From the NCBI GenBank assembly GCA_033763975.1, contig JANRJM010000013.1, positions 124,001-188,000 on the forward strand: DNA of 64,000 nt. The letters run 5' to 3'. Positions 1 to 64,000 of this stretch are shown here, piece after piece (the stretch's first letter is position 1; each line of letters opens with the position of its first letter). The notes beneath the pieces are model-generated. The model was given only the letters and a program-made list of their open reading frames with translations, was not told the origin of the DNA and did no database searches. Made by a program: the position numbers and the translations under genes. This stretch comes from Planctomycetota bacterium. Lineage in GTDB: Bacteria; Planctomycetota; Phycisphaerae; Phycisphaerales; UBA1924.

Positions 1-459
1 TTCCGCCACGACCACCACGGGATCGAACGCCCGCCGATCGTGCAACGCGACCAGCCGCGCGATCGTCGCGCTCGCCGCCTGTCCTTCCACCACCGACCCC
101 ACCACGTACACCAGGCGCGCCGGGCGCCCGCGCGGGATCGGCGCGGCCTCTCGCACGCCCGGGGAAAGCCCCGCCTGCGCGAAGGCCCGCTCGTACAGGC
201 TCCCGAGCGCCGCCGCCTCGGGCACGCCCCGCAGGAACGCCTGCGAGTACTGCTGGATGTCCGCCACGGCCGCCGCGGCGATCGCCTCGACGGCGTCCGC
301 ACCTCGGCCGTCCTGCAGCGCGAGCACGGCGTGCTTGAGGCACCCGCCCACGAGCGGCCCCAGCACCGCGCCCCGTGCGCCCCCCGCGCGCTCTCGCTCG
401 GGAGACCCTTCCCGCGCGTGCGGCGGCGGCTGATCGATCGTGACGCTCATGCCGTTCAT
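1..459 (-). CDS. Hypothetical protein, possible glycosyltransferase N-terminal part (cut by window edge)
   Basis: The reverse-strand frame is open from an ATG at 459 to the window edge, giving the first 153 residues. The N-terminal 120 residues are alanine-rich and probably helical, with a conserved-looking stretch around LVGGCLKHAVLALQDGRG. The last 40 visible residues (ARLVYVVGSVVEGQAAS, then ATIARLVALHDRRAFDPVVV) read like the first beta strand and helix of a GT-B type glycosyltransferase, but the diagnostic C-terminal half lies outside the window. Hydrophobic and charged residues alternate as in a real protein, which the opposite-strand frame does not show. A second ATG lies at 450. The function is a guess; the existence of the gene is fairly sure. 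Confidence 0.6.
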   Translation of the reverse strand, partial: MNGMSVTIDQPPPHAREGSPERERAGGARGAVLGPLVGGCLKHAVLALQDGRGADAVEAIAAAAVADIQQYSQAFLRGVPEAAALGSLYERAFAQAGLSPGVREAAPIPRGRPARLVYVVGSVVEGQAASATIARLVALHDRRAFDPVVVVAE

Positions 460-560
460 GCGGCCTATCCATCGGCTGTTTCGGGGATGGGCGTCTGCGA
501 CGCTGGTTCGGCGGAGAAGTGTGAACGACGATTCCTCAGTTGTCCGATAACGCCGGGTCG

Positions 561-579
561 GGGGCGGGGGATCCGCCCC
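561..579. other. GC hairpin in the leader of the first bactofilin gene
   Basis: GGGGCGG at 561-567 pairs perfectly with CCGCCCC at 573-579 around a 5-base loop. It lies about 20 bases upstream of the bactofilin start, in the 140-base gap between the divergent genes. No T-run follows it, so it is not an ordinary terminator. It may be a leader structure or simply chance in GC-rich DNA. Confidence 0.3.
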
Positions 580-600
580 GAGTGAGCAGCGGAGACCGTG

Positions 601-1188
601 ATGACAGACACCACCACCGTGATCGGGCGCGGCTGCACGTTCAAGGGCGAACTCGTGATCTCGGGGGCATGCCGCGTGCTGGGCACGCTCGAGGGCTCGA
701 TCCGCGCCGAGCCCGCCCCGGGCGAGGACGCGCCGAGCGAGGTCCGCATCGAGGGGTCGAGCGCCACGAACGCGCGCATCGAGGCCGACCGCGTCGTCGT
801 CGAGGGCGTGCTGTCGGGCGACGTCGTCGCGCGCACGTCGCTGCACCTGGGGCGCGACGCGCGGGTGAAGGGTGACGTCATCGCCGGGGCGCTCTCCGTC
901 AGCGAGGGCGCCTCCTTCGAGGGACGCGTCTGCGTCGGGCCCGACGCGGTGCGGACGTTCTCGCCCGCCCCGGCCTCGCCCGAGCGGCGCCCGCTGCCCG
1001 AGGTCGTCGTCCCGGCGAGCAAGCCCGCCGCGGCGCGCCACGCGCCCGCCGGCGCCTCGCTCTCCCCCGCCGCCGCCGGCACCGACGACTGGCTCGCCGA
1101 CGCGCTCAAGACCACACGCGCCGAATCGATCCGCTGGAACGGCGGGGTGAACGGCGGGGTGAACGGCGGCGGGAGCGTCGCGCCGTGA
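601..1188 (+). CDS. Bactofilin-family (polymer-forming cytoskeletal) protein
   Basis: This 195-residue protein has a bactofilin (DUF583) beta-helix core at about residues 5-115. The core shows the repeating short hydrophobic/Gly turns of the family (GRGCTFKGELVISGACRVLGTLEGSI split over successive rungs; later rungs RVVVEGVLSGDVVA and RVKGDVIAGALSVSEGA). Bactofilins polymerise without nucleotide and act as scaffolds at the membrane. A proline/alanine-rich linker follows, then a Gly/Asn repeat tail. The ATG at 601 is preferred because GGAG at 591-594 sits 6 bases upstream; the adjacent GTG at 598 would be too close. The stop overlaps the start of the next gene, a second bactofilin, so the two are probably translated together and may co-polymerise. 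Confidence 0.85.
   Translation: MTDTTTVIGRGCTFKGELVISGACRVLGTLEGSIRAEPAPGEDAPSEVRIEGSSATNARIEADRVVVEGVLSGDVVARTSLHLGRDARVKGDVIAGALSVSEGASFEGRVCVGPDAVRTFSPAPASPERRPLPEVVVPASKPAAARHAPAGASLSPAAAGTDDWLADALKTTRAESIRWNGGVNGGVNGGGSVAP
1138..1173 (+). repeat. 12-bp tandem repeat inside bactofilin 3' end
   Basis: Three in-frame 12-base units (AACGGCGGGGTG, the same again, then AACGGCGGCGGG) encode NGGV-NGGV-NGGG near the C-terminus. Copy-number change would lengthen or shorten the tail without a frameshift. Confidence 0.8.
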
Positions 1189-1592
1189 GCACGCGCGAAC
1201 TGCTCGCCCCCGCGCACCCGGGGCGACAGGTCGTCTGCCCGCATTGCCGGCGCGTCCTCACCGTCGCCCGACGCGCCATGAGCACCACCTGCGCCTCGTG
1301 CTACAAGGGCGTCACCCTCGAGGACACCGTCGTGCGGGGCGCCTGGTCCGGCCCGGTCGCCACCGGGGGCAACGTCACCGTCGCGCGCGGCGCCTCGTGC
1401 GGCGGGCGGGGCGGGCTCCGCGCCTCGGGCGATGTCGACGTCCAGGGCACCGTGCGGGGCGATGTCGCCAGCGGGGGCTCGGTCCGGGTCTCCAGCCGCG
1501 GCTGCGTCGAAGGGTGCGTCCACGCCACCAGCCTGCTCGTCGAGCCCGGGGGCACGCTCGTCGCGCCCACGGTGCGCATCGCCCCGCCCTGA
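1185..1592 (+). CDS. Bactofilin-like protein with N-terminal zinc ribbon
   Basis: This 135-residue protein starts at a GTG that overlaps the previous stop (GTGA, 1185-1188), which implies translational coupling. Residues about 17-42 carry two CxxC pairs (CPHC and CASC), a zinc-ribbon signature. Residues about 46-130 are short beta-helix rungs (TVVRGAWSGPVATGGNVTV, DVDVQGTVRGDVASGGSVRV) of the bactofilin type. A zinc ribbon on a bactofilin core is not the textbook form. It suggests the second subunit binds a partner or metal while co-assembling with the upstream bactofilin. The family call rests on rung pattern and position, so it is less certain than for the upstream gene. Confidence 0.75.
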   Translation: MSTRELLAPAHPGRQVVCPHCRRVLTVARRAMSTTCASCYKGVTLEDTVVRGAWSGPVATGGNVTVARGASCGGRGGLRASGDVDVQGTVRGDVASGGSVRVSSRGCVEGCVHATSLLVEPGGTLVAPTVRIAPP

Positions 1593-1642
1593 CGCGCGCC
1601 GGTGCCGGCGAATTCGCACGCCCGCGCGCGGTACGATCGCCC

Positions 1643-2773
1643 GTGCTCCACGTCGCGATGCGCATGCTCTTTGGTGATCGCTCCAAGTACGCCACGCTCG
1701 TGGCGGGCCTGGCGTTCGCCGCGTTGCTCATGTGCCAGCAGGGCGCGATCTTCCTGGGGCTGCTCACGCAGGCGACCGGCCCGCTCCAGAACATCCGCCA
1801 GCCGGACCTGTGGGTCGCCGACCCCGGCATCCAGTGGATCTCGGAGTACAGGGCGCTCTCCGACGAGAAGCTGGCGCGGGTGCGCAGCGTCCCGGGCGTC
1901 AGGTGGGCCGAACCCCTGTTCAACGCCTACGCCGTCACCGAGCTGCCCGACAACAACTTCAAGCGCGTGCAGATCATCGGCATCGCGCGCACGACGCTCG
2001 TCGGACGCCCCGAGGAGATGATCGAAGGACGCGTCGAGAACCTCTGGCAGCCCGACGCGATCATCGTCGAGGAGAACTCGGCGGTGCTGATGGGCGGCGT
2101 GCGCATGGGCGACGTCATCAAGATCAACGACCAGCGCGCGGTCGTCGTCGGCATCGCACGGGCCAAGCGCGGCTTCGAGAGCAACGGCATCATCTACACG
2201 ACGTTCGACAACGCCGTGCAGTTCAGCCCCACGGGTCGCGAGACCATCAGCTACGTGCTCGTGAAGGTGAAGGACGGGTTCGACATCGCCGAGGTGCAAT
2301 CACGCATCAGCGCGCTGGGCGACGTGGCGGCGTTCACGCCCGGCGAGTTTCGCGCGCGCTCCACACGGTTCATCATCGTCGCCACCGGCATCGGCGTGAA
2401 CTTCGGCATCACCATCACGCTGGGCTTCGTCGTCGGGCTGCTGCTCTCCGCGGCGATCTTCTACCAGTTCACGCTCGAGAACCTCCGGTCCTTCGCCGTG
2501 CTGAAGGCGATGGGCACCTCCACCCTGCGTCTGGTGGGCATGGTGCTGATGCAGGCGCTGGTGGTGGGCGTCATCGGGTTCGGGATCGGCGCGGGGGTCG
2601 CGGGGCTGTTCACGCTGCTGTCGCGCAAGGCCGACAGCGACCTCTCGACGTACTTCCCCTGGCCCCTGCTCGTGGGGTCGTTCTTCGCGACGCTGCTGAC
2701 CATCGGCGTGGGCAGCCTGCTGAGCATCCGCCGGGTGATCACGGTCTCGCCGGGCACGGTCTTCTCGTCGTAG
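1643..2773 (+). CDS. ABC transporter permease, FtsX/DevC type
   Basis: This 376-residue inner-membrane protein has the MacB/FtsX layout. One TM segment is near the N-terminus (residues about 17-40, LVAGLAFAALLMCQQGAIF), followed by a periplasmic domain of about 190 residues and three C-terminal TM segments (around ITITLGFVVGLLLSAAIF, LMQALVVGVIGFGIGAGV and LLVGSFFATLLTIGVGSLL). The proposed start is GTG 1643, giving MLHVAMRMLFGDRSK, which matches the short cytoplasmic N-terminus usual in DevC proteins; ATG 1658 is the alternative. The next gene is a HlyD-type adaptor, as in DevBCA systems, but no ATPase gene lies nearby. The pair probably borrows an ATPase encoded elsewhere. The substrate is unknown. 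Confidence 0.85.
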   Translation: MLHVAMRMLFGDRSKYATLVAGLAFAALLMCQQGAIFLGLLTQATGPLQNIRQPDLWVADPGIQWISEYRALSDEKLARVRSVPGVRWAEPLFNAYAVTELPDNNFKRVQIIGIARTTLVGRPEEMIEGRVENLWQPDAIIVEENSAVLMGGVRMGDVIKINDQRAVVVGIARAKRGFESNGIIYTTFDNAVQFSPTGRETISYVLVKVKDGFDIAEVQSRISALGDVAAFTPGEFRARSTRFIIVATGIGVNFGITITLGFVVGLLLSAAIFYQFTLENLRSFAVLKAMGTSTLRLVGMVLMQALVVGVIGFGIGAGVAGLFTLLSRKADSDLSTYFPWPLLVGSFFATLLTIGVGSLLSIRRVITVSPGTVFSS

Positions 2774-2814
2774 CGGCGCACGCGTGCTCGGCGCGCGTTC
2801 CCTACGCTTGGCGC

Positions 2815-3858
2815 GTGATCCGCTGGCTCACCATCGTGCTGTCGGTGCTCGGCCTGGGCGTGGGCGTCTACGCCGTCGCGACGGCGGACGAGACGCCCCC
2901 GCAACTTCCCCTCGCGCGTCCCGCGTCGGTGAACCCGTTCGACCGTGGCGTGGCGGCGCTGGGCATCGTCGAGCCCGCGGGCCGCGACGTGGGCGTGCTG
3001 CCCCCCGAGCCCGGGCTGGTCGTCAAGGTGCACGTGGAGGTCGGGCAGCAGGTGCGGGCCGGCGAGGCGCTCTTCGAGCTCGACCAGCGGGCGCTGCAGG
3101 CCGATCTCGTCCGCGCACGGGCGGCGGTGGCGGCGGCGCAGGCGGAGATCGACCGGTGGCACGCGCTGCCGCGCGTCGAGGACGTGCCCGCCTTCGAGGC
3201 CGATGTCAGCCGCGCACGCGCGCTGCTGAAAGACCGCGAGGACACGCTCGCCCGGACGCGCGAGGCCTCGCAGCGCGGGAGCGGGAACGAGCGCGAGATC
3301 TTCGCGGCGCAGTTCGCGGTCGACGTCGCGCAGGCCGAACTCGCCCGCGCCGAGGCCGACCTCGCCAAGCTCCGCGCGGGCGGGTGGAAGCCCGATCTGC
3401 AGATCGCGACCGCGCTCTTCGACCAGCGGCGGGCCGAGGTGCTGGCCCTCGAGATGCTCGTCGATCGTCTCACCGTGCGGGCCGCCCGCGATGGCACGGT
3501 GCTCCGTCGCTCCGTCGAGCCCGGGGACTACGTCAACGTCGACGCCCGCCAGCCGGCGCTCATCGTCGGCGACCTGGGGCGCCTGGCGGTGCGGGCGCAG
3601 GTCGACGAAGAGGACATCGCCCTGGTGACCGCGCAGAGCCCGGCGGTCGCGAAGACCCGCGGCGCCCTGCCCATCGACCTGCCGCTAAAACTGCTGCGCA
3701 TCGAGCCGTACGCGCGGCCCAAGTCGGACCTTACCGGCGACAACCTCGAGCGCGTGGACACGCGCGTGATCGACGTGGTGTACGAGGTCGTGGGCTCGCC
3801 CGGCCGCCCGGTGTACCCGGGGCAGGCGGTCGACGTGTTCATCGAGGCGGGGATGTAA
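2815..3858 (+). CDS. HlyD/DevB-type periplasmic adaptor protein
   Basis: This 347-residue membrane-fusion protein has a TM anchor at residues about 4-24, then a lipoyl-like half-motif (GLVVKVHVEVGQQVRAGEAL, residues about 68-87). A long alanine/arginine-rich coiled-coil hairpin follows (about 95-215), then the second lipoyl half (RAARDGTVLRRSVEPGDYV) and a beta-barrel domain (LAVRAQVDEEDIA). It would bridge the upstream permease to an outer-membrane exit. GTG 2815 is chosen because it directly precedes the TM segment. It lies about 40 bases downstream of the permease stop, consistent with one operon. Confidence 0.85.
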   Translation: MIRWLTIVLSVLGLGVGVYAVATADETPPQLPLARPASVNPFDRGVAALGIVEPAGRDVGVLPPEPGLVVKVHVEVGQQVRAGEALFELDQRALQADLVRARAAVAAAQAEIDRWHALPRVEDVPAFEADVSRARALLKDREDTLARTREASQRGSGNEREIFAAQFAVDVAQAELARAEADLAKLRAGGWKPDLQIATALFDQRRAEVLALEMLVDRLTVRAARDGTVLRRSVEPGDYVNVDARQPALIVGDLGRLAVRAQVDEEDIALVTAQSPAVAKTRGALPIDLPLKLLRIEPYARPKSDLTGDNLERVDTRVIDVVYEVVGSPGRPVYPGQAVDVFIEAGM

Positions 3859-3877
3859 CGCGGGGGTAGCACGCATC

Positions 3878-4891
3878 GTGGGATTTCCATGCTCGTGGAT
3901 GGCTGCGGCCGTGCCGGTGGCCGGCGACGGGTCGGGCATCCTTGGAATCAGCCCCCCGGTCCTGTTCTTCGCGCTGGGCGTGCTCGCGTCCCTGGTGAGA
4001 TCGAACCTGCGGATGCCCAAGGCCATCACCAAGGGGCTGTCGCTCTACCTCATGTGGGCCATCGGCTTCAAGGGGGGTGTGGAGCTCGCCCGCGACGGGC
4101 TGTCCACGCAGGGGCTCGTCTCCATCGCGCTCGCGTTGGCCTTCGCGTTCCTGGTCCCGCTCGGGTGCTTCCCCGTGCTGCGCCGGCTGACGGACCGCGC
4201 GAACGCGGCGGCGCTGACGGCGGTCTACGGGTCCGTCAGCGTCGTGACCTTCCTGACCGCGGTCGCCATGCTCCATGAGCAAGGCATCGAATCGGGCGGG
4301 CACATGGTCGCCGCGATGACCCTCATGGAGTTTCCCGCCATCGTCGTGGGCGTCGCGCTGCTCCGCATGGGTGAACAGCCCGCGCCCGGCCAGGCCCCGG
4401 CCCGGCGGTGGGGGTTCCTGCTCCACGAGTCGCTCCTCAACGGGCCCGTCCTGCTGCTGCTGGGCAGCCTCACCATCGGTGCGCTCACCGGCGAGCACGG
4501 CTACCGCGCCTTCAAGCCCCTCTGCACCGACGTCTTCCCCGGCGTCCTCGCCTTCTTCCTGCTCGACATGGGACTGCTCGCGGCGGCCCGGCGGCGAGAC
4601 ATCCTCGCGATCCCCAAGACCCTGCTCGTCTTCGGAATCGCCGCCCCGGTAACCTCCGGCGTCATCGCGCTGGGCGCTGCCCGGGCGTGCGGCGTGGCGC
4701 TCGGAGACGGGATCCTGCTGGGCGTGCTGGCGGCGTCGGCGTCGTACATCGCGGCGCCCGCGGCGTTGCGCCTCGCCGTGCCCCAGGCCAAGCCCGCGCT
4801 CTACATCTCGCTCGCCCTGGGCGTCACATTCCCGTTCAACATCACGCTGGGGATCCCGCTGCTGACGGGCATCGCGCAGCGGCTCTGGTAA
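3878..4891 (+). CDS. sbtA: SbtA-type sodium-dependent bicarbonate transporter
   Basis: This integral membrane protein of about 337 residues has roughly ten hydrophobic segments in two inverted halves. It matches the SbtA/DUF897 family through the segment ITKGLSLYLMWAIGFKGGVE (first half), the YGSVSVVTFLTA stretch, and the second-half stretch LLGSLTIGALTG. SbtA imports bicarbonate with Na+ and in cyanobacteria supports carbon concentration; heterotrophs carry it too, where it may feed carboxylases. GTG 3878 is taken as the start (a GGGGG run lies about 11 bases upstream); ATG 3899 is possible. No SbtB-like PII regulator gene is adjacent. It converges on the acetyl-CoA synthetase gene. Confidence 0.8.
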   Translation: MGFPCSWMAAAVPVAGDGSGILGISPPVLFFALGVLASLVRSNLRMPKAITKGLSLYLMWAIGFKGGVELARDGLSTQGLVSIALALAFAFLVPLGCFPVLRRLTDRANAAALTAVYGSVSVVTFLTAVAMLHEQGIESGGHMVAAMTLMEFPAIVVGVALLRMGEQPAPGQAPARRWGFLLHESLLNGPVLLLLGSLTIGALTGEHGYRAFKPLCTDVFPGVLAFFLLDMGLLAAARRRDILAIPKTLLVFGIAAPVTSGVIALGAARACGVALGDGILLGVLAASASYIAAPAALRLAVPQAKPALYISLALGVTFPFNITLGIPLLTGIAQRLW

Positions 4892-4896
4892 CGCGA

Positions 4897-6960
4897 CTAT
4901 TCCTCGTCGCCCCGCAGTTTCGCCACGACGCTGAAATCCTCGAGCGTGGTCGTGTCCTGCGTGATCTTCTCCACGCCCGCGGCGACGTCTCGCAGCAGGC
5001 GGCGCATGATCTTCCCGCTGCGCGTCTTGGGCAGCCCCTCGGCGAAGCGCACCTGATCGGGGCGCGCGATGGGCCCGATCTCGTGCGCCACGTGGGCCGC
5101 CAGGTCTTTCTTCAGGCCTTCGTCCGGCGCCCGGCCGTTCGCCGCGAGCCACGCGGGGCGCAGCGTGACGAACGCGCAGATGCCCGTGCCCTTGATCTCG
5201 TGCGGCATGCCGACGACCGCGGCCTCGGCGACGCCCGGGTGGCTCACCAGCGCGCTCTCCACCTCCATGGTGCCCAGGCGATGCCCCGACACGTTGATGA
5301 CGTCGTCGACGCGCCCCATGACCCAGAAGTGCCCGTCCTCGTCGCGCCGCGCGCCGTCGGCCGAGAAGTAATACGCCTCGCCGGTCGCGGGGTCCTTGAG
5401 GCGCGACCAGTACCCCGCGATGTACCGGTCCCGGTTGCCGTACACCCCGCGCAGCATCCCGGGCCAGGGCTTGCGGATCGCCAGCAGACCCCCCGCGTTC
5501 GGCGGGAGTTCTTCGCCCCGCTCGTTCACCACCGCGGCGTCGATCCCGAACATCGGCAGCGCACAACTGCCGGGCTTCGTCGAAATCGCGCCGGGCAGCG
5601 GCGTCAGCACGTGCCCGCCCGTCTCGGTCTGCCAGTACGTGTCGACCACCGGGCACGCGTCGCGCCCGATGTGCCGGCGGTACCACATCCACGCCTCGGG
5701 GTTGATCGGCTCGCCCACGGTGCCCAGCACCCGCAGGTGCGAGAGGTCGTGGCGGGCCGGGTGGTCGTCGCCCCACTTCATGAACGTGCGGATGGCGGTG
5801 GGCGCGGTGTAGAGCTGCGTGACGCGATGGCGCGAGGCGATGTCCCAGAAGCGGTCGTTGCCGGGAAAGTTCGGCGCGCCCTCGTAGATGAGCGTCGGCA
5901 CGCGGTTCGACATCACGCCGTAGATCACGTACGAGTGCCCGGTGATCCACCCGACATCGGCGGTGCACCAGAAGACCTGCCCCACGCCCGGCACGAGGTT
6001 GAACGTGAGGCGCGCGGTCATGTTGGTGTAGACCAGGTACCCGCCCGTGGTGTGCAAGATGCCCTTGGGCTTGCCGGTGCTCCCGCTCGTGTAGAGCAGG
6101 AACAGCGGGTCCTCGCTGCCCATCGGAGCGCACGGGCAATCCTCGCTCGCCTGCGCGGCCGCGTCGTGCCACCAGACGTCGCGCCCGCCGAACCACTGCA
6201 CGCGCGTGCCCGTGCGCTGCAGCACCAGCACGCTGCGCACCTTCTGTGGCGTGGTCGAGAGCGCGTCGCACGCCTCGTCCACGTTCTTCTTGAGATCCAC
6301 GACCTCGCCCCGCCGGAACCCGCCGTCCGCCGTGATGATCACGGCGCTCTTGGCGTCGGTCACGCGCTCGACGATCGCGTGCGGCGCGAACCCGCCGAAG
6401 ATCACGCTGTGCACCGCCCCGATGCGCGCGCACGCGAGCACCGCGATGACCAGTTCCGGCACCATGGGCATGTAGATCGTCACGACGTCGCCCTTGCGGA
6501 CGCCCAGGCTCTTCAGCACGTTGCCCACCCGGGCCGTCTCACGCTGCAACTCGCGGTAGCGCAGCCAGCGCAGCTCGTGCATCGGCGCGTAGACCGACGT
6601 CGCGGCGGGGTGCATGGTGCGCCGGGAGAGCGGCTCGCCCTCCCAGATCAGGCCGACCTCCTCGCCATGCCCCGCCTCGACGTGCCGATCGACGCAGTTG
6701 TAGCAGGCGTTCAGCGTCGCGCCGTCGAACCACCGCGCGTCCGGGGCCTTCCACTCCAGCACCCGGTCCCACGGGCTGAACCACGAGATCTCGCGGGCCA
6801 TCTCGGCCCAGAACACCTCGGGCTCGCGCAGCGAGCGCTCGTGCAGGGCGCGGTACTGCTCCATGGACGCGACGTGCCAATGGGGCATGACCGGCGAGGT
6901 CTCGCGCGAAGGCGGGAACGAACGCGTCTCGGTGAGCACGGAACGGATGGTGTCGCTCAT
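4897..6960 (-). CDS. acs: Acetyl-CoA synthetase (acetate--CoA ligase, AMP-forming)
   Basis: This 687-residue protein is of normal length for Acs. Acetate and ATP form acetyl-AMP, which CoA then cleaves. Visible motifs: the P-loop-like YTSGSTGKPKG, the acetate-pocket/nucleotide motif YWQTETGGH, the hinge region GRVDDVINVSGHRLGT, and the C-terminal PKTRSGKIMRRLL, whose lysine is the usual catalytic and acetylation-regulated residue. ATG 6960 (MSDTIRSVLTE) starts just before the conserved N-terminal domain; longer upstream extensions are Ala/Arg-rich and unlike the family. It is divergent from the serine-hydrolase gene, with 73 bases between the two starts for both promoters. Confidence 0.95.
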   Translation of the reverse strand: MSDTIRSVLTETRSFPPSRETSPVMPHWHVASMEQYRALHERSLREPEVFWAEMAREISWFSPWDRVLEWKAPDARWFDGATLNACYNCVDRHVEAGHGEEVGLIWEGEPLSRRTMHPAATSVYAPMHELRWLRYRELQRETARVGNVLKSLGVRKGDVVTIYMPMVPELVIAVLACARIGAVHSVIFGGFAPHAIVERVTDAKSAVIITADGGFRRGEVVDLKKNVDEACDALSTTPQKVRSVLVLQRTGTRVQWFGGRDVWWHDAAAQASEDCPCAPMGSEDPLFLLYTSGSTGKPKGILHTTGGYLVYTNMTARLTFNLVPGVGQVFWCTADVGWITGHSYVIYGVMSNRVPTLIYEGAPNFPGNDRFWDIASRHRVTQLYTAPTAIRTFMKWGDDHPARHDLSHLRVLGTVGEPINPEAWMWYRRHIGRDACPVVDTYWQTETGGHVLTPLPGAISTKPGSCALPMFGIDAAVVNERGEELPPNAGGLLAIRKPWPGMLRGVYGNRDRYIAGYWSRLKDPATGEAYYFSADGARRDEDGHFWVMGRVDDVINVSGHRLGTMEVESALVSHPGVAEAAVVGMPHEIKGTGICAFVTLRPAWLAANGRAPDEGLKKDLAAHVAHEIGPIARPDQVRFAEGLPKTRSGKIMRRLLRDVAAGVEKITQDTTTLEDFSVVAKLRGDEE

Positions 6961-7033
6961 GGCGCCCAGCATACCGGCGCCGCAACCGTTCTCGAAGCGC
7001 GCCGGTACGCTCAGGCCGAAAGGAGCCTCCGCC

Positions 7034-8692
7034 ATGCACGCACGCCACGCCCCGCGACGCCGCCGGATGCGCGCGTCACGCCGCCTCTTCGCCCCGGCGT
7101 CCCTCGCCTCGGCATCCCTCGCCCGGGCCACGTTCGTGCTGGCGGCCCTCGCCATCCTCGCGCCCGCACGCGCGTGGGGCCAGCCCGAGCCCGCGCCCTT
7201 CTGGCGGGGCGGCGAGGGCGGCGACGTCGTCGCGGGCGACCTCGGAAAGCAGCTCGACGACGCCGTCCGCCGCGCCACCTACGGGCAGTTCTGGGGGTGC
7301 GTGCTCGCGGCCAAGGACGGCGAGATCGTGCTCGCCAAGGGCTACGCCCTCGCGAACGACGAGCTCGAGCCCATCACCGGCGACACCCTGCTCGAACTCG
7401 CCTCGGTCTCCAAGGCCTTCACCGCCGCCGCCATCCTCCGCCTTGAGATGCAGGGCAAACTCACGCTCGACGACCCGATCGCCATGCACCTGGCGAGCGT
7501 GCCCGACGACAAGCGGGGCGTCACCATCCGCCACCTGCTCACCCACACCTCGGGCATCCCGCAGCCCGAGGGCGGCTTCGACGCCGACGAGCGCGAGCGC
7601 GTCGTGCCCGTGCTGCTCGGGCCGCGCATGAAGTCGCCGCCCGGCGCCGCGTTCGCGTACAGCAACGCCGGGTACTGGCTACTGGCGGCGATCGTCGAGC
7701 GTGTCTCGGGCCGCTCGTTCGAGGAGTTCGTGCGCGACGAAGTGTTCCGCCCCGCGGGGATGGGCTCGACGTTCGCGCAGACCGACCCGACGCTCGACCT
7801 CTCTCGCTGCGCGGTGCGCGTCTCGCGCGGGCGCACGGTCGGCAACGCCGGGCAGTGCCCGTACCCGTTCGCCTGGGGCTACCGGGGCTCGGGGGGCGTG
7901 GTCACCAGCGCGCGCGACATGTTCGCGTGGGACCGCGCGCTCCGCGGGGGGGAGTTCCTCGCTGACGCGCAGCGCACCGCGATGTTCACGCCCGCGCTGG
8001 GCAACTACGCCCTCGGCTGGACCATCAGCACCGGCCCGCTCGGGCGCGTCGCGTCGCACACCGGGGGCGTCGCGGGCTTCCGCGTCGTGTTCACGCGCTG
8101 GCTCGACACCGACGCCTGCGTGCTCGTCATCACCAACGAACAGCACGACCCGAGCGCGATCAGCGCCGTGGTCACCGGCCTCCTCCTGCCCGGCGCCTCG
8201 GAATCCTCGCGCGTCGTGCTCCGCGTCGGCGGGATGGCGGCCAACGAGCACGGCAGGGTCCGCGCCCCCGACGACACCGAAGGCCGCGTGCGCACGCCCG
8301 ACGCGGGCGCTCCGGCCCTGGAGTTTGGCCCCCCCGGCGCGCCGCCCGTGGTGACCATCGCCCTCCCGCGCGAGGCGATGATGAAGGCCGCCGATTCGCT
8401 CGTGCGATTCGGCTCGGGCGCCCGCGCGGGCGAGCACGCCTCGCCCCGCGTGATCCTCGAGGTGTACACGCGTGCGTACCAGGGCATGGGCGACACCATC
8501 GAACTCGCCGACGCCGGCCTCACCGTCACGGTCTCGCCGGGCAGCCCGCACCGCGAGCCCGACGCCCTTCGGCGGGTGACCATGATCGTCCAGGACCCCG
8601 CCCGCTCGTTCTGGCCGGTGTTCGTGAAGATGGACGCCCACGACGCGCGGGCGCTCGGGGAGCGCCTTCGCGCCGCCCTCGGGGCGCGGTAG
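7034..8692 (+). CDS. Secreted serine hydrolase, beta-lactamase/class C (PF00144) family
   Basis: This 552-residue protein starts at ATG 7034, 8 bases after an AAGGAG site. The N-terminus is an arginine-rich, long signal peptide ending near ARAWGQ. The catalytic SxxK is SVSK (Ser124, Lys127); YSN (in FAYSNAGYW) supplies the tyrosine, and HTGG is the third motif. This fold covers penicillin-binding proteins, esterases and D-aminopeptidases, so the substrate cannot be told. After about residue 385 a second domain of about 160 residues follows, apparently mixed alpha/beta with a proline-rich joint, which I cannot assign. Confidence 0.88.
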   Translation: MHARHAPRRRRMRASRRLFAPASLASASLARATFVLAALAILAPARAWGQPEPAPFWRGGEGGDVVAGDLGKQLDDAVRRATYGQFWGCVLAAKDGEIVLAKGYALANDELEPITGDTLLELASVSKAFTAAAILRLEMQGKLTLDDPIAMHLASVPDDKRGVTIRHLLTHTSGIPQPEGGFDADERERVVPVLLGPRMKSPPGAAFAYSNAGYWLLAAIVERVSGRSFEEFVRDEVFRPAGMGSTFAQTDPTLDLSRCAVRVSRGRTVGNAGQCPYPFAWGYRGSGGVVTSARDMFAWDRALRGGEFLADAQRTAMFTPALGNYALGWTISTGPLGRVASHTGGVAGFRVVFTRWLDTDACVLVITNEQHDPSAISAVVTGLLLPGASESSRVVLRVGGMAANEHGRVRAPDDTEGRVRTPDAGAPALEFGPPGAPPVVTIALPREAMMKAADSLVRFGSGARAGEHASPRVILEVYTRAYQGMGDTIELADAGLTVTVSPGSPHREPDALRRVTMIVQDPARSFWPVFVKMDAHDARALGERLRAALGAR

Positions 8693-8746
8693 GATCGTCG
8701 CGGCCCGCGCGCGACGCGCGCGCCGACGACCCGCCAGGAGGCACGC

Positions 8747-9355
8747 ATGGACTTCTCGTTCACGTACAAGCGCAACACGACCGGCACCGGCGCGCAGCCC
8801 GCCGCCGGCGAGCCCGAGGGCAAGGCCCAGTACGACAAGCTCCGCGGGTGCGGGCTGGTGATCAACAAGCCGCACGGCTACTACGACATGGTCCGGGGCA
8901 AGCTCGACGATCCCTTCCGCAAGCGCCCGTACGAGGCGCTGCTGCTCGTCATGGCCTCCGAGCGCGAGTACGGCGAGTTCTGGTCGAACAACGTCGTGCT
9001 CGTCAAGAAGTCCGACGCGCCCGGCGAGGCCGAACTCGCCGACGCCTACACGCACATCAAGCGCCTCATCGGCGAGGAAGTGCCCATGGGCGACGGCTCG
9101 GCCGGCACGAACTACGACACCGGCGGGCTCCAGTTCACCGCCGAGATCAACTCCAACAGCGAGACCTGGGACCTGGAGAGCGGGGACGTGCTCTCGCAGT
9201 TGTACGCGAAGGTCGGCGCCGCCCTCGCCGCCGCCGGCCCGGGGCGCCTCGCGCGCTGGGACGTGCCCGAGGGCTCGCTGCTGGTGTACATGAACGAGAG
9301 CGATGTCGCCGACCTGCGCGAGACCACGAGCCTGTCCTGGAGCGTGCAGGAGTAG
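8747..9355 (+). CDS. Conserved-looking hypothetical protein, 202 residues
   Basis: A strong AGGAGG site lies about 5 bases before the ATG. The protein has no signal peptide or TM segment. It is evenly mixed with many charged and aromatic residues (YYDMVRGKLDDPFRKRPYEA; LYAKVGAALAAAGPGRLARW), which argues for a folded cytoplasmic protein. No family is recognised. It is convergent with pilB, and its codon use matches its neighbours. Confidence 0.7.
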   Translation: MDFSFTYKRNTTGTGAQPAAGEPEGKAQYDKLRGCGLVINKPHGYYDMVRGKLDDPFRKRPYEALLLVMASEREYGEFWSNNVVLVKKSDAPGEAELADAYTHIKRLIGEEVPMGDGSAGTNYDTGGLQFTAEINSNSETWDLESGDVLSQLYAKVGAALAAAGPGRLARWDVPEGSLLVYMNESDVADLRETTSLSWSVQE

Positions 9356-9382
9356 CGCCGACGCGGGGGACCGAACCCGGCG

Positions 9383-11383
9383 TCAGTGCGAACCCTCGGT
9401 GACGCGCAGCACCTCGTGCACGGTGGTGACGCCCTTGGCCACCTTGCGCATGCCGTCGGCGCGGAGCGTCACCATCCCGCGCTCGATGCACGTCCGCCGG
9501 AACTCGGCGACGTTCGGGTTGCGCGCGATGAGATCGCGGAGCTGGTCGTCCACGACGAGCATCTCGTAGATGCCCACGCGTCCGGAGTACCCGGACTTGC
9601 GGCATTTGTCGCACCCCTTCGCCGCCCAGATCTCGTCGGAGTCCATCGCGTGCATCGCGAGGAACTCGCGCATCTCGTCGCCCGGGGCCTCCGTCGCCTT
9701 GCAGTGCACGCACAGGCGGCGGAGCAGGCGCTGGGCCAGCACCGCGTTGACCGCCGCGCCCACCAGGAACGGCTCGAGCCCGATGTTCACCAGGCGCGTG
9801 ATCGAGCTGGGCGCGTCGTTGGTGTGCAGCGTGCTGAGCACCAGGTGCCCGGTCAGGGCGGCCTGCACCGCCGTGATCGCCGTCTCGTGGTCGCGGATCT
9901 CGCCCAGCATGATCACGTCCGGGTCCTGGCGGAGCAGCGCCTTGAGCGCCAGCGCGAAGGTCATCCCCGCCTTCTCGTGCACCTGCGTCTGCACGATCCC
10001 CTCGAGCGTGTACTCCACCGGGTCCTCGACGGTCGAGATGTTCATCGAGTTGCGGTCGAGCTGGCGCAGCGACGCGTACAGCGTGGTCGTCTTGCCCGAG
10101 CCCGTCGGGCCCGTCACCAGCACGATCCCGTGCGGGCTCTCGACCTGGCCCTTCCAGATGTGCAGGGTGTCCTGGTCGAACCCCAGGTCGTCCAGGTTTA
10201 CGCTGATCGACTTCTCGTTCAGGATTCGCATCACGGTCTTCTCGCCGCCCACGCACGGCAGCGTCGAGACACGCAGGTCCACCTTGCGCCCCTGCACCGT
10301 GCACCGGATGCGCCCGTCCTGCGGGATGCGCCGCTGGTCGATCGCCATCCCCGCCATGATCTTGATGCGGCTCGTGATCGCCGCCGCCATCGCCCCCGGC
10401 GGGTTCAGCGACTCGTACAGCTCGCCGTCGATGCGGAATCGCACCTTGATCTTCTTCTCGCTGGGCTCGATGTGGATGTCGCTCGCCCCCTGCGAGATCG
10501 CCAGCTGGATGATGTGGTTCACGTACCGGATGACCGGCCCGTCGTCCGCCGCCTTCTCGAGGTCGACCTCCTCCGACTTCTTCTCGTCGACCTGGACGTC
10601 GCCCTCCTGCACCTCCGCCAGGATCTGCGAGACGTCCACGTCCTCGGACTTGTCCGTCTCCCCCACGATCTCCAGCGCGCCCTTGATGTCGTCGTTCGTC
10701 GTCAGCACGAACTTGACCGGCACCCCGCAGCGCTGGCGGACCTCGTCGAGCAGGAACGGGTTGTTCGGCTGCGTCGTCGCCACCACCAGGCGCTGCCCGT
10801 CCATCCGCAGCGGGATCAGCGCGTTGGACTTGCAGAACACGGGCGTCAGACGCTGCAGCATCTTCCCGTCGAACCCGCCGTCCAGCCCCTTCTCGAAGTC
10901 GATCCGCTCGAACGGGATGCCCGCCAGGTCCGCGACCGCCCGCGCCACCCCGGATTCGTCCGCGCCCTGCTCGATCAGCACGTCCGCCAGGTGCCGCCCC
11001 GGGCTCGCCTTCACCACCTGCTGCGCCGTGTTCAGTTTCTCCGGGGTGATGATCCCCTGCGTCACGAGCAGTTCACCCAGCTCGCGGCTCGAGGCCTCGC
11101 GCTCCTCGGGGCGGTAGATCTCCGCCAGCGCCGGGCCCACGCTGGGCGCCGACGACGCCAGCTTCTTCTTCGACGCCGGGTCGGCCAGCACCGGCAGGTT
11201 GCCCCCCGCCCCGAACGCCCGCTGGTTCGCCGGCATGCTCGGCAGGGGCGAGAAGCTCTCCTCGGCCTGATCGACGCGGTGGGGCTTCTTGAGGGGCGAG
11301 CCCCGCTTCTCCCCGCCCTTCCCGTCGCCCGTGTCGTCGACGCCGAGCTCGCTCAGGATGTCGTCGATGTTGTACTTGCCCAC
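9383..11383 (-). CDS. pilB: Type IV pilus / type II secretion assembly ATPase (PilB/GspE)
   Basis: This 666-residue motor ATPase starts at GTG 11383, with AGGAGG 4 bases upstream. The N-terminal part has a MshEN/GspE-N domain (residues about 95-240, including GELLVTQGIITPEKLN). The C-terminal ATPase has the Walker A GPTGSGKTTTLYA, the Asp and His boxes (MLGEIRDHETAITAVQAALT, then LSTLHTNDA) and two CxxC pairs (CVHC and CDKC) that form the zinc-binding motif typical of GspE/PilB. It is the last gene of the pilM-N-O operon, so it most likely powers pilin or pseudopilin assembly. No pilT, pilC or pilQ is present in the window. Confidence 0.93.
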   Translation of the reverse strand: MGKYNIDDILSELGVDDTGDGKGGEKRGSPLKKPHRVDQAEESFSPLPSMPANQRAFGAGGNLPVLADPASKKKLASSAPSVGPALAEIYRPEEREASSRELGELLVTQGIITPEKLNTAQQVVKASPGRHLADVLIEQGADESGVARAVADLAGIPFERIDFEKGLDGGFDGKMLQRLTPVFCKSNALIPLRMDGQRLVVATTQPNNPFLLDEVRQRCGVPVKFVLTTNDDIKGALEIVGETDKSEDVDVSQILAEVQEGDVQVDEKKSEEVDLEKAADDGPVIRYVNHIIQLAISQGASDIHIEPSEKKIKVRFRIDGELYESLNPPGAMAAAITSRIKIMAGMAIDQRRIPQDGRIRCTVQGRKVDLRVSTLPCVGGEKTVMRILNEKSISVNLDDLGFDQDTLHIWKGQVESPHGIVLVTGPTGSGKTTTLYASLRQLDRNSMNISTVEDPVEYTLEGIVQTQVHEKAGMTFALALKALLRQDPDVIMLGEIRDHETAITAVQAALTGHLVLSTLHTNDAPSSITRLVNIGLEPFLVGAAVNAVLAQRLLRRLCVHCKATEAPGDEMREFLAMHAMDSDEIWAAKGCDKCRKSGYSGRVGIYEMLVVDDQLRDLIARNPNVAEFRRTCIERGMVTLRADGMRKVAKGVTTVHEVLRVTEGSH

Positions 11384-11408
11384 GCCGCCTCCTGCTCGGG
11401 GTCGCGCT

Positions 11409-12140
11409 CTACCGCGGACTCTTCGGCCCCGGCTTGCCCATCTTGACCGGCGCCCGGCGCGGCTGGTCCGTGCGACGGTCGTCCATCGTCAGCGTGAACA
11501 CCTGCCCGTCGGCCTCGAGCGTCACGCTCCGCCCCTCGATCCCCGAGACCGTGAACAGCTTCGCGACCCGGTCGCCCACGCGCACCGTCTCGTCGTCGAT
11601 GCGCGCCAGGGGCGACCGCCCGCCCATCACGCTCTGCAGACGCAGCGAGGCCAGCGCGTCGACCAGCTCCTGCCGGCGTGCGGCCGCTCGCTCCGCCGCC
11701 TCGCGCGCCGCGACCTCCTCGGGCGTCGGGCCGGCGGGAACCTCCGTCCCGTGCTCGGTGATCGTCGCGGTCCCCGTGTCGAGCATGAACGGGCTGCGCC
11801 CGAACTCGCCCAGCGCCACGTCCAGCGGGGTCTGCACGCGCGCCAGGTCCGCCATGATGCGCTGGTAGGTGCGCGCCTTCTCGGCGTCGGGCTCGGTGTA
11901 CTCGACCTTGATCTCCTCGAAGCTGACGCCCGCGCGCGTGCCCTCGCGGCGCATCCACCAGAGCGAGATCGCCGACACGCCGATCACCAGCGCGAAGATC
12001 ACCACCTGCGTCGAGCCGCGACGCTTCGGCGGGCGCTGCCCCGCGAGTTCCTCGGGCGAGAGCCCCGCGAACGGCGCCGCGGCCTCGGGCCCGCGCGGCG
12101 CCTCCGACGGGACCGCCAACGATCGGGTGTCCTGGCTCAT
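11409..12140 (-). CDS. Pilus-operon membrane protein in the pilP position
   Basis: This 243-residue protein has a proline/alanine-rich cytoplasmic N-terminus (about 45 residues), one TM helix (about residues 46-62, VVIFALVIGVSAISLWWM) and a periplasmic remainder. The periplasmic part holds a helical segment rich in A/R/E (about 130-165) and a beta-rich end (VGDRVAKLFTVSGIEGRSVTL). The start overlaps the pilO stop (ATGA), so it is translationally coupled. In classical operons pilP follows pilO, but PilP is a lipoprotein and this protein has no lipobox. The C-terminal region could be a PilP-like/HR-domain beta sandwich; that is inference from position. Confidence 0.7.
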   Translation of the reverse strand: MSQDTRSLAVPSEAPRGPEAAAPFAGLSPEELAGQRPPKRRGSTQVVIFALVIGVSAISLWWMRREGTRAGVSFEEIKVEYTEPDAEKARTYQRIMADLARVQTPLDVALGEFGRSPFMLDTGTATITEHGTEVPAGPTPEEVAAREAAERAAARRQELVDALASLRLQSVMGGRSPLARIDDETVRVGDRVAKLFTVSGIEGRSVTLEADGQVFTLTMDDRRTDQPRRAPVKMGKPGPKSPR

Positions 12141-12709
12141 CGCGACGTGCCCTCCTTGACGCCCGCCGCCACGGGCGGCGCGCCGTCCTGGAAATAGATG
12201 CTCAGCGTGAACTCCGCCTTCAGCTCCACGCCGTCCTTGGGCTGCCCGGTCAGCTTGAGATCATGAATCCGGGTGATCCGCGGGAGCTTCTCCATCTGCG
12301 CGAGGAACGTGAAGAACCCCAGGAACGAGCCCGACACCTCCATGTCGAGGGGCTGCTCCATGTAGATCCCGCTGGGCACGGGCTTGGCCGACTTGATCGC
12401 CGGGGGCTCCAGCCCCGCCGCCACCGCCAGGTCCGAGACCCGCCGCACGAGCCCGTCGATCTCCTTCCCGCTGGGGAGACGCTGCTCGATGAGCGTGATG
12501 CTCCGCGTGATCTCCTCGTTCGCGCGCACGAGGTCCGCGTCGCGGTCCCCGATCTCGGCGAGCTTGGTGAGGTACTTCTCCTTCTGCTCGCACTCTTCCC
12601 GGTCCGTGTCGAGCTTGGCGTTGGTGGGCTTGAACACGAGGAAATAGCTCGCCACGGGAAGCCCGACCACCACCAGCAGCACGCACACCGTCCGCATGCC
12701 GACGTTCAT
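12137..12709 (-). CDS. pilO: Type IV pilus inner-membrane alignment protein PilO
   Basis: This 190-residue protein has an N-terminal TM segment (residues about 6-25), a coiled coil (about 28-78, KLDTDREECEQKEKYLTKLA) and a ferredoxin-like C-terminal domain (about 80-175, ending KAEFTLSIYFQD). This is the standard PilO/GspM architecture. PilO pairs with PilN on the periplasmic face and links the cytoplasmic PilM ring to the outer-membrane side. It lies 4 bases after the pilN stop and overlaps the next start. Confidence 0.85.
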   Translation of the reverse strand: MNVGMRTVCVLLVVVGLPVASYFLVFKPTNAKLDTDREECEQKEKYLTKLAEIGDRDADLVRANEEITRSITLIEQRLPSGKEIDGLVRRVSDLAVAAGLEPPAIKSAKPVPSGIYMEQPLDMEVSGSFLGFFTFLAQMEKLPRITRIHDLKLTGQPKDGVELKAEFTLSIYFQDGAPPVAAGVKEGTSR

Positions 12710-12713
12710 GTCT

Positions 12714-13535
12714 TTACTCCTTCTCCGACGCCGCGGCGCTCGCCGCGCCGTCCGCCCGGGCCTGCTCCGCCACCCACCGCGTCCGCTCCGCCACCAGGCG
12801 CGACAGCGACTGCGCCAGCCCGGTCGTGTCCAGCTCGGTCCGCAGCTGCGCGGTCACCTGGAACTTGCGGTAGTCGCTCCCGCGCTCCGACGATTCGCGG
12901 ATGAACGCCATCTCCACCTTGTCCAGCACCGGCGACTGCTTCAGCGACGCCAGGTAGTCCGCGATGTCCTGGTTCTTGACCGCCGTCCCCTCGAGCGTGA
13001 GCGCGTACGTGAACCGGGGGACCTGCGGCTTCACCCGCTCGGGCTCCTTGGCCTCGGGCTTCACCTTCGCCGCGAACTTGCCCGCCAGGCTCTTCACCGC
13101 CGGGGGCTTGGCCCCCGGCGGGGGCGCCACCTCCACCTTCGGACGCGTGCTCTTGATCACCAGCGAGTCCAGCCGCATGTCCGCGGGCATCCGCAGCGTC
13201 AGCTCGCCCAGCACCGCCCAGCGCGGAACCTTCTCCACCAGCGCCGAGGTGATCTCGGCCTTCTCCATCATCTGGGCCTGCTGCGACTCCAGCGACTTGA
13301 GCTGCGCGATCTTCTTCTCCGCCTCCTGGAACTGCTGGTTCACGAACTCCTTGCGCTTCGCGATCTTCTCCACCGACGCCTTCGTCACCACGAACGCGCC
13401 CATCACCCCCGCCAGCACCAGGGCGAACAGCGTCAGCGTGATGATGTTCGCGCGCCCCTCGGCCTTCGACCGGATGTAGTCCTCGGGGAGAAAGCTCGTG
13501 TTGCCTGGGCCCGTGGGCCGGTACGGGTTGCTCAT
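12714..13535 (-). CDS. pilN: Type IV pilus assembly protein PilN
   Basis: This 273-residue protein has a short cytoplasmic N-terminus containing NTSFLPEDYIRSKAEGR, the counterpart of the PilM-binding (I)NLLP motif of PilN. It is followed by a TM helix (residues about 32-52), a coiled coil (about 55-95) and a ferredoxin-like periplasmic domain. A lysine/proline-rich insertion (about 140-175) and an Ala-rich charged tail make it longer than typical PilN (about 180-210 residues). It lies between pilM and pilO in the usual order. Confidence 0.82.
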   Translation of the reverse strand: MSNPYRPTGPGNTSFLPEDYIRSKAEGRANIITLTLFALVLAGVMGAFVVTKASVEKIAKRKEFVNQQFQEAEKKIAQLKSLESQQAQMMEKAEITSALVEKVPRWAVLGELTLRMPADMRLDSLVIKSTRPKVEVAPPPGAKPPAVKSLAGKFAAKVKPEAKEPERVKPQVPRFTYALTLEGTAVKNQDIADYLASLKQSPVLDKVEMAFIRESSERGSDYRKFQVTAQLRTELDTTGLAQSLSRLVAERTRWVAEQARADGAASAAASEKE

Positions 13536-13569
13536 GCGTTCCTCCGACGTCCTTCGTGCTGCCCGACCC

Positions 13570-14811
13570 TCACAGGTCCGTGGGGCTCAGGCACAACCCC
13601 AGCGCGACCGCCCACCCGGGCTGCGCCTGCGCCAGGTCCACGCCCAGCGCCGGCTCCTTCCCCGTCCGCGCCACCCGCGCCAGCGGATCGGCCATCTGCG
13701 CCGGCAGTTTCAGGGCCCGCGCGATCTGCTGACACAACCCGCGCGAACGCGCCTCACCGCCGATGAAGACCGCACGCTCCACCCGACGCTCCGGGAACTG
13801 CGACGCGTGATAACGCAGGCACATCGACACCTCGTCGGTCAGCATCTCCAGCGGCTCGCGCAGGTCCGTCCCCTCCGGGCCCGCCATCGCCGCCGGCTGC
13901 GCCAGGAACTCCGTCGAGAATCCCGCCCCGCCCCCGCCCTGACGCCGGTCCGGCGCCGGGATCCCCGCGGGCGATCCCGGCTGCCCGGCGTTCACGATCG
14001 TCTGCCCCAGCGCCCGGCGCTTCGCCGTCGCCTCCTCGGGCGTGCACTTGAGCTGCTTCACGATCGCGTCGTCGAACGTCCGCCCGCCCACGTGCACCAC
14101 CCGCGCGAACGCCGGCGACAGCCCGTGCGCGATCATCACGTTCGTCGAGCTCGTCCCGATGTCCAGGTACAGCGTGTTCAGCGCCAGGTCGCCCTCGCGC
14201 CGGTGCGTCATGTCGAACGCCCGCAGGATCGCCGTGAACTCCGCGTGGATGCCCACCGGCTCCAGCTTCGCCGCCAGCATCCCCTGCATCAGCCGGTCCA
14301 CCAGGTCGCGCGGCGCCGCCGTCACGACCACCTCCGCCTTGCCCCCCGTCCGCCCCGTGTCCACCTCCGACGCGCGGAAGACCACCGCCCCCGGGTCGCA
14401 CTGGAACTGCGTCGGGACCGCCGCCGCCACCAGCGCGTCCAGCGCTACGCCCTCGGCCTTGGTGAACTGCATGTGCCGGCACGCCACGCGCCACGACGGA
14501 AGCGCGCACACCGCGCGCTTGCCCTTGAACCCCCCGTGCCGGATCAGTTTCGGGAGCGCGCCGAGCTGGAACTCCAGGCGCTTCGCGTGGTCGTAGATCA
14601 GGTCCTCGGGCGTCTCCATGCACGCCGCCGCCACCAGCGGGGGCGGGCTGCCGGAGGCCACCTGCAGGATCTTCAGCGAGCCCACGCCGAAATCCAGCGC
14701 GATGGGCGGGCCCGAGGTCACGCGCGACGCCGACGCGCCGGCGAGCTGATGCGTCAGCTTGTCCGCCAGCTTGTTCAGCGACGCGAAGCTCTTGAACGAG
14801 GAAAGGGCCAT
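13570..14811 (-). CDS. pilM: Type IV pilus assembly protein PilM (actin-like ATPase)
   Basis: This 413-residue protein has an actin/FtsA fold. Phosphate-1 motif: IALDFGVGSLKILQV; phosphate-2: LYLDIGTSSTNVMI; adenosine motif: AVFIGGEARSRG. PilM forms the cytoplasmic ring that binds PilN. A Gly/Pro-rich loop (about residues 285-310) is an insertion. It is the first gene of the reverse-strand operon; the 118 bases up to the futalosine hydrolase stop would hold the promoter, but I see no clear -35/-10 pair there. Confidence 0.9.
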   Translation of the reverse strand: MALSSFKSFASLNKLADKLTHQLAGASASRVTSGPPIALDFGVGSLKILQVASGSPPPLVAAACMETPEDLIYDHAKRLEFQLGALPKLIRHGGFKGKRAVCALPSWRVACRHMQFTKAEGVALDALVAAAVPTQFQCDPGAVVFRASEVDTGRTGGKAEVVVTAAPRDLVDRLMQGMLAAKLEPVGIHAEFTAILRAFDMTHRREGDLALNTLYLDIGTSSTNVMIAHGLSPAFARVVHVGGRTFDDAIVKQLKCTPEEATAKRRALGQTIVNAGQPGSPAGIPAPDRRQGGGGAGFSTEFLAQPAAMAGPEGTDLREPLEMLTDEVSMCLRYHASQFPERRVERAVFIGGEARSRGLCQQIARALKLPAQMADPLARVARTGKEPALGVDLAQAQPGWAVALGLCLSPTDL

Positions 14812-14929
14812 AGCACCGGATCTCCGCGACGCCTGCGCCGCAGAGCATCGGAGCCCGGAGCACGCCGGTTCAGGGACGTCGCAGGCAGCAGGAGTTTCGC
14901 ACCCCGCGCAGACCGCCCAGGCGATCGGA

Positions 14930-15625
14930 TCACCGCAGCGCGCCCACCGCCGGGCCGATAACCGCCTCCAGCCGCCCCAGCGCCCCCTCCAGATCCCACG
15001 CCTGGCGCGCCCGGTCGCCCGTGGTATTGCTGATCACGCGCACCTCGGCGAACCGCGCGCCCAGGCGTGCCGCCGCGAGCGCGCACGCCGCCCCTTCCAT
15101 CGCCTCGGCCAGTGCGCCCGTACGCCGCGCGACCTCCGCCGCAGCCCCGTCGGTGCCCGAGCACGCCGACACGCACGCGATCGGCGCCCGGATATCCGCG
15201 AGCGCCCCCATCCGCCGCCCTAGTTCCTCCGAAACCGGGAACGTCACGCCCTCGGGCGCCAACCCCATGCGCGCAAGATCATCAAACCCGCCCGGATGCA
15301 CGAGCCCCTCGTCGGCGAAGACGCTCGCCGTCGCCAGGATCACCCCGCGCAGCCCCGGCGCGCCCGGCGACGGCAGCGATCCCGCCACGCCCACGCTCAG
15401 CACCGCCCCGTGGCGCGCGCCATCAAACACGCGCCCCACGCATCCCGCGGCGTTCGCCTTCCCCACCCCGCACCACGCCACGTCCGCGTGCGCGCCCGCC
15501 GCCACGATCTTCCAGAGTTCGCCGGGCCTTCCGCCCAGCCCGCGGCACACCGCCGCCACCTCGCGCGGGTGCGCAACAACGATCAGCACGCGATCGCCCG
15601 TGACGGAATCTGCCGCGACGGTCAT
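14930..15625 (-). CDS. mqnB: Futalosine hydrolase (menaquinone biosynthesis)
   Basis: This 231-residue protein belongs to the purine-nucleoside phosphorylase / MTAN-like family. The GVAGSLPSP stretch is the phosphorylase-type glycine loop. EGAACALAAARLGARFAEVR, followed by ISNTTGDR, matches the active-site Glu and Asp region of MqnB. The enzyme removes a base from futalosine or aminodeoxyfutalosine in the alternative menaquinone pathway. ATG 15625 is chosen because upstream codons are Gly/Arg filler. The gene is divergent from the adaptor gene at 15734. Another nucleosidase specificity such as MTA/SAH remains possible, but EGAA-type motifs favour futalosine. Confidence 0.85.
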   Translation of the reverse strand: MTVAADSVTGDRVLIVVAHPREVAAVCRGLGGRPGELWKIVAAGAHADVAWCGVGKANAAGCVGRVFDGARHGAVLSVGVAGSLPSPGAPGLRGVILATASVFADEGLVHPGGFDDLARMGLAPEGVTFPVSEELGRRMGALADIRAPIACVSACSGTDGAAAEVARRTGALAEAMEGAACALAAARLGARFAEVRVISNTTGDRARQAWDLEGALGRLEAVIGPAVGALR

Positions 15626-15733
15626 CCCAGAGAATAGAACGGGCCCCGCCCGGGGTGCGCGCCCGTCGTCCGAGGTTCCTACGCTGCCTATGCCACCCGC
15701 CCAATGTGCCCCGCGTTTGCAGAGGAGCGACCG

Positions 15734-17590
15734 ATGACGCACCGCGCCCCCGGCTCAGATCGCGCCCGTACGGCCCGCCACGCCCGCGTCCGCCGACGCG
15801 TCGTGGGCGTGCTCGCTGGCGCCGCGGCGCTCACCGCCCTGCTCGCCGCCATGGCCGGCTGGGGCGCCAACGCGCAGCCCCGCGCGGGCGGCGGGCGCGC
15901 GGGCGCGGCGCTCACCGGCGATCGCGCCGTCGCGGAGCGCACCTCGTTCGACGTCGTGACGACCTCCAGCGGCGAACTCGAGGCCCGCGAGCGCATCGAG
16001 ATCCGCAGCCCGCTCGACCAGGAAGCCACCATCGTGCAGATCGCCGCCGAGGGCATCTGGGCGAAGAAGGGCGACCTGCTGATGCAGCTCAACACCGACT
16101 CGCTGCAGCAGAAGATCGACGACGAGTCGCTGCGACTGCGCACCGAGGCCGCCGAGCTCGGCAGCGCCCAGACCGCCTTCAACATCCAGGAGAAGGACAA
16201 CGAGGCGAACATCCGCCAGGGGCAGCTCAAGGTCGATCTCGCGCAGCTCGCGCTGCAGCAGTGGCGCGAGGGCGACGTCAAGAAGAAGCGTCAGGACCTG
16301 ACGCTCGCCATCGACCGCGCCAGCCTCGAGCTCGACCGTCTCGCCGAGCGGTTCCTCCGCAGCCGCGAGCTGCTCGAGGAGGGCTTCGTCAGCAAGGACG
16401 AGTGCGACCGCGACGAGGTGTCGTACATCGAGGCGATCTCCGCGTACAACACCGCGGTGCTCGCCCGCGACGTGTACGAGCAGTACGAGCTCGTCATGGA
16501 GGAGAAGAGCAAGGTCTCCGACGTCGACGAGGCGCTCGCGAACCTCGAGCGCATCCGCCTCACCGCGCTGAACGAACTCGAGAACAAGCGCCAGCGCCTC
16601 GAGGCGCAGAAGGAGCGGGCGACGATCGTCGAACGCCGCCTGCGCAAGCTCGAGGAAAACCGCGCCGCCGCCACCATCCTCGCCCCGAGCGACGGGCTGG
16701 TCGTCTACGCCACCTCGATGGAACGCAACTCCTGGCGGGGCGGGAGCGAGGGCCCCCTGCAGATCGGGCAGCAGGTCTACCCGAACCAGTTGCTCATGAT
16801 CCTGCCCAACACCACCGAGATGATGGCCGCCGTCCGCGTCAGCGAGAGCCTCGCCGGACGCGTCCGCCCGGGACAGACCGCGACCGTGCGCATCGACGCG
16901 GCGGGGGCTCGCACGTTCGCCGCCACCGTCGAGGGCATCGGCGTGATGGCCGAGACCGGCGGCTGGCGCGACCCCAACCTCCGCGAGTACACCGTTCGCC
17001 TGGCGATCCACTCCGCCGGCAACTCCGACCTCAAGCCCGCCATGCGCTGCGAGGCGAACATCACGCTCGACACCGTCACCGACGCCCTCGCCGTGCCCGT
17101 CCAGGGCGTGTTCAGCGACGGGCCCGTCCACTTCGTCTACACGCCCGAGGGCTCGCGCTTCAAGCGCACGCCCATCAAGCTCGGCCGCCGCTCCGACACC
17201 CGCGCCGAGATCATCTCGGGCCTCAACCCCGGCGACGTCGTGCTCATCCGCGAGCCCACCCCCGGCGAGATCCTCACCCGCGATTGGGACACCCAGGTCC
17301 TCACCACCCTCGGCTACAAGATCGGCGCCGACGGCCGCCCCGTCGCCGGCGGCCCGCCCCCCGGCATGGTCCCGCCCGGCGCCGGCCAACGCCCCGACCG
17401 CGCCCGACGTGAAGGTGCCGGTCGCGAAGGCCGCGCCGGCGACGGCGCCCGACCCGCCCCGCAGAAGCCCGCCGCCGAGAAGCCCGCCGCTGAGAAGCCC
17501 GTCGCCGAGAAGCCCACCACCGAGCCTCCCGCGGCGGAGACCCCCGCCGCGACGCCACCTACCCCGACCCCCACGACGCAGCGTCAGTAG
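15734..17590 (+). CDS. Large HlyD-type efflux adaptor with long coiled coil and Pro/Ala/Lys tail
   Basis: This 618-residue protein starts at ATG 15734, 7 bases after AGAGGAG. The signal/TM segment covers residues about 23-50. It is followed by a lipoyl half (LDQEATIVQIAAEGIWAKKG), a very long coiled-coil hairpin (about residues 110-310, rich in E/K/R/L), the second lipoyl half (ATILAPSDGLVVYATS), a barrel domain (MMAAVRVSESLAGRVRPGQT) and a membrane-proximal domain (DALAVPVQGVFSDGPVHF). The C-terminal 90 residues are low-complexity. Adaptors of this kind serve RND or MacB-type pumps, but no pump gene is adjacent, so it is an orphan here. A possible longer start at 15704 overlaps the divergent leader and adds atypical residues. 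Confidence 0.82.
   Translation: MTHRAPGSDRARTARHARVRRRVVGVLAGAAALTALLAAMAGWGANAQPRAGGGRAGAALTGDRAVAERTSFDVVTTSSGELEARERIEIRSPLDQEATIVQIAAEGIWAKKGDLLMQLNTDSLQQKIDDESLRLRTEAAELGSAQTAFNIQEKDNEANIRQGQLKVDLAQLALQQWREGDVKKKRQDLTLAIDRASLELDRLAERFLRSRELLEEGFVSKDECDRDEVSYIEAISAYNTAVLARDVYEQYELVMEEKSKVSDVDEALANLERIRLTALNELENKRQRLEAQKERATIVERRLRKLEENRAAATILAPSDGLVVYATSMERNSWRGGSEGPLQIGQQVYPNQLLMILPNTTEMMAAVRVSESLAGRVRPGQTATVRIDAAGARTFAATVEGIGVMAETGGWRDPNLREYTVRLAIHSAGNSDLKPAMRCEANITLDTVTDALAVPVQGVFSDGPVHFVYTPEGSRFKRTPIKLGRRSDTRAEIISGLNPGDVVLIREPTPGEILTRDWDTQVLTTLGYKIGADGRPVAGGPPPGMVPPGAGQRPDRARREGAGREGRAGDGARPAPQKPAAEKPAAEKPVAEKPTTEPPAAETPAATPPTPTPTTQRQ
17465..17539 (+). repeat. Five 15-bp tandem repeats encoding (K/P)PxxE units
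   Basis: Five in-frame 15-base units encode KPAAE, KPAAE, KPVAE, KPTTE and PPAAE in the adaptor tail. This is a flexible periplasmic, possibly cell-wall-contacting stretch, of the kind also seen in TonB-like proteins. The units have diverged mainly at third positions. Confidence 0.8.
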
Positions 17591-17592
17591 CC

Positions 17593-18876
17593 TCACGCCG
17601 CCTTCGGCGACCCGGCGCCCGCCGACGCGCTCTGCCGCCCGTCCAGCCGCCCGCACAGCGTCGACAGGCTGATGTCCTCGGCCAGCGGCTCGAAGTTGTC
17701 GCCCGCCACCGCGTGCCCGTCGATCTCCGCCACGTGCAGGTCCGTCGTCGCACGCAGGTCGATCCGCTCACGCCGCGCTTCGGCACGACGCGACGGCGTC
17801 AGCGTGCCGAGGATCTCCACCGTGGGGCGGCACGGGTCCTCCGCCGTCCACGTCACCACCGCCCCGCGCCGACCGTCCGACAGCGTCACCAGGCTGCCCG
17901 GCGGGTAGGGCGGGGCCACCTCCGCCAGCGCCCGCAGCACGACCGGGTCCAGACGCGCGCGCGTCTCGGCCCGGCGCATCATCGCCAGCGCGCGCACCGC
18001 CGGGCGCGGGGGCGTCAGATCGTCGCGCGCGCCCGGCGCGTGCGCCGGGTGGCGGAATCGCTCGAACGTCTCCGCCACCGCCACGATCCGCGCGAACACG
18101 TGAATCCCCGACGCCCGCGGCGGGACGCACGCGCCCTCGAGCGTCGGGATGCACGGGAACCCCTCCCCGTCCCAGCGCTGGTGGTGGTGCAGCACCACCG
18201 CCGCCGCCGCCGGCTCCAGCGAGTCCTTCACCAGATCAAAGCCCAGCGCCGGGTGCTCGCGCCACGCGGGGTCCGACTCGTCGAACGTCCGGTTCCAGCG
18301 CTCCAGCGCGTCGGGCGACAGGCGCGTCATGCCGATGTCGTGGAACAAGGCGCCCACGCCCAGGGGCGAGATGTCGCGCGCCACGCCCGCCGCCAAGCGC
18401 GCCCGCTCGCGCACGAGATAGAAGTCGAGCTTCAGCCCCATCATGAGGCTCAGCGCGCACACGTTGCCCGCGTGGCGCGCGGGCGGGTGCGCCTGGTCCC
18501 CCAGTTCGGAGAGAAACACGCCCGCCCGCGGGTTCATCACCAGCCGCTCGATCATGCCCATCACCGTGCGCCGGTACGACCGGAAATCCACCTCGACCGA
18601 CGACCCCGCGATCGCGCCGTCCATCGACGCCGCCAGGCTCTGCGTGAGTTCGCGGCACGAATCCCGGAACTGCGGGTCCACGATCCGCACCAGGTCGTCG
18701 AGCCCCGGCACGCGCACCCAGAGTTCGCGCACGCCCATCTCGCGCAGACGCGTGATGGCGTGCGATTCCAGCCGTGCCCCCGTGCGGAGCAGCACCGTCC
18801 GCGCCGAGCCCGGGTGCAGCACCGGCTCGGCGAGGATCATCCCCTCGCGCGCTTCCACGATCGGCACCCGCAGCAT
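17593..18876 (-). CDS. HD-GYP domain protein (probable cyclic-di-GMP phosphodiesterase)
   Basis: This 427-residue protein starts at ATG 18876 (MLRVPIVEAREGM). The first 70 residues form a small beta domain of the type often found before HD-GYP. The HD-GYP domain (about 130-330) shows PARHAGNVCALSLMMGLKL, the metal-binding HD in ALFHDIGM, and HHHQRWDGEGFP, in which GYP is replaced by GFP and the usual HDIGK lysine by Met. About 100 further residues form a beta-rich domain near the C-terminus (VTLSDGRRGAVVTWT). The metal ligands look intact, so it is probably active, but the changed signature leaves activity uncertain. No receiver domain is present. Confidence 0.85.
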   Translation of the reverse strand: MLRVPIVEAREGMILAEPVLHPGSARTVLLRTGARLESHAITRLREMGVRELWVRVPGLDDLVRIVDPQFRDSCRELTQSLAASMDGAIAGSSVEVDFRSYRRTVMGMIERLVMNPRAGVFLSELGDQAHPPARHAGNVCALSLMMGLKLDFYLVRERARLAAGVARDISPLGVGALFHDIGMTRLSPDALERWNRTFDESDPAWREHPALGFDLVKDSLEPAAAAVVLHHHQRWDGEGFPCIPTLEGACVPPRASGIHVFARIVAVAETFERFRHPAHAPGARDDLTPPRPAVRALAMMRRAETRARLDPVVLRALAEVAPPYPPGSLVTLSDGRRGAVVTWTAEDPCRPTVEILGTLTPSRRAEARRERIDLRATTDLHVAEIDGHAVAGDNFEPLAEDISLSTLCGRLDGRQSASAGAGSPKAA

Positions 18877-18945
18877 GGTCCGCGTACATCGGCGCCCCGC
18901 GCCGCTCGCCCGCCCGCGTCCCGCGTCGCGCGCCGGCACCGCCCG

Positions 18946-19980
18946 CTATCGGACGTCATAGACGACACGATCGCGAGGCCCGCCCGCGTCCGACAGCATG
19001 CGGAACACGCCGGGCACCGACGGCGTGATCACCAGCACCAGCCGCGTCCGCCGCCCCGAGCCCGCCGACCCCGCCGACCCCAGCAGGTGCTCGCCCAGCG
19101 TCGGCGCGCCCGGCACCGGCGGGCCCAGCGGACGCGCGCCCGGTTCGCCCGCGTTGCCCGGCGGCCCTTGCCAGTCCGTCTCCGGCGCTTCGGCCACCAC
19201 CAGCAGCGCATCCCCGCCCCGCATCGACGCGCCCAGCCGCAGCCGATCGAACACGATCGGCGCCGCGCCCGCGACGCCGGGCGTCCCGTCGGCCTCTCCC
19301 CCGCCCCGCGGGGCCGGGGCGCGCAGGCGCGTCGCGTCGTCCGCCGCGGGTACGAACCGCGGGACCAGCTCGACCTCCAGCACGCCCGGCTGCGTGCTCG
19401 CGGCGCCGTCGGTCGGGCGGTCGGGCGCGAACCAGCAGCGCAGCGCCAGGCTGAGCCGCCCGTCGCGCAGCGTGAGCGCGCCGTTGTCGAGCCACACGGT
19501 CGAGCGGCGCCCCTCGGGCGAGCGCGCGACCTCGGTCCACACCGTGACCTCGCCCAGCCACTGCGACTGCGCGGGGCCCGACACGCCGAGCTGGGCGCGC
19601 ACGCGCGAGAGTTCCGCCGCGGGCACCGCGAGCACGCGCATCCCGTTGGCCCGCCACACTTCGAGCGCGCGCCAGTCGATCGGGGGCGTGCGTCGCTCGA
19701 GCGAGGCGAACACCTCGCGGGCGCTGGGCGCTCCGGGCGCGGCGGGCTGCTCCTCGACCAGCCACCACGAGACCTCGACGCCCGCCGTCTCCGCCTGCGA
19801 GCCCGCGCTCAGCACGGGGTCGGGCCGCTCGCGCGAGGCGCAGCCGCCCAACCCCAGGCCGGCGCACGCCAGCGTGGCCCCGACCAGCACCGCCGGGACG
19901 ACCGCGCGCACACCCGGCGCGCCCGCGCGCACCCGGCGCACACGCTCCACCGATCGCACCGGCTTCGCTCCGCGTCCCAT
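18946..19980 (-). CDS. Predicted lipoprotein of unknown function
   Basis: This 344-residue protein begins with a basic N-terminus, a hydrophobic core (VVPAVLVGATLACAGLGLGG) and the lipobox LGGC (Cys about residue 47), so it should be a lipid-anchored envelope protein. The mature part has an acidic/aromatic segment (VSWWLVEEQPAAP), TVWLDNGALTLRDGRLSLAL and a C-terminal segment RTRLVLVITPSVPGVF, suggesting beta-sandwich structure with some resemblance to secretin- or pilus-associated domains. No family is recognised. It is followed 9 bases away by the LOG-family gene on the same strand (upstream in transcription). Confidence 0.65.
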   Translation of the reverse strand: MGRGAKPVRSVERVRRVRAGAPGVRAVVPAVLVGATLACAGLGLGGCASRERPDPVLSAGSQAETAGVEVSWWLVEEQPAAPGAPSAREVFASLERRTPPIDWRALEVWRANGMRVLAVPAAELSRVRAQLGVSGPAQSQWLGEVTVWTEVARSPEGRRSTVWLDNGALTLRDGRLSLALRCWFAPDRPTDGAASTQPGVLEVELVPRFVPAADDATRLRAPAPRGGGEADGTPGVAGAAPIVFDRLRLGASMRGGDALLVVAEAPETDWQGPPGNAGEPGARPLGPPVPGAPTLGEHLLGSAGSAGSGRRTRLVLVITPSVPGVFRMLSDAGGPRDRVVYDVR

Positions 19981-19989
19981 GCTGTCCCC

Positions 19990-21105
19990 TTACGCAGGCT
20001 CGAACGAGTTGATCCGGTCGATGAGCGCCCGCACGAGCCCGAACTTGTGCTTCGTGTGGTGGAAGTGCAGGCGCGGCAGGCCCGGCGGGCCGTCCTCGCC
20101 CTCCAGCGGGCCCGGGCTCTGCTCGATCCGCCCGGACTTCACGAGCACCGCGAACTCGGTGTTGAGCGCGTCGAGCGCCTCGGGCGTCAACGTCCCGCGC
20201 AGGCGGATCACCAGCCGGTCGCGCAGGTACCGCGACGAGTGGTACACCCGATAAAACCGGAAGATGTGCTCCGCCGCGTCGCGCGGGTCGCGCGCCAGGT
20301 GATAGATCCCCGGGTCCTCCGGGCTGATCCACCCGCGCGCCAGCAACTGCGACCGCACCCACCCGTCCCACGAGCGCCAGTAGTCGCCCCCCGCCCCCTC
20401 CACCAGCACGATCGGGATCGGCGTGCTCTTGCCCGTCTGCACCAGCGTCAGCGCCTCGAACGCCTCGTCCAGTGTCCCGAACCCGCCCGGAAAGAGCGCC
20501 ACCGCCTCCGCCTGCGACACGAACATCAGCTTGCGCGTAAAGAAATACCGGAAGTTGATCAGCTTCTCGTCGCCCGCGATCACCGGGTTCGCGCTCGTCT
20601 CGAACGGCAGGCGGATCGCCACCCCGAAGCTCGCGTCGCGCCCGGGCCCCACGTGCCCCGCCTGCATGATCCCCAGCCCCGCCCCCGTGATGCTCATCCA
20701 CCCCGCCTCGGCCATCAGGCGGCTGAACTCCACGCACGCCGTGAAATCCGGGTGCGCCTCGGGCGTCCGCGCGCTCCCGAAGATCGTCACCTTGTGCGGG
20801 TCGCGGAACTTCGCGAACACCCGGTACGCGTACCGAAGCTCCTTCACCGCGTTCGTGAAGAGCTTGATCTCGCCCGTGTCCCGCCCGTCGGGGATCAACT
20901 TCAGCGACGTCTGCACCAGCTCGCGCACCAGACGCGCCGCGAACGTCCCGGGCCGCCCGCCCGTCTGCTCGATCAGCCGGTCGATCGCCTGCAGCACCTC
21001 GGGCGAGTCCGCACGCCGGGCGACCGGGCTCACCGGCCCGCCCGCGGCCTCGGCCATCGCGTCGACCACCGCCTCCGGGCGATCCTGTGGTTCATCCAGC
21101 GGCAT
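19990..21105 (-). CDS. LOG-family (TIGR00730-type) Rossmann-fold protein
   Basis: This 371-residue protein carries the diagnostic PGGFGTLDE and, upstream, ITGAGLGIMQAGHVG, both characteristic of LOG/YgdH proteins (cytokinin-activating or AMP-nucleosidase-like phosphoribohydrolases, once misnamed lysine decarboxylases). KVTIFGSART marks the start of the Rossmann core at about residue 110. The 100-residue N-terminal helical domain and the C-terminal 80 residues make it a long form like E. coli PpnN. Such long enzymes hydrolyse nucleoside monophosphates. ATG 21105 is close behind the AsmA-like gene stop, so the two may be cotranscribed. Confidence 0.85.
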   Translation of the reverse strand: MPLDEPQDRPEAVVDAMAEAAGGPVSPVARRADSPEVLQAIDRLIEQTGGRPGTFAARLVRELVQTSLKLIPDGRDTGEIKLFTNAVKELRYAYRVFAKFRDPHKVTIFGSARTPEAHPDFTACVEFSRLMAEAGWMSITGAGLGIMQAGHVGPGRDASFGVAIRLPFETSANPVIAGDEKLINFRYFFTRKLMFVSQAEAVALFPGGFGTLDEAFEALTLVQTGKSTPIPIVLVEGAGGDYWRSWDGWVRSQLLARGWISPEDPGIYHLARDPRDAAEHIFRFYRVYHSSRYLRDRLVIRLRGTLTPEALDALNTEFAVLVKSGRIEQSPGPLEGEDGPPGLPRLHFHHTKHKFGLVRALIDRINSFEPA

Positions 21106-21122
21106 GGGAGGCGAGTGTAGCG

Positions 21123-24100
21123 CTACTCCGCCCGCACTTCGTCCAGCGACCGCCGCAGGTCCCGCGCGGGCGTCGCCCGCTCCTCGATCCGGCGCAGCCG
21201 TCGCTCCTGCTCGTCGGGCCCCTCCCCGAACAACTGCCCGATGAACCGCGTCGTCCCCGCCAGCGTCGACACCTTCAACTCCGGCGCCGACAGCGTCCCC
21301 TCCGCCCGCACCGTTACCAGTTCGTTGCGGATCCCCTCCAGCAGCCCCGTCACCATCGGGATGCGCGTCCGCGCCTTGGGCCGGAACCGCAGGTCCAGCT
21401 CCATCCCCGGCAGGCGCACCGTCCCGAACCCGAAGACCTCCACCGACCGCGACGACGCCGTCAGCGACTCGAAGTTCACGTACTCGCCCAGCACGAAGAA
21501 CTCCGCCCCCGCGTAGTCCACGCGCTCGCCGATCGGGATCTGCAGGTTCGACACCCGCACCAGGGGCACCAGCAGCGGCATGTTCACCACCCGCCCGCCC
21601 TGCACCACCCCCGTCCCCCGACCCCGGCGCGACGACGGATCGTTCAGCAGCCCCGCCAGCGACAGGTTCGCGTCCAGCACGCCGCGCGAGCCGTCGGGCT
21701 CGTCCGCCTCGCCCGCCCCGTCGTCCCCCGGCGCGGCGCTCGTCCGCCCCAGGTCGCGCAGCATCGACGCGAACCGCACGTTCGACGCCGTGATCGTCGC
21801 CTCGTACCGCCGCCCGCCCGGCGCGGGCCCGGAAATCTCGACCTCGCCCGCCACGCGCCCGCCATGACACGACGCCGCCAAGTGGGGCACCAGCACCGTC
21901 CCGTCGGCCAGCCCCATGATCCTCGCCCGAGCGCCCGTCAGCCCCAGGCCCCCGGCGCGCACCGAATCAAACACCCCGAGCAGTTCGAACGTCACGCCCG
22001 ACTCGGGCGCATCGCGCTGCACCACGAACTCCACCTCGCCCGACGCGTCCTCGACCGTCACCCCGGCCTGCATGCCCAGGCTCGCGAACCGGGCGCGCCC
22101 CTCCACCCCCAGCGCCCGCAGCGCCCCGTCCGCCCCGGTCGTCAGCCCCACGCGCGCCCGTTCCACCTGCACCGGGCCCACCGCGCGCACCCGCAGGTCC
22201 GCCAGCGCCGCGCGCAGCGCGCCCGGCGCCAGCGCCACCAGGTCGGGCGGCAGCCCGCTCGATTCCAGCGACGTCTCCGCCTCGATCGACGCGCCGCCGT
22301 CGTCGGCCAGCAGCCACCCGCCCTCGGCCTTGGCCGTCCACGCCGGCGCCCGCAGCACCACCCCGCGCATCCGTCCCTGGCGTGGAGAGAACTCGATCAC
22401 GCCCTCGACGCTCGGGAAGTCGATCTCGACGTCGTCGAAGCGCGCCCGCATCGTCGTGGGCCGCACCGAGCCCGTCGCGTCCCAGCCGCCGTCGGCGCGC
22501 GGCGCCAGCACCGCGTCCAGGTCAAAGCGCCCGCGCAGGTCCGAATCCCGGAAGAACGCCGCCAGCCGGGGCGGGGCACCCTTCCCCAGCATCGTCCGCA
22601 CCAGGGGTGATTCGAACCGCGCGCCCGTGTACCGCAGCGTCAGGGGCAGGTCGTCGCTCGCGCCATCAATGCGGCACGACCCCGACGCGCGCAGCGTCCC
22701 GTCCGCCTCGCCATCCACCGCGAGCCCCGCCTCAAACTCCGCGAACGACACCCGCCACGCGTCGTCGCCCGCCCGCGCCGCCTCGATCGCGCCCGTCGAA
22801 GACTCCAGGCTCACCCGGTGCCCGTCCAGCACCGCCGACACGCCCGCCAGTTCCGCCACGCGCACCGAGACCGCCGGACGCGCCTCGCCCGGCGCCCGAC
22901 GAACGTCGACCCGCAGCCCCGCCCGCCCGCGCGGGTCATAGGTTCGGCGCGCCTCACGAATGGTCCGCCCGCTGTCGGGCGAGACCAGCGCCACCACTTC
23001 CTCCACGGGCGTGCGAAGGTCCAGCCCCGCCGCGCCCGCGTGCAACTCGAGCACGCCCCCGCCCTCGCCCGTGCGCCGTCGCACCCGCAGCGTCGCCGAC
23101 GCGCCCGGCTCGGCACCGGCCGGGCCCAGCAGCCCGGCGACCTCGACGTCGATCCCCCCGGCGTCGGCGTCGATGGCCGCACGCACCCCGGAGATCGACA
23201 CGTGTTCCGCCCCATCCTCGGACGCGGGCGACGCGGCGAGGTCGGTCGCGGTCGCTCGCACGCGCCACCCGACGGGGTCGGCCCCCATGGTGATCGTCGC
23301 GTCCATCGACCCGCGCGGGTTCAGGCGGCGGAGGAACTCGTGCAGCGACACCTCGCCCAGCGACACCTGCGCCGGCGCCGCCGCCAGCAGCGCGGGCGTA
23401 AGCACAACGCCCCGGGCCTCGACGTGCGCCGTGGGACGCAGCGGCGCGTCGGGCTGATTGATCCGCGAGACGTCCGCGCGGACCTCGAGCGTGAGCGTGC
23501 CCCCGCCGACGATCTCGATCGTCCCGCCCGAGACCGTCGCCTCCTGATCGTCCTTGATGATCGTCACGCCCCGCGCAACGAGCGGCACGGGCAGGTCGGG
23601 CGCCAGCACCCGCGCCTCGGGCACCGCGATCGTCACGCGATCGTGCCAGATGTTCCCGTGCCCCGGCTCACGGCGCACCTGGGCCCGCACGTCCACCGTG
23701 CCCCCGGGCAGCGGCGCGGACGCGTCCAGCAGCCCCTCGCGCACCAGGCGCTCGTGCGCCTCGCGCGAGAACAGCTCGTCCAGGATCCACCCGCGCGGGC
23801 CCATCGCCTCGCGCAGCACCCCGTCGATCGGCACGTTCTTCGCCGTCACGTCCACCGTCACCGCGGCCTCTTCCGTCAGCGACTCGATCAGCCCCGTCGC
23901 GTGCAGCGTCGCCCCGCCGGGCGCCTCCCCCTCGATGCTCTTGATCACGATCCGCCGGTCGTCGAACTCCACCTCGCCCCGCATGTTGTGGAAGCGGTAC
24001 GGGAAGCGCTCGAACGCCGCCGTCGTGTTCCGCAGGCGCAGCGATCCGTTCACGGAGAACTCGTCCGGCGCCGCGCTCCGCGCCCGCGAGATCGTGACCG

Positions 24101-25337
24101 CCACGTCGATCGTCCCCGTCGGGTCGGAGAACTGCTCGAGCCGCCGACGCACCAGCCCGGGCGCGAACTTCAGGATCTCGGGCTTCTGCGCCACGTGCAG
24201 GTCCACGCAGCGGATCGTGCACACGAACGGCGCGTCCGGCGTGTTCCCCTCGGTTGTCAGCGTCACGTCGTACGGCAGCCCCTCCATCAGCCCGCTCAGC
24301 GACGCCCGCAGCCCCTCGGTCGTGAACGACAGCGTCCCGTTCACCTGCTCCAGCCGAAGCCGCTTCTCGGAGTCCTCCGGGCGCACCGGCACGTCCCGTC
24401 CGTCCGCGTCCTCGCCGGGCTTCACGCCCACCGGCAGCGTCAGCGCCACGCCCCGCAACGCCGCGCTCGCCTCCACCCGCCCGTCAAACCCGTAGCGCAG
24501 CGTCCCGCCGAAGACGTGCCCCTCCATCGCCAGCGCGCGGAACGTCTCGCGGAACGCGCCCGGCATCGAATCGGCGTCCCACGACGACAGCGACACCACG
24601 CCCAGGCTGATCCGCACCTCATCGTCCGTGATCGCGCCCGTCAGTTGCAGCCCGCCCGGCCCGGCCACCGGCAGGCCATCGGCCCCCAGCTCGCTGAACG
24701 CGATGATCATCCCGCCCGACTGGTCCTCCGCCCGCGCCACCTCGCCCGCCACCGGCACCTGGCGCAGCATCCGATACCCGCCCTGCCCGTCGTGCTCGCC
24801 CAGCTCCACCGTCCCCGACCGCACAACCACCGTCGGGATCGACAAGCGCCCCGTCGGCGACGACGTCGGGCTCAGCGCCGCCGCCGCCAGTGACCCGTCC
24901 CGCGTCGATTGGCTGAGGCGCGCCACGGGCGACACCAGCAGCACCGACGTCAGCCGCGGGCTGCCCCGCAGCACCGAACCCCAGTCCACATCCGCCTCGA
25001 CGCGCTCGGCCGAGAACACCACGCCCCCGACGCCCGACACCCCGGGCGCCCGCACCTCGCTCTTCTCGATCACCACCCGCCCGTCCGCGTGCAGGCGCAC
25101 GCGCGCCGCCGTCACCTCGCCGCCCGTCAACGCCGCCAGGTCGCGCAGCACCAGCGCCCGGATGACGACCGTTCGCCCCAGCCACCAGCCGCCCAGCACC
25201 AGCACGATCAACAGGCCCGCCGCCCACGCCGCGCGTCGGCGCCAGCGGCGTCGACGCGGTCGAACGGGTTCGGGCTCAACGCGCGCGGGCATGGGGTGTT
25301 CCAACGGCCCTCCACCCACACCCGGGCCACCGCTCAT
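21123..25337 (-). CDS. AsmA/TamB-like large envelope protein, 1404 residues
   Basis: The N-terminus has a proline- and arginine-rich cytoplasmic part, then one TM helix (about residues 35-55, AWAAGLLIVLVLGGWWL). It continues for about 1300 residues as repetitive beta structure with alternating hydrophobics and repeated segments such as VTLRVR- and LEVRADVS-like strands. The C-terminal 150 residues resemble the AsmA C-terminal domain (ISNLQIPIGERVDYAGAEF in sense, FGFGTVRLPGMELDLRFRPK). Proteins of this bridge-like family span the periplasm and are thought to carry phospholipids to the outer membrane. Start ATG 25337; a second Met 15 codons on is possible. It is divergent from radA with about 60 bases between them. 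Confidence 0.78.
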   Translation of the reverse strand: MSGGPGVGGGPLEHPMPARVEPEPVRPRRRRWRRRAAWAAGLLIVLVLGGWWLGRTVVIRALVLRDLAALTGGEVTAARVRLHADGRVVIEKSEVRAPGVSGVGGVVFSAERVEADVDWGSVLRGSPRLTSVLLVSPVARLSQSTRDGSLAAAALSPTSSPTGRLSIPTVVVRSGTVELGEHDGQGGYRMLRQVPVAGEVARAEDQSGGMIIAFSELGADGLPVAGPGGLQLTGAITDDEVRISLGVVSLSSWDADSMPGAFRETFRALAMEGHVFGGTLRYGFDGRVEASAALRGVALTLPVGVKPGEDADGRDVPVRPEDSEKRLRLEQVNGTLSFTTEGLRASLSGLMEGLPYDVTLTTEGNTPDAPFVCTIRCVDLHVAQKPEILKFAPGLVRRRLEQFSDPTGTIDVAVTISRARSAAPDEFSVNGSLRLRNTTAAFERFPYRFHNMRGEVEFDDRRIVIKSIEGEAPGGATLHATGLIESLTEEAAVTVDVTAKNVPIDGVLREAMGPRGWILDELFSREAHERLVREGLLDASAPLPGGTVDVRAQVRREPGHGNIWHDRVTIAVPEARVLAPDLPVPLVARGVTIIKDDQEATVSGGTIEIVGGGTLTLEVRADVSRINQPDAPLRPTAHVEARGVVLTPALLAAAPAQVSLGEVSLHEFLRRLNPRGSMDATITMGADPVGWRVRATATDLAASPASEDGAEHVSISGVRAAIDADAGGIDVEVAGLLGPAGAEPGASATLRVRRRTGEGGGVLELHAGAAGLDLRTPVEEVVALVSPDSGRTIREARRTYDPRGRAGLRVDVRRAPGEARPAVSVRVAELAGVSAVLDGHRVSLESSTGAIEAARAGDDAWRVSFAEFEAGLAVDGEADGTLRASGSCRIDGASDDLPLTLRYTGARFESPLVRTMLGKGAPPRLAAFFRDSDLRGRFDLDAVLAPRADGGWDATGSVRPTTMRARFDDVEIDFPSVEGVIEFSPRQGRMRGVVLRAPAWTAKAEGGWLLADDGGASIEAETSLESSGLPPDLVALAPGALRAALADLRVRAVGPVQVERARVGLTTGADGALRALGVEGRARFASLGMQAGVTVEDASGEVEFVVQRDAPESGVTFELLGVFDSVRAGGLGLTGARARIMGLADGTVLVPHLAASCHGGRVAGEVEISGPAPGGRRYEATITASNVRFASMLRDLGRTSAAPGDDGAGEADEPDGSRGVLDANLSLAGLLNDPSSRRGRGTGVVQGGRVVNMPLLVPLVRVSNLQIPIGERVDYAGAEFFVLGEYVNFESLTASSRSVEVFGFGTVRLPGMELDLRFRPKARTRIPMVTGLLEGIRNELVTVRAEGTLSAPELKVSTLAGTTRFIGQLFGEGPDEQERRLRRIEERATPARDLRRSLDEVRAE

Positions 25338-25397
25338 GATACTGCACCCCGCGCACCGTCATTCCCGCTACCCGCCCATCTCCCGTACGCTTTCGCC

Positions 25398-26816
25398 ATG
25401 GCCAAGGCCCGACGCGTCTTCCTCTGCCGCTCCTGCGGCTCGGCTCATCCCCGCTGGCTCGGCAAGTGCCCCGACTGCGGCACGTGGGACGCGCTCGAAG
25501 AAACCACCCTCGACCCGCTCGCCGCCAACGACACGCACAAGGGCATCGCCGCGTCCATGGCCCCCGACGCCGACACCGCCCCCGCGCTCGCCGCCCGCAT
25601 CGACGAGATCGACCCCGAGGGCGAGATCGTCCGGCGCCTGCCCACGGGCATCGGCGAGCTCGACCGCGTGCTCGGGGGCACCGCCGACAACCGGGGCCTG
25701 GTCCCCGGGTCGGTCGTGCTCGTGGGGGGCGAACCGGGCATCGGCAAGAGCACGCTGCTCCTCCAGGCCGCGTATGCCTGGGCCGCCTCCGGCAGCGGCG
25801 TGCTCTACGTCACCAGCGAGGAATCGGCGCAGCAGGTCGCGCTGCGCTCGCGCCGCCTGCGCGACGACAGTGCGCCCCAGGGCACCCGCGCCCCGATCTC
25901 GCTGCATGTCCTGGCCGATACCAACCTCGCCCGCATCGTCGAGCAGGCCCGGCGCGTCGCCCCGCGCGTGCTCGTCATCGACTCGGTCCAGATGATCTAC
26001 AAGCCCGACGTCCCTGCCGGGCCCGGCAGCGTCACGCAACTCCGCCGCTGCGCGGCCGAACTCGTCTACTTCGCCAAGGCCTCTGGCGTCGCGGTCGTCC
26101 TCGTCGGGCACGTCACCAAGGACGGGCAGCTCGCCGGCCCGCGCCTCCTCGAACACCTCGTCGATTGCGTCCTCACCTTCGACGGCGACCGGCACCACGC
26201 CCACCGCGTCGTGCGGGGCGTCAAGAACCGCTTCGGCACCACCCTCGAGGTCGGCCTGTTCGAGATGACCGGCGCCGGCCTGCGCCCCGCCCCCGAGGGC
26301 TCCGGCCCCGCCGCCATGGACGCCGCCCGCCCGGGGTCGTGCGTCTGCCCCGTCCTCACCGGCACGCGCTGCCTGATGGTCGAACTCCAGGCGCTCACCG
26401 CCACCGGCTTTCTCGGCGCCGCCAAGCGCAAGGCCTCGGGCATCGACCCCAACCGCCTCGCCATGCTCATCGCCGTGCTCGAACAGCACGCCGACCTCCG
26501 CCTCGCCGACCGCGACGTCTTCGCCAGCAGCGTCGGGGGCGTCCGCGTCGTCGAGCCCGCCAGCGACCTCGCCCTCCTGCTCGCCATCGCCGGGGCCCAC
26601 CTGCGCCGCGCGCTCTCGCCTCGCACGGCGTGCGTCGGCGAGGTCGGCCTGGGGGGCGAGATCCGCCCCGTGCCGGGCATGGAACAACGCGTCCACGAGG
26701 CCGCCCGCTTGGGCTACGCCCGCCTGCTCTGCCCCCCGGGCATCACACACACCGTGCGCGGGCTGGAACTCTGCCCCGTCGCGAACGTCGACCGCGCGAT
26801 CGAGCACCTCACCTGA
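25398..26816 (+). CDS. radA: DNA repair protein RadA
   Basis: This 472-residue protein is of usual length. It has an N-terminal four-cysteine zinc finger (CRSCG near residue 10, CPDCG near 27), the RecA-like core with Walker A GGEPGIGKSTLLLQ, the RadA-specific VKNRFGTT motif and a C-terminal Lon-like domain (ACVGEVGLGGEIRPVPGMEQ). RadA is a hexameric helicase that drives branch migration in recombination. ATG 25398 (MAKARRVFLC) fits family starts exactly. It is transcribed alone. Confidence 0.95.
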   Translation: MAKARRVFLCRSCGSAHPRWLGKCPDCGTWDALEETTLDPLAANDTHKGIAASMAPDADTAPALAARIDEIDPEGEIVRRLPTGIGELDRVLGGTADNRGLVPGSVVLVGGEPGIGKSTLLLQAAYAWAASGSGVLYVTSEESAQQVALRSRRLRDDSAPQGTRAPISLHVLADTNLARIVEQARRVAPRVLVIDSVQMIYKPDVPAGPGSVTQLRRCAAELVYFAKASGVAVVLVGHVTKDGQLAGPRLLEHLVDCVLTFDGDRHHAHRVVRGVKNRFGTTLEVGLFEMTGAGLRPAPEGSGPAAMDAARPGSCVCPVLTGTRCLMVELQALTATGFLGAAKRKASGIDPNRLAMLIAVLEQHADLRLADRDVFASSVGGVRVVEPASDLALLLAIAGAHLRRALSPRTACVGEVGLGGEIRPVPGMEQRVHEAARLGYARLLCPPGITHTVRGLELCPVANVDRAIEHLT

Positions 26817-26822
26817 CGCGAT

Positions 26823-27080
26823 TCACATCAGCAGCGCGACCGCGACCAGCCCCGCGGCCAGCACGCCGATCATCAGCACACGCACCACCGTCCGCCGGGC
26901 GCGCACCCGGCGCAGGCGTGCCGCGTGCGTGCCCGGCGGCGGGAGACCCATCACGTTCGCGTGCCCGCACTCCGGGCACACCAGCGCGCCACCCTTCACC
27001 TCCGTGCCGCCCAGGTGCTGCCCGCACGCCTCGCACACCGCGTGGCGCGGCGTCAGTCCGTCGTACACCGACCCGCTCAC
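26823..27080 (-). CDS. Small zinc-ribbon membrane protein
   Basis: This 85-residue protein has two CxxC pairs (CEACG at about 16-20 and CPECG at about 34-38), a basic linker and a C-terminal TM helix (VLMIGVLAAGLVAVALLM) that runs to the stop. It would be a tail-anchored protein with a cytoplasmic zinc ribbon. GTG 27080 overlaps the upstream thioesterase stop (GTGA), so the two are translated together. Function is unknown. Confidence 0.7.
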   Translation of the reverse strand: MSGSVYDGLTPRHAVCEACGQHLGGTEVKGGALVCPECGHANVMGLPPPGTHAARLRRVRARRTVVRVLMIGVLAAGLVAVALLM

Positions 27081-27541
27081 GCCCCGCCCCGCAGCCACGC
27101 CGGCACCTCCGCCACGCGCCCCTCGCGGTCGACGCACGCCAGCGTCGTGAACGCCGCCGCCACGACCTCGTCGAGCGGCGCACCCGCGCGCTCCACCACC
27201 GCCAGGTCGTACTCGTGCTCGATCTTCACCCTGCCCGCGCCCCGCACGCGCGTGCGAACCTCCACGATGTCGTCGTACAGCACCGGACGCCGGTACCGCA
27301 CGTCCAGTTTCACCACGACCAGGAACACGCCCAGCGCCTCGAGCTGCGCGTACGACACGCCCGACGTCCGCAGCAACTCCGTCCGGGCGGCCTCCAGCCA
27401 GGGCACGTACGCGGCGTGGTGCGCCACCCCCATCGGATCGCACTCGACGTACCGCACGCGCAGGCGCAGCGCCCCGCTGGTCGCGGGCGCCACCGCGGGG
27501 ATCTCGCCCGCCGCGTGCGCGCGTTGAGCATGGCCCTTCAC
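27077..27541 (-). CDS. Acyl-CoA thioesterase, 4HBT/YbgC family
   Basis: This protein of about 154 residues has a hot-dog fold. VRYVECDPMGVAHHAAYVPW contains the conserved Asp of the YbgC/4-hydroxybenzoyl-CoA thioesterase active site (normally YxDTDxxGxVxHxxY; here ECDPMGVAHHAAY). Later strands read VVVKLDVRYRRPVLYDDIVE and IEHEYDLAV. It hydrolyses acyl-CoA, perhaps of phenylacetyl or short-chain type. The start is not firm: GTG 27541 is the in-frame choice, but the first 20 residues are not family-like. It is followed by the overlapping zinc-ribbon gene. Confidence 0.82.
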   Translation of the reverse strand: MKGHAQRAHAAGEIPAVAPATSGALRLRVRYVECDPMGVAHHAAYVPWLEAARTELLRTSGVSYAQLEALGVFLVVVKLDVRYRRPVLYDDIVEVRTRVRGAGRVKIEHEYDLAVVERAGAPLDEVVAAAFTTLACVDREGRVAEVPAWLRGGA

Positions 27542-27683
27542 GCCAAAAACATAGCCGAACTCCGGGAACCTTCCCGGCGCGGTCGCGTCTTTCCTCACCG
27601 GAGCCGTGACCGCGGGCGGACCGGGAGCGTCGCGTAGACCTGCGCGACTGCGCGCCCCGGCGAGCATCCCAGAGGAGCTGATT

Positions 27684-28295
27684 GTGCGCCACGCATCCGC
27701 CATCGTCGTGCTCGCATGCGGTACCACTCTCTCGAGCGCGCAGGTCGCGTTCGACACGTACACGCCCGCCGGCACCCACAGCACCAACCTGTTCTACGCC
27801 GTGCCGTACACCAACTCCACCAATGTCGAGCAGATCGGGTTCCGGTTCATCTCCCGCGATTCCGGGCCCGTTCAGCGCATCACCCTGTCCGCCGTGCGCA
27901 ACAACCTCACGCCCGCGCCGGTCGTGCAGCTCTACGCAGACGACGCGGGACTTCCCGGCGCACGCCTGGGAGAATGGCCGATCAACCTCCCGGTCACGCC
28001 CCCCGGCTCGCTCTCGTTCACCTCCGTCGACATTGCCAATGGGCCCTCGCTGTCCGGCGGATCCCCGTACTTCCTCGTCGTGCGTCAGCCCATCGTCAGC
28101 CTCGCGCAGCGCACCGACTGGTACATCGGCAGCGTTACCAACGTTGGCACGCTCGTGTGGCGCGGGGATGAGTCAGGCTCCTGGGAGCAGGACGAGAAGC
28201 CGTACGCCGCATTCCGCGTCATCGTCCCCGCGCCGCACAGCGCGGCCGCGCTCGGGATCTTCTTCGTCGCCGCCTCCCTGCGCCGGCGGCGCTGA
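27684..28295 (+). CDS. Secreted protein with PEP-CTERM-like (PAP) sorting tail
   Basis: This 203-residue protein starts at GTG 27684, 7 bases after AGAGGAG. The signal peptide is short (SAIVVLACGTTLSSAQ). The mature part is rich in Thr/Ser/Asn/Tyr and beta-like, as in a choice-of-anchor protein. The end is IVPAPHSAAALGIFFVAASL followed by RRRR: a Pro-Ala-Pro motif, a hydrophobic helix and a basic end. This is the form of PEP-CTERM tail usual in Phycisphaerae. An exosortase would process it, but none is encoded in the window. It probably becomes an exported or exopolysaccharide-associated protein; the ligand is unknown. Confidence 0.75.
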   Translation: MRHASAIVVLACGTTLSSAQVAFDTYTPAGTHSTNLFYAVPYTNSTNVEQIGFRFISRDSGPVQRITLSAVRNNLTPAPVVQLYADDAGLPGARLGEWPINLPVTPPGSLSFTSVDIANGPSLSGGSPYFLVVRQPIVSLAQRTDWYIGSVTNVGTLVWRGDESGSWEQDEKPYAAFRVIVPAPHSAAALGIFFVAASLRRRR

Positions 28296-28334
28296 CTGTC
28301 TGGACCGCCCCGCCCACCCCTATCATCCCCTCAC

Positions 28335-28910
28335 ATGACGCACGCCTCGTCCGACGCATCCGGCGCGACCGCCGGGCAGCGTTTGCCGGCCCCGCCCGTC
28401 ACGGTGCGGCGGCTGCTCCCCACCGACTCCATCCCCGCGATCACGCGACTGCTGCACCGCGCGTACGCCAAGCAGGTCGCCATGGGCCTCGCCCCGCTCG
28501 CCGGGCGACAGGACGACCGCACCACCGCCGAACGCGCCGCCAACAGCGAGTGCTACCTCGCCCTCATCACCGACCACCCCGGCGCACCCGAACGCATCGC
28601 CGGCGTCATCCTCTTCGAAGAGCACGAGCACGTCACCTTCCCCCCCTTCTTCCGCCGCCCCGACGTCGCCCACTTCGCGCAGTTCGGCGTCGATCCCGAC
28701 ATCCAGGGTCGGGGCGTCGGACGCCTCCTCCTCGAGACCGTCGAACGACGCGCCCGCGAGAACGACGCCGCCGAACTCGCCTGCAGCATGGCCGAGCCCG
28801 ACCGCGAGCTCTACGACTTCTACATGAAGCGCGGCTACCGCCTCATCGAGCACTGGCAGTGGCCCTACACCAACTACCGCTCCTGCATCCTCGGCAAGCG
28901 CCTCCGCTAG
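28335..28910 (+). CDS. GNAT-family N-acetyltransferase
   Basis: This 191-residue protein has a GNAT core (residues about 20-185). The acetyl-CoA pyrophosphate loop is IQGRGVGRLLLETVE, preceded by the strand AQFGVDPD and followed by the C-terminal YDFYMKRGYRLIEHWQWP, where the Phe-Tyr pair and G-Y turn are typical. The substrate cannot be told. The first 20 residues are probably disordered. It lies upstream of the S41 protease with a short gap. Confidence 0.85.
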   Translation: MTHASSDASGATAGQRLPAPPVTVRRLLPTDSIPAITRLLHRAYAKQVAMGLAPLAGRQDDRTTAERAANSECYLALITDHPGAPERIAGVILFEEHEHVTFPPFFRRPDVAHFAQFGVDPDIQGRGVGRLLLETVERRARENDAAELACSMAEPDRELYDFYMKRGYRLIEHWQWPYTNYRSCILGKRLR

Positions 28911-28954
28911 CACCGTCCCCGCATCCGACGCACGCGCCGGGCGAACCCACCGCC

Positions 28955-30400
28955 ATGCTCCACCTCCTCGCCGCGGCGGCGTCCCTCGTCCTGCTCCTCT
29001 CCCCCGCCATCGCCCAACCCCCGGACCCGCCCATCCCCGCGGCCGGCGACGACATCGCCCTCGCCCGCCGCGCACTCGAGACCATCCACCCCGGCTACGA
29101 CCGCTACACGCCCCGCGCCGCGCTCGACGAGGCGTGGGACCGCCTCGCCCGCGAGGCGTCGCAGGGCATGAACGAGCGCGCCCTCTACACCCGCCTCTCC
29201 GAGATCACCGCCCTCATCCGCTGCAGCCACACCAAGGTCGAGCCGTCCGCGCCGTGGGCCGCCTGGCGCGCCGACGCACCCTCCTACCTCCCGCTGCGCC
29301 TCGGAACGTCCGCGGGCGCCACCGTCGTGCTCGCCAGCGCCACGCCCGACATCCGCCCGGGAGACGAGATCCGCTCGATCGACGGCGTGCCCAGCGTCAC
29401 GCTCATGGGCCGCCTCGTCTCGCTCGTGCCCGCCGACGGCTTCACCGACGAGTCCCGCTGGTTCGCGCTCGGGGGCATGAGCGACCTCGACGACTGCGAG
29501 TTCGACCACTTCGCGCCCTTCGTGCAGCCGATCGCCAACCCGGCCCGCATCGAAGTCCGCGCGCCGTCCGAGAGCGTGTCGCGCCTCGTCGACGTCCCGC
29601 TCGTGACGCGCGCCCGGCGCGCCGAACTCCTCGGCCCCCCGGCCCCCGCCAACCTCGACGAGGCCGTCTCCCTCTCCTTCCCCGCGCCCGGCGTCGGCCT
29701 GCTCCGCATCGGCACCTTCGTCGCCTACCGCAAGAACATCGCGCCCGCCGACATCTACCGCCCGCTCTTCGAACGCCTCCGCGACGAGCACGCCCGCACG
29801 CTCATCATCGACCTCCGCGACAACGGCGGCGGGAGCGACTCGGCCGCCATCGACCTCCTGCGCTTCCTCCTCGCCGAGCCCCTCACCATCTCCGGCAAGG
29901 CCTGGGTCCGCACCTACCGCTTCGGCGACCTCACCGACCGCCTCGAAACCTGGGACCGCTCCGTCCTCTCCCTCCCCGACCAAGCGTTCACGCCCCTCGA
30001 CAACGGCTACTTCCAGCTCAACGCCCAGCCCGAGTCGTTCGACCCGCTGCTCCCCACCTTCACGGGCCGCGTCATCGCGCTCTGCGGCCCCGCCAACCAG
30101 TCCGGCGCCACCCTCTGCCTCGCCGGCCTGCGCGACCGACGCAACGCCACCCTCATCGGCGAGCCCACCGGCGGCTCCGTCGAAGGCCCCACCGCCGGCG
30201 TCATCCTCTTCCTCCCCCTCCCTCACAGCGGGTTCAAGCTCCGCATCCCCGCCATCCGCTCCGTCACCGGCCTGCCCGCCACCCCGGGACGCGGCATCGA
30301 CCCCGACATCACCGTGAACACCACCGCGCGCGACCTCGTCGCCAAGCGCGACCCCGTGCTCGACGCCGCCCTCCGCGAAGCCGCCCGCCCGCAACCCTGA
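28955..30400 (+). CDS. Secreted S41-family (C-terminal processing-type) peptidase
   Basis: This 481-residue protein has an N-terminal signal peptide (LLAAAASLVLLLSPAIAQ). An N-terminal helical region and a PDZ-like segment (GDEIRSIDGVPSVTLMG, about residues 130-150) precede the S41 domain. That domain contains ARTLIIDLRDNGGGSDSAAI and the nucleophile region CGPANQSGATLCLAGL, where Ser follows N-Q; a later GRGIDPDI is also typical of the family. It probably cleaves peptides at the C-terminus in the periplasm. A lysine of the Ser/Lys dyad is not obvious in the usual spacing, so activity is inferred. Confidence 0.82.
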   Translation: MLHLLAAAASLVLLLSPAIAQPPDPPIPAAGDDIALARRALETIHPGYDRYTPRAALDEAWDRLAREASQGMNERALYTRLSEITALIRCSHTKVEPSAPWAAWRADAPSYLPLRLGTSAGATVVLASATPDIRPGDEIRSIDGVPSVTLMGRLVSLVPADGFTDESRWFALGGMSDLDDCEFDHFAPFVQPIANPARIEVRAPSESVSRLVDVPLVTRARRAELLGPPAPANLDEAVSLSFPAPGVGLLRIGTFVAYRKNIAPADIYRPLFERLRDEHARTLIIDLRDNGGGSDSAAIDLLRFLLAEPLTISGKAWVRTYRFGDLTDRLETWDRSVLSLPDQAFTPLDNGYFQLNAQPESFDPLLPTFTGRVIALCGPANQSGATLCLAGLRDRRNATLIGEPTGGSVEGPTAGVILFLPLPHSGFKLRIPAIRSVTGLPATPGRGIDPDITVNTTARDLVAKRDPVLDAALREAARPQP

Positions 30401-30457
30401 GCACCGCGAGCGCGCCCCCCGCCCGCCCGCACCCCGCCCGCCCGCAACAATCGCCCC

Positions 30458-30913
30458 ATGCGGGCCGTCGTGCAGCGTGTGCTCTCCGCCAGCGTCACCG
30501 TCGAGAGCGCCGTCGTCTCGTCGATCGATCACGGGCTGCTGGTGCTCGTGGGGCTCGACATCGCCGACACCGAGCACGACGCCGCGTGGCTCGCCGAAAA
30601 GCTCGCGCACGTGCGGATCTTCGAAGACGCCGAGGGCAAGATGAACCGCTCGGTGCTCGACGTTGCCGGCGCCGTCCTGCTGGTGCCGAACTTCACGCTG
30701 GCGGGCGACGCGCGCAAGGGCCGCCGCCCGTCGTTCGACCGCGCGATGCGCCCCGAGCACGCCGAGCCGCTCTTCGCGCGCCTCGCCGACCTCGTGCGCG
30801 CCCGGGGCGTGCGCGTGCAGACGGGCGTCTTCCGGGCCGAGATGCGCGTCGCGCTCGTGAACGACGGCCCGGTCACCATCATCCTCGACAGCCCCGGCCC
30901 GCCCCCCGCCTGA
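30458..30913 (+). CDS. dtd: D-aminoacyl-tRNA deacylase
   Basis: This 151-residue protein is of normal DTD length. It begins [15 protein letters not shown], the classic N-terminus. The active-site motif, normally SQFTL, appears as [17 protein letters not shown]. The cross-subunit Gly-Pro motif is present in [11 protein letters not shown]. The enzyme removes D-amino acids (and Gly) from mis-charged tRNA. The Ser-Gln to Pro-Asn change next to the active-site Thr is unusual but leaves the Thr and Gly-Pro motif intact. It stands between the protease and a convergent monooxygenase. Confidence 0.9.
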
Positions 30914-30935
30914 ACCCGCGCCGCTGCCCGCCCCA

Positions 30936-32087
30936 TCACCCGACCACCCGCAGCAGCGCCCGGGCGGCGAGCCACTCGGGCACCAGCCCCGCCGCCATGT
31001 CGCGCACGCGGCACGCCAGCGGGTGCTCCCACTGCGAGAGCGCGCTCAGCCGGCGCGATTGCGCCGAGAGGCGCGCACACCGCGCCCGCCGCCGCCGCCC
31101 GTACCGCGTCAGCGCCGCGTCGAGGCGCTCGCGCGTCACCGGCCCGCCCGCGCCCGCCGCCCCGAGTTCCTCCGCCAGCACCACCGCGTCCTCGATCGCG
31201 GTGCACGCCCCTTGCGCAAGGTCGGGCGTCATCGGGTGGGCCGCGTCGCCCAGCAGCACCACGCGCCCGCGATGCCACACGCGGGGCACCGGGCGATCGC
31301 GGATCTGCGTCCGCACGGCCCGCTCCGGATCAGTCATCTCGAGCGCCCGCGCGATCGGCTCGTGCCACCCGCCGAAGACCCGGCGCAGCGTCGGGAGCGC
31401 ATCCGCGTACCCGCCCTCGGGCGCGTCGCGCATCCCGGCGTACCAGTACACGTCCTCGCGCGAGATCTGGAACATCCCGAACCGCACGCCCGGCGCCCAC
31501 GTCTCGAACGCCTCGCCCGCGCGCAGCCCCGCGTCATCGAGCGCGCACACGCCCCGCCAGAGCGCATACCCCGCGTCGCGGGGCGGCTCGTCGCCCGCGA
31601 CGAACCCGCGGGCCACCGAGCGCAGCCCGTCCGCGCCGATCACCAGCTCCGCCGCGTGCTCGGCCCCGTCGGCGAACCGCGCGTGCGCGTGCGCGTCGTC
31701 GGTGCGCAGCCCCGTGCACCGTCGCCCCATGACGACCGCGCCGTCGTGCAACGCCCCGCGCAGCACGTCCTGCAGCGCCGCCCGGTGCACGCCGATCGTC
31801 GGCGCCCCGGCGCGCTCGCCCACGCCCTCGACCGGCGTGACCGAGATGACCGAGCCGTCCGCCCGCCGCACGCGCGACACCCGCAGGGGCCACCCGCGCG
31901 CCAGCACCGCCCCGTCGAGCCCGAGCGCCCGCAGGGCGCGCACGCCGTTGGGCCAGAGCGTGATCGCCGCCCCGGCCGCGCGGTACGCGCTCGCCCGCTC
32001 CATGACGCCCGCGCCGACGCCCCGCGCCCGCAGCGCGAGCGCCGCCGCCAGCCCCCCGATCCCGCCTCCCAGGATGAGCACGCGCAT
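30936..32087 (-). CDS. FAD-dependent monooxygenase (PHBH-like group A)
   Basis: This 383-residue protein has the dinucleotide motif MRVLILGGGIGGLAAALALR at the N-terminus, the second FAD motif VIGADGLRS with a conserved DG, and GDAAHPMTPDLAQGACTAIE near residue 280. These three motifs define group A flavin monooxygenases such as those acting on salicylate, kynurenine or zeaxanthin. The substrate is unknown. It is convergent with dtd and lies 71 bases downstream of prkA on the same strand. Confidence 0.88.
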   Translation of the reverse strand: MRVLILGGGIGGLAAALALRARGVGAGVMERASAYRAAGAAITLWPNGVRALRALGLDGAVLARGWPLRVSRVRRADGSVISVTPVEGVGERAGAPTIGVHRAALQDVLRGALHDGAVVMGRRCTGLRTDDAHAHARFADGAEHAAELVIGADGLRSVARGFVAGDEPPRDAGYALWRGVCALDDAGLRAGEAFETWAPGVRFGMFQISREDVYWYAGMRDAPEGGYADALPTLRRVFGGWHEPIARALEMTDPERAVRTQIRDRPVPRVWHRGRVVLLGDAAHPMTPDLAQGACTAIEDAVVLAEELGAAGAGGPVTRERLDAALTRYGRRRRARCARLSAQSRRLSALSQWEHPLACRVRDMAAGLVPEWLAARALLRVVG

Positions 32088-32158
32088 GCATCGCCGGGCG
32101 TGCGCCCGGGCGATGAGCCCGCGCCCGCGCCCCGCCTGAGCGGGGGCTCACGGGCGTC

Positions 32159-34327
32159 CTACCGGGCCTTGCTGTCGCCGCGTGCGAAGATGCTCGCGAC
32201 GTAGTTGAGCACGTCGGTGGCGCTGGTCTCGTTGTACCCGAAGTTCTTGATGAGGCGCTGCTTCACCACGTCGATCTTCTTCTGCGTCTCGTCGTCCACG
32301 ACGCTGCTCACCAGGTTCTTGAGCTTGATCGTGTCGCGCTGGTCCTCGAAGAGCTTGAGCTCGAGCGCGCGGTAGAGGCGCGCGTTCGTGTTGTACTCGA
32401 ACTTCTTCCCGTCGAGCGCCAGCGCCCCGAGGTAGTTCATGATCTCCTGGCGGAAGTCGTCCTTGCGCCCCTCGGGGATGTCGATCTTCTCCTCGATCGA
32501 GCGCATGAGGCGTTCGTCCGGCTCGTCGTCGCGCCCCGTGTACTTGTTCTTCACGCGCTCCTTCTGCGTGTAGGCGCGCACGTTCTCGATGTAGTTCGCG
32601 CACAGGCGGCGGATCGCGTCCTCGTCCGCGCTGATCGCCCGCTGCACCTCGCCCTTGATGATGTCCTCGTACTCCTCCTTCACCACCGACAGCAACTCGC
32701 GGTAGCGCTTGCGCGTGTTCTCGTCGCTGATCAGCGAGTGGTGCGACAGCCCGTGCTCCAGCTCGTTCAGCACCATGAACGGGTTGATCCCCTTGTCCTC
32801 GAGCGCCTGCCGCCCCACCAGCGTGTTGCTGATCTTGTCCTGGATGTACCGGGGCGAGATCCCGTTCATCCCCTCGCGCACCGTCTCTTCCTGCAGCTCG
32901 CGCACGCTGTCCTCGGTGAAGCCCGGGATGCTCTTCCCGTTGTACAGCTTCAGCTTCTGCAGCAGCGTCAGCCCGGCCTTCTTGGGCTCCTCCAGGCGCG
33001 TCAGCACCGCCCACATCGCCGCCACCTCCAGCGTGTGCGGCGCGATGTGGATCCCCTTGATCCGCTGCGTCGAGAAGTCCTTCTCGTAGATCCGCACCTC
33101 GTCGTCCAGGCGGATGTTGTACGGCACGTCGATCTTGATCGTCCGGTCGCGGAACGCCTCCATCATCTCGTTGCTCTGCAGGCGCTTGTACTCCGGCTCG
33201 TTCGTGTGCCCCAGGATCACCTCGTCGATGCTCGTCTGCGCGAACTTCTTCGGCTTGATCGTGTGCTCCTGCGTCGCCCCCAGCAGGTCGTACAGGAACG
33301 CCACGTCCAGCTTCAGGATCTCGATGAACTCGCACACCCCGCGGTTCGCGATGTTCAGCTCCCCGTCGAAGTTGAACGCCCGCGGGTCGCTGTCGCTCCC
33401 GTAGATCGCGATCTTGCGGTAGTTGATGTCCCCCGTCAGCTCCGTGCTGTCCTGGTTCTTCTCGTCCTTGGGCTGGAACGTCCCGATCCCCACCCGGTCC
33501 TTCTCGCTCAGCACGATCCGGCGCACCCGCACGTGGTCCATCACCTTGCGCCAGTCGCCCTCGTAGAACGACATCAGGTCCTCGAACACCTTGCGGCAGA
33601 ACGGGTCGGGCTCGCCCGTCAGGCGCAGCCGCCCCCCGTGGTGCACCGGGCGGTACGCCTCGTTCAGGCGCGCCAGCACGTCCTCGCGCGCCTCGCGCGG
33701 GATCAGCACCAGCGGGTCCTCGTGCATCGGGCACGGGAAGGCGTGCGTCTTCTGCGCCTCGCGCTGCCCCGCGCCGATCGGCGACACCTCGCACTGCTCG
33801 TTCAGCAGCCACGAGAACGAGTACAACGCCCCCTCGGGCGTCCGCGAGTAGTGCTCGATCCCCTTCTTCAGCAGACGCGCGATCGTGCTCTTGCTGCTCC
33901 CCACCGGGCCGTGCAGCAGCAGGATGCGCTTGTCCGTCCCGTACCCCTCCGCCGCCGAGCGCAGGCAGTCCACCAGCTGCATCAGCGCCGAATCAAGCCC
34001 GAAGATCGCGTCCGCGCCGTTGTCGAACGGGTCGGTGAAGAACGTGTACCGCACCACTTCCTTCTTGAACGCGCGGTACCGCTCGCTCCCGTGGCTCATG
34101 ATCGCGTCGTACAGGCGCTGGTACGCGTTGCGCGCCACGCCCGGGTTCTGCGCGCACGTGTCCAGATATTCCCAGAACGTGCCCGTCCAGTGGTGATCCT
34201 GGAACTTGCGCCGGTCCAGGCGCGACTCCACCGCCGCCGCCAGGTCCCGGCCCGCCACCGGCACGCCCGCGCCGCCCGCGTCCCGTGCACCGCCGTCACG
34301 TCCCAGATTCGCGCGATATTCCTGCAT
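32159..34327 (-). CDS. prkA: PrkA-type serine protein kinase (AAA+)
   Basis: This 722-residue protein matches the PrkA family. N-terminal PrkA/AAA domain: [20 protein letters not shown] (Walker A in GPVGSSKS). The central region contains LNEQCEVSP and the long C-terminal PrkA domain. In Bacillus and E. coli (YeaG), PrkA acts in stress and stationary phase together with a SpoVR-like and a DUF444 (YeaH) protein; neither gene is present in this window. The start ATG 34327 ([13 protein letters not shown]) is followed by a disordered Gly/Ala-rich stretch before the conserved part. The leader contains the 22-bp repeats described separately, and the gene is divergent from the hybrid kinase. Confidence 0.93.
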
Positions 34328-34631
34328 GCTCCGGCACTCCCGTGCGAGCCCAAACGGGCTCCCGTGCGAGCCCCCAGGGGCTCCTGTGCGAGCCATCGAT
34401 CCGTCGATCACGCACTTGTCACGATGCCCCGGGGTCCGGAACGCAGCCCCGAGAACCCGATCCGACCATGTCAAGTATCGGCCCGTTCACACCGCCGGGC
34501 CAGAGTCGTTCCGCCCCGACACGCCGAATACCCGACCCATGCTTGTACGCACGAACCCCCGATCCGGTTGTGGTTCCCGGTCCTGCTCACCCTCGCCCGA
34601 CCCGCCGCCGATACTCCCTCACCCGCACCTC
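34328..34631. other. Intergenic region between divergent prkA and hybrid kinase
   Basis: The 304 bases hold the 22-bp repeat array at the prkA end. The rest (34395-34631) has no convincing gene. GC content stays high and I see no clear -35/-10 pair; TTGTCA at about 34427 is the best -35-like hexamer on the + strand but lacks a good -10. Promoters for both divergent genes must lie here. Confidence 0.5.
34337..34394. repeat. Three 22-bp-period hairpin repeats in the prkA leader
   Basis: CTCCCGTGCGAGCCC occurs at 34337-34351 and 34359-34373, and CTCCTGTGCGAGCC at 34381-34394; the repeat period is exactly 22 bases. Between units lie perfect palindromes: GAGCCCAAACGGGCTC (34346-34361) and GAGCCCCCAGGGGCTC (34368-34383). 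On the prkA strand the first unit contributes a GGGAG, 10 bases before the ATG, which may serve as the ribosome site. The array therefore sits in the prkA 5' leader. Confidence 0.85.
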
Positions 34632-36539
34632 ATGCAGCCGCACGCCGACTACATCATCCTGCTGGGGATCTGCGCCGTCGTCGCGGGCGCGGTGGTCCGC
34701 GCGCTCCCGCGCCCCCCCACCCGGCGCGTCCGCTTCGCCGCCGCCATTCTCCTCCTGCTCGTCTTCGCCGCCGGGTTCCCCCTCACCACCCGCGCCGGCC
34801 GGGTCGCGATGGATCAGATCCGGCGCGAGGTCAGCGGCTTCGCCCCCACCTACGCCCAGGAACTCGAACGCCTCGGCCACCACCGCCTCACCGACTCCAC
34901 CCCGCCCGACGACCCCACCTACCTCGCCGTCATCGACGCGCAGGTCCGCTGGCTCCGCGCCAACCCCGGCGTCGCCGACATCTATACCTTCAAACGCCGC
35001 GCCGACCAGGTCATCTACTTCGCCGCCGATTCCGAGACCGACTACGACCGTGACGGGGTCCACCGCGGCCCGCGCGAGTCCCGCACCCCCGTCGGCGAGG
35101 TCTTCCCCGAGGCCGAAGACACCCTCCGCCGCGCCTTCGAGGGTGAGTCGCTCTTCGACCCCCACCCCACCTCCGACCGATGGGGAACGTGGGTCAGCGC
35201 CTATCACCCGATGTACGCGCCCGACGGCTCCGTCGACGCCGTGCTGGGCGTCGACTTCGAAGCTGCCCTCTGGGCCGATCATATCGCCGCCGCACGCCGC
35301 ACCGTCATCCTCTACATCGCCTTCCTCGCCGCCCTCGTCCTCGCCGGCGCCGCCCTGGCCGAACTCCTGCTCGCGTCCGTCGCGCGCGCCCGGCGCGCCG
35401 AACGAGACGCCACCGCCGCCGACCGCGCCAAGACCTTCTTCGTCGCGAACATCTCCCACGAGATCCGCACGCCCATGGCCGCCATCGTCGGCTTCTCCGA
35501 ACTCCTGCTCGACACCTCCCACACCCCCGCGCAGCGCAGCGACTACGCCCAGATCATCCGGCGCAACGCCTCGCACCTGCTCGTCCTGCTCAACGACCTC
35601 CTCGACTTCGCCAAGGCCGACGCCGCCGCACTCCGCATCGAGCGCCGCGCCACGGACCCACGCGACATTCTCGCCGATGTCGTCGAAGCCCTCGCTCCAT
35701 CGGCCGCCCAGAAGCACCTCGAACTGCGCACCAGCGTCTCCCCCGAAGTTCCCCCCCTCATCGCCGCCGATCCCGTCCGCGTCCGCCAGATCCTCCTGAA
35801 CCTCGTCGGCAACGCCATCAAGTTCACCCACGCCGGGCGCGTCGACATCTCCGTCTCCTTCGCCACCCCCGGGCGCCTCCTCGTCGACATCAGCGACACC
35901 GGCATCGGCCTCTCCCCCGAGCAGATCGCACGCCTCTTCCGCCCCTTCGCCCAGGCCGACGACTCCACCACCCGACGCTTCGGCGGCACGGGCCTGGGCC
36001 TCGCCCTCTCCCAGCGCCTCGCCCGCATCATGGGCGGCGACATCGTCGTCTCCAGCACCCCCGGCGCCGGCTCCACCTTCTCCTTCTCCGTCGAGGCCGA
36101 ACCCCTCACCCACCCCCCCGCCGCTCCCGCCGACCCCTCCCGCACCCCCGATCGCCTCGCCGCCCGTGTCCTCCTCGCCGAGGACGGCCCGGACAACCAG
36201 CACCTCTTCACCCACGTCCTCTCGCGCGCGGGCGCCGCCGTCACCGTCGTCGACACCGGTCAGCGCGCCGTCGACGCCGCCCTCGCCGGCGACTTCGACG
36301 TCATCCTCATGGACATGCAGATGCCCGACCTCGACGGCTACGAAGCCACCCGCCGCCTCCGCCGTCAGGGCTACGCACGCCCCATCATCGCCCTCACCGC
36401 CCACGCCCGCGTCGAAGAGCGCGACGAGTGCTTCGCCGCCGGCTGCGACGACCACGCCACCAAGCCCATCGACCGCGCCCGACTTATCGCCCTCGTCGCT
36501 CACTGGCACGAACGCGCCCGCGCCGCCCGCGCCGCGTAG
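34632..36539 (+). CDS. Hybrid sensor histidine kinase
   Basis: This 635-residue protein has two N-terminal TM helices (about residues 8-25 and 34-52). An extracytoplasmic or PAS/Cache-like sensor of about 160 residues follows (with [20 protein letters not shown] and a conserved [14 protein letters not shown]), then a third TM (about 222-245). HisKA carries the phospho-acceptor His276 in [14 protein letters not shown]. The ATPase has N box [16 protein letters not shown]1 [10 protein letters not shown] and G2 [10 protein letters not shown]. The C-terminal receiver has Asp561 in [15 protein letters not shown] and the conserved Lys in TKPID. There is no separate output regulator next to it. Orientation of the sensor is inferred from the TM pattern. 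Confidence 0.92.
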
Positions 36540-36713
36540 CCCCGCACGCCACGCCCCCGCGCCGCCGCGCGCCTCGCCGCCGGCGCCGCTTGCCGCGAGC
36601 GCGCGTGGACGATGTTCCGCGAAGAGCGCATGCTCCGCGAGACGCTCGAAGTCATCGAACGCGCCCGCATCCCGCACATGTCGTGATCCCCGTGCCTGCG
36701 TGTACCTGGCTAT

Positions 36714-36741
36714 CCCGCTTGGGTACCCCCGCTTGGGTACC
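36714..36741. repeat. Tandem 14-bp repeat
   Basis: CCCGCTTGGGTACC occurs twice in direct succession (36714-36727 and 36728-36741). The second copy merges into the hairpin that follows. Confidence 0.85.
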
Positions 36742-36769
36742 CCCGCACTCCGTGCGGGGTCTTGTACCC
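36735..36769. repeat. Palindromic (REP-like) hairpin
   Basis: Inner stem: CCCCGCAC (36741-36748) pairs with GTGCGGGG (36752-36759) over a 3-base loop. Outer stem: GGGTAC (36735-36740) pairs with GTACCC (36764-36769) with a 4-base bulge on one side. That gives 14 base pairs. No T-tract follows, so it is not a classical terminator, though it could end transcription of the kinase gene with Rho or act as an extragenic palindrome. Confidence 0.75.
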
Positions 36770-36781
36770 CGGTTCCCGCCC

Positions 36782-36945
36782 TTCCGCCCGTTCCGTATCA
36801 CCTTCGAAAGCGGTCGCACCATCGGCATCCGGAACCCCGACCTCGTCATTGTCCGCGAAACGGCCTTCGACGTGATCAACATCCTGCGCATCGAGTCGCT
36901 CGATCTCACCCAGAACCACAACGGCCTGCCCACGAGCACTCATCC
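36782..36945 (+). pseudogene. Fragment of a small planctomycete-type protein family
   Basis: The frame reads [20 protein letters not shown] followed by [20 protein letters not shown]. This resembles the beta-strand pattern of short planctomycete proteins that begin with a (P)FxPFxI-x-(L/F)-xDGR-type motif, a strand HPxF(V/I), then a later FxxIDxLxxxSIE ending. The middle third seems to be missing and no convincing start codon is present. The frame runs on without a stop into trmB, but the intervening codons are not protein-like. Family assignment is from memory of sequence pattern. Confidence 0.35.
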
Positions 36946-37048
36946 CCGGTCATACCCGCGCGCCGCGCGTCTTCTCCGGCTTTCCGCGCCCCCACGAGCC
37001 GCTTCGCCGAATCGGGAGCTTCGTCCGGGCACCCCGGTATCCTCCGTC

Positions 37049-37819
37049 ATGTCCTTCGGGCTCGGACACGGCCGCCAACTCGACGACGCCCCCGGCGTCG
37101 TGGGCATCTCGCGCGACGAACTCCCCCCGCTCCCCGACGAGGCCATCACCAACCCGCTCGCCGGGCGCCTCGACCCCCGCGCGTGGTTCCCGTCCCCAGC
37201 CGCTCCTTTCGAGATCGAGATCGGCAGCGGCAAGGGCACGTTCCTGCTCGGCGAGGCCGTCGCCCACCCGTCCACCAACTACCTCGGCATCGAGTGGGCC
37301 CGCGAGTTCTACCTCTACTCCGCCGACCGCGTCCGCCGGCGCATCCTCTCCAACGTTCGCATGCTGCACACCGACGCCACCGAGTTCCTCCGCTGGCGCG
37401 TGCCGGACTCGATCGTCCGCACCATCCACCTTTACTACTCCGACCCGTGGCCCAAGTCCCGCCACCACAAGAACCGCGTCGTGCAGGACCGCTTCCTCGC
37501 CGACGCCTGGCGCGTGCTCGTTCCCGGCGGCGAACTCCGCCTCGTGACCGACCACCCGGCCCTCTGGGCCTGGTACGAAGCCTTCGTCGCCCGCTGGACC
37601 GCCCCCCCCGACGAGCGCGTCCGCGCCGTCCTCCCGCTCGACCGCCCGCCCTTCGAACGCCTGCCCTTCACCGCGCCCACCTGGGTCGACGACGACGAAC
37701 TCGTCGGCACCAACTACGAACGCAAGACCCGCGCCGACGGCCGCCCCCCCAACGCCTGCACGCTCCGCAAACTCGCAGCCCCGCACTCCGAACACGGCCC
37801 TCGTACCCTCTCCCAGTGA
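37049..37819 (+). CDS. trmB: tRNA (guanine-N7)-methyltransferase TrmB
   Basis: This 256-residue protein contains the SAM-binding motif [17 protein letters not shown], a following acidic residue in [17 protein letters not shown] and the signature [18 protein letters not shown]. It places m7G46 in the tRNA variable loop. The N-terminal 45 residues are longer than in E. coli but begin with a plausible [10 protein letters not shown]. The stop overlaps the queC start (GTGA), so it is coupled with the queuosine genes. Confidence 0.93.
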
Positions 37820-38523
37820 CCGCCCGCCCCGCCGTCATCCTGCTCTCCGGAGGCCTCGATTCCGCCGTCTCGCTCGGCGTCGCCCGGCGCGACGGGTTCG
37901 CCTGCCACACGCTCAGCGTCGACTACGGCCAGCGTCACCGCGTCGAACTCGCCGCCGCCGCGAAGATCGCCCACGCCTGCGGCGTCGCCTCGCACCGCAC
38001 CATCGCGCTCGACCTCCGGGCCGTCGGCGGATCTGCCCTCACCGGCGACATCGCCGTGCCCAAGGACCGGGCCCACGCGCCGGGCGCGCATCACCACGAA
38101 GCCTCGGACATTCCCATCACGTACGTCCCCGCGCGGAACATGACCATGCTGTCGCTCGCCGCCGGGCTCGCCGAGGTGCTCGGCGCCGACGACCTGTTCA
38201 TCGGGGTCAACGCGATCGATTACTCGGGCTACCCCGACTGCCGCCCGGCGTTCATCCGCGCGTTCGAGCACGCCGCCAACCTCGGCACCAAGCGCGGCGT
38301 CGAGGGCGGGCAGTTCCGCGTCCACACGCCCCTGATCGAGCGCACCAAGGCCGACATCATCCGCCTCGGCGTCGAACTCGGCGTCGACCTCTCGCTCACC
38401 ACCAGTTGCTACGACCCCTCGCCACGCGGGCCCTGCGGGCACTGCGACTCCTGCCTCATCCGCGCCCGCGGCTTCGCCGACGCCGGCCTCCCCGACCCCG
38501 CACTTGCATCATTTCACCTTTGA
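37816..38523 (+). CDS. queC: 7-cyano-7-deazaguanine synthase QueC
   Basis: This 235-residue protein starts at GTG 37816, overlapping the trmB stop. The ATP-pyrophosphatase loop is [15 protein letters not shown], followed by [12 protein letters not shown]. The C-terminus shows the zinc ligands [17 protein letters not shown]. It turns CDG into preQ0 with ATP and ammonia. Its partner QueE follows directly. Confidence 0.95.
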
Positions 38524-38600
38524 CAATTTGACCATTTGCCCATTTGTCCGTTTGCCATTTGCCCCTTTGCCCATTTGCCATTTGCCCCTTTGCCTCTTTC
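38517..38600. repeat. AT-rich (C)CATTTGC-type simple repeat between queC and queE
   Basis: About ten imperfect 7-9-base units (ATTTGCC / CTTTGCC / ATTTGACC) run from the last bases of queC into the start of queE. A 21-base stretch beginning TTTGCCATTTGCC occurs twice, about 23 bases apart, inside it. It is the most T-rich stretch in an otherwise GC-rich window. Confidence 0.8.
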
Positions 38601-39309
38601 CCTTCCCATCTCCGAGACGTTCCGCTCCATCCAGGGCGAAGGGAAGCTCGCCGGCGTGCCGTCGTTCTTCATCCGGATGAGCGGATGCAACCTCCGCTGC
38701 GCCTGGTGCGACACCCCGTACGCGAGCTGGAATCCCGAGCCGTCCATCCGGATGCTCGATGATCTCCTCGCGGAAGCACGGGGGTCGGGTGTTCGCCACG
38801 CCGTCCTGACCGGCGGCGAGCCCATGATGTTCGCGCAGATCGAGCCCCTCGCCGCGGCGTTGCGCGCGCATGGCATGCACATCACCATCGAGACCGCCGG
38901 CACCATCGACCGCGCCGTGGCGTGCGACCTGATGTCCATCAGCCCGAAACTCGCGAACTCCACGCCCCGCGAGGGCGACCCGCGTGATCCGGGCGGCACG
39001 TGGCGACGCCTGCACGAACAACGCCGCATCAACCTGCCGGTGCTCCAGGCGCTGCTCGACCGGTGCCCCGGGCGGCAACTCAAGTTCGTCGTCGCGCCGG
39101 GCTCGCTCGATGCGGACCTGGCCGAGATCGACGCCCTGCTCGCCCGCCTCCGCGGGTGGTCGCCCGACGACGTCCTGCTCATGCCCGAAGGGGTGACCCC
39201 GACGGACGCCGCGCCGCGGCGTGCGATCGCAAGTGCCTGTATGGAACGCGGTTGGCGGTACTGCCCACGCCTGCACATCGATCTGTTCGGGAATGTCCGC
39301 GGAACGTGA
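38590..39309 (+). CDS. queE: 7-carboxy-7-deazaguanine synthase QueE
   Basis: This 239-residue radical-SAM enzyme, if started at TTG 38590, begins MPLSLPISETFRSIQGEGK, exactly the family N-terminus. The cluster motif is CNLRCAWCD (CxxxCxxC) and the SAM region is LTGGEPMM. It makes CDG from CPH4, the step before QueC. No ATG or GTG is available; other in-frame TTG codons lie at 38575 and 38536 in the simple repeat and would add low-complexity residues. The start is therefore tied to the repeat. Confidence 0.92.
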   Translation: MPLSLPISETFRSIQGEGKLAGVPSFFIRMSGCNLRCAWCDTPYASWNPEPSIRMLDDLLAEARGSGVRHAVLTGGEPMMFAQIEPLAAALRAHGMHITIETAGTIDRAVACDLMSISPKLANSTPREGDPRDPGGTWRRLHEQRRINLPVLQALLDRCPGRQLKFVVAPGSLDADLAEIDALLARLRGWSPDDVLLMPEGVTPTDAAPRRAIASACMERGWRYCPRLHIDLFGNVRGT

Positions 39310-39450
39310 TCAGATACCAATGGTTTTCATGGGTTTCGAACTCTTCCGCGCCGCCTGCGTCTCAGGAAGAGCGCATCTCAGCGAGCACAAGCATCAGAGG
39401 GTGAGGCGCGCGGGGCGACAAGGCCTCGGGCCGGTTCCCAAGGAACGACC

Positions 39451-40848
39451 ATGACGAAGAACACTCGGTGGATGATTCCGGTGATCGCGGCTCTGACGAG
39501 CACGGGCGCCTGGGGGCAGCCGGAGATGACGCCCCCGGTGCCGGCGGCGGACCTGGCGTTCGCGAACAGCCTGTCGAACGCGTTCAAGTCGGTTGCGTCG
39601 CACGCGGAGCCGGCGGTGATCCACATCATGGCGCTGGCGAAGCAGCGCCGGGTGCGGTACGACTGGTTCGGCACGCCGATGGAGGTCGGCGAGGCGCAAC
39701 TGGTGCCGGTGAGCCAGGGGTCGGGGTTCCTGATCGACGACCAGGGCACGGCGGTGACGAACAACCACGTGATCGCGGGGGCGAACGCGCTGCGCGTGAA
39801 GGCGGCGGACGGGCGCGAGTACGACGCGACGGTGGTCGGGCGGGATGAGAGCACGGACCTGGCGGTGATCCGCGTGAACTTCGGCGACACGCCGCAGATG
39901 GTGAGGCCGCTGAAGCTGGGGAACAGCGAGGCGCTCGAGGTGGGCGAGTGGGTGGTGGCGATCGGCTCGCCGTTCGGGTTTTCGAACACGGTGACGGCGG
40001 GGATCGTCTCGGCGAAGGGGCGGTCGCTGACGCCGCGGGAGACGGGGCGGACGTACGAGGACTTCATCCAGACGGACGCGGCGATCAACCCGGGGAACTC
40101 GGGCGGCCCGCTGCTGAACCTGCAGGGCGAGGTGGTGGGCGTGAACTCGGCGATCGCGTCGCGGTCGGGCGGGTTCCAGGGGCTGGGGTTCGCGATTCCC
40201 AGCCTGACGACGCGGGCGGTGGTGGACAACATCCTGGCGAACGGGCGGGTGGTGCGCGGGTGGCTGGGGGTGGAGCTGACAGACGCGCCGATGAACCCGC
40301 AGCGCGGGAGCGATCAGTCGCGGGGCGTGCTGGTGAGCCGCGTGGTGGCGGAGAGCCCGGCGGAGAAGGCGGGCCTCAAGGAAGGTGACGTCATCGTGCG
40401 GTACCAGGGGCAGTGGGTGAACGAGGTGCGCCTGCGCAACGCGATCGCGGTGACGCGCCCGGGCTCCAAGGCGGAACTGGAAGTGCGCCGGGCGGACAAG
40501 ACGGTGACGCTCGCGGCGGAGGTCGGCGACTTCGCGTCGTCGGTGTCGGAGCTCGGCCAGGCGGACTTCGGGGACATGGGGATGACCGCGCGCACGCTGA
40601 CGCTCGACGAGACCCGCAAGATGGGGTACCGCAACGTGCGGGGCGTGCTGGTGGAAGACGTGCGCCCCAACACGCCCGCGGCGAGGTCCGGGCTCGAGCC
40701 CGGCGACATCATCGTGCAGGTGAATCGCACCACCGTGACCAACGTCAAGCAGTTCGCGCAGCTCGTGAGCTCGTCCGACTTCGGGCCCGGCGCGCGGCTG
40801 GGTGTGATCCGCGGGAACCGGCAGGGCTACATCGAGTTCCAGCCGTAA
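39451..40848 (+). CDS. htrA: HtrA/Do-family periplasmic serine protease
   Basis: This 465-residue protein has a signal peptide (WMIPVIAALTSTGAWGQ). The catalytic triad is His in VTNNHVIAG, Asp in DESTDLAVIR and Ser217 in NPGNSGGPLL. Two PDZ domains follow (about residues 265-360, with GVLVSRVVAESPAEKAGLKE, and about 380-465, with VRPNTPAARSGLEPGDIIVQ). It is a degradosome-type quality-control protease/chaperone of the cell envelope. The ATG follows an AAGGAACGACC region with a good ribosome site. The gene stands alone, with 141 bases upstream for its promoter. Confidence 0.95.
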   Translation: MTKNTRWMIPVIAALTSTGAWGQPEMTPPVPAADLAFANSLSNAFKSVASHAEPAVIHIMALAKQRRVRYDWFGTPMEVGEAQLVPVSQGSGFLIDDQGTAVTNNHVIAGANALRVKAADGREYDATVVGRDESTDLAVIRVNFGDTPQMVRPLKLGNSEALEVGEWVVAIGSPFGFSNTVTAGIVSAKGRSLTPRETGRTYEDFIQTDAAINPGNSGGPLLNLQGEVVGVNSAIASRSGGFQGLGFAIPSLTTRAVVDNILANGRVVRGWLGVELTDAPMNPQRGSDQSRGVLVSRVVAESPAEKAGLKEGDVIVRYQGQWVNEVRLRNAIAVTRPGSKAELEVRRADKTVTLAAEVGDFASSVSELGQADFGDMGMTARTLTLDETRKMGYRNVRGVLVEDVRPNTPAARSGLEPGDIIVQVNRTTVTNVKQFAQLVSSSDFGPGARLGVIRGNRQGYIEFQP

Positions 40849-40921
40849 GAGCAGGAACGGCTCGGAAGCGCGGGATGGTCACGGAAGAGCAAGGCATCGA
40901 GAAGAGGCTGAGGAACGGCGC

Positions 40922-42415
40922 TCAGGTTCCCGGCAGCAGGCCGAGTTTCCAGGCGGCGTAGACGGCGACGGGGGCGAGGGCGGCCGCGAGCAGGTCGAGG
41001 CGGAAGCCGGCGTTCATCATCTGTCGCATCGTGACGCGCCGGGTGGCGTAGACGATGGCGTTGGGGGGCGTGCCGGCGGGCATCATAAAGCCCAGGCTCG
41101 CCGCCACGACGATGGTGACGAGCAGCAGGGGCGGCGGGACGTCCATGGAGCGGGCGACGGCGAGCGCGACGGGCAACGCGGCGGCGGCGAGCGCGGTGTT
41201 GCTCGCGAACTCGGTCAGGATGATCGCCCCGCACGCGAGCACGAACAGCAAGACCAGCAGCGGCGCGCCCGCGAGCGGCGCCAGCGCGCCGGCCAGGGCG
41301 GCGTCCACGCCGTGCCGGCTCAGCGCGTCGGCCAATGACAGCCCGCCCCCGGAGAGGATGAGCACGCCCCAGGGCACGCGTTCGGCCTCGTGCCAAGTGA
41401 GCACGGGGCGGAAGGGTCGCAGCGAGCCGGGGAGGATGAAGAGCGCGAGGGCGGCGGCGATGGCGACGACCGAGTCCTTGAGCCGCGAGCAGACGTCGGC
41501 GATGAGCGTGCCCGCGAGATCCGGGGCGCGTGCGAGCGCGGGGGCGCCGAGCCAGCCGAAGGCCGCGACGAGGAAGGTGCCGAGGACGACGCGCTCGCCC
41601 ATGGTCCAGGCGCCGAGGTCGCGGCGTTGGCGGGCGATCTCGTCGCGCACGCCCGCGCGGCTGGAGGGGTCGGTGCGTTCGGCGCAGAGGAGGGAGAGCA
41701 CGCCCCACGCCGCGACGCCCATGATGAGCACGATGCACAGCCCGAAGCGGAGCCACTCGCCGAAGGACACGGGGCGGTCGAGCTCGCGCTGCATGAAGGC
41801 GGCGAACTGGGCCGTGGGAGGCGTGCCGATGAGCGAGCCCAGCCCGCCGATGCTGGCGCCGTAGGCGACGGCGAGGAGGAGGGCGGCGCCGAGGGGGATG
41901 CCGCGGCGGGCGCCGGGCGCGGGGGAAGCGATGATGCCCGCGATGCTGGCGGCGATGGGGGCCATCATGACGGCGGCGGCGGTGTTCGACACCCACATGC
42001 TCAGGAACGCGGTGATGGCCAGCACGCCCCCGATGAGCATGAACGGGGCGGCGCCGACCTGCGCGAGGGCCCACAGCGCGACGCGCCGGTGCAGGTTCCA
42101 GCGTTCCATCGCCTGCCCGAGGATCATCCCGCCGAGGAAGAGGAAGATCACGGGGTTGGCGTAGGGGGCGGCGGCCTGCTCGACGGTCGCGACGCCGAAG
42201 AGCGGGAAGAGCGCGATCGGCGCCAGCCCGGTCGCCTCGAGTGGCAGGGCCTCGGTCACCCACCAGAGCGCGATGCAGACGCCCAGGGCGGCAACGCGCC
42301 GGCCTTCTTCTGAGAGCGCGGCGCCCAGCAGGGCGTAGACCAACGCGCCGGCGACGACCCCCGCGCCCACGCGGAGGAAGGTGGCCCGCGCGGTGCGAGG
42401 CTCGTGCCCGGTCAC
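40922..42415 (-). CDS. DASS/SLC13-family sodium:anion (dicarboxylate/sulfate) symporter
   Basis: This 497-residue protein has about eleven TM segments. Two SNT motifs that bind Na+ and substrate are visible: MWVSNTAAAVMMAP in the first half and FASNTALAAAALPVA in the second, with MMPAGTPPNAIVYA as the conserved C-terminal loop. Substrates may be succinate, citrate or sulfate; the sequence does not decide. GTG 42415 overlaps the stop of the upstream DUF486 gene (GTGA), so translation is coupled. Confidence 0.9.
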   Translation of the reverse strand: MTGHEPRTARATFLRVGAGVVAGALVYALLGAALSEEGRRVAALGVCIALWWVTEALPLEATGLAPIALFPLFGVATVEQAAAPYANPVIFLFLGGMILGQAMERWNLHRRVALWALAQVGAAPFMLIGGVLAITAFLSMWVSNTAAAVMMAPIAASIAGIIASPAPGARRGIPLGAALLLAVAYGASIGGLGSLIGTPPTAQFAAFMQRELDRPVSFGEWLRFGLCIVLIMGVAAWGVLSLLCAERTDPSSRAGVRDEIARQRRDLGAWTMGERVVLGTFLVAAFGWLGAPALARAPDLAGTLIADVCSRLKDSVVAIAAALALFILPGSLRPFRPVLTWHEAERVPWGVLILSGGGLSLADALSRHGVDAALAGALAPLAGAPLLVLLFVLACGAIILTEFASNTALAAAALPVALAVARSMDVPPPLLLVTIVVAASLGFMMPAGTPPNAIVYATRRVTMRQMMNAGFRLDLLAAALAPVAVYAAWKLGLLPGT

Positions 42416-42783
42416 GACGCGCTCCCGAACAGGCGCGGGCCGAGCACGGACACCCCGACGCCCAGGAACACGAGCGCGAAGCCGACGGCGTCGGTCCAGC
42501 GGAGTTTCTCGCGCAGCACGATGGTGGAGAACGCGACGAAGACCAGGAGGGTGATGGCCTCCTGGATGACCTTGAGCTGCGGGGCGGTGAAGGGCCCGCC
42601 GTGCTGGAAGTGCCCCAGCCGGTTGGCGGGCACCTGGAGGCAGTACTCGGGGAGGGCGATGAGCCAGGAGGCGGCGATGGCGACCAGCATGCCCCAGCGC
42701 GCCTGCTTGAGGTGGTAGTACCAGGCGGTGGTCATGAAGGCGTTGGAACCGAACAGGAGCAGGATTGTCCACAGGGCGCGCAT
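42412..42783 (-). CDS. DUF486 (DMT-like) small membrane protein
   Basis: This protein of about 123 residues has four TM segments. MRALWTILLLFGSNAFMTTA and WYYHLKQARW match the DUF486 family start, and later ALPEYCLQVPANR and LKVIQEAIT are characteristic. Met at 42795 would add four residues. Function is unknown; the fold resembles drug/metabolite transporters. It is upstream of and overlaps the DASS transporter. Confidence 0.88.
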   Translation of the reverse strand: MRALWTILLLFGSNAFMTTAWYYHLKQARWGMLVAIAASWLIALPEYCLQVPANRLGHFQHGGPFTAPQLKVIQEAITLLVFVAFSTIVLREKLRWTDAVGFALVFLGVGVSVLGPRLFGSAS

Positions 42784-43059
42784 AGGGGGGAGCATACCGC
42801 GTGCGGGCAGGAGAACGCCCGGGTGGGGCGGGGCGGGCCGGGCGCGGGAACGGCGGCCTGGCGCGCCGGGTTGACGCCGGAGCGGGATTCGGGCACACTA
42901 CGCGACCCCGGGCGGACGGCGTTCCGGCGGGCGCGGCGGACGGCGGGAACCCGTACGGGCTCTCGTGCGGACGGCCTATGCTGGCCCCTTTCCGGGAGAT
43001 GCGCGTCTGCTCGCGCGACGACCGGGGCGGGGCGCGACCACGGAATCGGAGCACGGATC

Positions 43060-44454
43060 ATGGCATCCAGGACCAGCGGATCGTTCGGACTCGTCGCGAC
43101 CTTGGTAGTTCTGGGGCTGGCGTCCCTGGGCTTCTTCGTGGCGTTCGTCGTGTTCTACGGCAAGCACAGCAGCGCCCTGCAGAAGGTGCAGCAGCTCCAG
43201 CAGGACCAGGCGGACGTCGTCCGCCCCGACGAGCGCAACCGCGACGACGTGCGAAACCTGGTGGAAGAAGCCAAGCGCGCCGGCAACAAGAGCCTGGTGG
43301 GCTACCTGGTCGAGAGCCAGGAGGCGATCATGGCCCGCGTGACGGGCTCGCGTCGCGATCGGCCCTCGGACCTGGCGAACAAGCTGACCGGCGTGCCCGG
43401 GGCCGAGTCGTCCTCGCTGCTGACGCTCCTGGACGCGCAGCGCGGGCAGGTCGACACGCTGCAGAGCCAGCTCGCCCAGGCCGACGAAGCCCGGCGGGCG
43501 GCGATCGCCAACCAGCAGGCCGAGGTCGCCCGCGTTGCAACGATCGAGAAGAGCCACCGCGACACGGTGAACGCGCTCACGGCGCAGGTGACGCAGTACC
43601 GCGACGAGATCGAGGCCTACCGCGCGGGCACCGACGAGTACAAGAAGAAGGTCGACGAAGAGCTCGACAAGGTGAAGCAGGCGGCGGCGGAAGAGGAGAA
43701 GCGCCTCGCCGACTCCATCCAGCAGCTCACCGAGTCGAAGCTGATCCTCGAGAACCAGCTCGCGGCCCTGCGCGGGCAGCGCAACCAGGGCGTCGTCCGC
43801 CCGGGCGATGAGTACGCGCTGGTCGACGCGGAGGTCATCGGCGTCGAGCCCGGCACGCGCCAGGTGTTCCTGTCGATCGGGCGCCGCAACAACGTCGTGC
43901 TGGGCATGACGTTCTCGGTGTACGCCACGCCCCAGGCGCTGCGTCCGGACGCCGAGGGCAACTACCCGCGCGGGAAGGCGACGATCGAGGTGATCAACGT
44001 CGGCGAGACGTCCTCGACGGGGCGCATCACCAGCGAGGTGCGCGGGAACCCGGTGGTGAAGGGCGACGTGGTGGCCAACGCCGTGTACGACCCCAACAAG
44101 CAGTACAAGTTCGTCGTCTTCGGCAACTTCGACGCGAACCGCGACGGGCTCGCGACCGAGCTCGAGCGTGCGGACATCGCCGCGATGATCTCGGCGTGGG
44201 GCGGGGAGGTCATCACCGACCTCACCGGCGACGCCGACTTCCTGGTGCTGGGTGCGGCCCCGCTCTCGCCGGTGCGCCCCTCGAGCGACGCCCCGCTGGA
44301 GGTCGTGCTCGAGTTCCAGCGCCGCGAGCGCGAGGTGCAGCGCTACCGCGACCTCGAGCGTCAGGCGCAGGCGACCAGCGTGCCGATCCTGAACGAGAAC
44401 CGCCTGTACACCCTCGTCGGCAAGACCCCCTCGCCCTCGCAGGCGGCGCGGTAG
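43060..44454 (+). CDS. Membrane-anchored coiled-coil protein of unknown function
   Basis: This 464-residue protein has one TM helix at residues about 9-32 and a short linker. A coiled coil follows at about 130-245 (heptads of QLAQADEARRAAIANQQAEV type), then a 200-residue C-terminal domain with beta character (EYALVDAEVIGVEPGTRQVF, then GMTFSVYATPQ). The C-terminal part contains VFGNFDANRDGLATELERAD, a short acidic stretch that could bind a metal. No family name is recognised. The N-in orientation would put the coil and C-terminal domain in the periplasm. It lies 20 bases before the acyltransferase and may share its operon. Confidence 0.7.
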   Translation: MASRTSGSFGLVATLVVLGLASLGFFVAFVVFYGKHSSALQKVQQLQQDQADVVRPDERNRDDVRNLVEEAKRAGNKSLVGYLVESQEAIMARVTGSRRDRPSDLANKLTGVPGAESSSLLTLLDAQRGQVDTLQSQLAQADEARRAAIANQQAEVARVATIEKSHRDTVNALTAQVTQYRDEIEAYRAGTDEYKKKVDEELDKVKQAAAEEEKRLADSIQQLTESKLILENQLAALRGQRNQGVVRPGDEYALVDAEVIGVEPGTRQVFLSIGRRNNVVLGMTFSVYATPQALRPDAEGNYPRGKATIEVINVGETSSTGRITSEVRGNPVVKGDVVANAVYDPNKQYKFVVFGNFDANRDGLATELERADIAAMISAWGGEVITDLTGDADFLVLGAAPLSPVRPSSDAPLEVVLEFQRREREVQRYRDLERQAQATSVPILNENRLYTLVGKTPSPSQAAR

Positions 44455-44473
44455 CGCCCGCGAGCCCCGCCGC

Positions 44474-45595
44474 GTGGGCCGCACCAAGAAACACGCCCCG
44501 CCGTGGATCGAGTGGCCGGCCGCGGCGCTCATCCGATCGGCGATGTTCGGCCCGCTGGTGATCGGCCTCGACCCGGCTCGCCACGTCGCGCGATCGCTCG
44601 GCACGCTCTACCCGGGGCTGCAGCCCTCGCGCTTCCAGCGGGCGGTGCGCAACCTGCGGGACGCGTACCCGGAGTGGTCCGACGAGCAGGTGCGGCGCAC
44701 GGCCGTGGGCGCCTATCAGCACCTCTTCCAGCTCGGCGTCGAGTTCATGTATACGCCCCGGCTCATCACGAGCGAGGGGTTCCCGCGACACCTGATCTTC
44801 ACGCAGATCGGCGGCGCGCTCGAGCACATGCTCTCGACGCGGCCGTGCATCCTCGTGACCGGGCACTGCGGCAACTGGGAGCTCATGGGGTACGCCGTCT
44901 CGATGCTGGGCTTTCCCATGCACGCGGTGTACCGCCCGCTGGACCTGCGCCCGCTGGACCGCTGGATGCGCGAGACGCGCATGCGCCGCGGGCTGACGCT
45001 GGTGAGCAAGTTCGGGGCGGTCAAGGCACTCCCGCCGCTGGTGCGGGCGGGGTTCCCGATCGGGCTGGTGGCGGACCAGTCGGGGGGCGACCGAGGGGTG
45101 TTCGTGCCGTTCTTCGGCCGCCTGACCTCGACGTACAAGTCGATCGGCATGCTCGCGCTGCAGACCGGGGCGACGATCATCTGCGGGGCCTCGCGCCGCC
45201 TGCCCGAGGGCGAGGACCCGCCCCCGGGCGTGTGGCAGACGTGCCCGGGCCCGGACCCGCGCGAACGCTGGGGCGAGGGCAGCCTGCGCTACGTCATCGA
45301 GATCGTCGACACGTTCGGGCCCGACGACTACATGCGACAGCCCGACCCGCTGTACTACCTCACCGCCCGGTACCGGCGCGGCATCGAGACCATGGTGCGC
45401 AACGCCCCCGAGCAGTACTTCTGGATGCACCGCGTGTGGCGAAGCCGCCCGCTGCACGAGCGGAGCGGGAAGCCGTTCCCCGCGCACCTGCGGGCGAAGC
45501 TGGAAGCCCTGCCGTGGATGACGCCGGAGGCGGTGCGGGGAATCGTTGATCGCAGCGACGCGGATCGGGCGGACTTGGCGAGATTGCAGCGGTAG
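44474..45595 (+). CDS. LpxL/HtrB-type lysophospholipid (lipid A) acyltransferase
   Basis: This 373-residue protein starts at GTG 44474. The catalytic HxxxxE is in VTGHCGNWELMGY, and the C-terminal EQYFWMHRVWRSRP is the equivalent of the family W-x-H-x-R-W motif. It has a hydrophobic N-terminal segment for membrane contact. Such enzymes add secondary acyl chains to lipid A, which implies a lipopolysaccharide outer membrane. It has about 60 residues more at the C-terminus than E. coli LpxL. Confidence 0.88.
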   Translation: MGRTKKHAPPWIEWPAAALIRSAMFGPLVIGLDPARHVARSLGTLYPGLQPSRFQRAVRNLRDAYPEWSDEQVRRTAVGAYQHLFQLGVEFMYTPRLITSEGFPRHLIFTQIGGALEHMLSTRPCILVTGHCGNWELMGYAVSMLGFPMHAVYRPLDLRPLDRWMRETRMRRGLTLVSKFGAVKALPPLVRAGFPIGLVADQSGGDRGVFVPFFGRLTSTYKSIGMLALQTGATIICGASRRLPEGEDPPPGVWQTCPGPDPRERWGEGSLRYVIEIVDTFGPDDYMRQPDPLYYLTARYRRGIETMVRNAPEQYFWMHRVWRSRPLHERSGKPFPAHLRAKLEALPWMTPEAVRGIVDRSDADRADLARLQR

Positions 45596-45673
45596 GAACG
45601 AGAGTTCGGCGATGATTCCGTGCCACTGACGTCCGCGCTACGCAAATGTCGGTGCGTGCTTCAGCGGGAGATC

Positions 45674-45721
45674 CCTGCACACTGACTTCCGGACGGAAGT
45701 GAGTGGCACGAGCTGTGCAGG
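45674..45721. other. Nested inverted repeat between convergent genes
   Basis: CCTGCACA (45674-45681) pairs with TGTGCAGG (45714-45721). Inside, CACTGACTTCC (45678-45688 region) and GGAAGTGAGTG (45695-45705) pair with one mismatch around GGAC. It sits between convergent coding ends (acyltransferase stop 45595 and HAF gene stop 45768). With no T-run, a role as a bidirectional terminator is possible but unproved. Confidence 0.5.
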
Positions 45722-45767
45722 GGTTGATGCCACCCGCCGTATCGCATCGGGAGTCTCCGGATATGAA

Positions 45768-46901
45768 CTATGAACGGGAACGCCGCCGGAACACAAAGGC
45801 GGGAACAAGTGTGAACACGATCAGGGATGTCGGCGCGGGGATTGTGATGACGAAACCCTGACCGACGGTACCAGTGGTGTACCCGACGATGGTCAGGCCA
45901 TCGGCGGAGACACCTGTTGCGTTGTACAGGGTCAGGCCCGGCGGAAGTTGCACGCCTATTCCCCCAAGATACTCGCTGAGCACAATCGGTCCGGTCTGCG
46001 GCGTCCAGATGGCGGCCTGCACATTCGCGCCGCCGACGACCTGGCCCACGATCACCGAGCCGTCATCGCTGGTGGCGCGGGCGGAGCCGCGAACAAATCC
46101 CGTCGGCAGACCGAGATTGGACGCGAGGCCGTCCTGCCACCGAATCGGGTGTCGACCGGACGTGCCGCCGAGCCCGACGATGATGCTCGCATCGGCGTTC
46201 ATTCCGAACGCGATGGAGGACCCGGCGTTTGGCATCGATACAGGTGGCAATGCTCGCATCCCCAACTCGGATGTCCACACGAACGCCTCGCTCCCAAAGC
46301 CCGCACTCTCGCCGACGACGGTGTTTCCATCCGCGCTGACGGCGTTGGCCTGGCTGATGAAGTGCTCGCCGGGACGCGTGAAGCCCAGCGGCTGCATGCC
46401 GCCCGAGGGCGTCCAGCGGAACGCCTGCTCACCCTCGATGGTCGAGCCGCGGCCGAGCGTGCCGACGACGACCGAGCCATCGAAGCTCGCGTCGTTCGCG
46501 ACGGAGCGCGTGTACGACTCAAGCACGCCCAACTGGTGCAGCACCCCCGTCTCGCGGTCGTACCGGTACGCGGTGGCGGGTTGCGAGGAGGGCGACGGGC
46601 CGTTGCGCCCAACGAGATACCGACCATCGCCGCTGATGCCGAGTGCGCCGGTGTTGGGTTGGAACCCGGGACCGGTAAGATCGATGCGGCCTGCATCCGC
46701 GGTCCAAGACCATCCGGGCCCGCGTCCGTTCGAGTTCGTGCTCCAGCCCGCGACGACCGACCCGTCGGCAGAGACACCCGCGCTGAGCGTCCCGGTGTAC
46801 CCCTGCGGCAGGCCCACCAGCTGGAACGACTGCCCGCGTGCGGACGAGGCCACGCAGGCGACGAGGCCGGCCACCAATCGGGTTGTTCCGCACGGGCGCA
46901 T
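45768..46901 (-). CDS. HAF-repeat surface protein with PAP-type sorting tail
   Basis: This 377-residue protein has a signal peptide (LVAGLVACVASSARGQ). It then has about seven repeats of the extracellular HAF type, seen as SADGSVVAGWS, SGDGRYLVGRN, SFDGSVVVGTLG, SADGNTVVGESAG, NADASIIVGLGG, SDDGSVIVGQVVGG and SADGLTIVGYTTG. It ends IPAPTSLIVFTLVPAFVF plus RRRSRS, a Pro-Ala-Pro sorting tail. Its third-position GC is visibly lower than its neighbours, with more A and T, which suggests a different origin or expression level. GGAGGT sits 5 bases before ATG 46901 within a foldable leader. Role: secreted or surface beta-propeller-like protein; partner unknown. Confidence 0.8.
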   Translation of the reverse strand: MRPCGTTRLVAGLVACVASSARGQSFQLVGLPQGYTGTLSAGVSADGSVVAGWSTNSNGRGPGWSWTADAGRIDLTGPGFQPNTGALGISGDGRYLVGRNGPSPSSQPATAYRYDRETGVLHQLGVLESYTRSVANDASFDGSVVVGTLGRGSTIEGEQAFRWTPSGGMQPLGFTRPGEHFISQANAVSADGNTVVGESAGFGSEAFVWTSELGMRALPPVSMPNAGSSIAFGMNADASIIVGLGGTSGRHPIRWQDGLASNLGLPTGFVRGSARATSDDGSVIVGQVVGGANVQAAIWTPQTGPIVLSEYLGGIGVQLPPGLTLYNATGVSADGLTIVGYTTGTVGQGFVITIPAPTSLIVFTLVPAFVFRRRSRS

Positions 46902-46907
46902 CTGGCA

Positions 46908-46936
46908 CCTCCAAAGGTACTTGGAGCTCCTGGAGG
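46908..46936 (-). promoter_or_regulatory. Shine-Dalgarno of the HAF gene within two alternative hairpins
   Basis: On the RNA strand the ribosome site GGAGG (46908-46912) is the 3' arm of a perfect stem TTGGAG/CTCCAA (46909-46914 with 46921-46926). It can instead pair with CCTCCA (46931-46936) upstream. Both would hide the ribosome site, so translation may depend on RNA folding or temperature. Folding energy was not computed. Confidence 0.4.
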
Positions 46937-47092
46937 AACCAAGAAAAATCCACGGAGGAGGCCCGATAGTTTGCAGACTTCACGAGATTAACACGGAACT
47001 TCAATATTGGCCGCGTGGTAGAGTGTGGTACCTCGCGGGGGCGTTGCATCGCGGCGGCGGTGTGGACGCAGGACGCGGCAAGGGGATCGACC

Positions 47093-47506
47093 ATGACCGA
47101 GACCGGGCGATTGGCGGACGTGAAGGTGCTGATCGTGGACGACGATCCTGACGTGCTGGAGTCGATGGACGCGGCGTTTCAGGCCGAGGGAGCGCTGACG
47201 CAGGTGGCGACCGACGGGAACGAGGCGGTGCGGATCTGCCAGGGCGAGGTGCCGGACCTGGTGGTGCTGGACATGATGCTGCCGCGGCGGTCGGGGTTTC
47301 TGGTGCTGGAGAAGATCAAGGGGTACGAGGACGCGCCGGCGGTGATCATGGTGACGGCGAACGAGGGGCGACGGCACGAGGCGTACGCGTCGTCGCTGGG
47401 GGTAGACCGCTATCTTCAGAAGCCGGTGCCGCTGGGGCAGCTGCTCGACGCCGCGGTGGAGATCATGGACGCGCGTGACGCGTCGACGCCCGACGACGAG
47501 GAGTAG
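47093..47506 (+). CDS. Single-domain response regulator
   Basis: This 137-residue protein is a receiver domain alone: acidic pair Asp16-Asp17 in VLIVDDDPDVLESM, phospho-acceptor Asp60 in VVLDMMLPRRSGF, then VTAN and the Lys in YLQKPVPLG. No output domain follows, so it acts by protein contact. Neither neighbour is a kinase. It lies upstream of two small genes in the same direction, with AGGGGATC as its ribosome site. The 191-base gap to the divergent HAF gene is the most A/T-rich in this half of the window. Confidence 0.92.
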   Translation: MTETGRLADVKVLIVDDDPDVLESMDAAFQAEGALTQVATDGNEAVRICQGEVPDLVVLDMMLPRRSGFLVLEKIKGYEDAPAVIMVTANEGRRHEAYASSLGVDRYLQKPVPLGQLLDAAVEIMDARDASTPDDEE

Positions 47507-47524
47507 CGCGGCCGGGAACCTCTC

Positions 47525-47851
47525 GTGGCGCGGAAGAAATCACGACAGATCGTGCTGATGGGGAAGGAAGGCGCGGGCGATGCCCCGCCGCTGGGGAAGG
47601 TGCGCGAGGTGCGCGACACGCTGGCGGGGTTCAACACGTCGGGCGACGGGAGCGCGCCGGGCGGGATGGGGCTCGAGCGGCTGTACGGCCCCGGGATGGT
47701 GGTGGAGATCCCCACGAGCGTGGAGCCGGTGACGCAGGTCATCGCGACGATGAACGACGAAGAGACGGCGTTCCCGGTGCTGATGAAGCTGTGCAAGTTG
47801 ACGGGCTGGCGGATGATGGACGTGGAGTCCGGGCGCGTGCTGCGCGTGTGA
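47525..47851 (+). CDS. Hypothetical protein, 108 residues
   Basis: GTG 47525 follows the response regulator stop by 18 bases, with a GGGAACC-type ribosome site. The N-terminus is basic (MARKKSRQIV), the middle is Gly-rich, and the C-terminal half is a compact alpha/beta segment (VVEIPTSVEPVTQVIATMND, FPVLMKLCKLTGWRMMDVES). No family is recognised; it may be a partner of the response regulator. Confidence 0.65.
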   Translation: MARKKSRQIVLMGKEGAGDAPPLGKVREVRDTLAGFNTSGDGSAPGGMGLERLYGPGMVVEIPTSVEPVTQVIATMNDEETAFPVLMKLCKLTGWRMMDVESGRVLRV

Positions 47852-47901
47852 GCGCCCGCGGGCGCGATGGAGCGGGCGGGTCCGCTCGCTACGATCGCGG
47901 C

Positions 47902-48204
47902 ATGCCGACGTACGTGTACGAACTGCTGGGCAAGGACGGGACGCCGACGGGCGAAACGTTCGAGATCGTGCAGTCGATCAAGGACAAGGCGCTGACGAAG
48001 CAGCCCAAGACGGGCGTGCCGTGCCGCCGCGCGATCGTGGCGCCGGCGATCGCGGGGAAGTGGTCGGACATCAAGGGGAAGGCGGCGCTGTCGAACAAGA
48101 ACCTGGAGCGCATGGGGTTCACGAAGTACGAGCGCAAGGGCGCGGGGTACATGGAGCGGGTGGCGGGGAAGTTCGGGCCGCAGAGCCTGGGCGGGGACGA
48201 GTAG
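47902..48204 (+). CDS. FmdB-family protein without its zinc cysteines
   Basis: This 100-residue protein begins MPTYVYELLGKDGTPTGETF, clearly the FmdB start (MPTYEYxCxxCGxxFE). However, both CxxC pairs are gone: the first is replaced by LLGKDG and the second by KTGVP, leaving one Cys. The C-terminal half is basic and Gly-rich, ending KFGPQSLGGDE. The fold may be kept without metal. It follows the 108-residue gene by about 50 bases. Confidence 0.75.
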   Translation: MPTYVYELLGKDGTPTGETFEIVQSIKDKALTKQPKTGVPCRRAIVAPAIAGKWSDIKGKAALSNKNLERMGFTKYERKGAGYMERVAGKFGPQSLGGDE

Positions 48205-48231
48205 CCCACGTCGGAGAATCGCCCGCGGCCG

Positions 48232-49635
48232 CTATCGCGCCGGGCCCCTGAGCGAGAGCGCGAAAAGCACGGCGAGCAGGGCGGCGGGCGGAGAGTTCAC
48301 GTACGGCACGTCGAAGGGCAGGATGAGCACGACGCCCACGAGCGCCCATGCGGGCGAGGCGTCGAGCGGGATCGCGCCGGGCAGGTGCGCCAGGCGGACC
48401 GACGCGCGCAGCGCGATGAACGCGATCGAGACGAAGAGCGCGAGCCCGACCAGCCCGAGCGTGGCGGCGGCGTGCAGCGGCCCGTTGTGCGCCTGCGGGG
48501 CGATGTGGGGCGTGCGGGGCGCTTCGGCGCGCGCCTCGAGCATCGACCGCACCGCCTGCTCGTAGCCCCCCGCGCCGACGCCCCGCACGGGGTGCTGCGT
48601 CCAGAGTTCCCACGCCCACAGGGCGAACTGCACGCGGGCGCCGGTGAAGGTGGAAACGTCGCGCTCGACGATGACGCGGCGGACTTCGACCACGCCCTCG
48701 CGGATACGCCGCCCCGGGTGCTCGGACGCGACGGCGAGCGTGGCGCCCAGGGAAGCGAGCGCGAGCGTGATGCCCGCGCCGACGGCGAGGCGGGCGCGGA
48801 GTGGGCGCGTGCCCAGGCGCCAGCGCCGGAAGAACTCAAAGACGCCCGCGAACGCGCAGAGCAGCAGCCCCGAGATCATGGCGCCGCGCGTGCCGGTGGC
48901 GAAGATGCCCGCCCAGGTGAGGAGCAGCGCGAGGCGCGCACCCCACGCCGCGAGGCTTCGGGCGCGCAGCGCCACGGGCAGGTGCAGCCCCAGGGCGGCG
49001 ACGAACATGTAGCCGCAGACGGCCGGATGCACCCACCAGCCGGGGTTGCGATCGGGGAAGTGCGGGTTGAAGTCGAGCGCATGCCAGCCCGCGGCGCGGA
49101 CGATGGCCAGCGCGGCCTGCGAGAGGTTCGTGAGCAGAAAGCCGGCCATGAGCGCCACGATCAGCGCACGCCGGCTGCGCAGTTCGGTGTAGAGCGCGAG
49201 CGCGACCCACGCGAAGCGCGACGTGCCGAGTTCCCACACGCCCTTGGAGAGATCGGGCGTCCAGAGGAACGAGAGGGTGATCCACGCGGCCCAGAGCCAG
49301 ATCGCCCAGAAGAGCGGCTCGCGCAGAATGGCGGCGGCCTCTCGCCAGCGCCAGGGAAGAGCCGCCAGGTACAGCACGCCCAGCGGGATGGGCCCGAGTT
49401 CGACCGCGACCATCGGGCCCGCGGCGCAGGCCGCGGCGAGCAGCGCGGCCAGGCGGCGGAGCGCGAGCAGGGCCCAGAACCACCACGCGCGGTGCATGTC
49501 CGAGGCGTCGGGCAGGCCCGTGACGCCCAGGGCGATGGGGAGCGGGGCGGGGCGGGCTTGTGGAGCGATCGCTTGTTCGGATTTTGAAAGGGTGCGGGAA
49601 GGAATGGCGGAGAGGATCGACACCATGCGCATCAT
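48232..49635 (-). CDS. O-antigen ligase / Wzy-like membrane protein
   Basis: This 467-residue protein has about eleven TM segments. The large loop near residue 330-380 shows WELWTQHPVRGVGAGGYEQA, then PQAHNGPLHAAATLGLVGLA. This is the Wzy_C type motif (W-x-x-x-x-HP-x-x-G-x-G-x-G, then H-N), as in O-antigen ligases and exopolysaccharide polymerases. ATG 49635 is taken; the alternatives 49659 (TTG) and 49497 (ATG, MHRAWWFWALL) are possible. It would join or polymerise sugar chains at the periplasmic face. Confidence 0.8.
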   Translation of the reverse strand: MMRMVSILSAIPSRTLSKSEQAIAPQARPAPLPIALGVTGLPDASDMHRAWWFWALLALRRLAALLAAACAAGPMVAVELGPIPLGVLYLAALPWRWREAAAILREPLFWAIWLWAAWITLSFLWTPDLSKGVWELGTSRFAWVALALYTELRSRRALIVALMAGFLLTNLSQAALAIVRAAGWHALDFNPHFPDRNPGWWVHPAVCGYMFVAALGLHLPVALRARSLAAWGARLALLLTWAGIFATGTRGAMISGLLLCAFAGVFEFFRRWRLGTRPLRARLAVGAGITLALASLGATLAVASEHPGRRIREGVVEVRRVIVERDVSTFTGARVQFALWAWELWTQHPVRGVGAGGYEQAVRSMLEARAEAPRTPHIAPQAHNGPLHAAATLGLVGLALFVSIAFIALRASVRLAHLPGAIPLDASPAWALVGVVLILPFDVPYVNSPPAALLAVLFALSLRGPAR

Positions 49636-49767
49636 GTCTGTCACAGCGAAGTTCCGCAACCCGAACCCGCCAGCCCCCTACAACGTCCGAAGGAAGGGAA
49701 CACCCGTGCGCGGGGCGGCGCTGGCTACGCTTGCCGGTGGCGGGGGGTTTTCCCGGGAGGCTCGGCC

Positions 49768-51552
49768 ATGAGCGACGTCCGGAAGGTGGTGCGCAAGGCG
49801 GGCGTGCGGCTGGCGCTGATTGATTTCGGGCGCGTGCTGGCGGTGGCGCTGGCCGGGGCGATCGGGCTGGTGATCGTGGCGCGCCTGGTGGAGCAGACAT
49901 TCGGGCTGAAGGCGGCGTTCGCGCCGGTGTGGCCGCTGGTCGCGCTGTGGGGCCCGATCGCGGTGCTGGCGGGCTCGGTGGTGGCGGCGCTGGTTCGTCG
50001 GCAGCGGGCGATCTCGGTGGCGCAGACGCTGGACGAGCGGGCGGACCTGAAGGAAGCGTTGAGCACGGCGATGTACCTGGAGCGCGAGCGCGATCCGTGG
50101 AGCGTCGCGGTGGTGGAGAGCGCGCAGCGCACGGCGAAGGGCGTGGACGTGTCGCGGGCGATCCCGTTCGAGGCGCCGCGCCTGTGGCCGGCGCCGCTGG
50201 GCGCGGGGATGGCGCTGGCGATCATCTGGTTCGCGGTGCCGAACCTGGACGTGCTGGGCGTGACGGAGAAGAAGGTCGCGGAGGTGCGCCGGGTGGAGCG
50301 GGTCGAGGCGGTGAAGGCCGAGATCCAGACGCGCGAGGCCGAGATCAAGAAGATGCTGGAGAAGGCGAAGGTCCAGTTCGTCGACGAGACGGGGGACGTG
50401 AACGCCGAGAACCAGAAGCCCGAGATGGACGATCCCGAGGCGATCCAGCGGGCGGCGGTGCGGAAACTGACGGCGCTGACTGACAAGCTCGAGCAGGAGA
50501 AGGAGGGCGAGAAGGCGGCGCAGGCCGAGGCGATCCGCGAGGCGATGCGCCAGCTCCGCCAGCCGGGCGAGGGGCCGCTGGACGAGTTCTCGCGCATGCT
50601 GGCGCGGGGCGACTTCAACAAGGCCCAGGACATGCTGAAGCAGTTCGAGCAGCAGCTCGCCGACAACTCGATGTCTCCGGAAGCGCAGGAGCAGGCCAAG
50701 AAGCAGATGGAGAACCTGGCCAAGCAGCTCGAGAAGATGGGCAAGGACCAGCAGGCGCTCGCCAAGAAGCTGGAGCAGCAGGGCCTCGACAAGAAGAGCG
50801 CGCAGGAACTGGCGCAGAAGGCGGCGTCGGGGAACCCCGAGGACCTCAAGAAGGCGCTCGAGCAGGCGCAGAACCTCTCCGACGAGCAGAAGAAGCAGTT
50901 GATGGAGATGGCGAAGGCGGCGATGCAGACCCAGGCCCAGTGCCAGTCGATGAGCGAGGCGATGTCCAAGGCGGCCGAGGGCATGACCCAAGAGGGGCTG
51001 CAGCAGGAGGGCATGGAAGGGCTCGAGCAGCTCGCGGGCGAGCTCTCCGAGATGGAGATGATCCAGTCGGACATGGAGAACCTGGACGCGGCCCTGGACG
51101 AGGCGAAGAAGCAGCTCGCCGAACTGGCCGGGCAGTGCATGGGGGGCGACATGCCCGGCGACGGCCAGTCGGGCACGGGCCAGAACGGGTCGTGGCGCGA
51201 GGGCAACAGCCAGCGGATGGGGCAAGGCTCGGGCGGGCCCGGCAGGGGCAACGGCGCGAGCCCGGAGTCCTCGCCGATCGACTACACCACCGAGAAGGTG
51301 AAGGCGAACACGCAGACGACCGCGGGCCCGATCATCGGCTCGCGCCTCGTGTACGGCGCGCAGGTGAAGGGCGAGTCGGTCGCGGAGTTCGAGCGCGTGG
51401 TGGAATCCAGCGCGAGCGAGGCGGCCGAGGCGCTCGACAGCCAGTCCGTGCCGCGTGAGTATCACGACGCGGTCAAGACGTACTTCGGGCGCCTGCAGGA
51501 GCGGGTGAAGAAGGACACCGGCACGCGGCCCGCGCCGGCGACGCCCAACTAG
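49768..51552 (+). CDS. Large membrane protein with long coiled coil (DUF4175-like layout)
   Basis: This 594-residue protein has TM helices at about residues 16-39, 54-77 and 143-162. A Glu/Lys/Gln-rich coiled-coil region follows (about 170-450) with repeated motifs such as QEQAKKQMENLAKQLEKMGK, then a Gly/Ser/Asn-rich linker (about 455-500). The last 95 residues form a compact end (ESVAEFERVVESSASEAAEA, then PREYHDAVKTYFGRL). The layout is like DUF4175-type proteins next to MoxR/BatA genes, but no MoxR or VWA gene is nearby. Function unknown. ATG 49768 follows GGGAGGCTCGGCC, a good ribosome site. Confidence 0.7.
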   Translation: MSDVRKVVRKAGVRLALIDFGRVLAVALAGAIGLVIVARLVEQTFGLKAAFAPVWPLVALWGPIAVLAGSVVAALVRRQRAISVAQTLDERADLKEALSTAMYLERERDPWSVAVVESAQRTAKGVDVSRAIPFEAPRLWPAPLGAGMALAIIWFAVPNLDVLGVTEKKVAEVRRVERVEAVKAEIQTREAEIKKMLEKAKVQFVDETGDVNAENQKPEMDDPEAIQRAAVRKLTALTDKLEQEKEGEKAAQAEAIREAMRQLRQPGEGPLDEFSRMLARGDFNKAQDMLKQFEQQLADNSMSPEAQEQAKKQMENLAKQLEKMGKDQQALAKKLEQQGLDKKSAQELAQKAASGNPEDLKKALEQAQNLSDEQKKQLMEMAKAAMQTQAQCQSMSEAMSKAAEGMTQEGLQQEGMEGLEQLAGELSEMEMIQSDMENLDAALDEAKKQLAELAGQCMGGDMPGDGQSGTGQNGSWREGNSQRMGQGSGGPGRGNGASPESSPIDYTTEKVKANTQTTAGPIIGSRLVYGAQVKGESVAEFERVVESSASEAAEALDSQSVPREYHDAVKTYFGRLQERVKKDTGTRPAPATPN

Positions 51553-51644
51553 CCTCGGCGGCGCGACGGGGCCCGGGCGGCGCGTGCGGGGGCGGGACCA
51601 CCGGGGCCTCGCCACGCTCGACGGGCGTGTATTCTCGCGATCAC

Positions 51645-52823
51645 ATGGGACGCACCGCACGCATCCGGGAAGAAGTGCGCTGGAAACTCCGCGCGTGGTG
51701 GGACGCGTGGATGGCGCTCCCGCGGTCGACGCGCATCGGCGTGGCGGTTTCGTCGCTGGCGTTCGCGGCGGTGTGCGTCGCGCTCTCCGCCTACCTGGTG
51801 CTCGGCGCGCGGGGCGGGGTGACCTCCGACGACGTGGGCGGGGGCGGGGAGGTGGTGCTGTACACGAGCACCGACGCGTTCCTGCTGCCGCCGATCCTCG
51901 AGTCGTTCGAGCGCCAGAGCGGGCTCACGGTGAAGGTCGTGGGCGACACGGAGGCGACGAAGACGACCGGCCTGGTGGAGCGTCTGCTGGCGGAGCGCGA
52001 GTCTCCCCGGGCGGACGTGTGGTGGTCGAACGAGGCGCTGGGCACGATCGCGCTGGCGAAGGCGGGCGTGCTGGAGCCCTTCGCGAGCAAGCAGGAGGCG
52101 ACGCTGGGGGCGGCGTGGCCCGCGGCGCACCGCGCGACGGACCGCACCTGGTACGGGTTCGCGCTGCGGGCGCGGGTCATCGCGTTCAACGAGACGCGCG
52201 TGCAGGCGGCCGACGCCCCGACGCGCCTGCGCGACCTCACGGACGCCCGCTGGAGCGGGCGGGTGGGCATCGCCCGTCCGCAGTTCGGCACGACGCGCAC
52301 GCAGATCGCGGCGTTGATCGCGATGCACGGCGAGGACCCGGTGCGCGAATGGCTGCTGGCGCTGCGCGACAACGGGGTGCGCGTGTACGACGGGAACTCG
52401 TCGGTGGTGCGCGCGATCTTCCTGGGCGAGATCGACGTGGGCCTGACGGACACCGACGACGTGCACGCCGCCCGGCGCCAGCAGTGGCCCGTGGGGATGG
52501 TGTTCGAGTCGCCCGACAAGCCCCGGGCGAAGGTCGAGGGGCTGCCGAGCGCGGGGGCGGTGGTGATCCCGAACACGGTGGCGCTGGTGCGGGGCGGGCC
52601 CCATCCGAACACGGCGCGCCGGCTGGCGGATTTCCTGCTGTCGGCGGAGGTGGAGCGGGCGCTGGCCGCGAGCGATTCGCGGAACGTGCCGATCCGCGAG
52701 TCGCTGGCGAAGGACGCGGGGGTGGCACCGATCCCGGATGCGGCGCCGGTGACGTCGGAGCAGGCGGGGGCGCACCTGGCGGCGGCGGACCGGCTGATCG
52801 CCGGGGTGTTCCCGCTGCCGTAG
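51645..52823 (+). CDS. Periplasmic-binding-protein fold protein, iron/solute-binding type
   Basis: This 392-residue protein is membrane-anchored by one N-terminal TM helix (about residues 30-53) after a basic stretch. The domain starts VVLYTSTDAFLLPPILESFE and contains the signatures ADVWWSNEALGTIALAKAG and WYGFALRARVIAFNET, matching type 2 binding proteins of the FbpA/thiamine-like class. It has no lipobox. No permease or ATPase is adjacent, so it may be an orphan receptor or use a distant transporter. ATG 51645 was chosen; a Met at 51627 exists. Confidence 0.85.
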   Translation: MGRTARIREEVRWKLRAWWDAWMALPRSTRIGVAVSSLAFAAVCVALSAYLVLGARGGVTSDDVGGGGEVVLYTSTDAFLLPPILESFERQSGLTVKVVGDTEATKTTGLVERLLAERESPRADVWWSNEALGTIALAKAGVLEPFASKQEATLGAAWPAAHRATDRTWYGFALRARVIAFNETRVQAADAPTRLRDLTDARWSGRVGIARPQFGTTRTQIAALIAMHGEDPVREWLLALRDNGVRVYDGNSSVVRAIFLGEIDVGLTDTDDVHAARRQQWPVGMVFESPDKPRAKVEGLPSAGAVVIPNTVALVRGGPHPNTARRLADFLLSAEVERALAASDSRNVPIRESLAKDAGVAPIPDAAPVTSEQAGAHLAAADRLIAGVFPLP

Positions 52824-52944
52824 CACCCCGCGGGGCGTCGTTATCGGTTGCCGCGTGCGCGGTGTGAACAGCGTGCGCCGCGGGGAGCGGGGGCGTGGCG
52901 GGGCGGTGGTCGAGGCGGGGGCGTGCGGGGCCGATGGTAGAAAT

Positions 52945-54378
52945 GTGTCGGCTTCCCCCAAGACCAGGCGTTTCGCGCTTCGCAGCCGGCGGCGGCTCAT
53001 CGCCGCGACGGTGCTGCTGCAGGGCGTGGTGATCGGCGCGGGCTGGCTGGCGTCGCTGCACGCGACGCGGGCGGGGCTCACGAGCAAGGTGCGCGAGCGG
53101 ACGATCGAGGACGCGGGGCGTCGGGCGGCGGCATTCGCGGCGCAGCTCGAGCGGGGCGTGGACGGGCCGGTGCGTCACGGGAACGAGGCGTGGCAGCGCG
53201 CGCAGGAGATGGTGCGTGCGTCGCAACCACCCGGCGGGACGCTGCTGGTGCTGGACCGGTACGGGTCGCTGCTGTGCCACCCGGCGCTGGAGGCCAACCC
53301 GGGGCTGCGTCGGGTGGATTATCGGGAGCAGCGGGTGACGCTCGTGCCGGGGGGCGAGCAGATGGAACTGGGGCAGCTGCGCCCGCACGTGCCGCTGTCG
53401 GGCGAGGTGGAGTTCCTGGGCGGGCGCGCGCTGGTGGGCGTGGTGTACACCGACGCGGCGCAGGCGAAGGTCGTGGTGCTGATGCCCGCCGACGCGGCGG
53501 GGGCGGCGGCGGCGAGCCTCTCGAGCGAGGTGCTCTTGTGGACCGCCGTGGCGGGCGCGGGCGCGCTGGTGCTGACGGTGCTGGGGTCGGCGCTGCTGGT
53601 GCGCCGATACGACAGCATCCTGATGCGCGCGAACCGCAGCCTGGAAGAGGAACTCGAGCGGCGGGTGCGCCGGGGGCTGGACATCCGCAACGGGCTGATC
53701 TTCGGGCTGGCGAAGCTCGCGGACTATCGGGACACCGACACGGGCAGCCACCTCGACCGCATCTGCCGCTACAGCGAGACGCTGGCCCGCGCGTTGCGCG
53801 ACGAGTTCTCGGAGATCACGCGCGGGTGGATCGATCTGCTGCGGCTGGCGGCGTCGATGCACGACATCGGCAAGGTCGGCATCGCCGATTCCATCCTGCT
53901 CAAGCCCGGCGCGCTCACGCCCGAGGAACGGCGCCTGATGGAGCTGCACCCGCTCATCGGCGCGGACACGCTGGTGGCGATCCGCAAGCGTGTCGGCCAG
54001 GACGACCTGCTCGACATGGGCATCCAGATCACCCTCTCGCACCACGAGCGCTGGGACGGCACGGGGTACCCGTACCGCCTGGAGGGCGAGCAGATCCCGC
54101 TGGCCGCCCGGGTGGTGGCGCTGGCGGACGTGTACGACGCGCTCACGAGCAAGCGGGTGTACAAGCCGGCGATGCCGCACGCCAAGGCGCGGGACGTCAT
54201 CGTCGCGAGCCGCGGCACGCACCTGGACCCGCGCGTGGTGGACGCCTTCGACCGGATCCACGCCGAGTTCGACCGCATCCGGGCCGAGATGGCCCCGCGC
54301 GGGGGCGAAGCGGAGCGTCCGTCGCTGGTGACGGCGGTGGAACTGGCGGAAGCGGCGCGCGGGCGCCTGGCGGCGTAG
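52945..54378 (+). CDS. Membrane HD-GYP sensor protein (probable c-di-GMP phosphodiesterase)
   Basis: This protein of about 477 residues has a TM helix (about residues 17-35), an extracytoplasmic sensor of about 150 residues, a second TM (about 200-220) and a cytoplasmic coiled linker (LEEELERRVRRGLDIRNGLI). The HD-GYP domain contains HDIGKVGI, the metal-binding HHERWDGTGYP and ADVYDALTSKRVYKPA, all canonical. It should hydrolyse cyclic-di-GMP in response to an envelope signal. The start is uncertain: GTG 52945 is preferred because the codons before it (from GTG 52855) are Gly/Arg-rich and unlike protein. Confidence 0.9.
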   Translation: MSASPKTRRFALRSRRRLIAATVLLQGVVIGAGWLASLHATRAGLTSKVRERTIEDAGRRAAAFAAQLERGVDGPVRHGNEAWQRAQEMVRASQPPGGTLLVLDRYGSLLCHPALEANPGLRRVDYREQRVTLVPGGEQMELGQLRPHVPLSGEVEFLGGRALVGVVYTDAAQAKVVVLMPADAAGAAAASLSSEVLLWTAVAGAGALVLTVLGSALLVRRYDSILMRANRSLEEELERRVRRGLDIRNGLIFGLAKLADYRDTDTGSHLDRICRYSETLARALRDEFSEITRGWIDLLRLAASMHDIGKVGIADSILLKPGALTPEERRLMELHPLIGADTLVAIRKRVGQDDLLDMGIQITLSHHERWDGTGYPYRLEGEQIPLAARVVALADVYDALTSKRVYKPAMPHAKARDVIVASRGTHLDPRVVDAFDRIHAEFDRIRAEMAPRGGEAERPSLVTAVELAEAARGRLAA

Positions 54379-54382
54379 CGCG

Positions 54383-56191
54383 CTATTCGTCGTCGTCGTC
54401 GAAGTACTCGTCGGGGTCTTCGGCGAACTGGTCGACGTCGACGACCTCGCTGAGTTCGTCGGAGAGCAGTTCTTCGCCGAGCTCGTCGGGCGTGCCGGGC
54501 TTGCTGACGGCGCCGACGCGCTTGCCCTCGACGCGCTGCCGGACGCCCTTGCGTCCGCGCGAGACGCGGATGGTGGCGCCGTCGCCGCCCTCGTCGGCCG
54601 CGACGAGATCGTCCTCGCGCTGGCGGCGTTTGCGCACGACGATGCGGACGGGGACCTCGCCGAAGGGGAGTTCCTCGCGGAAGCGGTTCATGAGGAACCG
54701 GAGGTAGCCGGGGCGGAAGAGGTCCGGGTGGTTGACGACCATGGTGATGGTCGGGGGCTCGACGCCGGTCTGGGCGACGTAGTAGACCTTGGCGAAGCGC
54801 CCGCGCACGTCGCTGGGCCCGCGCGTGTCGAGGATGGAGCGCACGAGGCGGTTGAGCTTGCCCGTGGTGACGCGCGCCCGCGACTGCTCGCGCAGGTCGA
54901 AGGCGAGATCGAGCGTCGCGCGGACGTTGAGCCCAGACTCGCCCGACATGAACGAGACCGGGGCGTGCGCCAGGCCGTTGAGCTCGCGCCGGAGGTACTT
55001 CTCGTAGGCCGCGGGCGTGACGACGCGCCCGTGCGCCCCGACGCGGCCCTGGACGGCGTCCCACTTGTTCACCACGAGCACGCAGGGCTTGAACGCCTTC
55101 TGCACCATCTGGGCGAGGTGCTCGTCGACCTGGCTGATCTTCTCGGTGGCGTCGACGAGCAGCAGCACGACGTCGCTGCGGTCGACCGCGCGCTGCAGGC
55201 GGTCGAGCGCGTACCACTCGATCTGGTTCTGGAAGCTGCGCTTGCGGCGCAGGCCCGCGGTGTCGATCATCACGACGACGCGATCGCCGTACTCCAGGCG
55301 CACGTCCACCGCGTCGCGGGTCGTGCCGGGGATCTCCGAGGCGATCATCCGGGGCTCGCCCGCGAGCGTGTTCACCAGCGTGCTCTTGCCGGCGTTGCGC
55401 TTGCCGATGACCGCGACCAGCAGGTCGGCGGCGGACCGGCGGCTTTCCTCGGGCGTGGCGCGCGGCGTGAGCGACCACACCTCGTTCATGAACTCGCGCC
55501 GGAAGTAGTTGTTCTTCGACGACACGATCAGCGGCTCGCCGAAGCCGAGCTCGGCGATCTCGGCGGCGTGGGCCTCCCACTTGGGCCCGTCGACCTTGGT
55601 CGCGACGATGCGGATCGGCGGGCCGTCGCGCGATGAGCCGCCCGGCGCCTCGGTGTGCGCCGCCTTGATGCCCGCGATGCCCTTCACGCCTTTGGCGCGC
55701 TTGGCGTCCGTGGGCGGTGCGCCGTCGGCGGGCTCGGCGGCGGCGTCCTTGCGGCGCGTCGCCCGGCGGGCCTTCCCCCGCGCGGGCTTGGAGCCCAGGC
55801 GCCGCTCGCGCAGCAGGCGGGCAATCTCCTGATCGGCGGGCGTGACACCCGCCTGCGCGTCGACGCAGAACAGCACGAGGTCGGCGTTCTCGATCGCGTT
55901 GGCGATCTGGCTCTCGATGTCGTCGGTAAGCATGGCGAGGTCGTTGCCGACCTCGTCGAAGCGGGCACCGTCGGCGACGTACACGCCGAAGCCCCCGGTA
56001 TCGACGAACTCGGCGACCTTGGACTCCCCGCCCTTGACGGGCGGGTCCATGTCGACGATGGCCGTCACGCGGTCGCGCGTGGTGCCGGCGGTGGGGTCGA
56101 CAATGGAGACCTTGGCCCCCGCGATCATGTTCATGAGCGACGATTTGCCGACGTTCGGTCGTCCGACGATAGCGATCCGCGGGATGGGCAT
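54383..56191 (-). CDS. der: Ribosome biogenesis GTPase Der (EngA), elongated
   Basis: This 602-residue double GTPase has G-domain 1 with GRPNVGKSSLMN, DTGGF and TKVD, and G-domain 2 with GKRNAGKSTLVN, DTAG and NKWD. A KH-like C-terminal domain follows (IVVRKRRQREDD region). Der is normally about 440-500 residues. Here about 55 extra basic residues (SKPARGKARRATRRKDAAAE onwards) sit in G-domain 1 before TKVD, and a 60-residue acidic tail ends EDPDEYFDDDDE. It helps 50S ribosome assembly. ATG 56191 gives MPIPRIAIVGRP. Confidence 0.95.
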   Translation of the reverse strand: MPIPRIAIVGRPNVGKSSLMNMIAGAKVSIVDPTAGTTRDRVTAIVDMDPPVKGGESKVAEFVDTGGFGVYVADGARFDEVGNDLAMLTDDIESQIANAIENADLVLFCVDAQAGVTPADQEIARLLRERRLGSKPARGKARRATRRKDAAAEPADGAPPTDAKRAKGVKGIAGIKAAHTEAPGGSSRDGPPIRIVATKVDGPKWEAHAAEIAELGFGEPLIVSSKNNYFRREFMNEVWSLTPRATPEESRRSAADLLVAVIGKRNAGKSTLVNTLAGEPRMIASEIPGTTRDAVDVRLEYGDRVVVMIDTAGLRRKRSFQNQIEWYALDRLQRAVDRSDVVLLLVDATEKISQVDEHLAQMVQKAFKPCVLVVNKWDAVQGRVGAHGRVVTPAAYEKYLRRELNGLAHAPVSFMSGESGLNVRATLDLAFDLREQSRARVTTGKLNRLVRSILDTRGPSDVRGRFAKVYYVAQTGVEPPTITMVVNHPDLFRPGYLRFLMNRFREELPFGEVPVRIVVRKRRQREDDLVAADEGGDGATIRVSRGRKGVRQRVEGKRVGAVSKPGTPDELGEELLSDELSEVVDVDQFAEDPDEYFDDDDE

Positions 56192-56227
56192 GCTGGACAA
56201 CCGTAGGGAAGCCGCGGACCCTACCCC

Positions 56228-57196
56228 GTGACGCCCCCCACGCCCCCCACGCCCCCCACCCTGGTCATCGCGGGACCGACGGCGGGCGGCAAGTCCGCGC
56301 TGTCGCTCGACCTCGCCGCGCGCGTCGGCGCGGCACGCGTGGAGATCGTGGCGGCGGACGCGTTCCAGGTGTACCGGGGCCTGGACATCGGCACGGCGAA
56401 GCCGACGCCCGAGGAGCGGGCGCGCGTGCCCCACCACCTGATCGACGTGGCGGAGCCGACCGAGCGGTTCACGCTGCACGACTGGCTGACGCGGGCGCAG
56501 CAGGCGATCACGGAGATCCGCGGGCGCGGACACTGGCCCCTGGTCGTCGGGGGGACGCACCTGTACGTGAAGGCGTTGCTGGACGGGCTGTTCGAAGGGC
56601 CGGGCGCGGACGAGGGCCTGCGTGCCGCGCTGTACGCGATGGACGCGGGGGCACGCCGGGCGGAGTTGGAGCGGGTTGATCCGGCGGCGGCGGCGCGGAT
56701 TCATCCCAACGACGAACGCCGGACGGTGCGGGCGCTGGAGGTGTTCCGTCTGACGGGGCGGCCGATCAGCGAGCACCAGACGCAGTGGGACGGCGGGCCC
56801 GAATCGCGCGGTGAGCCCGGGGCGCCGGGGATGCGCCTGGTGGTGCTCGACTGGCCGGTGGACGCGATCAACCGGCGGATCAACGCGCGCGTGCGGGCGA
56901 TGATGGAGCAGGGGCTGGCGGCGGAGGCCCGGGGGCTTTGGGAGGCGGGCCGCCTGGGCCCGCAAGCGCGCGAAGCGCTGGGGTACAAGCAGTTGATCCC
57001 GGTGTTCGAGGGGACGCGGCCGTTGGACGAGGCGGTGGAACGGATCAAGATCGACACGCGTCGGTTCGCGAAGAGCCAGCGGACGTGGCTGCGTCGGCTG
57101 AGCGTGGATGCGCGGGCGATTCGGATCGACGCGGGGACTTTTGTGCCGCAGGACTGGAGCGACGCGGTGCTGTCGCGCATCGAAGGCGTCGGATAG
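56228..57196 (+). CDS. miaA: tRNA dimethylallyltransferase MiaA
   Basis: This 322-residue protein has Walker A GPTAGGKSAL, the substrate motif DAFQVYRGLDIGTAKP (usually DSxQxYRxMDIGTAK) and GGTHLYVKALLDGLFEG. It transfers the dimethylallyl group to A37 of tRNAs. It starts at GTG 56228, and codons 2-11 are Thr/Pro (TPPTPPTPPT), encoded by three CCCCCCACG repeats; a few other genomes show such leaders. Divergent from der. Confidence 0.92.
   Translation: MTPPTPPTPPTLVIAGPTAGGKSALSLDLAARVGAARVEIVAADAFQVYRGLDIGTAKPTPEERARVPHHLIDVAEPTERFTLHDWLTRAQQAITEIRGRGHWPLVVGGTHLYVKALLDGLFEGPGADEGLRAALYAMDAGARRAELERVDPAAAARIHPNDERRTVRALEVFRLTGRPISEHQTQWDGGPESRGEPGAPGMRLVVLDWPVDAINRRINARVRAMMEQGLAAEARGLWEAGRLGPQAREALGYKQLIPVFEGTRPLDEAVERIKIDTRRFAKSQRTWLRRLSVDARAIRIDAGTFVPQDWSDAVLSRIEGVG
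56231..56259 (+). repeat. 9-bp repeat (CCCCCCACG) at the miaA N-terminus
   Basis: Three in-frame units encode PPT repeats between the GTG start and the first strand of MiaA. Slippage would keep the frame. Confidence 0.75.
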
Positions 57197-57257
57197 GCGG
57201 CGCGGAGGCCGCCGCCGGGGGCGCGGGGCGGCAAACCCGAACGTTTTCCGAATGAAC

Positions 57258-57286
57258 TTGACTGTCGCCGTTCCCGGACCTTTGGT
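57258..57286 (+). promoter_or_regulatory. Candidate promoter of topA
   Basis: TTGACT (57258-57263), a 17-base spacer, then TTTGGT (57281-57286). The -35 is good but the -10 is weak. It lies in the most A/T-rich part of the miaA-topA gap (57240-57300), about 60 bases before the topA start. Confidence 0.35.
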
Positions 57287-57345
57287 AGCGAGAACGAACC
57301 TTCGGGCCGATGAAAGGGTACTGTTGGGGTTCGAGTTCCACGAGC

Positions 57346-60258
57346 ATGGGGAAGAAACCGGTTCGAAAGTCCCGACCGAAGCGTGCCGCGAAGCCGGCGG
57401 GCGACGCTGCGCCCGCGATTGACGCGGGCGAAGACGGCAGTGCGTCCGAGGGGGGAGCCGCGGCCGGGCGTCCGGCGGCGGGGGGCGCACGGGGGCGGGG
57501 CGGGCGGGCGCGGCGGCAGGCGACGACGGCGTATCGCCCCGGGGCGGCCAAGGACCGGCACCTGGTGATCGTGGAATCGCCGTCGAAGGCGAAGACGATC
57601 AATAAGTACCTGGGACGCGACTACCTGGTGCTGGCGTCGGTGGGTCATGTGCGCGACCTGCCAAGCCGCAACCCGAAAGGGGTGAAGGCGCCGGTGCCCG
57701 GGGTAGATCTGGAGCACGACTTTCGCCCGCACTACGAGGTGTCGGAGGGGAAGGAGCGGGTGATCGCGGACCTGAAGCGGGCGGCGAAGGAAACGCTGTC
57801 GTCGGGGCGGGACGTGTGGTTCGCGACGGACTTGGACCGCGAGGGCGAGGCGATCGCGTGGCACCTGGCGCAGGAGCTGGGGATCGCGTCGTCGGACGCG
57901 AAGCGGGTGGTGTTCGCGGCGATCACGAAGGCGGAGATCGAGCGGGCGTTCTCGAGGCCGCACCCGATCGACGAGGACCGGGTGAACGCGCAGCAGGCGC
58001 GTCGGATTTTGGACCGGATCGTGGGGTACCAGGTGTCGCCGCTGCTGTGGAAGAAGGTGGCGCGGGGGCTGTCGGCGGGGCGGGTGCAGTCGGTGGCGGT
58101 GCGGCTGGTGGTGGAGCGCGAGCGCGAGATCCGGGTGTTCGTGCCCGACGAGATCTGGGGCATCGAGGGCGTGTTCACGCCGGACCTGGCGGCGGCGCCG
58201 GGGCTGCGCGAGGCGTGGCGGGCGTTCGCGTCGGAGCGCGACGCCAAGGGGGCCGAGCCGACGCAGAAGGCGCGGGCGGCGTGGATGGGCGAGCACGCGT
58301 CGTTCCGCGCGGAGTTGATCGAGGTCGCGGGCGAGAAGTTCGACTGCTCGATCCGGGCCGATGACCTGCTTGGGCCGGCGACGGACCTGACGCCCGAGGG
58401 CATCCGGACGCGCCACGAGCGTGCGGCGGCGGCGTTCAACACGGCGGAGGCGCACGACGTCACGCCGCGCGTGGCGGAGGCGGCGCGCCTGGCGGGGCTG
58501 ACGGACATCACGCGCCGGGTGCGCGAGGACGCGTCGGGGCGCGGGCCGGCTCGGTACCGGCGCGAGGTGGTCGGGGTGGTGGACGCGAAGGCGACGTACC
58601 GGGTGACGAGCATCGAGACGCGCCGGACGACGAGCCGCCCGCCCGCGCCGTTCATCACGAGCACGCTGCAGCAGGCGGCGTCGAGCCGCCTGGGCTTTGG
58701 GGCGCAGCGGACGATGCGGACGGCGCAGCAGTTGTACGAGGGTGTGGACGTGCCGGGCGAGGGCCCGGTGGGGCTCATCACGTACATGCGAACGGACTCG
58801 ACGCACATCTCGGCGGAGGCGATCGAGAGCGTGCGGGGGTACATCTCGCGCCAGTTCGGCGGGCGGTACCTGCCCGAGACGCCGAACTTCTACAAGTCGT
58901 CGAACAAGGGGGCGCAGGAGGCGCACGAGGCGATCCGCCCGACGTCGCTGGACCTTTCGCCGAGCCGGGTGCGCGGGGCGCTGACGCCCGACCAGTTGCG
59001 TCTGTACACGCTGGTGTGGGAGCGGTTCGTGGCGTCGCAGATGACGAGCGCGCAGTGGGACGCGACGAGCGTGCTGATCGTGGGCGGGGTGGATCCGGCC
59101 CGGCCCTGCACGTTCCGCGCGGGCGGGCGGGCGCTGGTGTTCGACGGGTACTACCGCGTCGCGGGCGTGCCGCAGTCGGCGGACGAGCAGACGATGCCCG
59201 CGCTGCGCGAAGGGGCGGCGTTGTCGCCGGTGGCGCTCGAGCCCGAGCAGCGGTTCAGCGCGCCCCCGGCGCGGTACTCGGAGGCGAGCCTGGTCAAGAC
59301 GCTGGAGGCCGAGGGGATCGGGCGTCCGTCGACGTACGCGTCGATCATCCAGACCATTCAGGACCGCAAGTACGTGGAGAAGGAGTCGGGGCGGTTCTTC
59401 GCGAGCGACCTGGGCGAGGTGGTGACGGACAAGCTGATCGAGGCGATCCCGTCGATCATGGACGTCGGGTACACGCGCGAGATGGAGAAGGACCTGGACC
59501 TGGTGGAGGACGAGCACCTGGACTGGATCCAGATGCTGCACCGGTTCTACGCGCCGTTCCAGGACCAGCTCCGCGACGCCGAGAAGACGCTGGTGCACGC
59601 GAAGGCCGAGACCGTGCCGGCGCCGGACGAGTACAAGTGCCCGCAGTGCGGGTCGGGGCTGGTGTACCGGTTCGGGAAGAACGGGCGGTTCCTGTCGTGC
59701 TCGACGTACCCCGCGTGCAACTACGCGAGCCCGGTGGATCGCGACGGGAAGCCCCGCCCGGCGGCGGAGACGGTGGACGTGGCGTGCCCGATCTGCGGCT
59801 CGGCGATGACGAAGCGCGTCGGGCGGTTCGGGGCGTTCCTGGGGTGCTCGCGCTACGCCGACAAAGCGAACCCGTGCGACGGGATCCTGAACCTGGACAA
59901 GAAAGGGCGCGTGGTGGCGAAGAGCCCGCCCGCGTACCAGACGGACCTGGCCTGCCCGACGTGCAAGGCGCCGCTGAGCCTGCGGGGCGGGGTGCGCGGG
60001 CCCTGGCTCGGGTGCTCGCGGTTCCCCAAGTGCCGCGGACGCGGGAAGTGGGCGGAACTGCCCGAGGCGACGCGCGCGGGGCTGGAGAAGGCGCTGGCGG
60101 CCCACGAGCGGTCGCACCCGGTGCCGATCATCCGCACGATGTCGGGGGCGGCGCTGACGGACGCGTCGGGCAAGGCGCTGGCGACGGCGCGGCCTGTGGG
60201 GCAGCAGGACGACGGGCCCGAGACGCTCGAGTCGGTCGCGGACGAGCTGGGCGTGTAG
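57346..60258 (+). CDS. topA: DNA topoisomerase I
   Basis: This 970-residue type IA enzyme has a Toprim domain with HLVIVESPSKAKTINKYLGR and the acidic WFATDLDREGEAIAW. Active-site Tyr480 lies in ITYMRTDSTHI. The C-terminus has three four-Cys zinc fingers (YKCPQCGSGL, VACPICGSAM and LACPTCKAPL lines, each with a second Cys pair). It relaxes negative supercoils. The first about 60 residues are basic and Gly/Ala-rich, unlike the family, and could be a nucleic-acid-binding extension. ATG 57346 begins MGKKPVRKSRPKRAAK. Confidence 0.95.
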   Translation: MGKKPVRKSRPKRAAKPAGDAAPAIDAGEDGSASEGGAAAGRPAAGGARGRGGRARRQATTAYRPGAAKDRHLVIVESPSKAKTINKYLGRDYLVLASVGHVRDLPSRNPKGVKAPVPGVDLEHDFRPHYEVSEGKERVIADLKRAAKETLSSGRDVWFATDLDREGEAIAWHLAQELGIASSDAKRVVFAAITKAEIERAFSRPHPIDEDRVNAQQARRILDRIVGYQVSPLLWKKVARGLSAGRVQSVAVRLVVEREREIRVFVPDEIWGIEGVFTPDLAAAPGLREAWRAFASERDAKGAEPTQKARAAWMGEHASFRAELIEVAGEKFDCSIRADDLLGPATDLTPEGIRTRHERAAAAFNTAEAHDVTPRVAEAARLAGLTDITRRVREDASGRGPARYRREVVGVVDAKATYRVTSIETRRTTSRPPAPFITSTLQQAASSRLGFGAQRTMRTAQQLYEGVDVPGEGPVGLITYMRTDSTHISAEAIESVRGYISRQFGGRYLPETPNFYKSSNKGAQEAHEAIRPTSLDLSPSRVRGALTPDQLRLYTLVWERFVASQMTSAQWDATSVLIVGGVDPARPCTFRAGGRALVFDGYYRVAGVPQSADEQTMPALREGAALSPVALEPEQRFSAPPARYSEASLVKTLEAEGIGRPSTYASIIQTIQDRKYVEKESGRFFASDLGEVVTDKLIEAIPSIMDVGYTREMEKDLDLVEDEHLDWIQMLHRFYAPFQDQLRDAEKTLVHAKAETVPAPDEYKCPQCGSGLVYRFGKNGRFLSCSTYPACNYASPVDRDGKPRPAAETVDVACPICGSAMTKRVGRFGAFLGCSRYADKANPCDGILNLDKKGRVVAKSPPAYQTDLACPTCKAPLSLRGGVRGPWLGCSRFPKCRGRGKWAELPEATRAGLEKALAAHERSHPVPIIRTMSGAALTDASGKALATARPVGQQDDGPETLESVADELGV

Positions 60259-60310
60259 GACACGTGCTCCGAGAGATTGAGATCGTGAGAATGGGCACGC
60301 AGGAGGACCC

Positions 60311-60736
60311 ATGCCGCAATCTCAGCAGATCATTCTCATCGTCGCGATCCTTCTCGCGGTCGATGCGCTCATCGTCTGGGTCTTGCTGCATTCGTTCCGC
60401 GCGTACACCTGGGGCCCGCTGCAGCAGGCGTACCCGCCCCGAGATGTCGTGGAGCCCAGCGTCTCACGGAACTTTCAGAGCTTCTCCTTCGACTTGTTCA
60501 ACATGGGGTTCTGCGTTCATGTCGTCGTGGACGAGCACTGCCTGCACCTTCGGCCCTCGGCGTTGCTCCGCCTTATCGGCTGCGGGCCCATGAGCATCCC
60601 GTGGGATGCGATCGACTTCAAGGGTGGCCGCGGACGATGGCTCTGGCGGCGAGCCAAGATCGGCAAGGTCGCTGTGATGGGTCCGCTGTGGTGCATGCGC
60701 CTGGCGGAGCGCCCGGCCGGGAGCGCGAAACCCTGA
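60311..60736 (+). CDS. Small membrane protein of unknown function
   Basis: This 141-residue protein has CAGGAGGACCC as a strong ribosome site before the ATG. The TM helix is at residues about 7-27 (ILIVAILLAVDALIVWVLL), then a soluble domain with SFDLFNMGFCVHVVVDEH and SIPWDAIDFKGGRGRWLWRR. The pattern resembles small membrane-attached PH-like proteins. It is the gene after topA. Confidence 0.65.
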   Translation: MPQSQQIILIVAILLAVDALIVWVLLHSFRAYTWGPLQQAYPPRDVVEPSVSRNFQSFSFDLFNMGFCVHVVVDEHCLHLRPSALLRLIGCGPMSIPWDAIDFKGGRGRWLWRRAKIGKVAVMGPLWCMRLAERPAGSAKP

Positions 60737-60779
60737 ACGCGGGCTTCCCATAGACTGTGCGAGCCAGGGAGGAACCGCG

Positions 60780-61343
60780 ATGTCGCACATGAACGCCGGC
60801 CAGCCCGCGTACCAGCCCCCGGCGCCCAAGAAGGGCATGGGCGCGGGCGCCATCATCGCCATCATCGCCGGCGTGGTGGTTCTGCTGCTGGTGGTGTGCG
60901 GGGGGATCTCGGCGCTGGTGCTGATGCCCGCGATCAGCAAGGCGCGCGACGCGGCGCTCTCCATGCAGAGCATGGCGCAGATGCGCATGATCCAGCAGGG
61001 CCTGGTGACGTACGCGGTCGACAACGGCGACACGCTCCCGCCGCTGGGCGTCGACCTGCCCTCGGTCCTCGCGCCGTACGGGGTCACGGGGGAGATGTTC
61101 ACGTCGCCCCGCCCGCCGGCGAGCGGGCCGAGTTATTTCTACGTTCCGCTGGGGAACATGTCGCGCATCGAGTCTCCGCCGCAGACGGTGCTGCTGTATG
61201 AGAACCCCACGATCCCGGGCCCGCCGTGGATGGTGGGGTACGCCGACGGCAGCGTGATCTCGGTCCAGACCGAGGCCGAGTACCGGGCGATCATCGACGC
61301 GATCGTGCTGCCGGACGGCACGCCCTTTACGCCCCACAAGTGA
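60780..61343 (+). CDS. Pseudopilin-like (DUF1559-type) membrane protein
   Basis: This 187-residue protein starts at ATG 60780 with AGGGAGGAA 7 bases upstream. The cytoplasmic lead is proline-rich, with a TM helix (about residues 22-46, AIIAIIAGVVVLLLVVCGGI), then LMPAISKARDAALSMQSMAQ MRMIQQG-type helix as in pseudopilins, and a beta-rich end (GPSYFYVPLGNMSRIESP). DUF1559 and its relatives are abundant in planctomycetes, but the usual N-terminal GFTLIELL prepilin cleavage motif is absent, so it is a pseudopilin-like protein at most. Confidence 0.65.
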   Translation: MSHMNAGQPAYQPPAPKKGMGAGAIIAIIAGVVVLLLVVCGGISALVLMPAISKARDAALSMQSMAQMRMIQQGLVTYAVDNGDTLPPLGVDLPSVLAPYGVTGEMFTSPRPPASGPSYFYVPLGNMSRIESPPQTVLLYENPTIPGPPWMVGYADGSVISVQTEAEYRAIIDAIVLPDGTPFTPHK

Positions 61344-61346
61344 CGG

Positions 61347-62558
61347 CTAGCCCCGCAGCGCGAGGTTGCACATGAGTTCGATGCCGATGGGCAGGGCGTC
61401 GTCGTTGAAGTCGAAGTCGGCCTGGTGGAGCGTGGGGTAGGTCGTGGCGTTGCTGGGGCGCAGGCCCAGGAAGAAGAAGCACGCGGGGACGTGCTTGCCG
61501 TAGTACGCGAAGTCCTCGCCCCCCATGGTGGCGTGCTCGACCTTCTCGACGCGGTCGCCCCCGAGCACGTCGCGCGCGATGGTGAAGAAGCGTTCGGTGG
61601 CGTCGGGCTCGTTCTCGGTGACGGGGTAGCCCTCGTTCCACTCGATGCGGGCCTCGCAGCCCAGCGCCCGGGCCGCGCCCTCGACGATGGCGAAGAAGCG
61701 CTCCTTCGCGAGGCGTCGGGTGTCGGCGCGGAGGGCGCGGACGGTGCCGACGAGGGTGCAGGTCTCGGGGATGATGTTGTTCGCGGTGCCGGCGTTAATC
61801 TGCCCGACGGTGACGACGGTGCTGTCGATGGGCGCGACGTTGCGCGACGCGACGGTCTGCAACGCCGTGATGATGTGGGCCGCGGCGACGATCGGGTCGG
61901 CGCCGAAGTGCGGGTATGCGCCGTGGCACTGGCGGCCCTTGACGGTGACGACGAAGTCGTCGGTGGAGGCCATGAGCGGGCCGACGCGGGTGGCGGCCTT
62001 GCCGACCTGGACGGTGGGCCAGGCGTGCAGGCCGTACATCCGCGTGACGGGCGTGCCCAGCCCGCCCCCGGCGGCGCCGGCGAGGACGCCCTCGCGGCAC
62101 ATCTTCTCGGCCCCGCCGCCGTCTTCTTCGGCGGGCTGGAAGACGAACGTCACGCCCCGCTCGCGCACGGGCAGGCGCGAGAGCACCTTCGCGACGCCCA
62201 GCAGGATCGTGGTGTGCCCGTCGTGCCCGCAGGCGTGCATGACGCCCGGCGTGCGGCTGGCGTAGGGCTTGCCCGTGCGCTCCTCGATGGGCAGCGCGTC
62301 CATGTCGGCGCGGAGCGCGATGGTCGTCGCGCCGTCGCCACGCGTGGGGGGCAGGTATCCCAGCACGCCCGTGCCGCCACCCAGCCCGGCTTTGATCTCG
62401 ATGCCGCAGGCGCGGAGCTCGCGCTGCACGACCTCGCTGGTGCGGCGCTCGTGCATCGAGAGCTCGGGGTGCTGGTGCAGATCGCGGCGCAGTTCGCGCA
62501 GGCGCGGGAGGTCGGCGTCGATGAGCGGGGACGGGTCCGGGGCGGTCGTCGTGGACAT
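61347..62558 (-). CDS. M20-family amidohydrolase (hippurate/N-acyl amino acid hydrolase type)
   Basis: This 403-residue protein starts at ATG 62558; a GTG at 62561 is possible. Metal ligands: HACGHDGHTTILLG and EDGGGAEKM (Glu pair), then a His in YGLHAWP and the C-terminal MGGEDFAYYGKHVPACFFFL. These define the M20 peptidase/amidohydrolase family with a dimerisation insert. It removes acyl groups from amino acids or peptides. It converges with the pseudopilin-like gene. Confidence 0.92.
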   Translation of the reverse strand: MSTTTAPDPSPLIDADLPRLRELRRDLHQHPELSMHERRTSEVVQRELRACGIEIKAGLGGGTGVLGYLPPTRGDGATTIALRADMDALPIEERTGKPYASRTPGVMHACGHDGHTTILLGVAKVLSRLPVRERGVTFVFQPAEEDGGGAEKMCREGVLAGAAGGGLGTPVTRMYGLHAWPTVQVGKAATRVGPLMASTDDFVVTVKGRQCHGAYPHFGADPIVAAAHIITALQTVASRNVAPIDSTVVTVGQINAGTANNIIPETCTLVGTVRALRADTRRLAKERFFAIVEGAARALGCEARIEWNEGYPVTENEPDATERFFTIARDVLGGDRVEKVEHATMGGEDFAYYGKHVPACFFFLGLRPSNATTYPTLHQADFDFNDDALPIGIELMCNLALRG

Positions 62559-62607
62559 CACCGGAGGGTAGGGGGCGGACGGGCGGACCCGGCGTCTCGC
62601 GGCCTGC

Positions 62608-64000
62608 TCAGTCCTCTTCCAGCGTCTTCTTGCGGCGGAGGACGTGGTGGTAGTGCTGGGCGAAGCGGTGGGCTTCGTCGCGGACGGCCTGGACGAGGCG
62701 CAGGCCCGGGTTGGTGCGCGGGAGGCGGATGGGGGCCGCCCGGCGCTGGACGAAGATGAGTTCTTCCTTCTTCGCGAGGCTGATGACCATGGGGGGCTTG
62801 GCGCGGAGGAGGTCGAAGACCTCGAGGGCGGCGTGGAGCTGGCCGAGCCCGCCGTCGATGACGATGACGTCGGGGAAGAGTTCCTGGCCCTCGCCCGCGT
62901 CGCGGTAGCGGCGCGAGACGGCCTCGCGGATGCTCGCGTAGTCGTCGTTGCCGCCCTCGACGGTGCGGATCTTGTACCGCCGGTACTCGCTCTTGAACGG
63001 ACGCCCGTCGATGAACGAGACCTTGCTCGCGACGGTCTCGCCCCCCTTGAGGTGCGCGATGTCGATCCCCTCGATGCAGCGGATGGGCTCGTCGAGCTCG
63101 AGCGTCTTCTGGAGGCTCTTGAGCGCCTTGCCGGGCTCGAGCACGAGCGCCTCGGCCTCGGGCTGCCACTGATCGCCCCGGGTGGCGCGCTCGTCGAGCT
63201 TCTCGATGGCGCGGATCTGGTCGCGGATGGCGGCGGCCTGCTCGAAGCGCAGGACGGCGGCGGCCTGCTCCATCTCGGCCCGCAGCTCGCGCAGCATCAC
63301 GCTGCGCTTGCCCGCGAGGAACCGCAGGAACCGGTCGATGTCCGCGCGGTAGAGGTCGCGGGTGACTTTGTCGGCGCACGGCGCGGTGCACTGGTTGATC
63401 GCGTAGAGCAGGCACGGGCGGAAGCGCGCGTTCTTGGGGTCGCCCGCGTCGATGTCGAGGTGGCACGTGCGGAACTTGAAGACCTTCTGCAGGATCGAGA
63501 TCGCCTCGCGCAGCGCGCCGGCGTTCGTGAAGGGCCCGAAGATGCGGGCGCCCTTGAGGTCCGGGCTCGACGGGGCGCGCGTCACGAACACGCGGGGGAA
63601 GTCCTCGCGCATCGTGATCGCGAGGTACGGGAACGTCTTGTCGTCGGTCAGGCGCACGTTGAACCGGGGCTTCAGGTCCTTGATCAGCCGGTTCTCGGTG
63701 AGCAGGGCCTCCCACTCGCTCTCGCACGGGATGACGTCGACGGCCTCGACGACGTCCAGCAGGCGGTTCTTCTGGTAGCCCAGGTCGGCGCTGGGCACGA
63801 AGTACGACGACACGCGTTCGGCCAGCACCAGCGCCTTGCCCACGTACACCACCGTGCCGGCGGCGTCTTTCATCAGGTACACGCCCGGCTCGCGCGGGAG
63901 CGCCCGCGCTACGCCCAGCAGGCGGACGAGGCGCGCGTCGCGCGGGCCCGCGGGAGCGACAAGAGGCGGCGCCTCGCCGGCGGGATCGGACAGATCGGCG
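62608..64000 (-). CDS. uvrC: UvrC excinuclease subunit, without C-terminal HhH domain (5' end off the window)
   Basis: 464 residues are visible. N-terminal GIY-YIG nuclease: REPGVYLMKDAAGTVVYVGK. UVR motif near residue 260: MEQAAAVLRFEQAAAIRDQI. RNase H-like nuclease: GIDIAHLKGGETVAS, VIVIDGGLGQLHAAL (usually DGGKGQ) and RDEAHRFAQHYHH. The protein stops soon after this, at KKTLEED, with no helix-hairpin-helix repeat; E. coli UvrC has about 60-70 residues more. The start codon lies upstream of 64000. It makes the two cuts of nucleotide excision repair. Confidence 0.93.
   Translation of the reverse strand, partial: ADLSDPAGEAPPLVAPAGPRDARLVRLLGVARALPREPGVYLMKDAAGTVVYVGKALVLAERVSSYFVPSADLGYQKNRLLDVVEAVDVIPCESEWEALLTENRLIKDLKPRFNVRLTDDKTFPYLAITMREDFPRVFVTRAPSSPDLKGARIFGPFTNAGALREAISILQKVFKFRTCHLDIDAGDPKNARFRPCLLYAINQCTAPCADKVTRDLYRADIDRFLRFLAGKRSVMLRELRAEMEQAAAVLRFEQAAAIRDQIRAIEKLDERATRGDQWQPEAEALVLEPGKALKSLQKTLELDEPIRCIEGIDIAHLKGGETVASKVSFIDGRPFKSEYRRYKIRTVEGGNDDYASIREAVSRRYRDAGEGQELFPDVIVIDGGLGQLHAALEVFDLLRAKPPMVISLAKKEELIFVQRRAAPIRLPRTNPGLRLVQAVRDEAHRFAQHYHHVLRRKKTLEED

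Follow-up and report, generated by a model that had tools for sequence, protein, structure and literature searches.

Ribosome-binding-site stem-loops that tune or control the initiation of translation form a general class. The leader of the kinase gene prkA described here shares with this class a Shine-Dalgarno sequence placed in a short potential hairpin, a fixed distance to the ATG and conservation within the genus. It departs from the class in that the hairpin segment is tandemly copied, and in being known here from sequence alone. Another comparison is offered by the targets of CsrA/RsmA, such as the Bacillus subtilis hag leader (PMC7652899). As in those targets, the prkA leader displays a GGA in a potential hairpin loop over the Shine-Dalgarno sequence in genomes where csrA is present, with further GGA copies upstream in the species under study; unlike them, it lacks the ANGGA core and its upstream copies are not conserved, whereas the flagellin leader of the same genomes has the core. 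In SELEX of CsrA sites ACA and GGA were invariant, an ANGGAN hexaloop is described (PMC7652899), and dual-site binding is described for spacings of 10-55 nt (PMC6028588).

PrkA/YeaG kinases have been linked to stress and growth arrest in other bacteria (PMC3188799). Judging by titles and the opening of abstracts, no study of PrkA regulation in Phycisphaerales was found, nor, by title and abstract, any work on duplicated ribosome sites. The locus analysed here lies in a stretch of 64,000 nucleotides, hereafter the window, and its features are collected in Table 1.

Table 1. Coordinates of the features of the prkA locus in the window
Feature	Position	Strand	Remark
prkA, PrkA/YeaG-family kinase, 722 aa	32159..34327	-	Pfam PF08298, PF06798
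Invariant 12-mer GCACGGGAGTGC, potential GCAC-GGGA-GTGC stem-loop with Shine-Dalgarno GGGAG	34334..34345	-	7/7 genus species
Repeat unit 1, start-proximal	34337..34350	-	the unit conserved in the genus
Palindrome GAGCCC-AAAC-GGGCTC (+ strand), junction of units 1/2	34346..34361		by reading
Repeat unit 2, extra tandem copy	34359..34372	-	14 nt 100% identical; none in nearest relative L031/L004
Palindrome GAGCCCC-CA-GGGGCTC (+ strand), junction of units 2/3	34368..34383		by reading
Repeat unit 3, distal extra tandem copy	34381..34394	-	1 mismatch; none in nearest relative L031/L004
CCGATA, -10-like element of putative prkA promoter GGGCCGATA	34476..34481	-	154 nt before ATG

A local tandem array in the prkA leader

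The identity of prkA is given by its AAA_PrkA domain (E 9.6e-88) and its PrkA C-terminal domain (E 1.9e-85). On its coding strand, the minus strand of the window, the leader reads GGCTCGCACAGGAGCCCCTGGG-GGCTCGCACGGGAGCCCGTTTG-GGCTCGCACGGGAGTGCCGGAGC-ATG. The initial annotation had placed three units at exact 22-nt spacing in this leader, with two palindromes between them and with the first unit supplying the probable ribosome site of prkA, and each of these descriptions proved accurate. The repeat search recovered the 14-nt core three times at spacings of 22 and 22 nt, the second copy being identical to the start-proximal reference and the third 93% alike; over the full 22-mer, copies 1 and 2 are 86% alike. 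TRF returned the same array with a score of 88, a period of 22 and 2.6 copies. The palindromes lie where they had been described, and the Shine-Dalgarno sequence GGGAG (34337-34341) stands 9 nt 5' of the prkA ATG.

A search for three equally spaced 14-mers gave two arrays in the actual window, at 34337 and 38533, versus none in any of 40 first-order Markov windows, and among the 55 TRF rows only two other arrays score higher, one of 98 at 17453 and one of up to 112 at 38510. The latter, the highest of the window, is a CATTTGCC-type tandem array (38510-38594). It sits where a reading frame begins whose product, judged by eye, resembles a radical-SAM protein.

Short palindromic units near a gene start recall REP/RAYT extragenic palindromes, and a spread of such elements had been proposed for these units. 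The genome search carried out with the 16-mer GGCTCGCACRGGAGCC led us to abandon this proposal: allowing one mismatch, it gave two matches in the 3,270,817-base genome (two also for the reversed control), and since both fall within the prkA array, the unit is not dispersed but confined to one locus, unlike REP/RAYT. Within the window, up to three mismatches gave 7 matches versus a shuffled mean of 7.44. Direct repeats between genes are also known from Beggiatoaceae, where intergenic TAACTGA repeats have a suggested post-transcriptional role; these form 169 sets in one genome (PMC4679880), whereas the prkA leader has a single array of another sequence.

The array is real, correctly placed and local, and two other accounts of it can be given little credit. 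With 19 contigs and a completeness of 96.95%, the genome is a draft, in which a repeat could be an artefact of assembly; however, the three 22-nt units span 58 nt, which the usual short read exceeds in length, and they differ from one another, making this origin extremely improbable. The units could alternatively be coding, should prkA start at the in-frame ATG at 34396 and carry a 23-residue extension, and in the window species the frame is indeed open up to 34474. We hold this to be highly improbable: in three relatives (L004/L031, L007/L032 and L009/L034) an in-frame TGA codon immediately precedes MQEYRA, which supports that start, and a period of 22 nt, not being divisible by 3, makes the units read differently as codons.

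Distribution of the array among relatives

PrkA was found in 27 of 41 genomes in the search for relatives, a set that includes the genome of the window itself, and in all seven of the genus. The named collection comprised 145 relatives, of which 80 were kept, most of them bearing titles of Phycisphaerales or other Planctomycetota MAGs. From 107 loci, 92 distinct leaders were obtained by dropping 15 with identical upstream stretches; L001 and L002, which are the same site as the window, and L029, a C-terminal fragment of prkA, were left out of the leader comparison. In genome G018, prkA is found in two pieces (L029, L030) on different contigs, most likely through a contig break.

Among the seven genus species compared, the three-unit array is present in the window species only. 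A single unit is seen in four species; in L033 there are two at a spacing of 17 nt, and in L036 the one unit is accompanied by a degenerate copy at the corresponding place. Among the species with a single unit is L031, the nearest relative on prkA (split support: codon tree 99, protein tree 71). Across the 92 leaders, an exact 14-nt tandem match is limited to the window species and L082, where it lies in coding sequence, and a 13/14 match to five leaders, L033 among them. Given this distribution, units beyond the first appear to have arisen by lineage-specific duplication, and the two distal ones to be extra copies gained in the window lineage by local tandem duplication. Apart from the split of L031, the prkA trees are weakly supported: in the codon tree L005 groups with L035 and L038, neither of them among the seven genus genomes, with a support of 41, and is not firmly separated from such outsiders (supports 39-73).

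The same comparison bears on the idea that a transcription factor binds the repeats cooperatively as DNA operators spaced by two helical turns. The exact 22-bp period and the dyad symmetry of the units would suit such an array. However, the period is not conserved, because the second copy of L033 lies at 17 nt; neither unit number nor helical spacing is kept in the genus, where single units prevail as described above and no other member has three. Moreover, the position of the conserved unit is locked at 6-7 nt from the ATG in 7/7 species, as expected for a ribosome site. The divergent neighbour of prkA, a hybrid histidine kinase (34632-36539, + strand), is not a constant partner either: at 106 other loci with flanks of up to about 1.5 kb, it was matched over 68 residues at L005 and over 95 residues at L090 only. 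The array on which the cooperative regulator put forward by the initial annotation would act is, like its 22-nt period, not seen in the six other species, and we judge such a regulator very improbable.

A conserved segment with a potential hairpin at the ribosome site

What the seven genus species have in common is the 12-mer GCACGGGAGTGC, found at the prkA start in each of them, with its end 6-7 nt before the ATG and its GGGAG 9-10 nt ahead of it. Upstream of the 12-mer, a single column of the 60 ungapped ones in the genus alignment is invariant. The potential stem has 4 bp and a GGGA loop, the Shine-Dalgarno sequence being made of the loop and one stem base. The argument for the hairpin is conservation inside a diverged leader, and not covariation, since a stem that never varies offers none to prove the pairing. 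The GGGAG portion would stay conserved anyway as a Shine-Dalgarno sequence, and the seven species, sharing descent and an identical 12-mer, do not count as seven independent events.

Around the GGA of the Shine-Dalgarno sequence, a stem score of 4 or more was obtained in 7/7 genus leaders and in 13 of the 74 scored outside the genus; with shuffled flanks, 13.2 of all 81 leaders would be expected to reach it, so that outside the genus the hairpin is at chance level and its extension beyond the genus was rejected. Eleven of the 92 leaders were unscored, five for want of a usable start or Shine-Dalgarno match and six because the match held no GGA. Taken singly, the genus sites are not exceptional, 5-23% of the shuffles of each site scoring as well. 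L035, whose PrkA is 86% identical and thus as close as some genus members, and which is not among the seven labelled genus genomes, is without the 12-mer.

A regulon marked by the 12-mer was also considered and rejected. Elsewhere in the seven genus genomes the 12-mer has four further matches, versus five for the reversed-pattern control. Each of these sites overlaps the frame of another gene, which for one site (L118) is on the opposite strand, and none lies 4-12 nt before the same-strand start of a listed frame of at least 100 aa.

Upstream elements of the leader

Farther upstream, CCGATA is found in 75 of the 92 prkA leaders, as a raw count that includes at least one row (L082) in coding sequence; G occupies position -1 in 60/75 and T position -21 in 56/75. 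All seven genus leaders have GCCGATA, which fits the sigma-28/WhiG-type -10 GCCGATAA except for the final consensus A. The flagellar-sigma consensus joins this -10 to a -35 TAAA (PMC8325347; for FliA sites of Escherichia coli, PMC4183435). In the prkA leaders this -35 was not found: only T at -21 is strongly enriched, and AAA does not follow it. All 7/7 genus genomes encode a FliA/WhiG sigma factor, and a shared promoter was not established among the 12 flagellin-type leaders viewed in them. No sigma-70 promoter or terminator was found in 34250-34750.

If CCGATA is the promoter, the repeats are part of the 5' untranslated region, which would measure about 142 nt in the window species versus 78-122 nt in the other genus species. 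The pattern TGGC-N15-17-GCCGATA is about as frequent as its reversed control (5 versus 2 in the window genome, 29 versus 25 in the seven genomes), and is therefore not specific by itself; a genome-wide regulon defined by it was rejected. About 45-95 nt ahead of the ATG a further stretch, TGACAAGT, is kept in all seven genus leaders, taking the form TGATAAGT in one of them and having no evident -10.

Folding of the leader

In local folds, the GCAC/GUGC hairpin appeared in the four species tried, with all 4 pairs in three of them and with three pairs in L032. Whole-leader folds, begun at an assumed transcript start just after CCGATA, gave it probabilities of 0.92, 0.72, 0.66, 0.34, 0.18, 0.17 and 0.00, the last value being that of the window species, whose fold is dominated by the far-upstream leader. 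Exposure of the Shine-Dalgarno sequence at 37 C was 0.80 in L031, 0.67 in L032 and L034, 0.63 in L005, 0.46 in L036, 0.22 in L033 and 0.21 in the window species, so that the two lowest values belong to the two leaders with clear extra copies. For three reasons we do not conclude that the ribosome site is concealed by the repeats. Leaders shuffled upstream behave similarly and separate no species (fraction at or below the observed value 0.08-0.82); exposure depends on the stretch folded, ranging from 0.21 to 0.73 (mean 0.55) over 15 shorter stretches of the window leader; and in-silico removal of one or both extra units has no effect on the long fold, which stays at 0.21 with three, two or one units. 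An effect of the repeats on exposure was accordingly rejected in silico.

These folds also weigh on an RNA switch or thermometer, in which GGCTC/GAGCC pairings within units and GAGCCC/GGGCTC pairings between units would be mutually exclusive and control access to the ribosome site. The sequence allows either pairing to be drawn, the minimum-energy folds contain the stem in which GAGCCC/GGGCTC joins units 1 and 2, and in the fold L033 responds much as a thermometer would, its exposure being 0.02 at 15 C and reaching 0.45 at 60 C. Over the same range, however, the window species merely moves from 0.20 to 0.29, and exposure falls in L005 (0.75 to 0.44) and L036 (0.74 to 0.47); among the other six genus species a clear rise is seen in L033 only. 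As the response to temperature differs among the genus leaders, there is no shared thermometer. The insensitivity of exposure to unit number and the lack of conservation of the array in the genus speak against the switch as well, as does the stability of the 111-nt leader (energy z = -1.79, with 7/200 shuffles as stable). No Rfam family reached the gathering threshold within the window, and a described thermometer or riboswitch family was rejected on that ground. The switch suggested by the initial annotation was thus not upheld, exposure in the window leader not being clearly distinct from that of shuffled leaders, and we consider it very unlikely.

Comparison with CsrA targets

In a CsrA-type control, a dimer would bind the GGA of the ribosome-site hairpin and, in the window species, a second GGA 22 nt upstream, thereby blocking 30S binding. 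Several observations are consistent with this mode of control: CsrA (PF02599) is found above the Pfam cut-off in 7/7 genus genomes, the GGA, which overlaps the Shine-Dalgarno sequence in 7/7 species, would occupy the loop of a potential 4-bp hairpin, the 22-nt distance falls inside the published range for dual sites (PMC6028588), and proven targets without ANGGA exist (PMC6028588). However, the prkA site reads CGGGA, with ANGGA in 0/7 genus sites; in the two extra units the GGA would be partly inside a possible GGCTC/GAGCC stem; and neither the spacing nor the second site is conserved. By its sequence the prkA site could work like a CsrA site, a putative membership, and we regard control of this type as unlikely.

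The flagellin genes of the same genomes supply a point of reference. At the best-scoring flagellin locus of each of the seven (L165-L171), the hairpin CAATC-ACGGAG-GATTG is invariant at the ribosome site and fits an ANGGAN loop, which makes it a candidate CsrA site and counts in favour of the CsrA-type control considered here; the hairpin is missing from the seven other flagellin loci read. In every one of the seven genomes csrA is matched some hundreds of bases upstream of this flagellin gene. The flagellin of the window genome (L166, G000:C1:66741-67154) has one in-frame TAG in its N-domain match, and the best match of the six relatives has none. A more elaborate proposal would have a CsrA-type repressor run prkA translation at its non-canonical hairpin, tied to the flagellar CsrA circuit, with the tandem array strengthening or buffering repression; this appears decidedly unlikely to us. 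If this reading of the array were true, the copy number of the 22-nt unit would be an evolving dial for prkA expression.

Interpretation and significance

The explanation that we favour, and consider probable though by no means secure, combines a genus-conserved ribosome-site hairpin that sets or controls prkA translation with a duplication by slippage proper to one lineage. A short stem-loop, GCAC-GGGA-GUGC in the RNA, would hold the Shine-Dalgarno sequence of prkA partly within its loop and partly next to it and would set or control the initiation of translation; the hairpin is probably a translational tuning or control site. In the own lineage of the window species, the segment GGCTCGCACGGGAG would have been tandemly duplicated twice, most likely by replication slippage. 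The leader would thereby have grown by 44 nt, gaining two Shine-Dalgarno-like decoys as well as palindromes at the junctions. The extra copies may be neutral or provide mild tuning.

The case separates a conserved ribosome-site hairpin from the eye-catching array in which it is embedded, only one of the three units being common to the relatives. If the hairpin controls translation, it would be a candidate site at which PrkA is controlled post-transcriptionally in Phycisphaerales.
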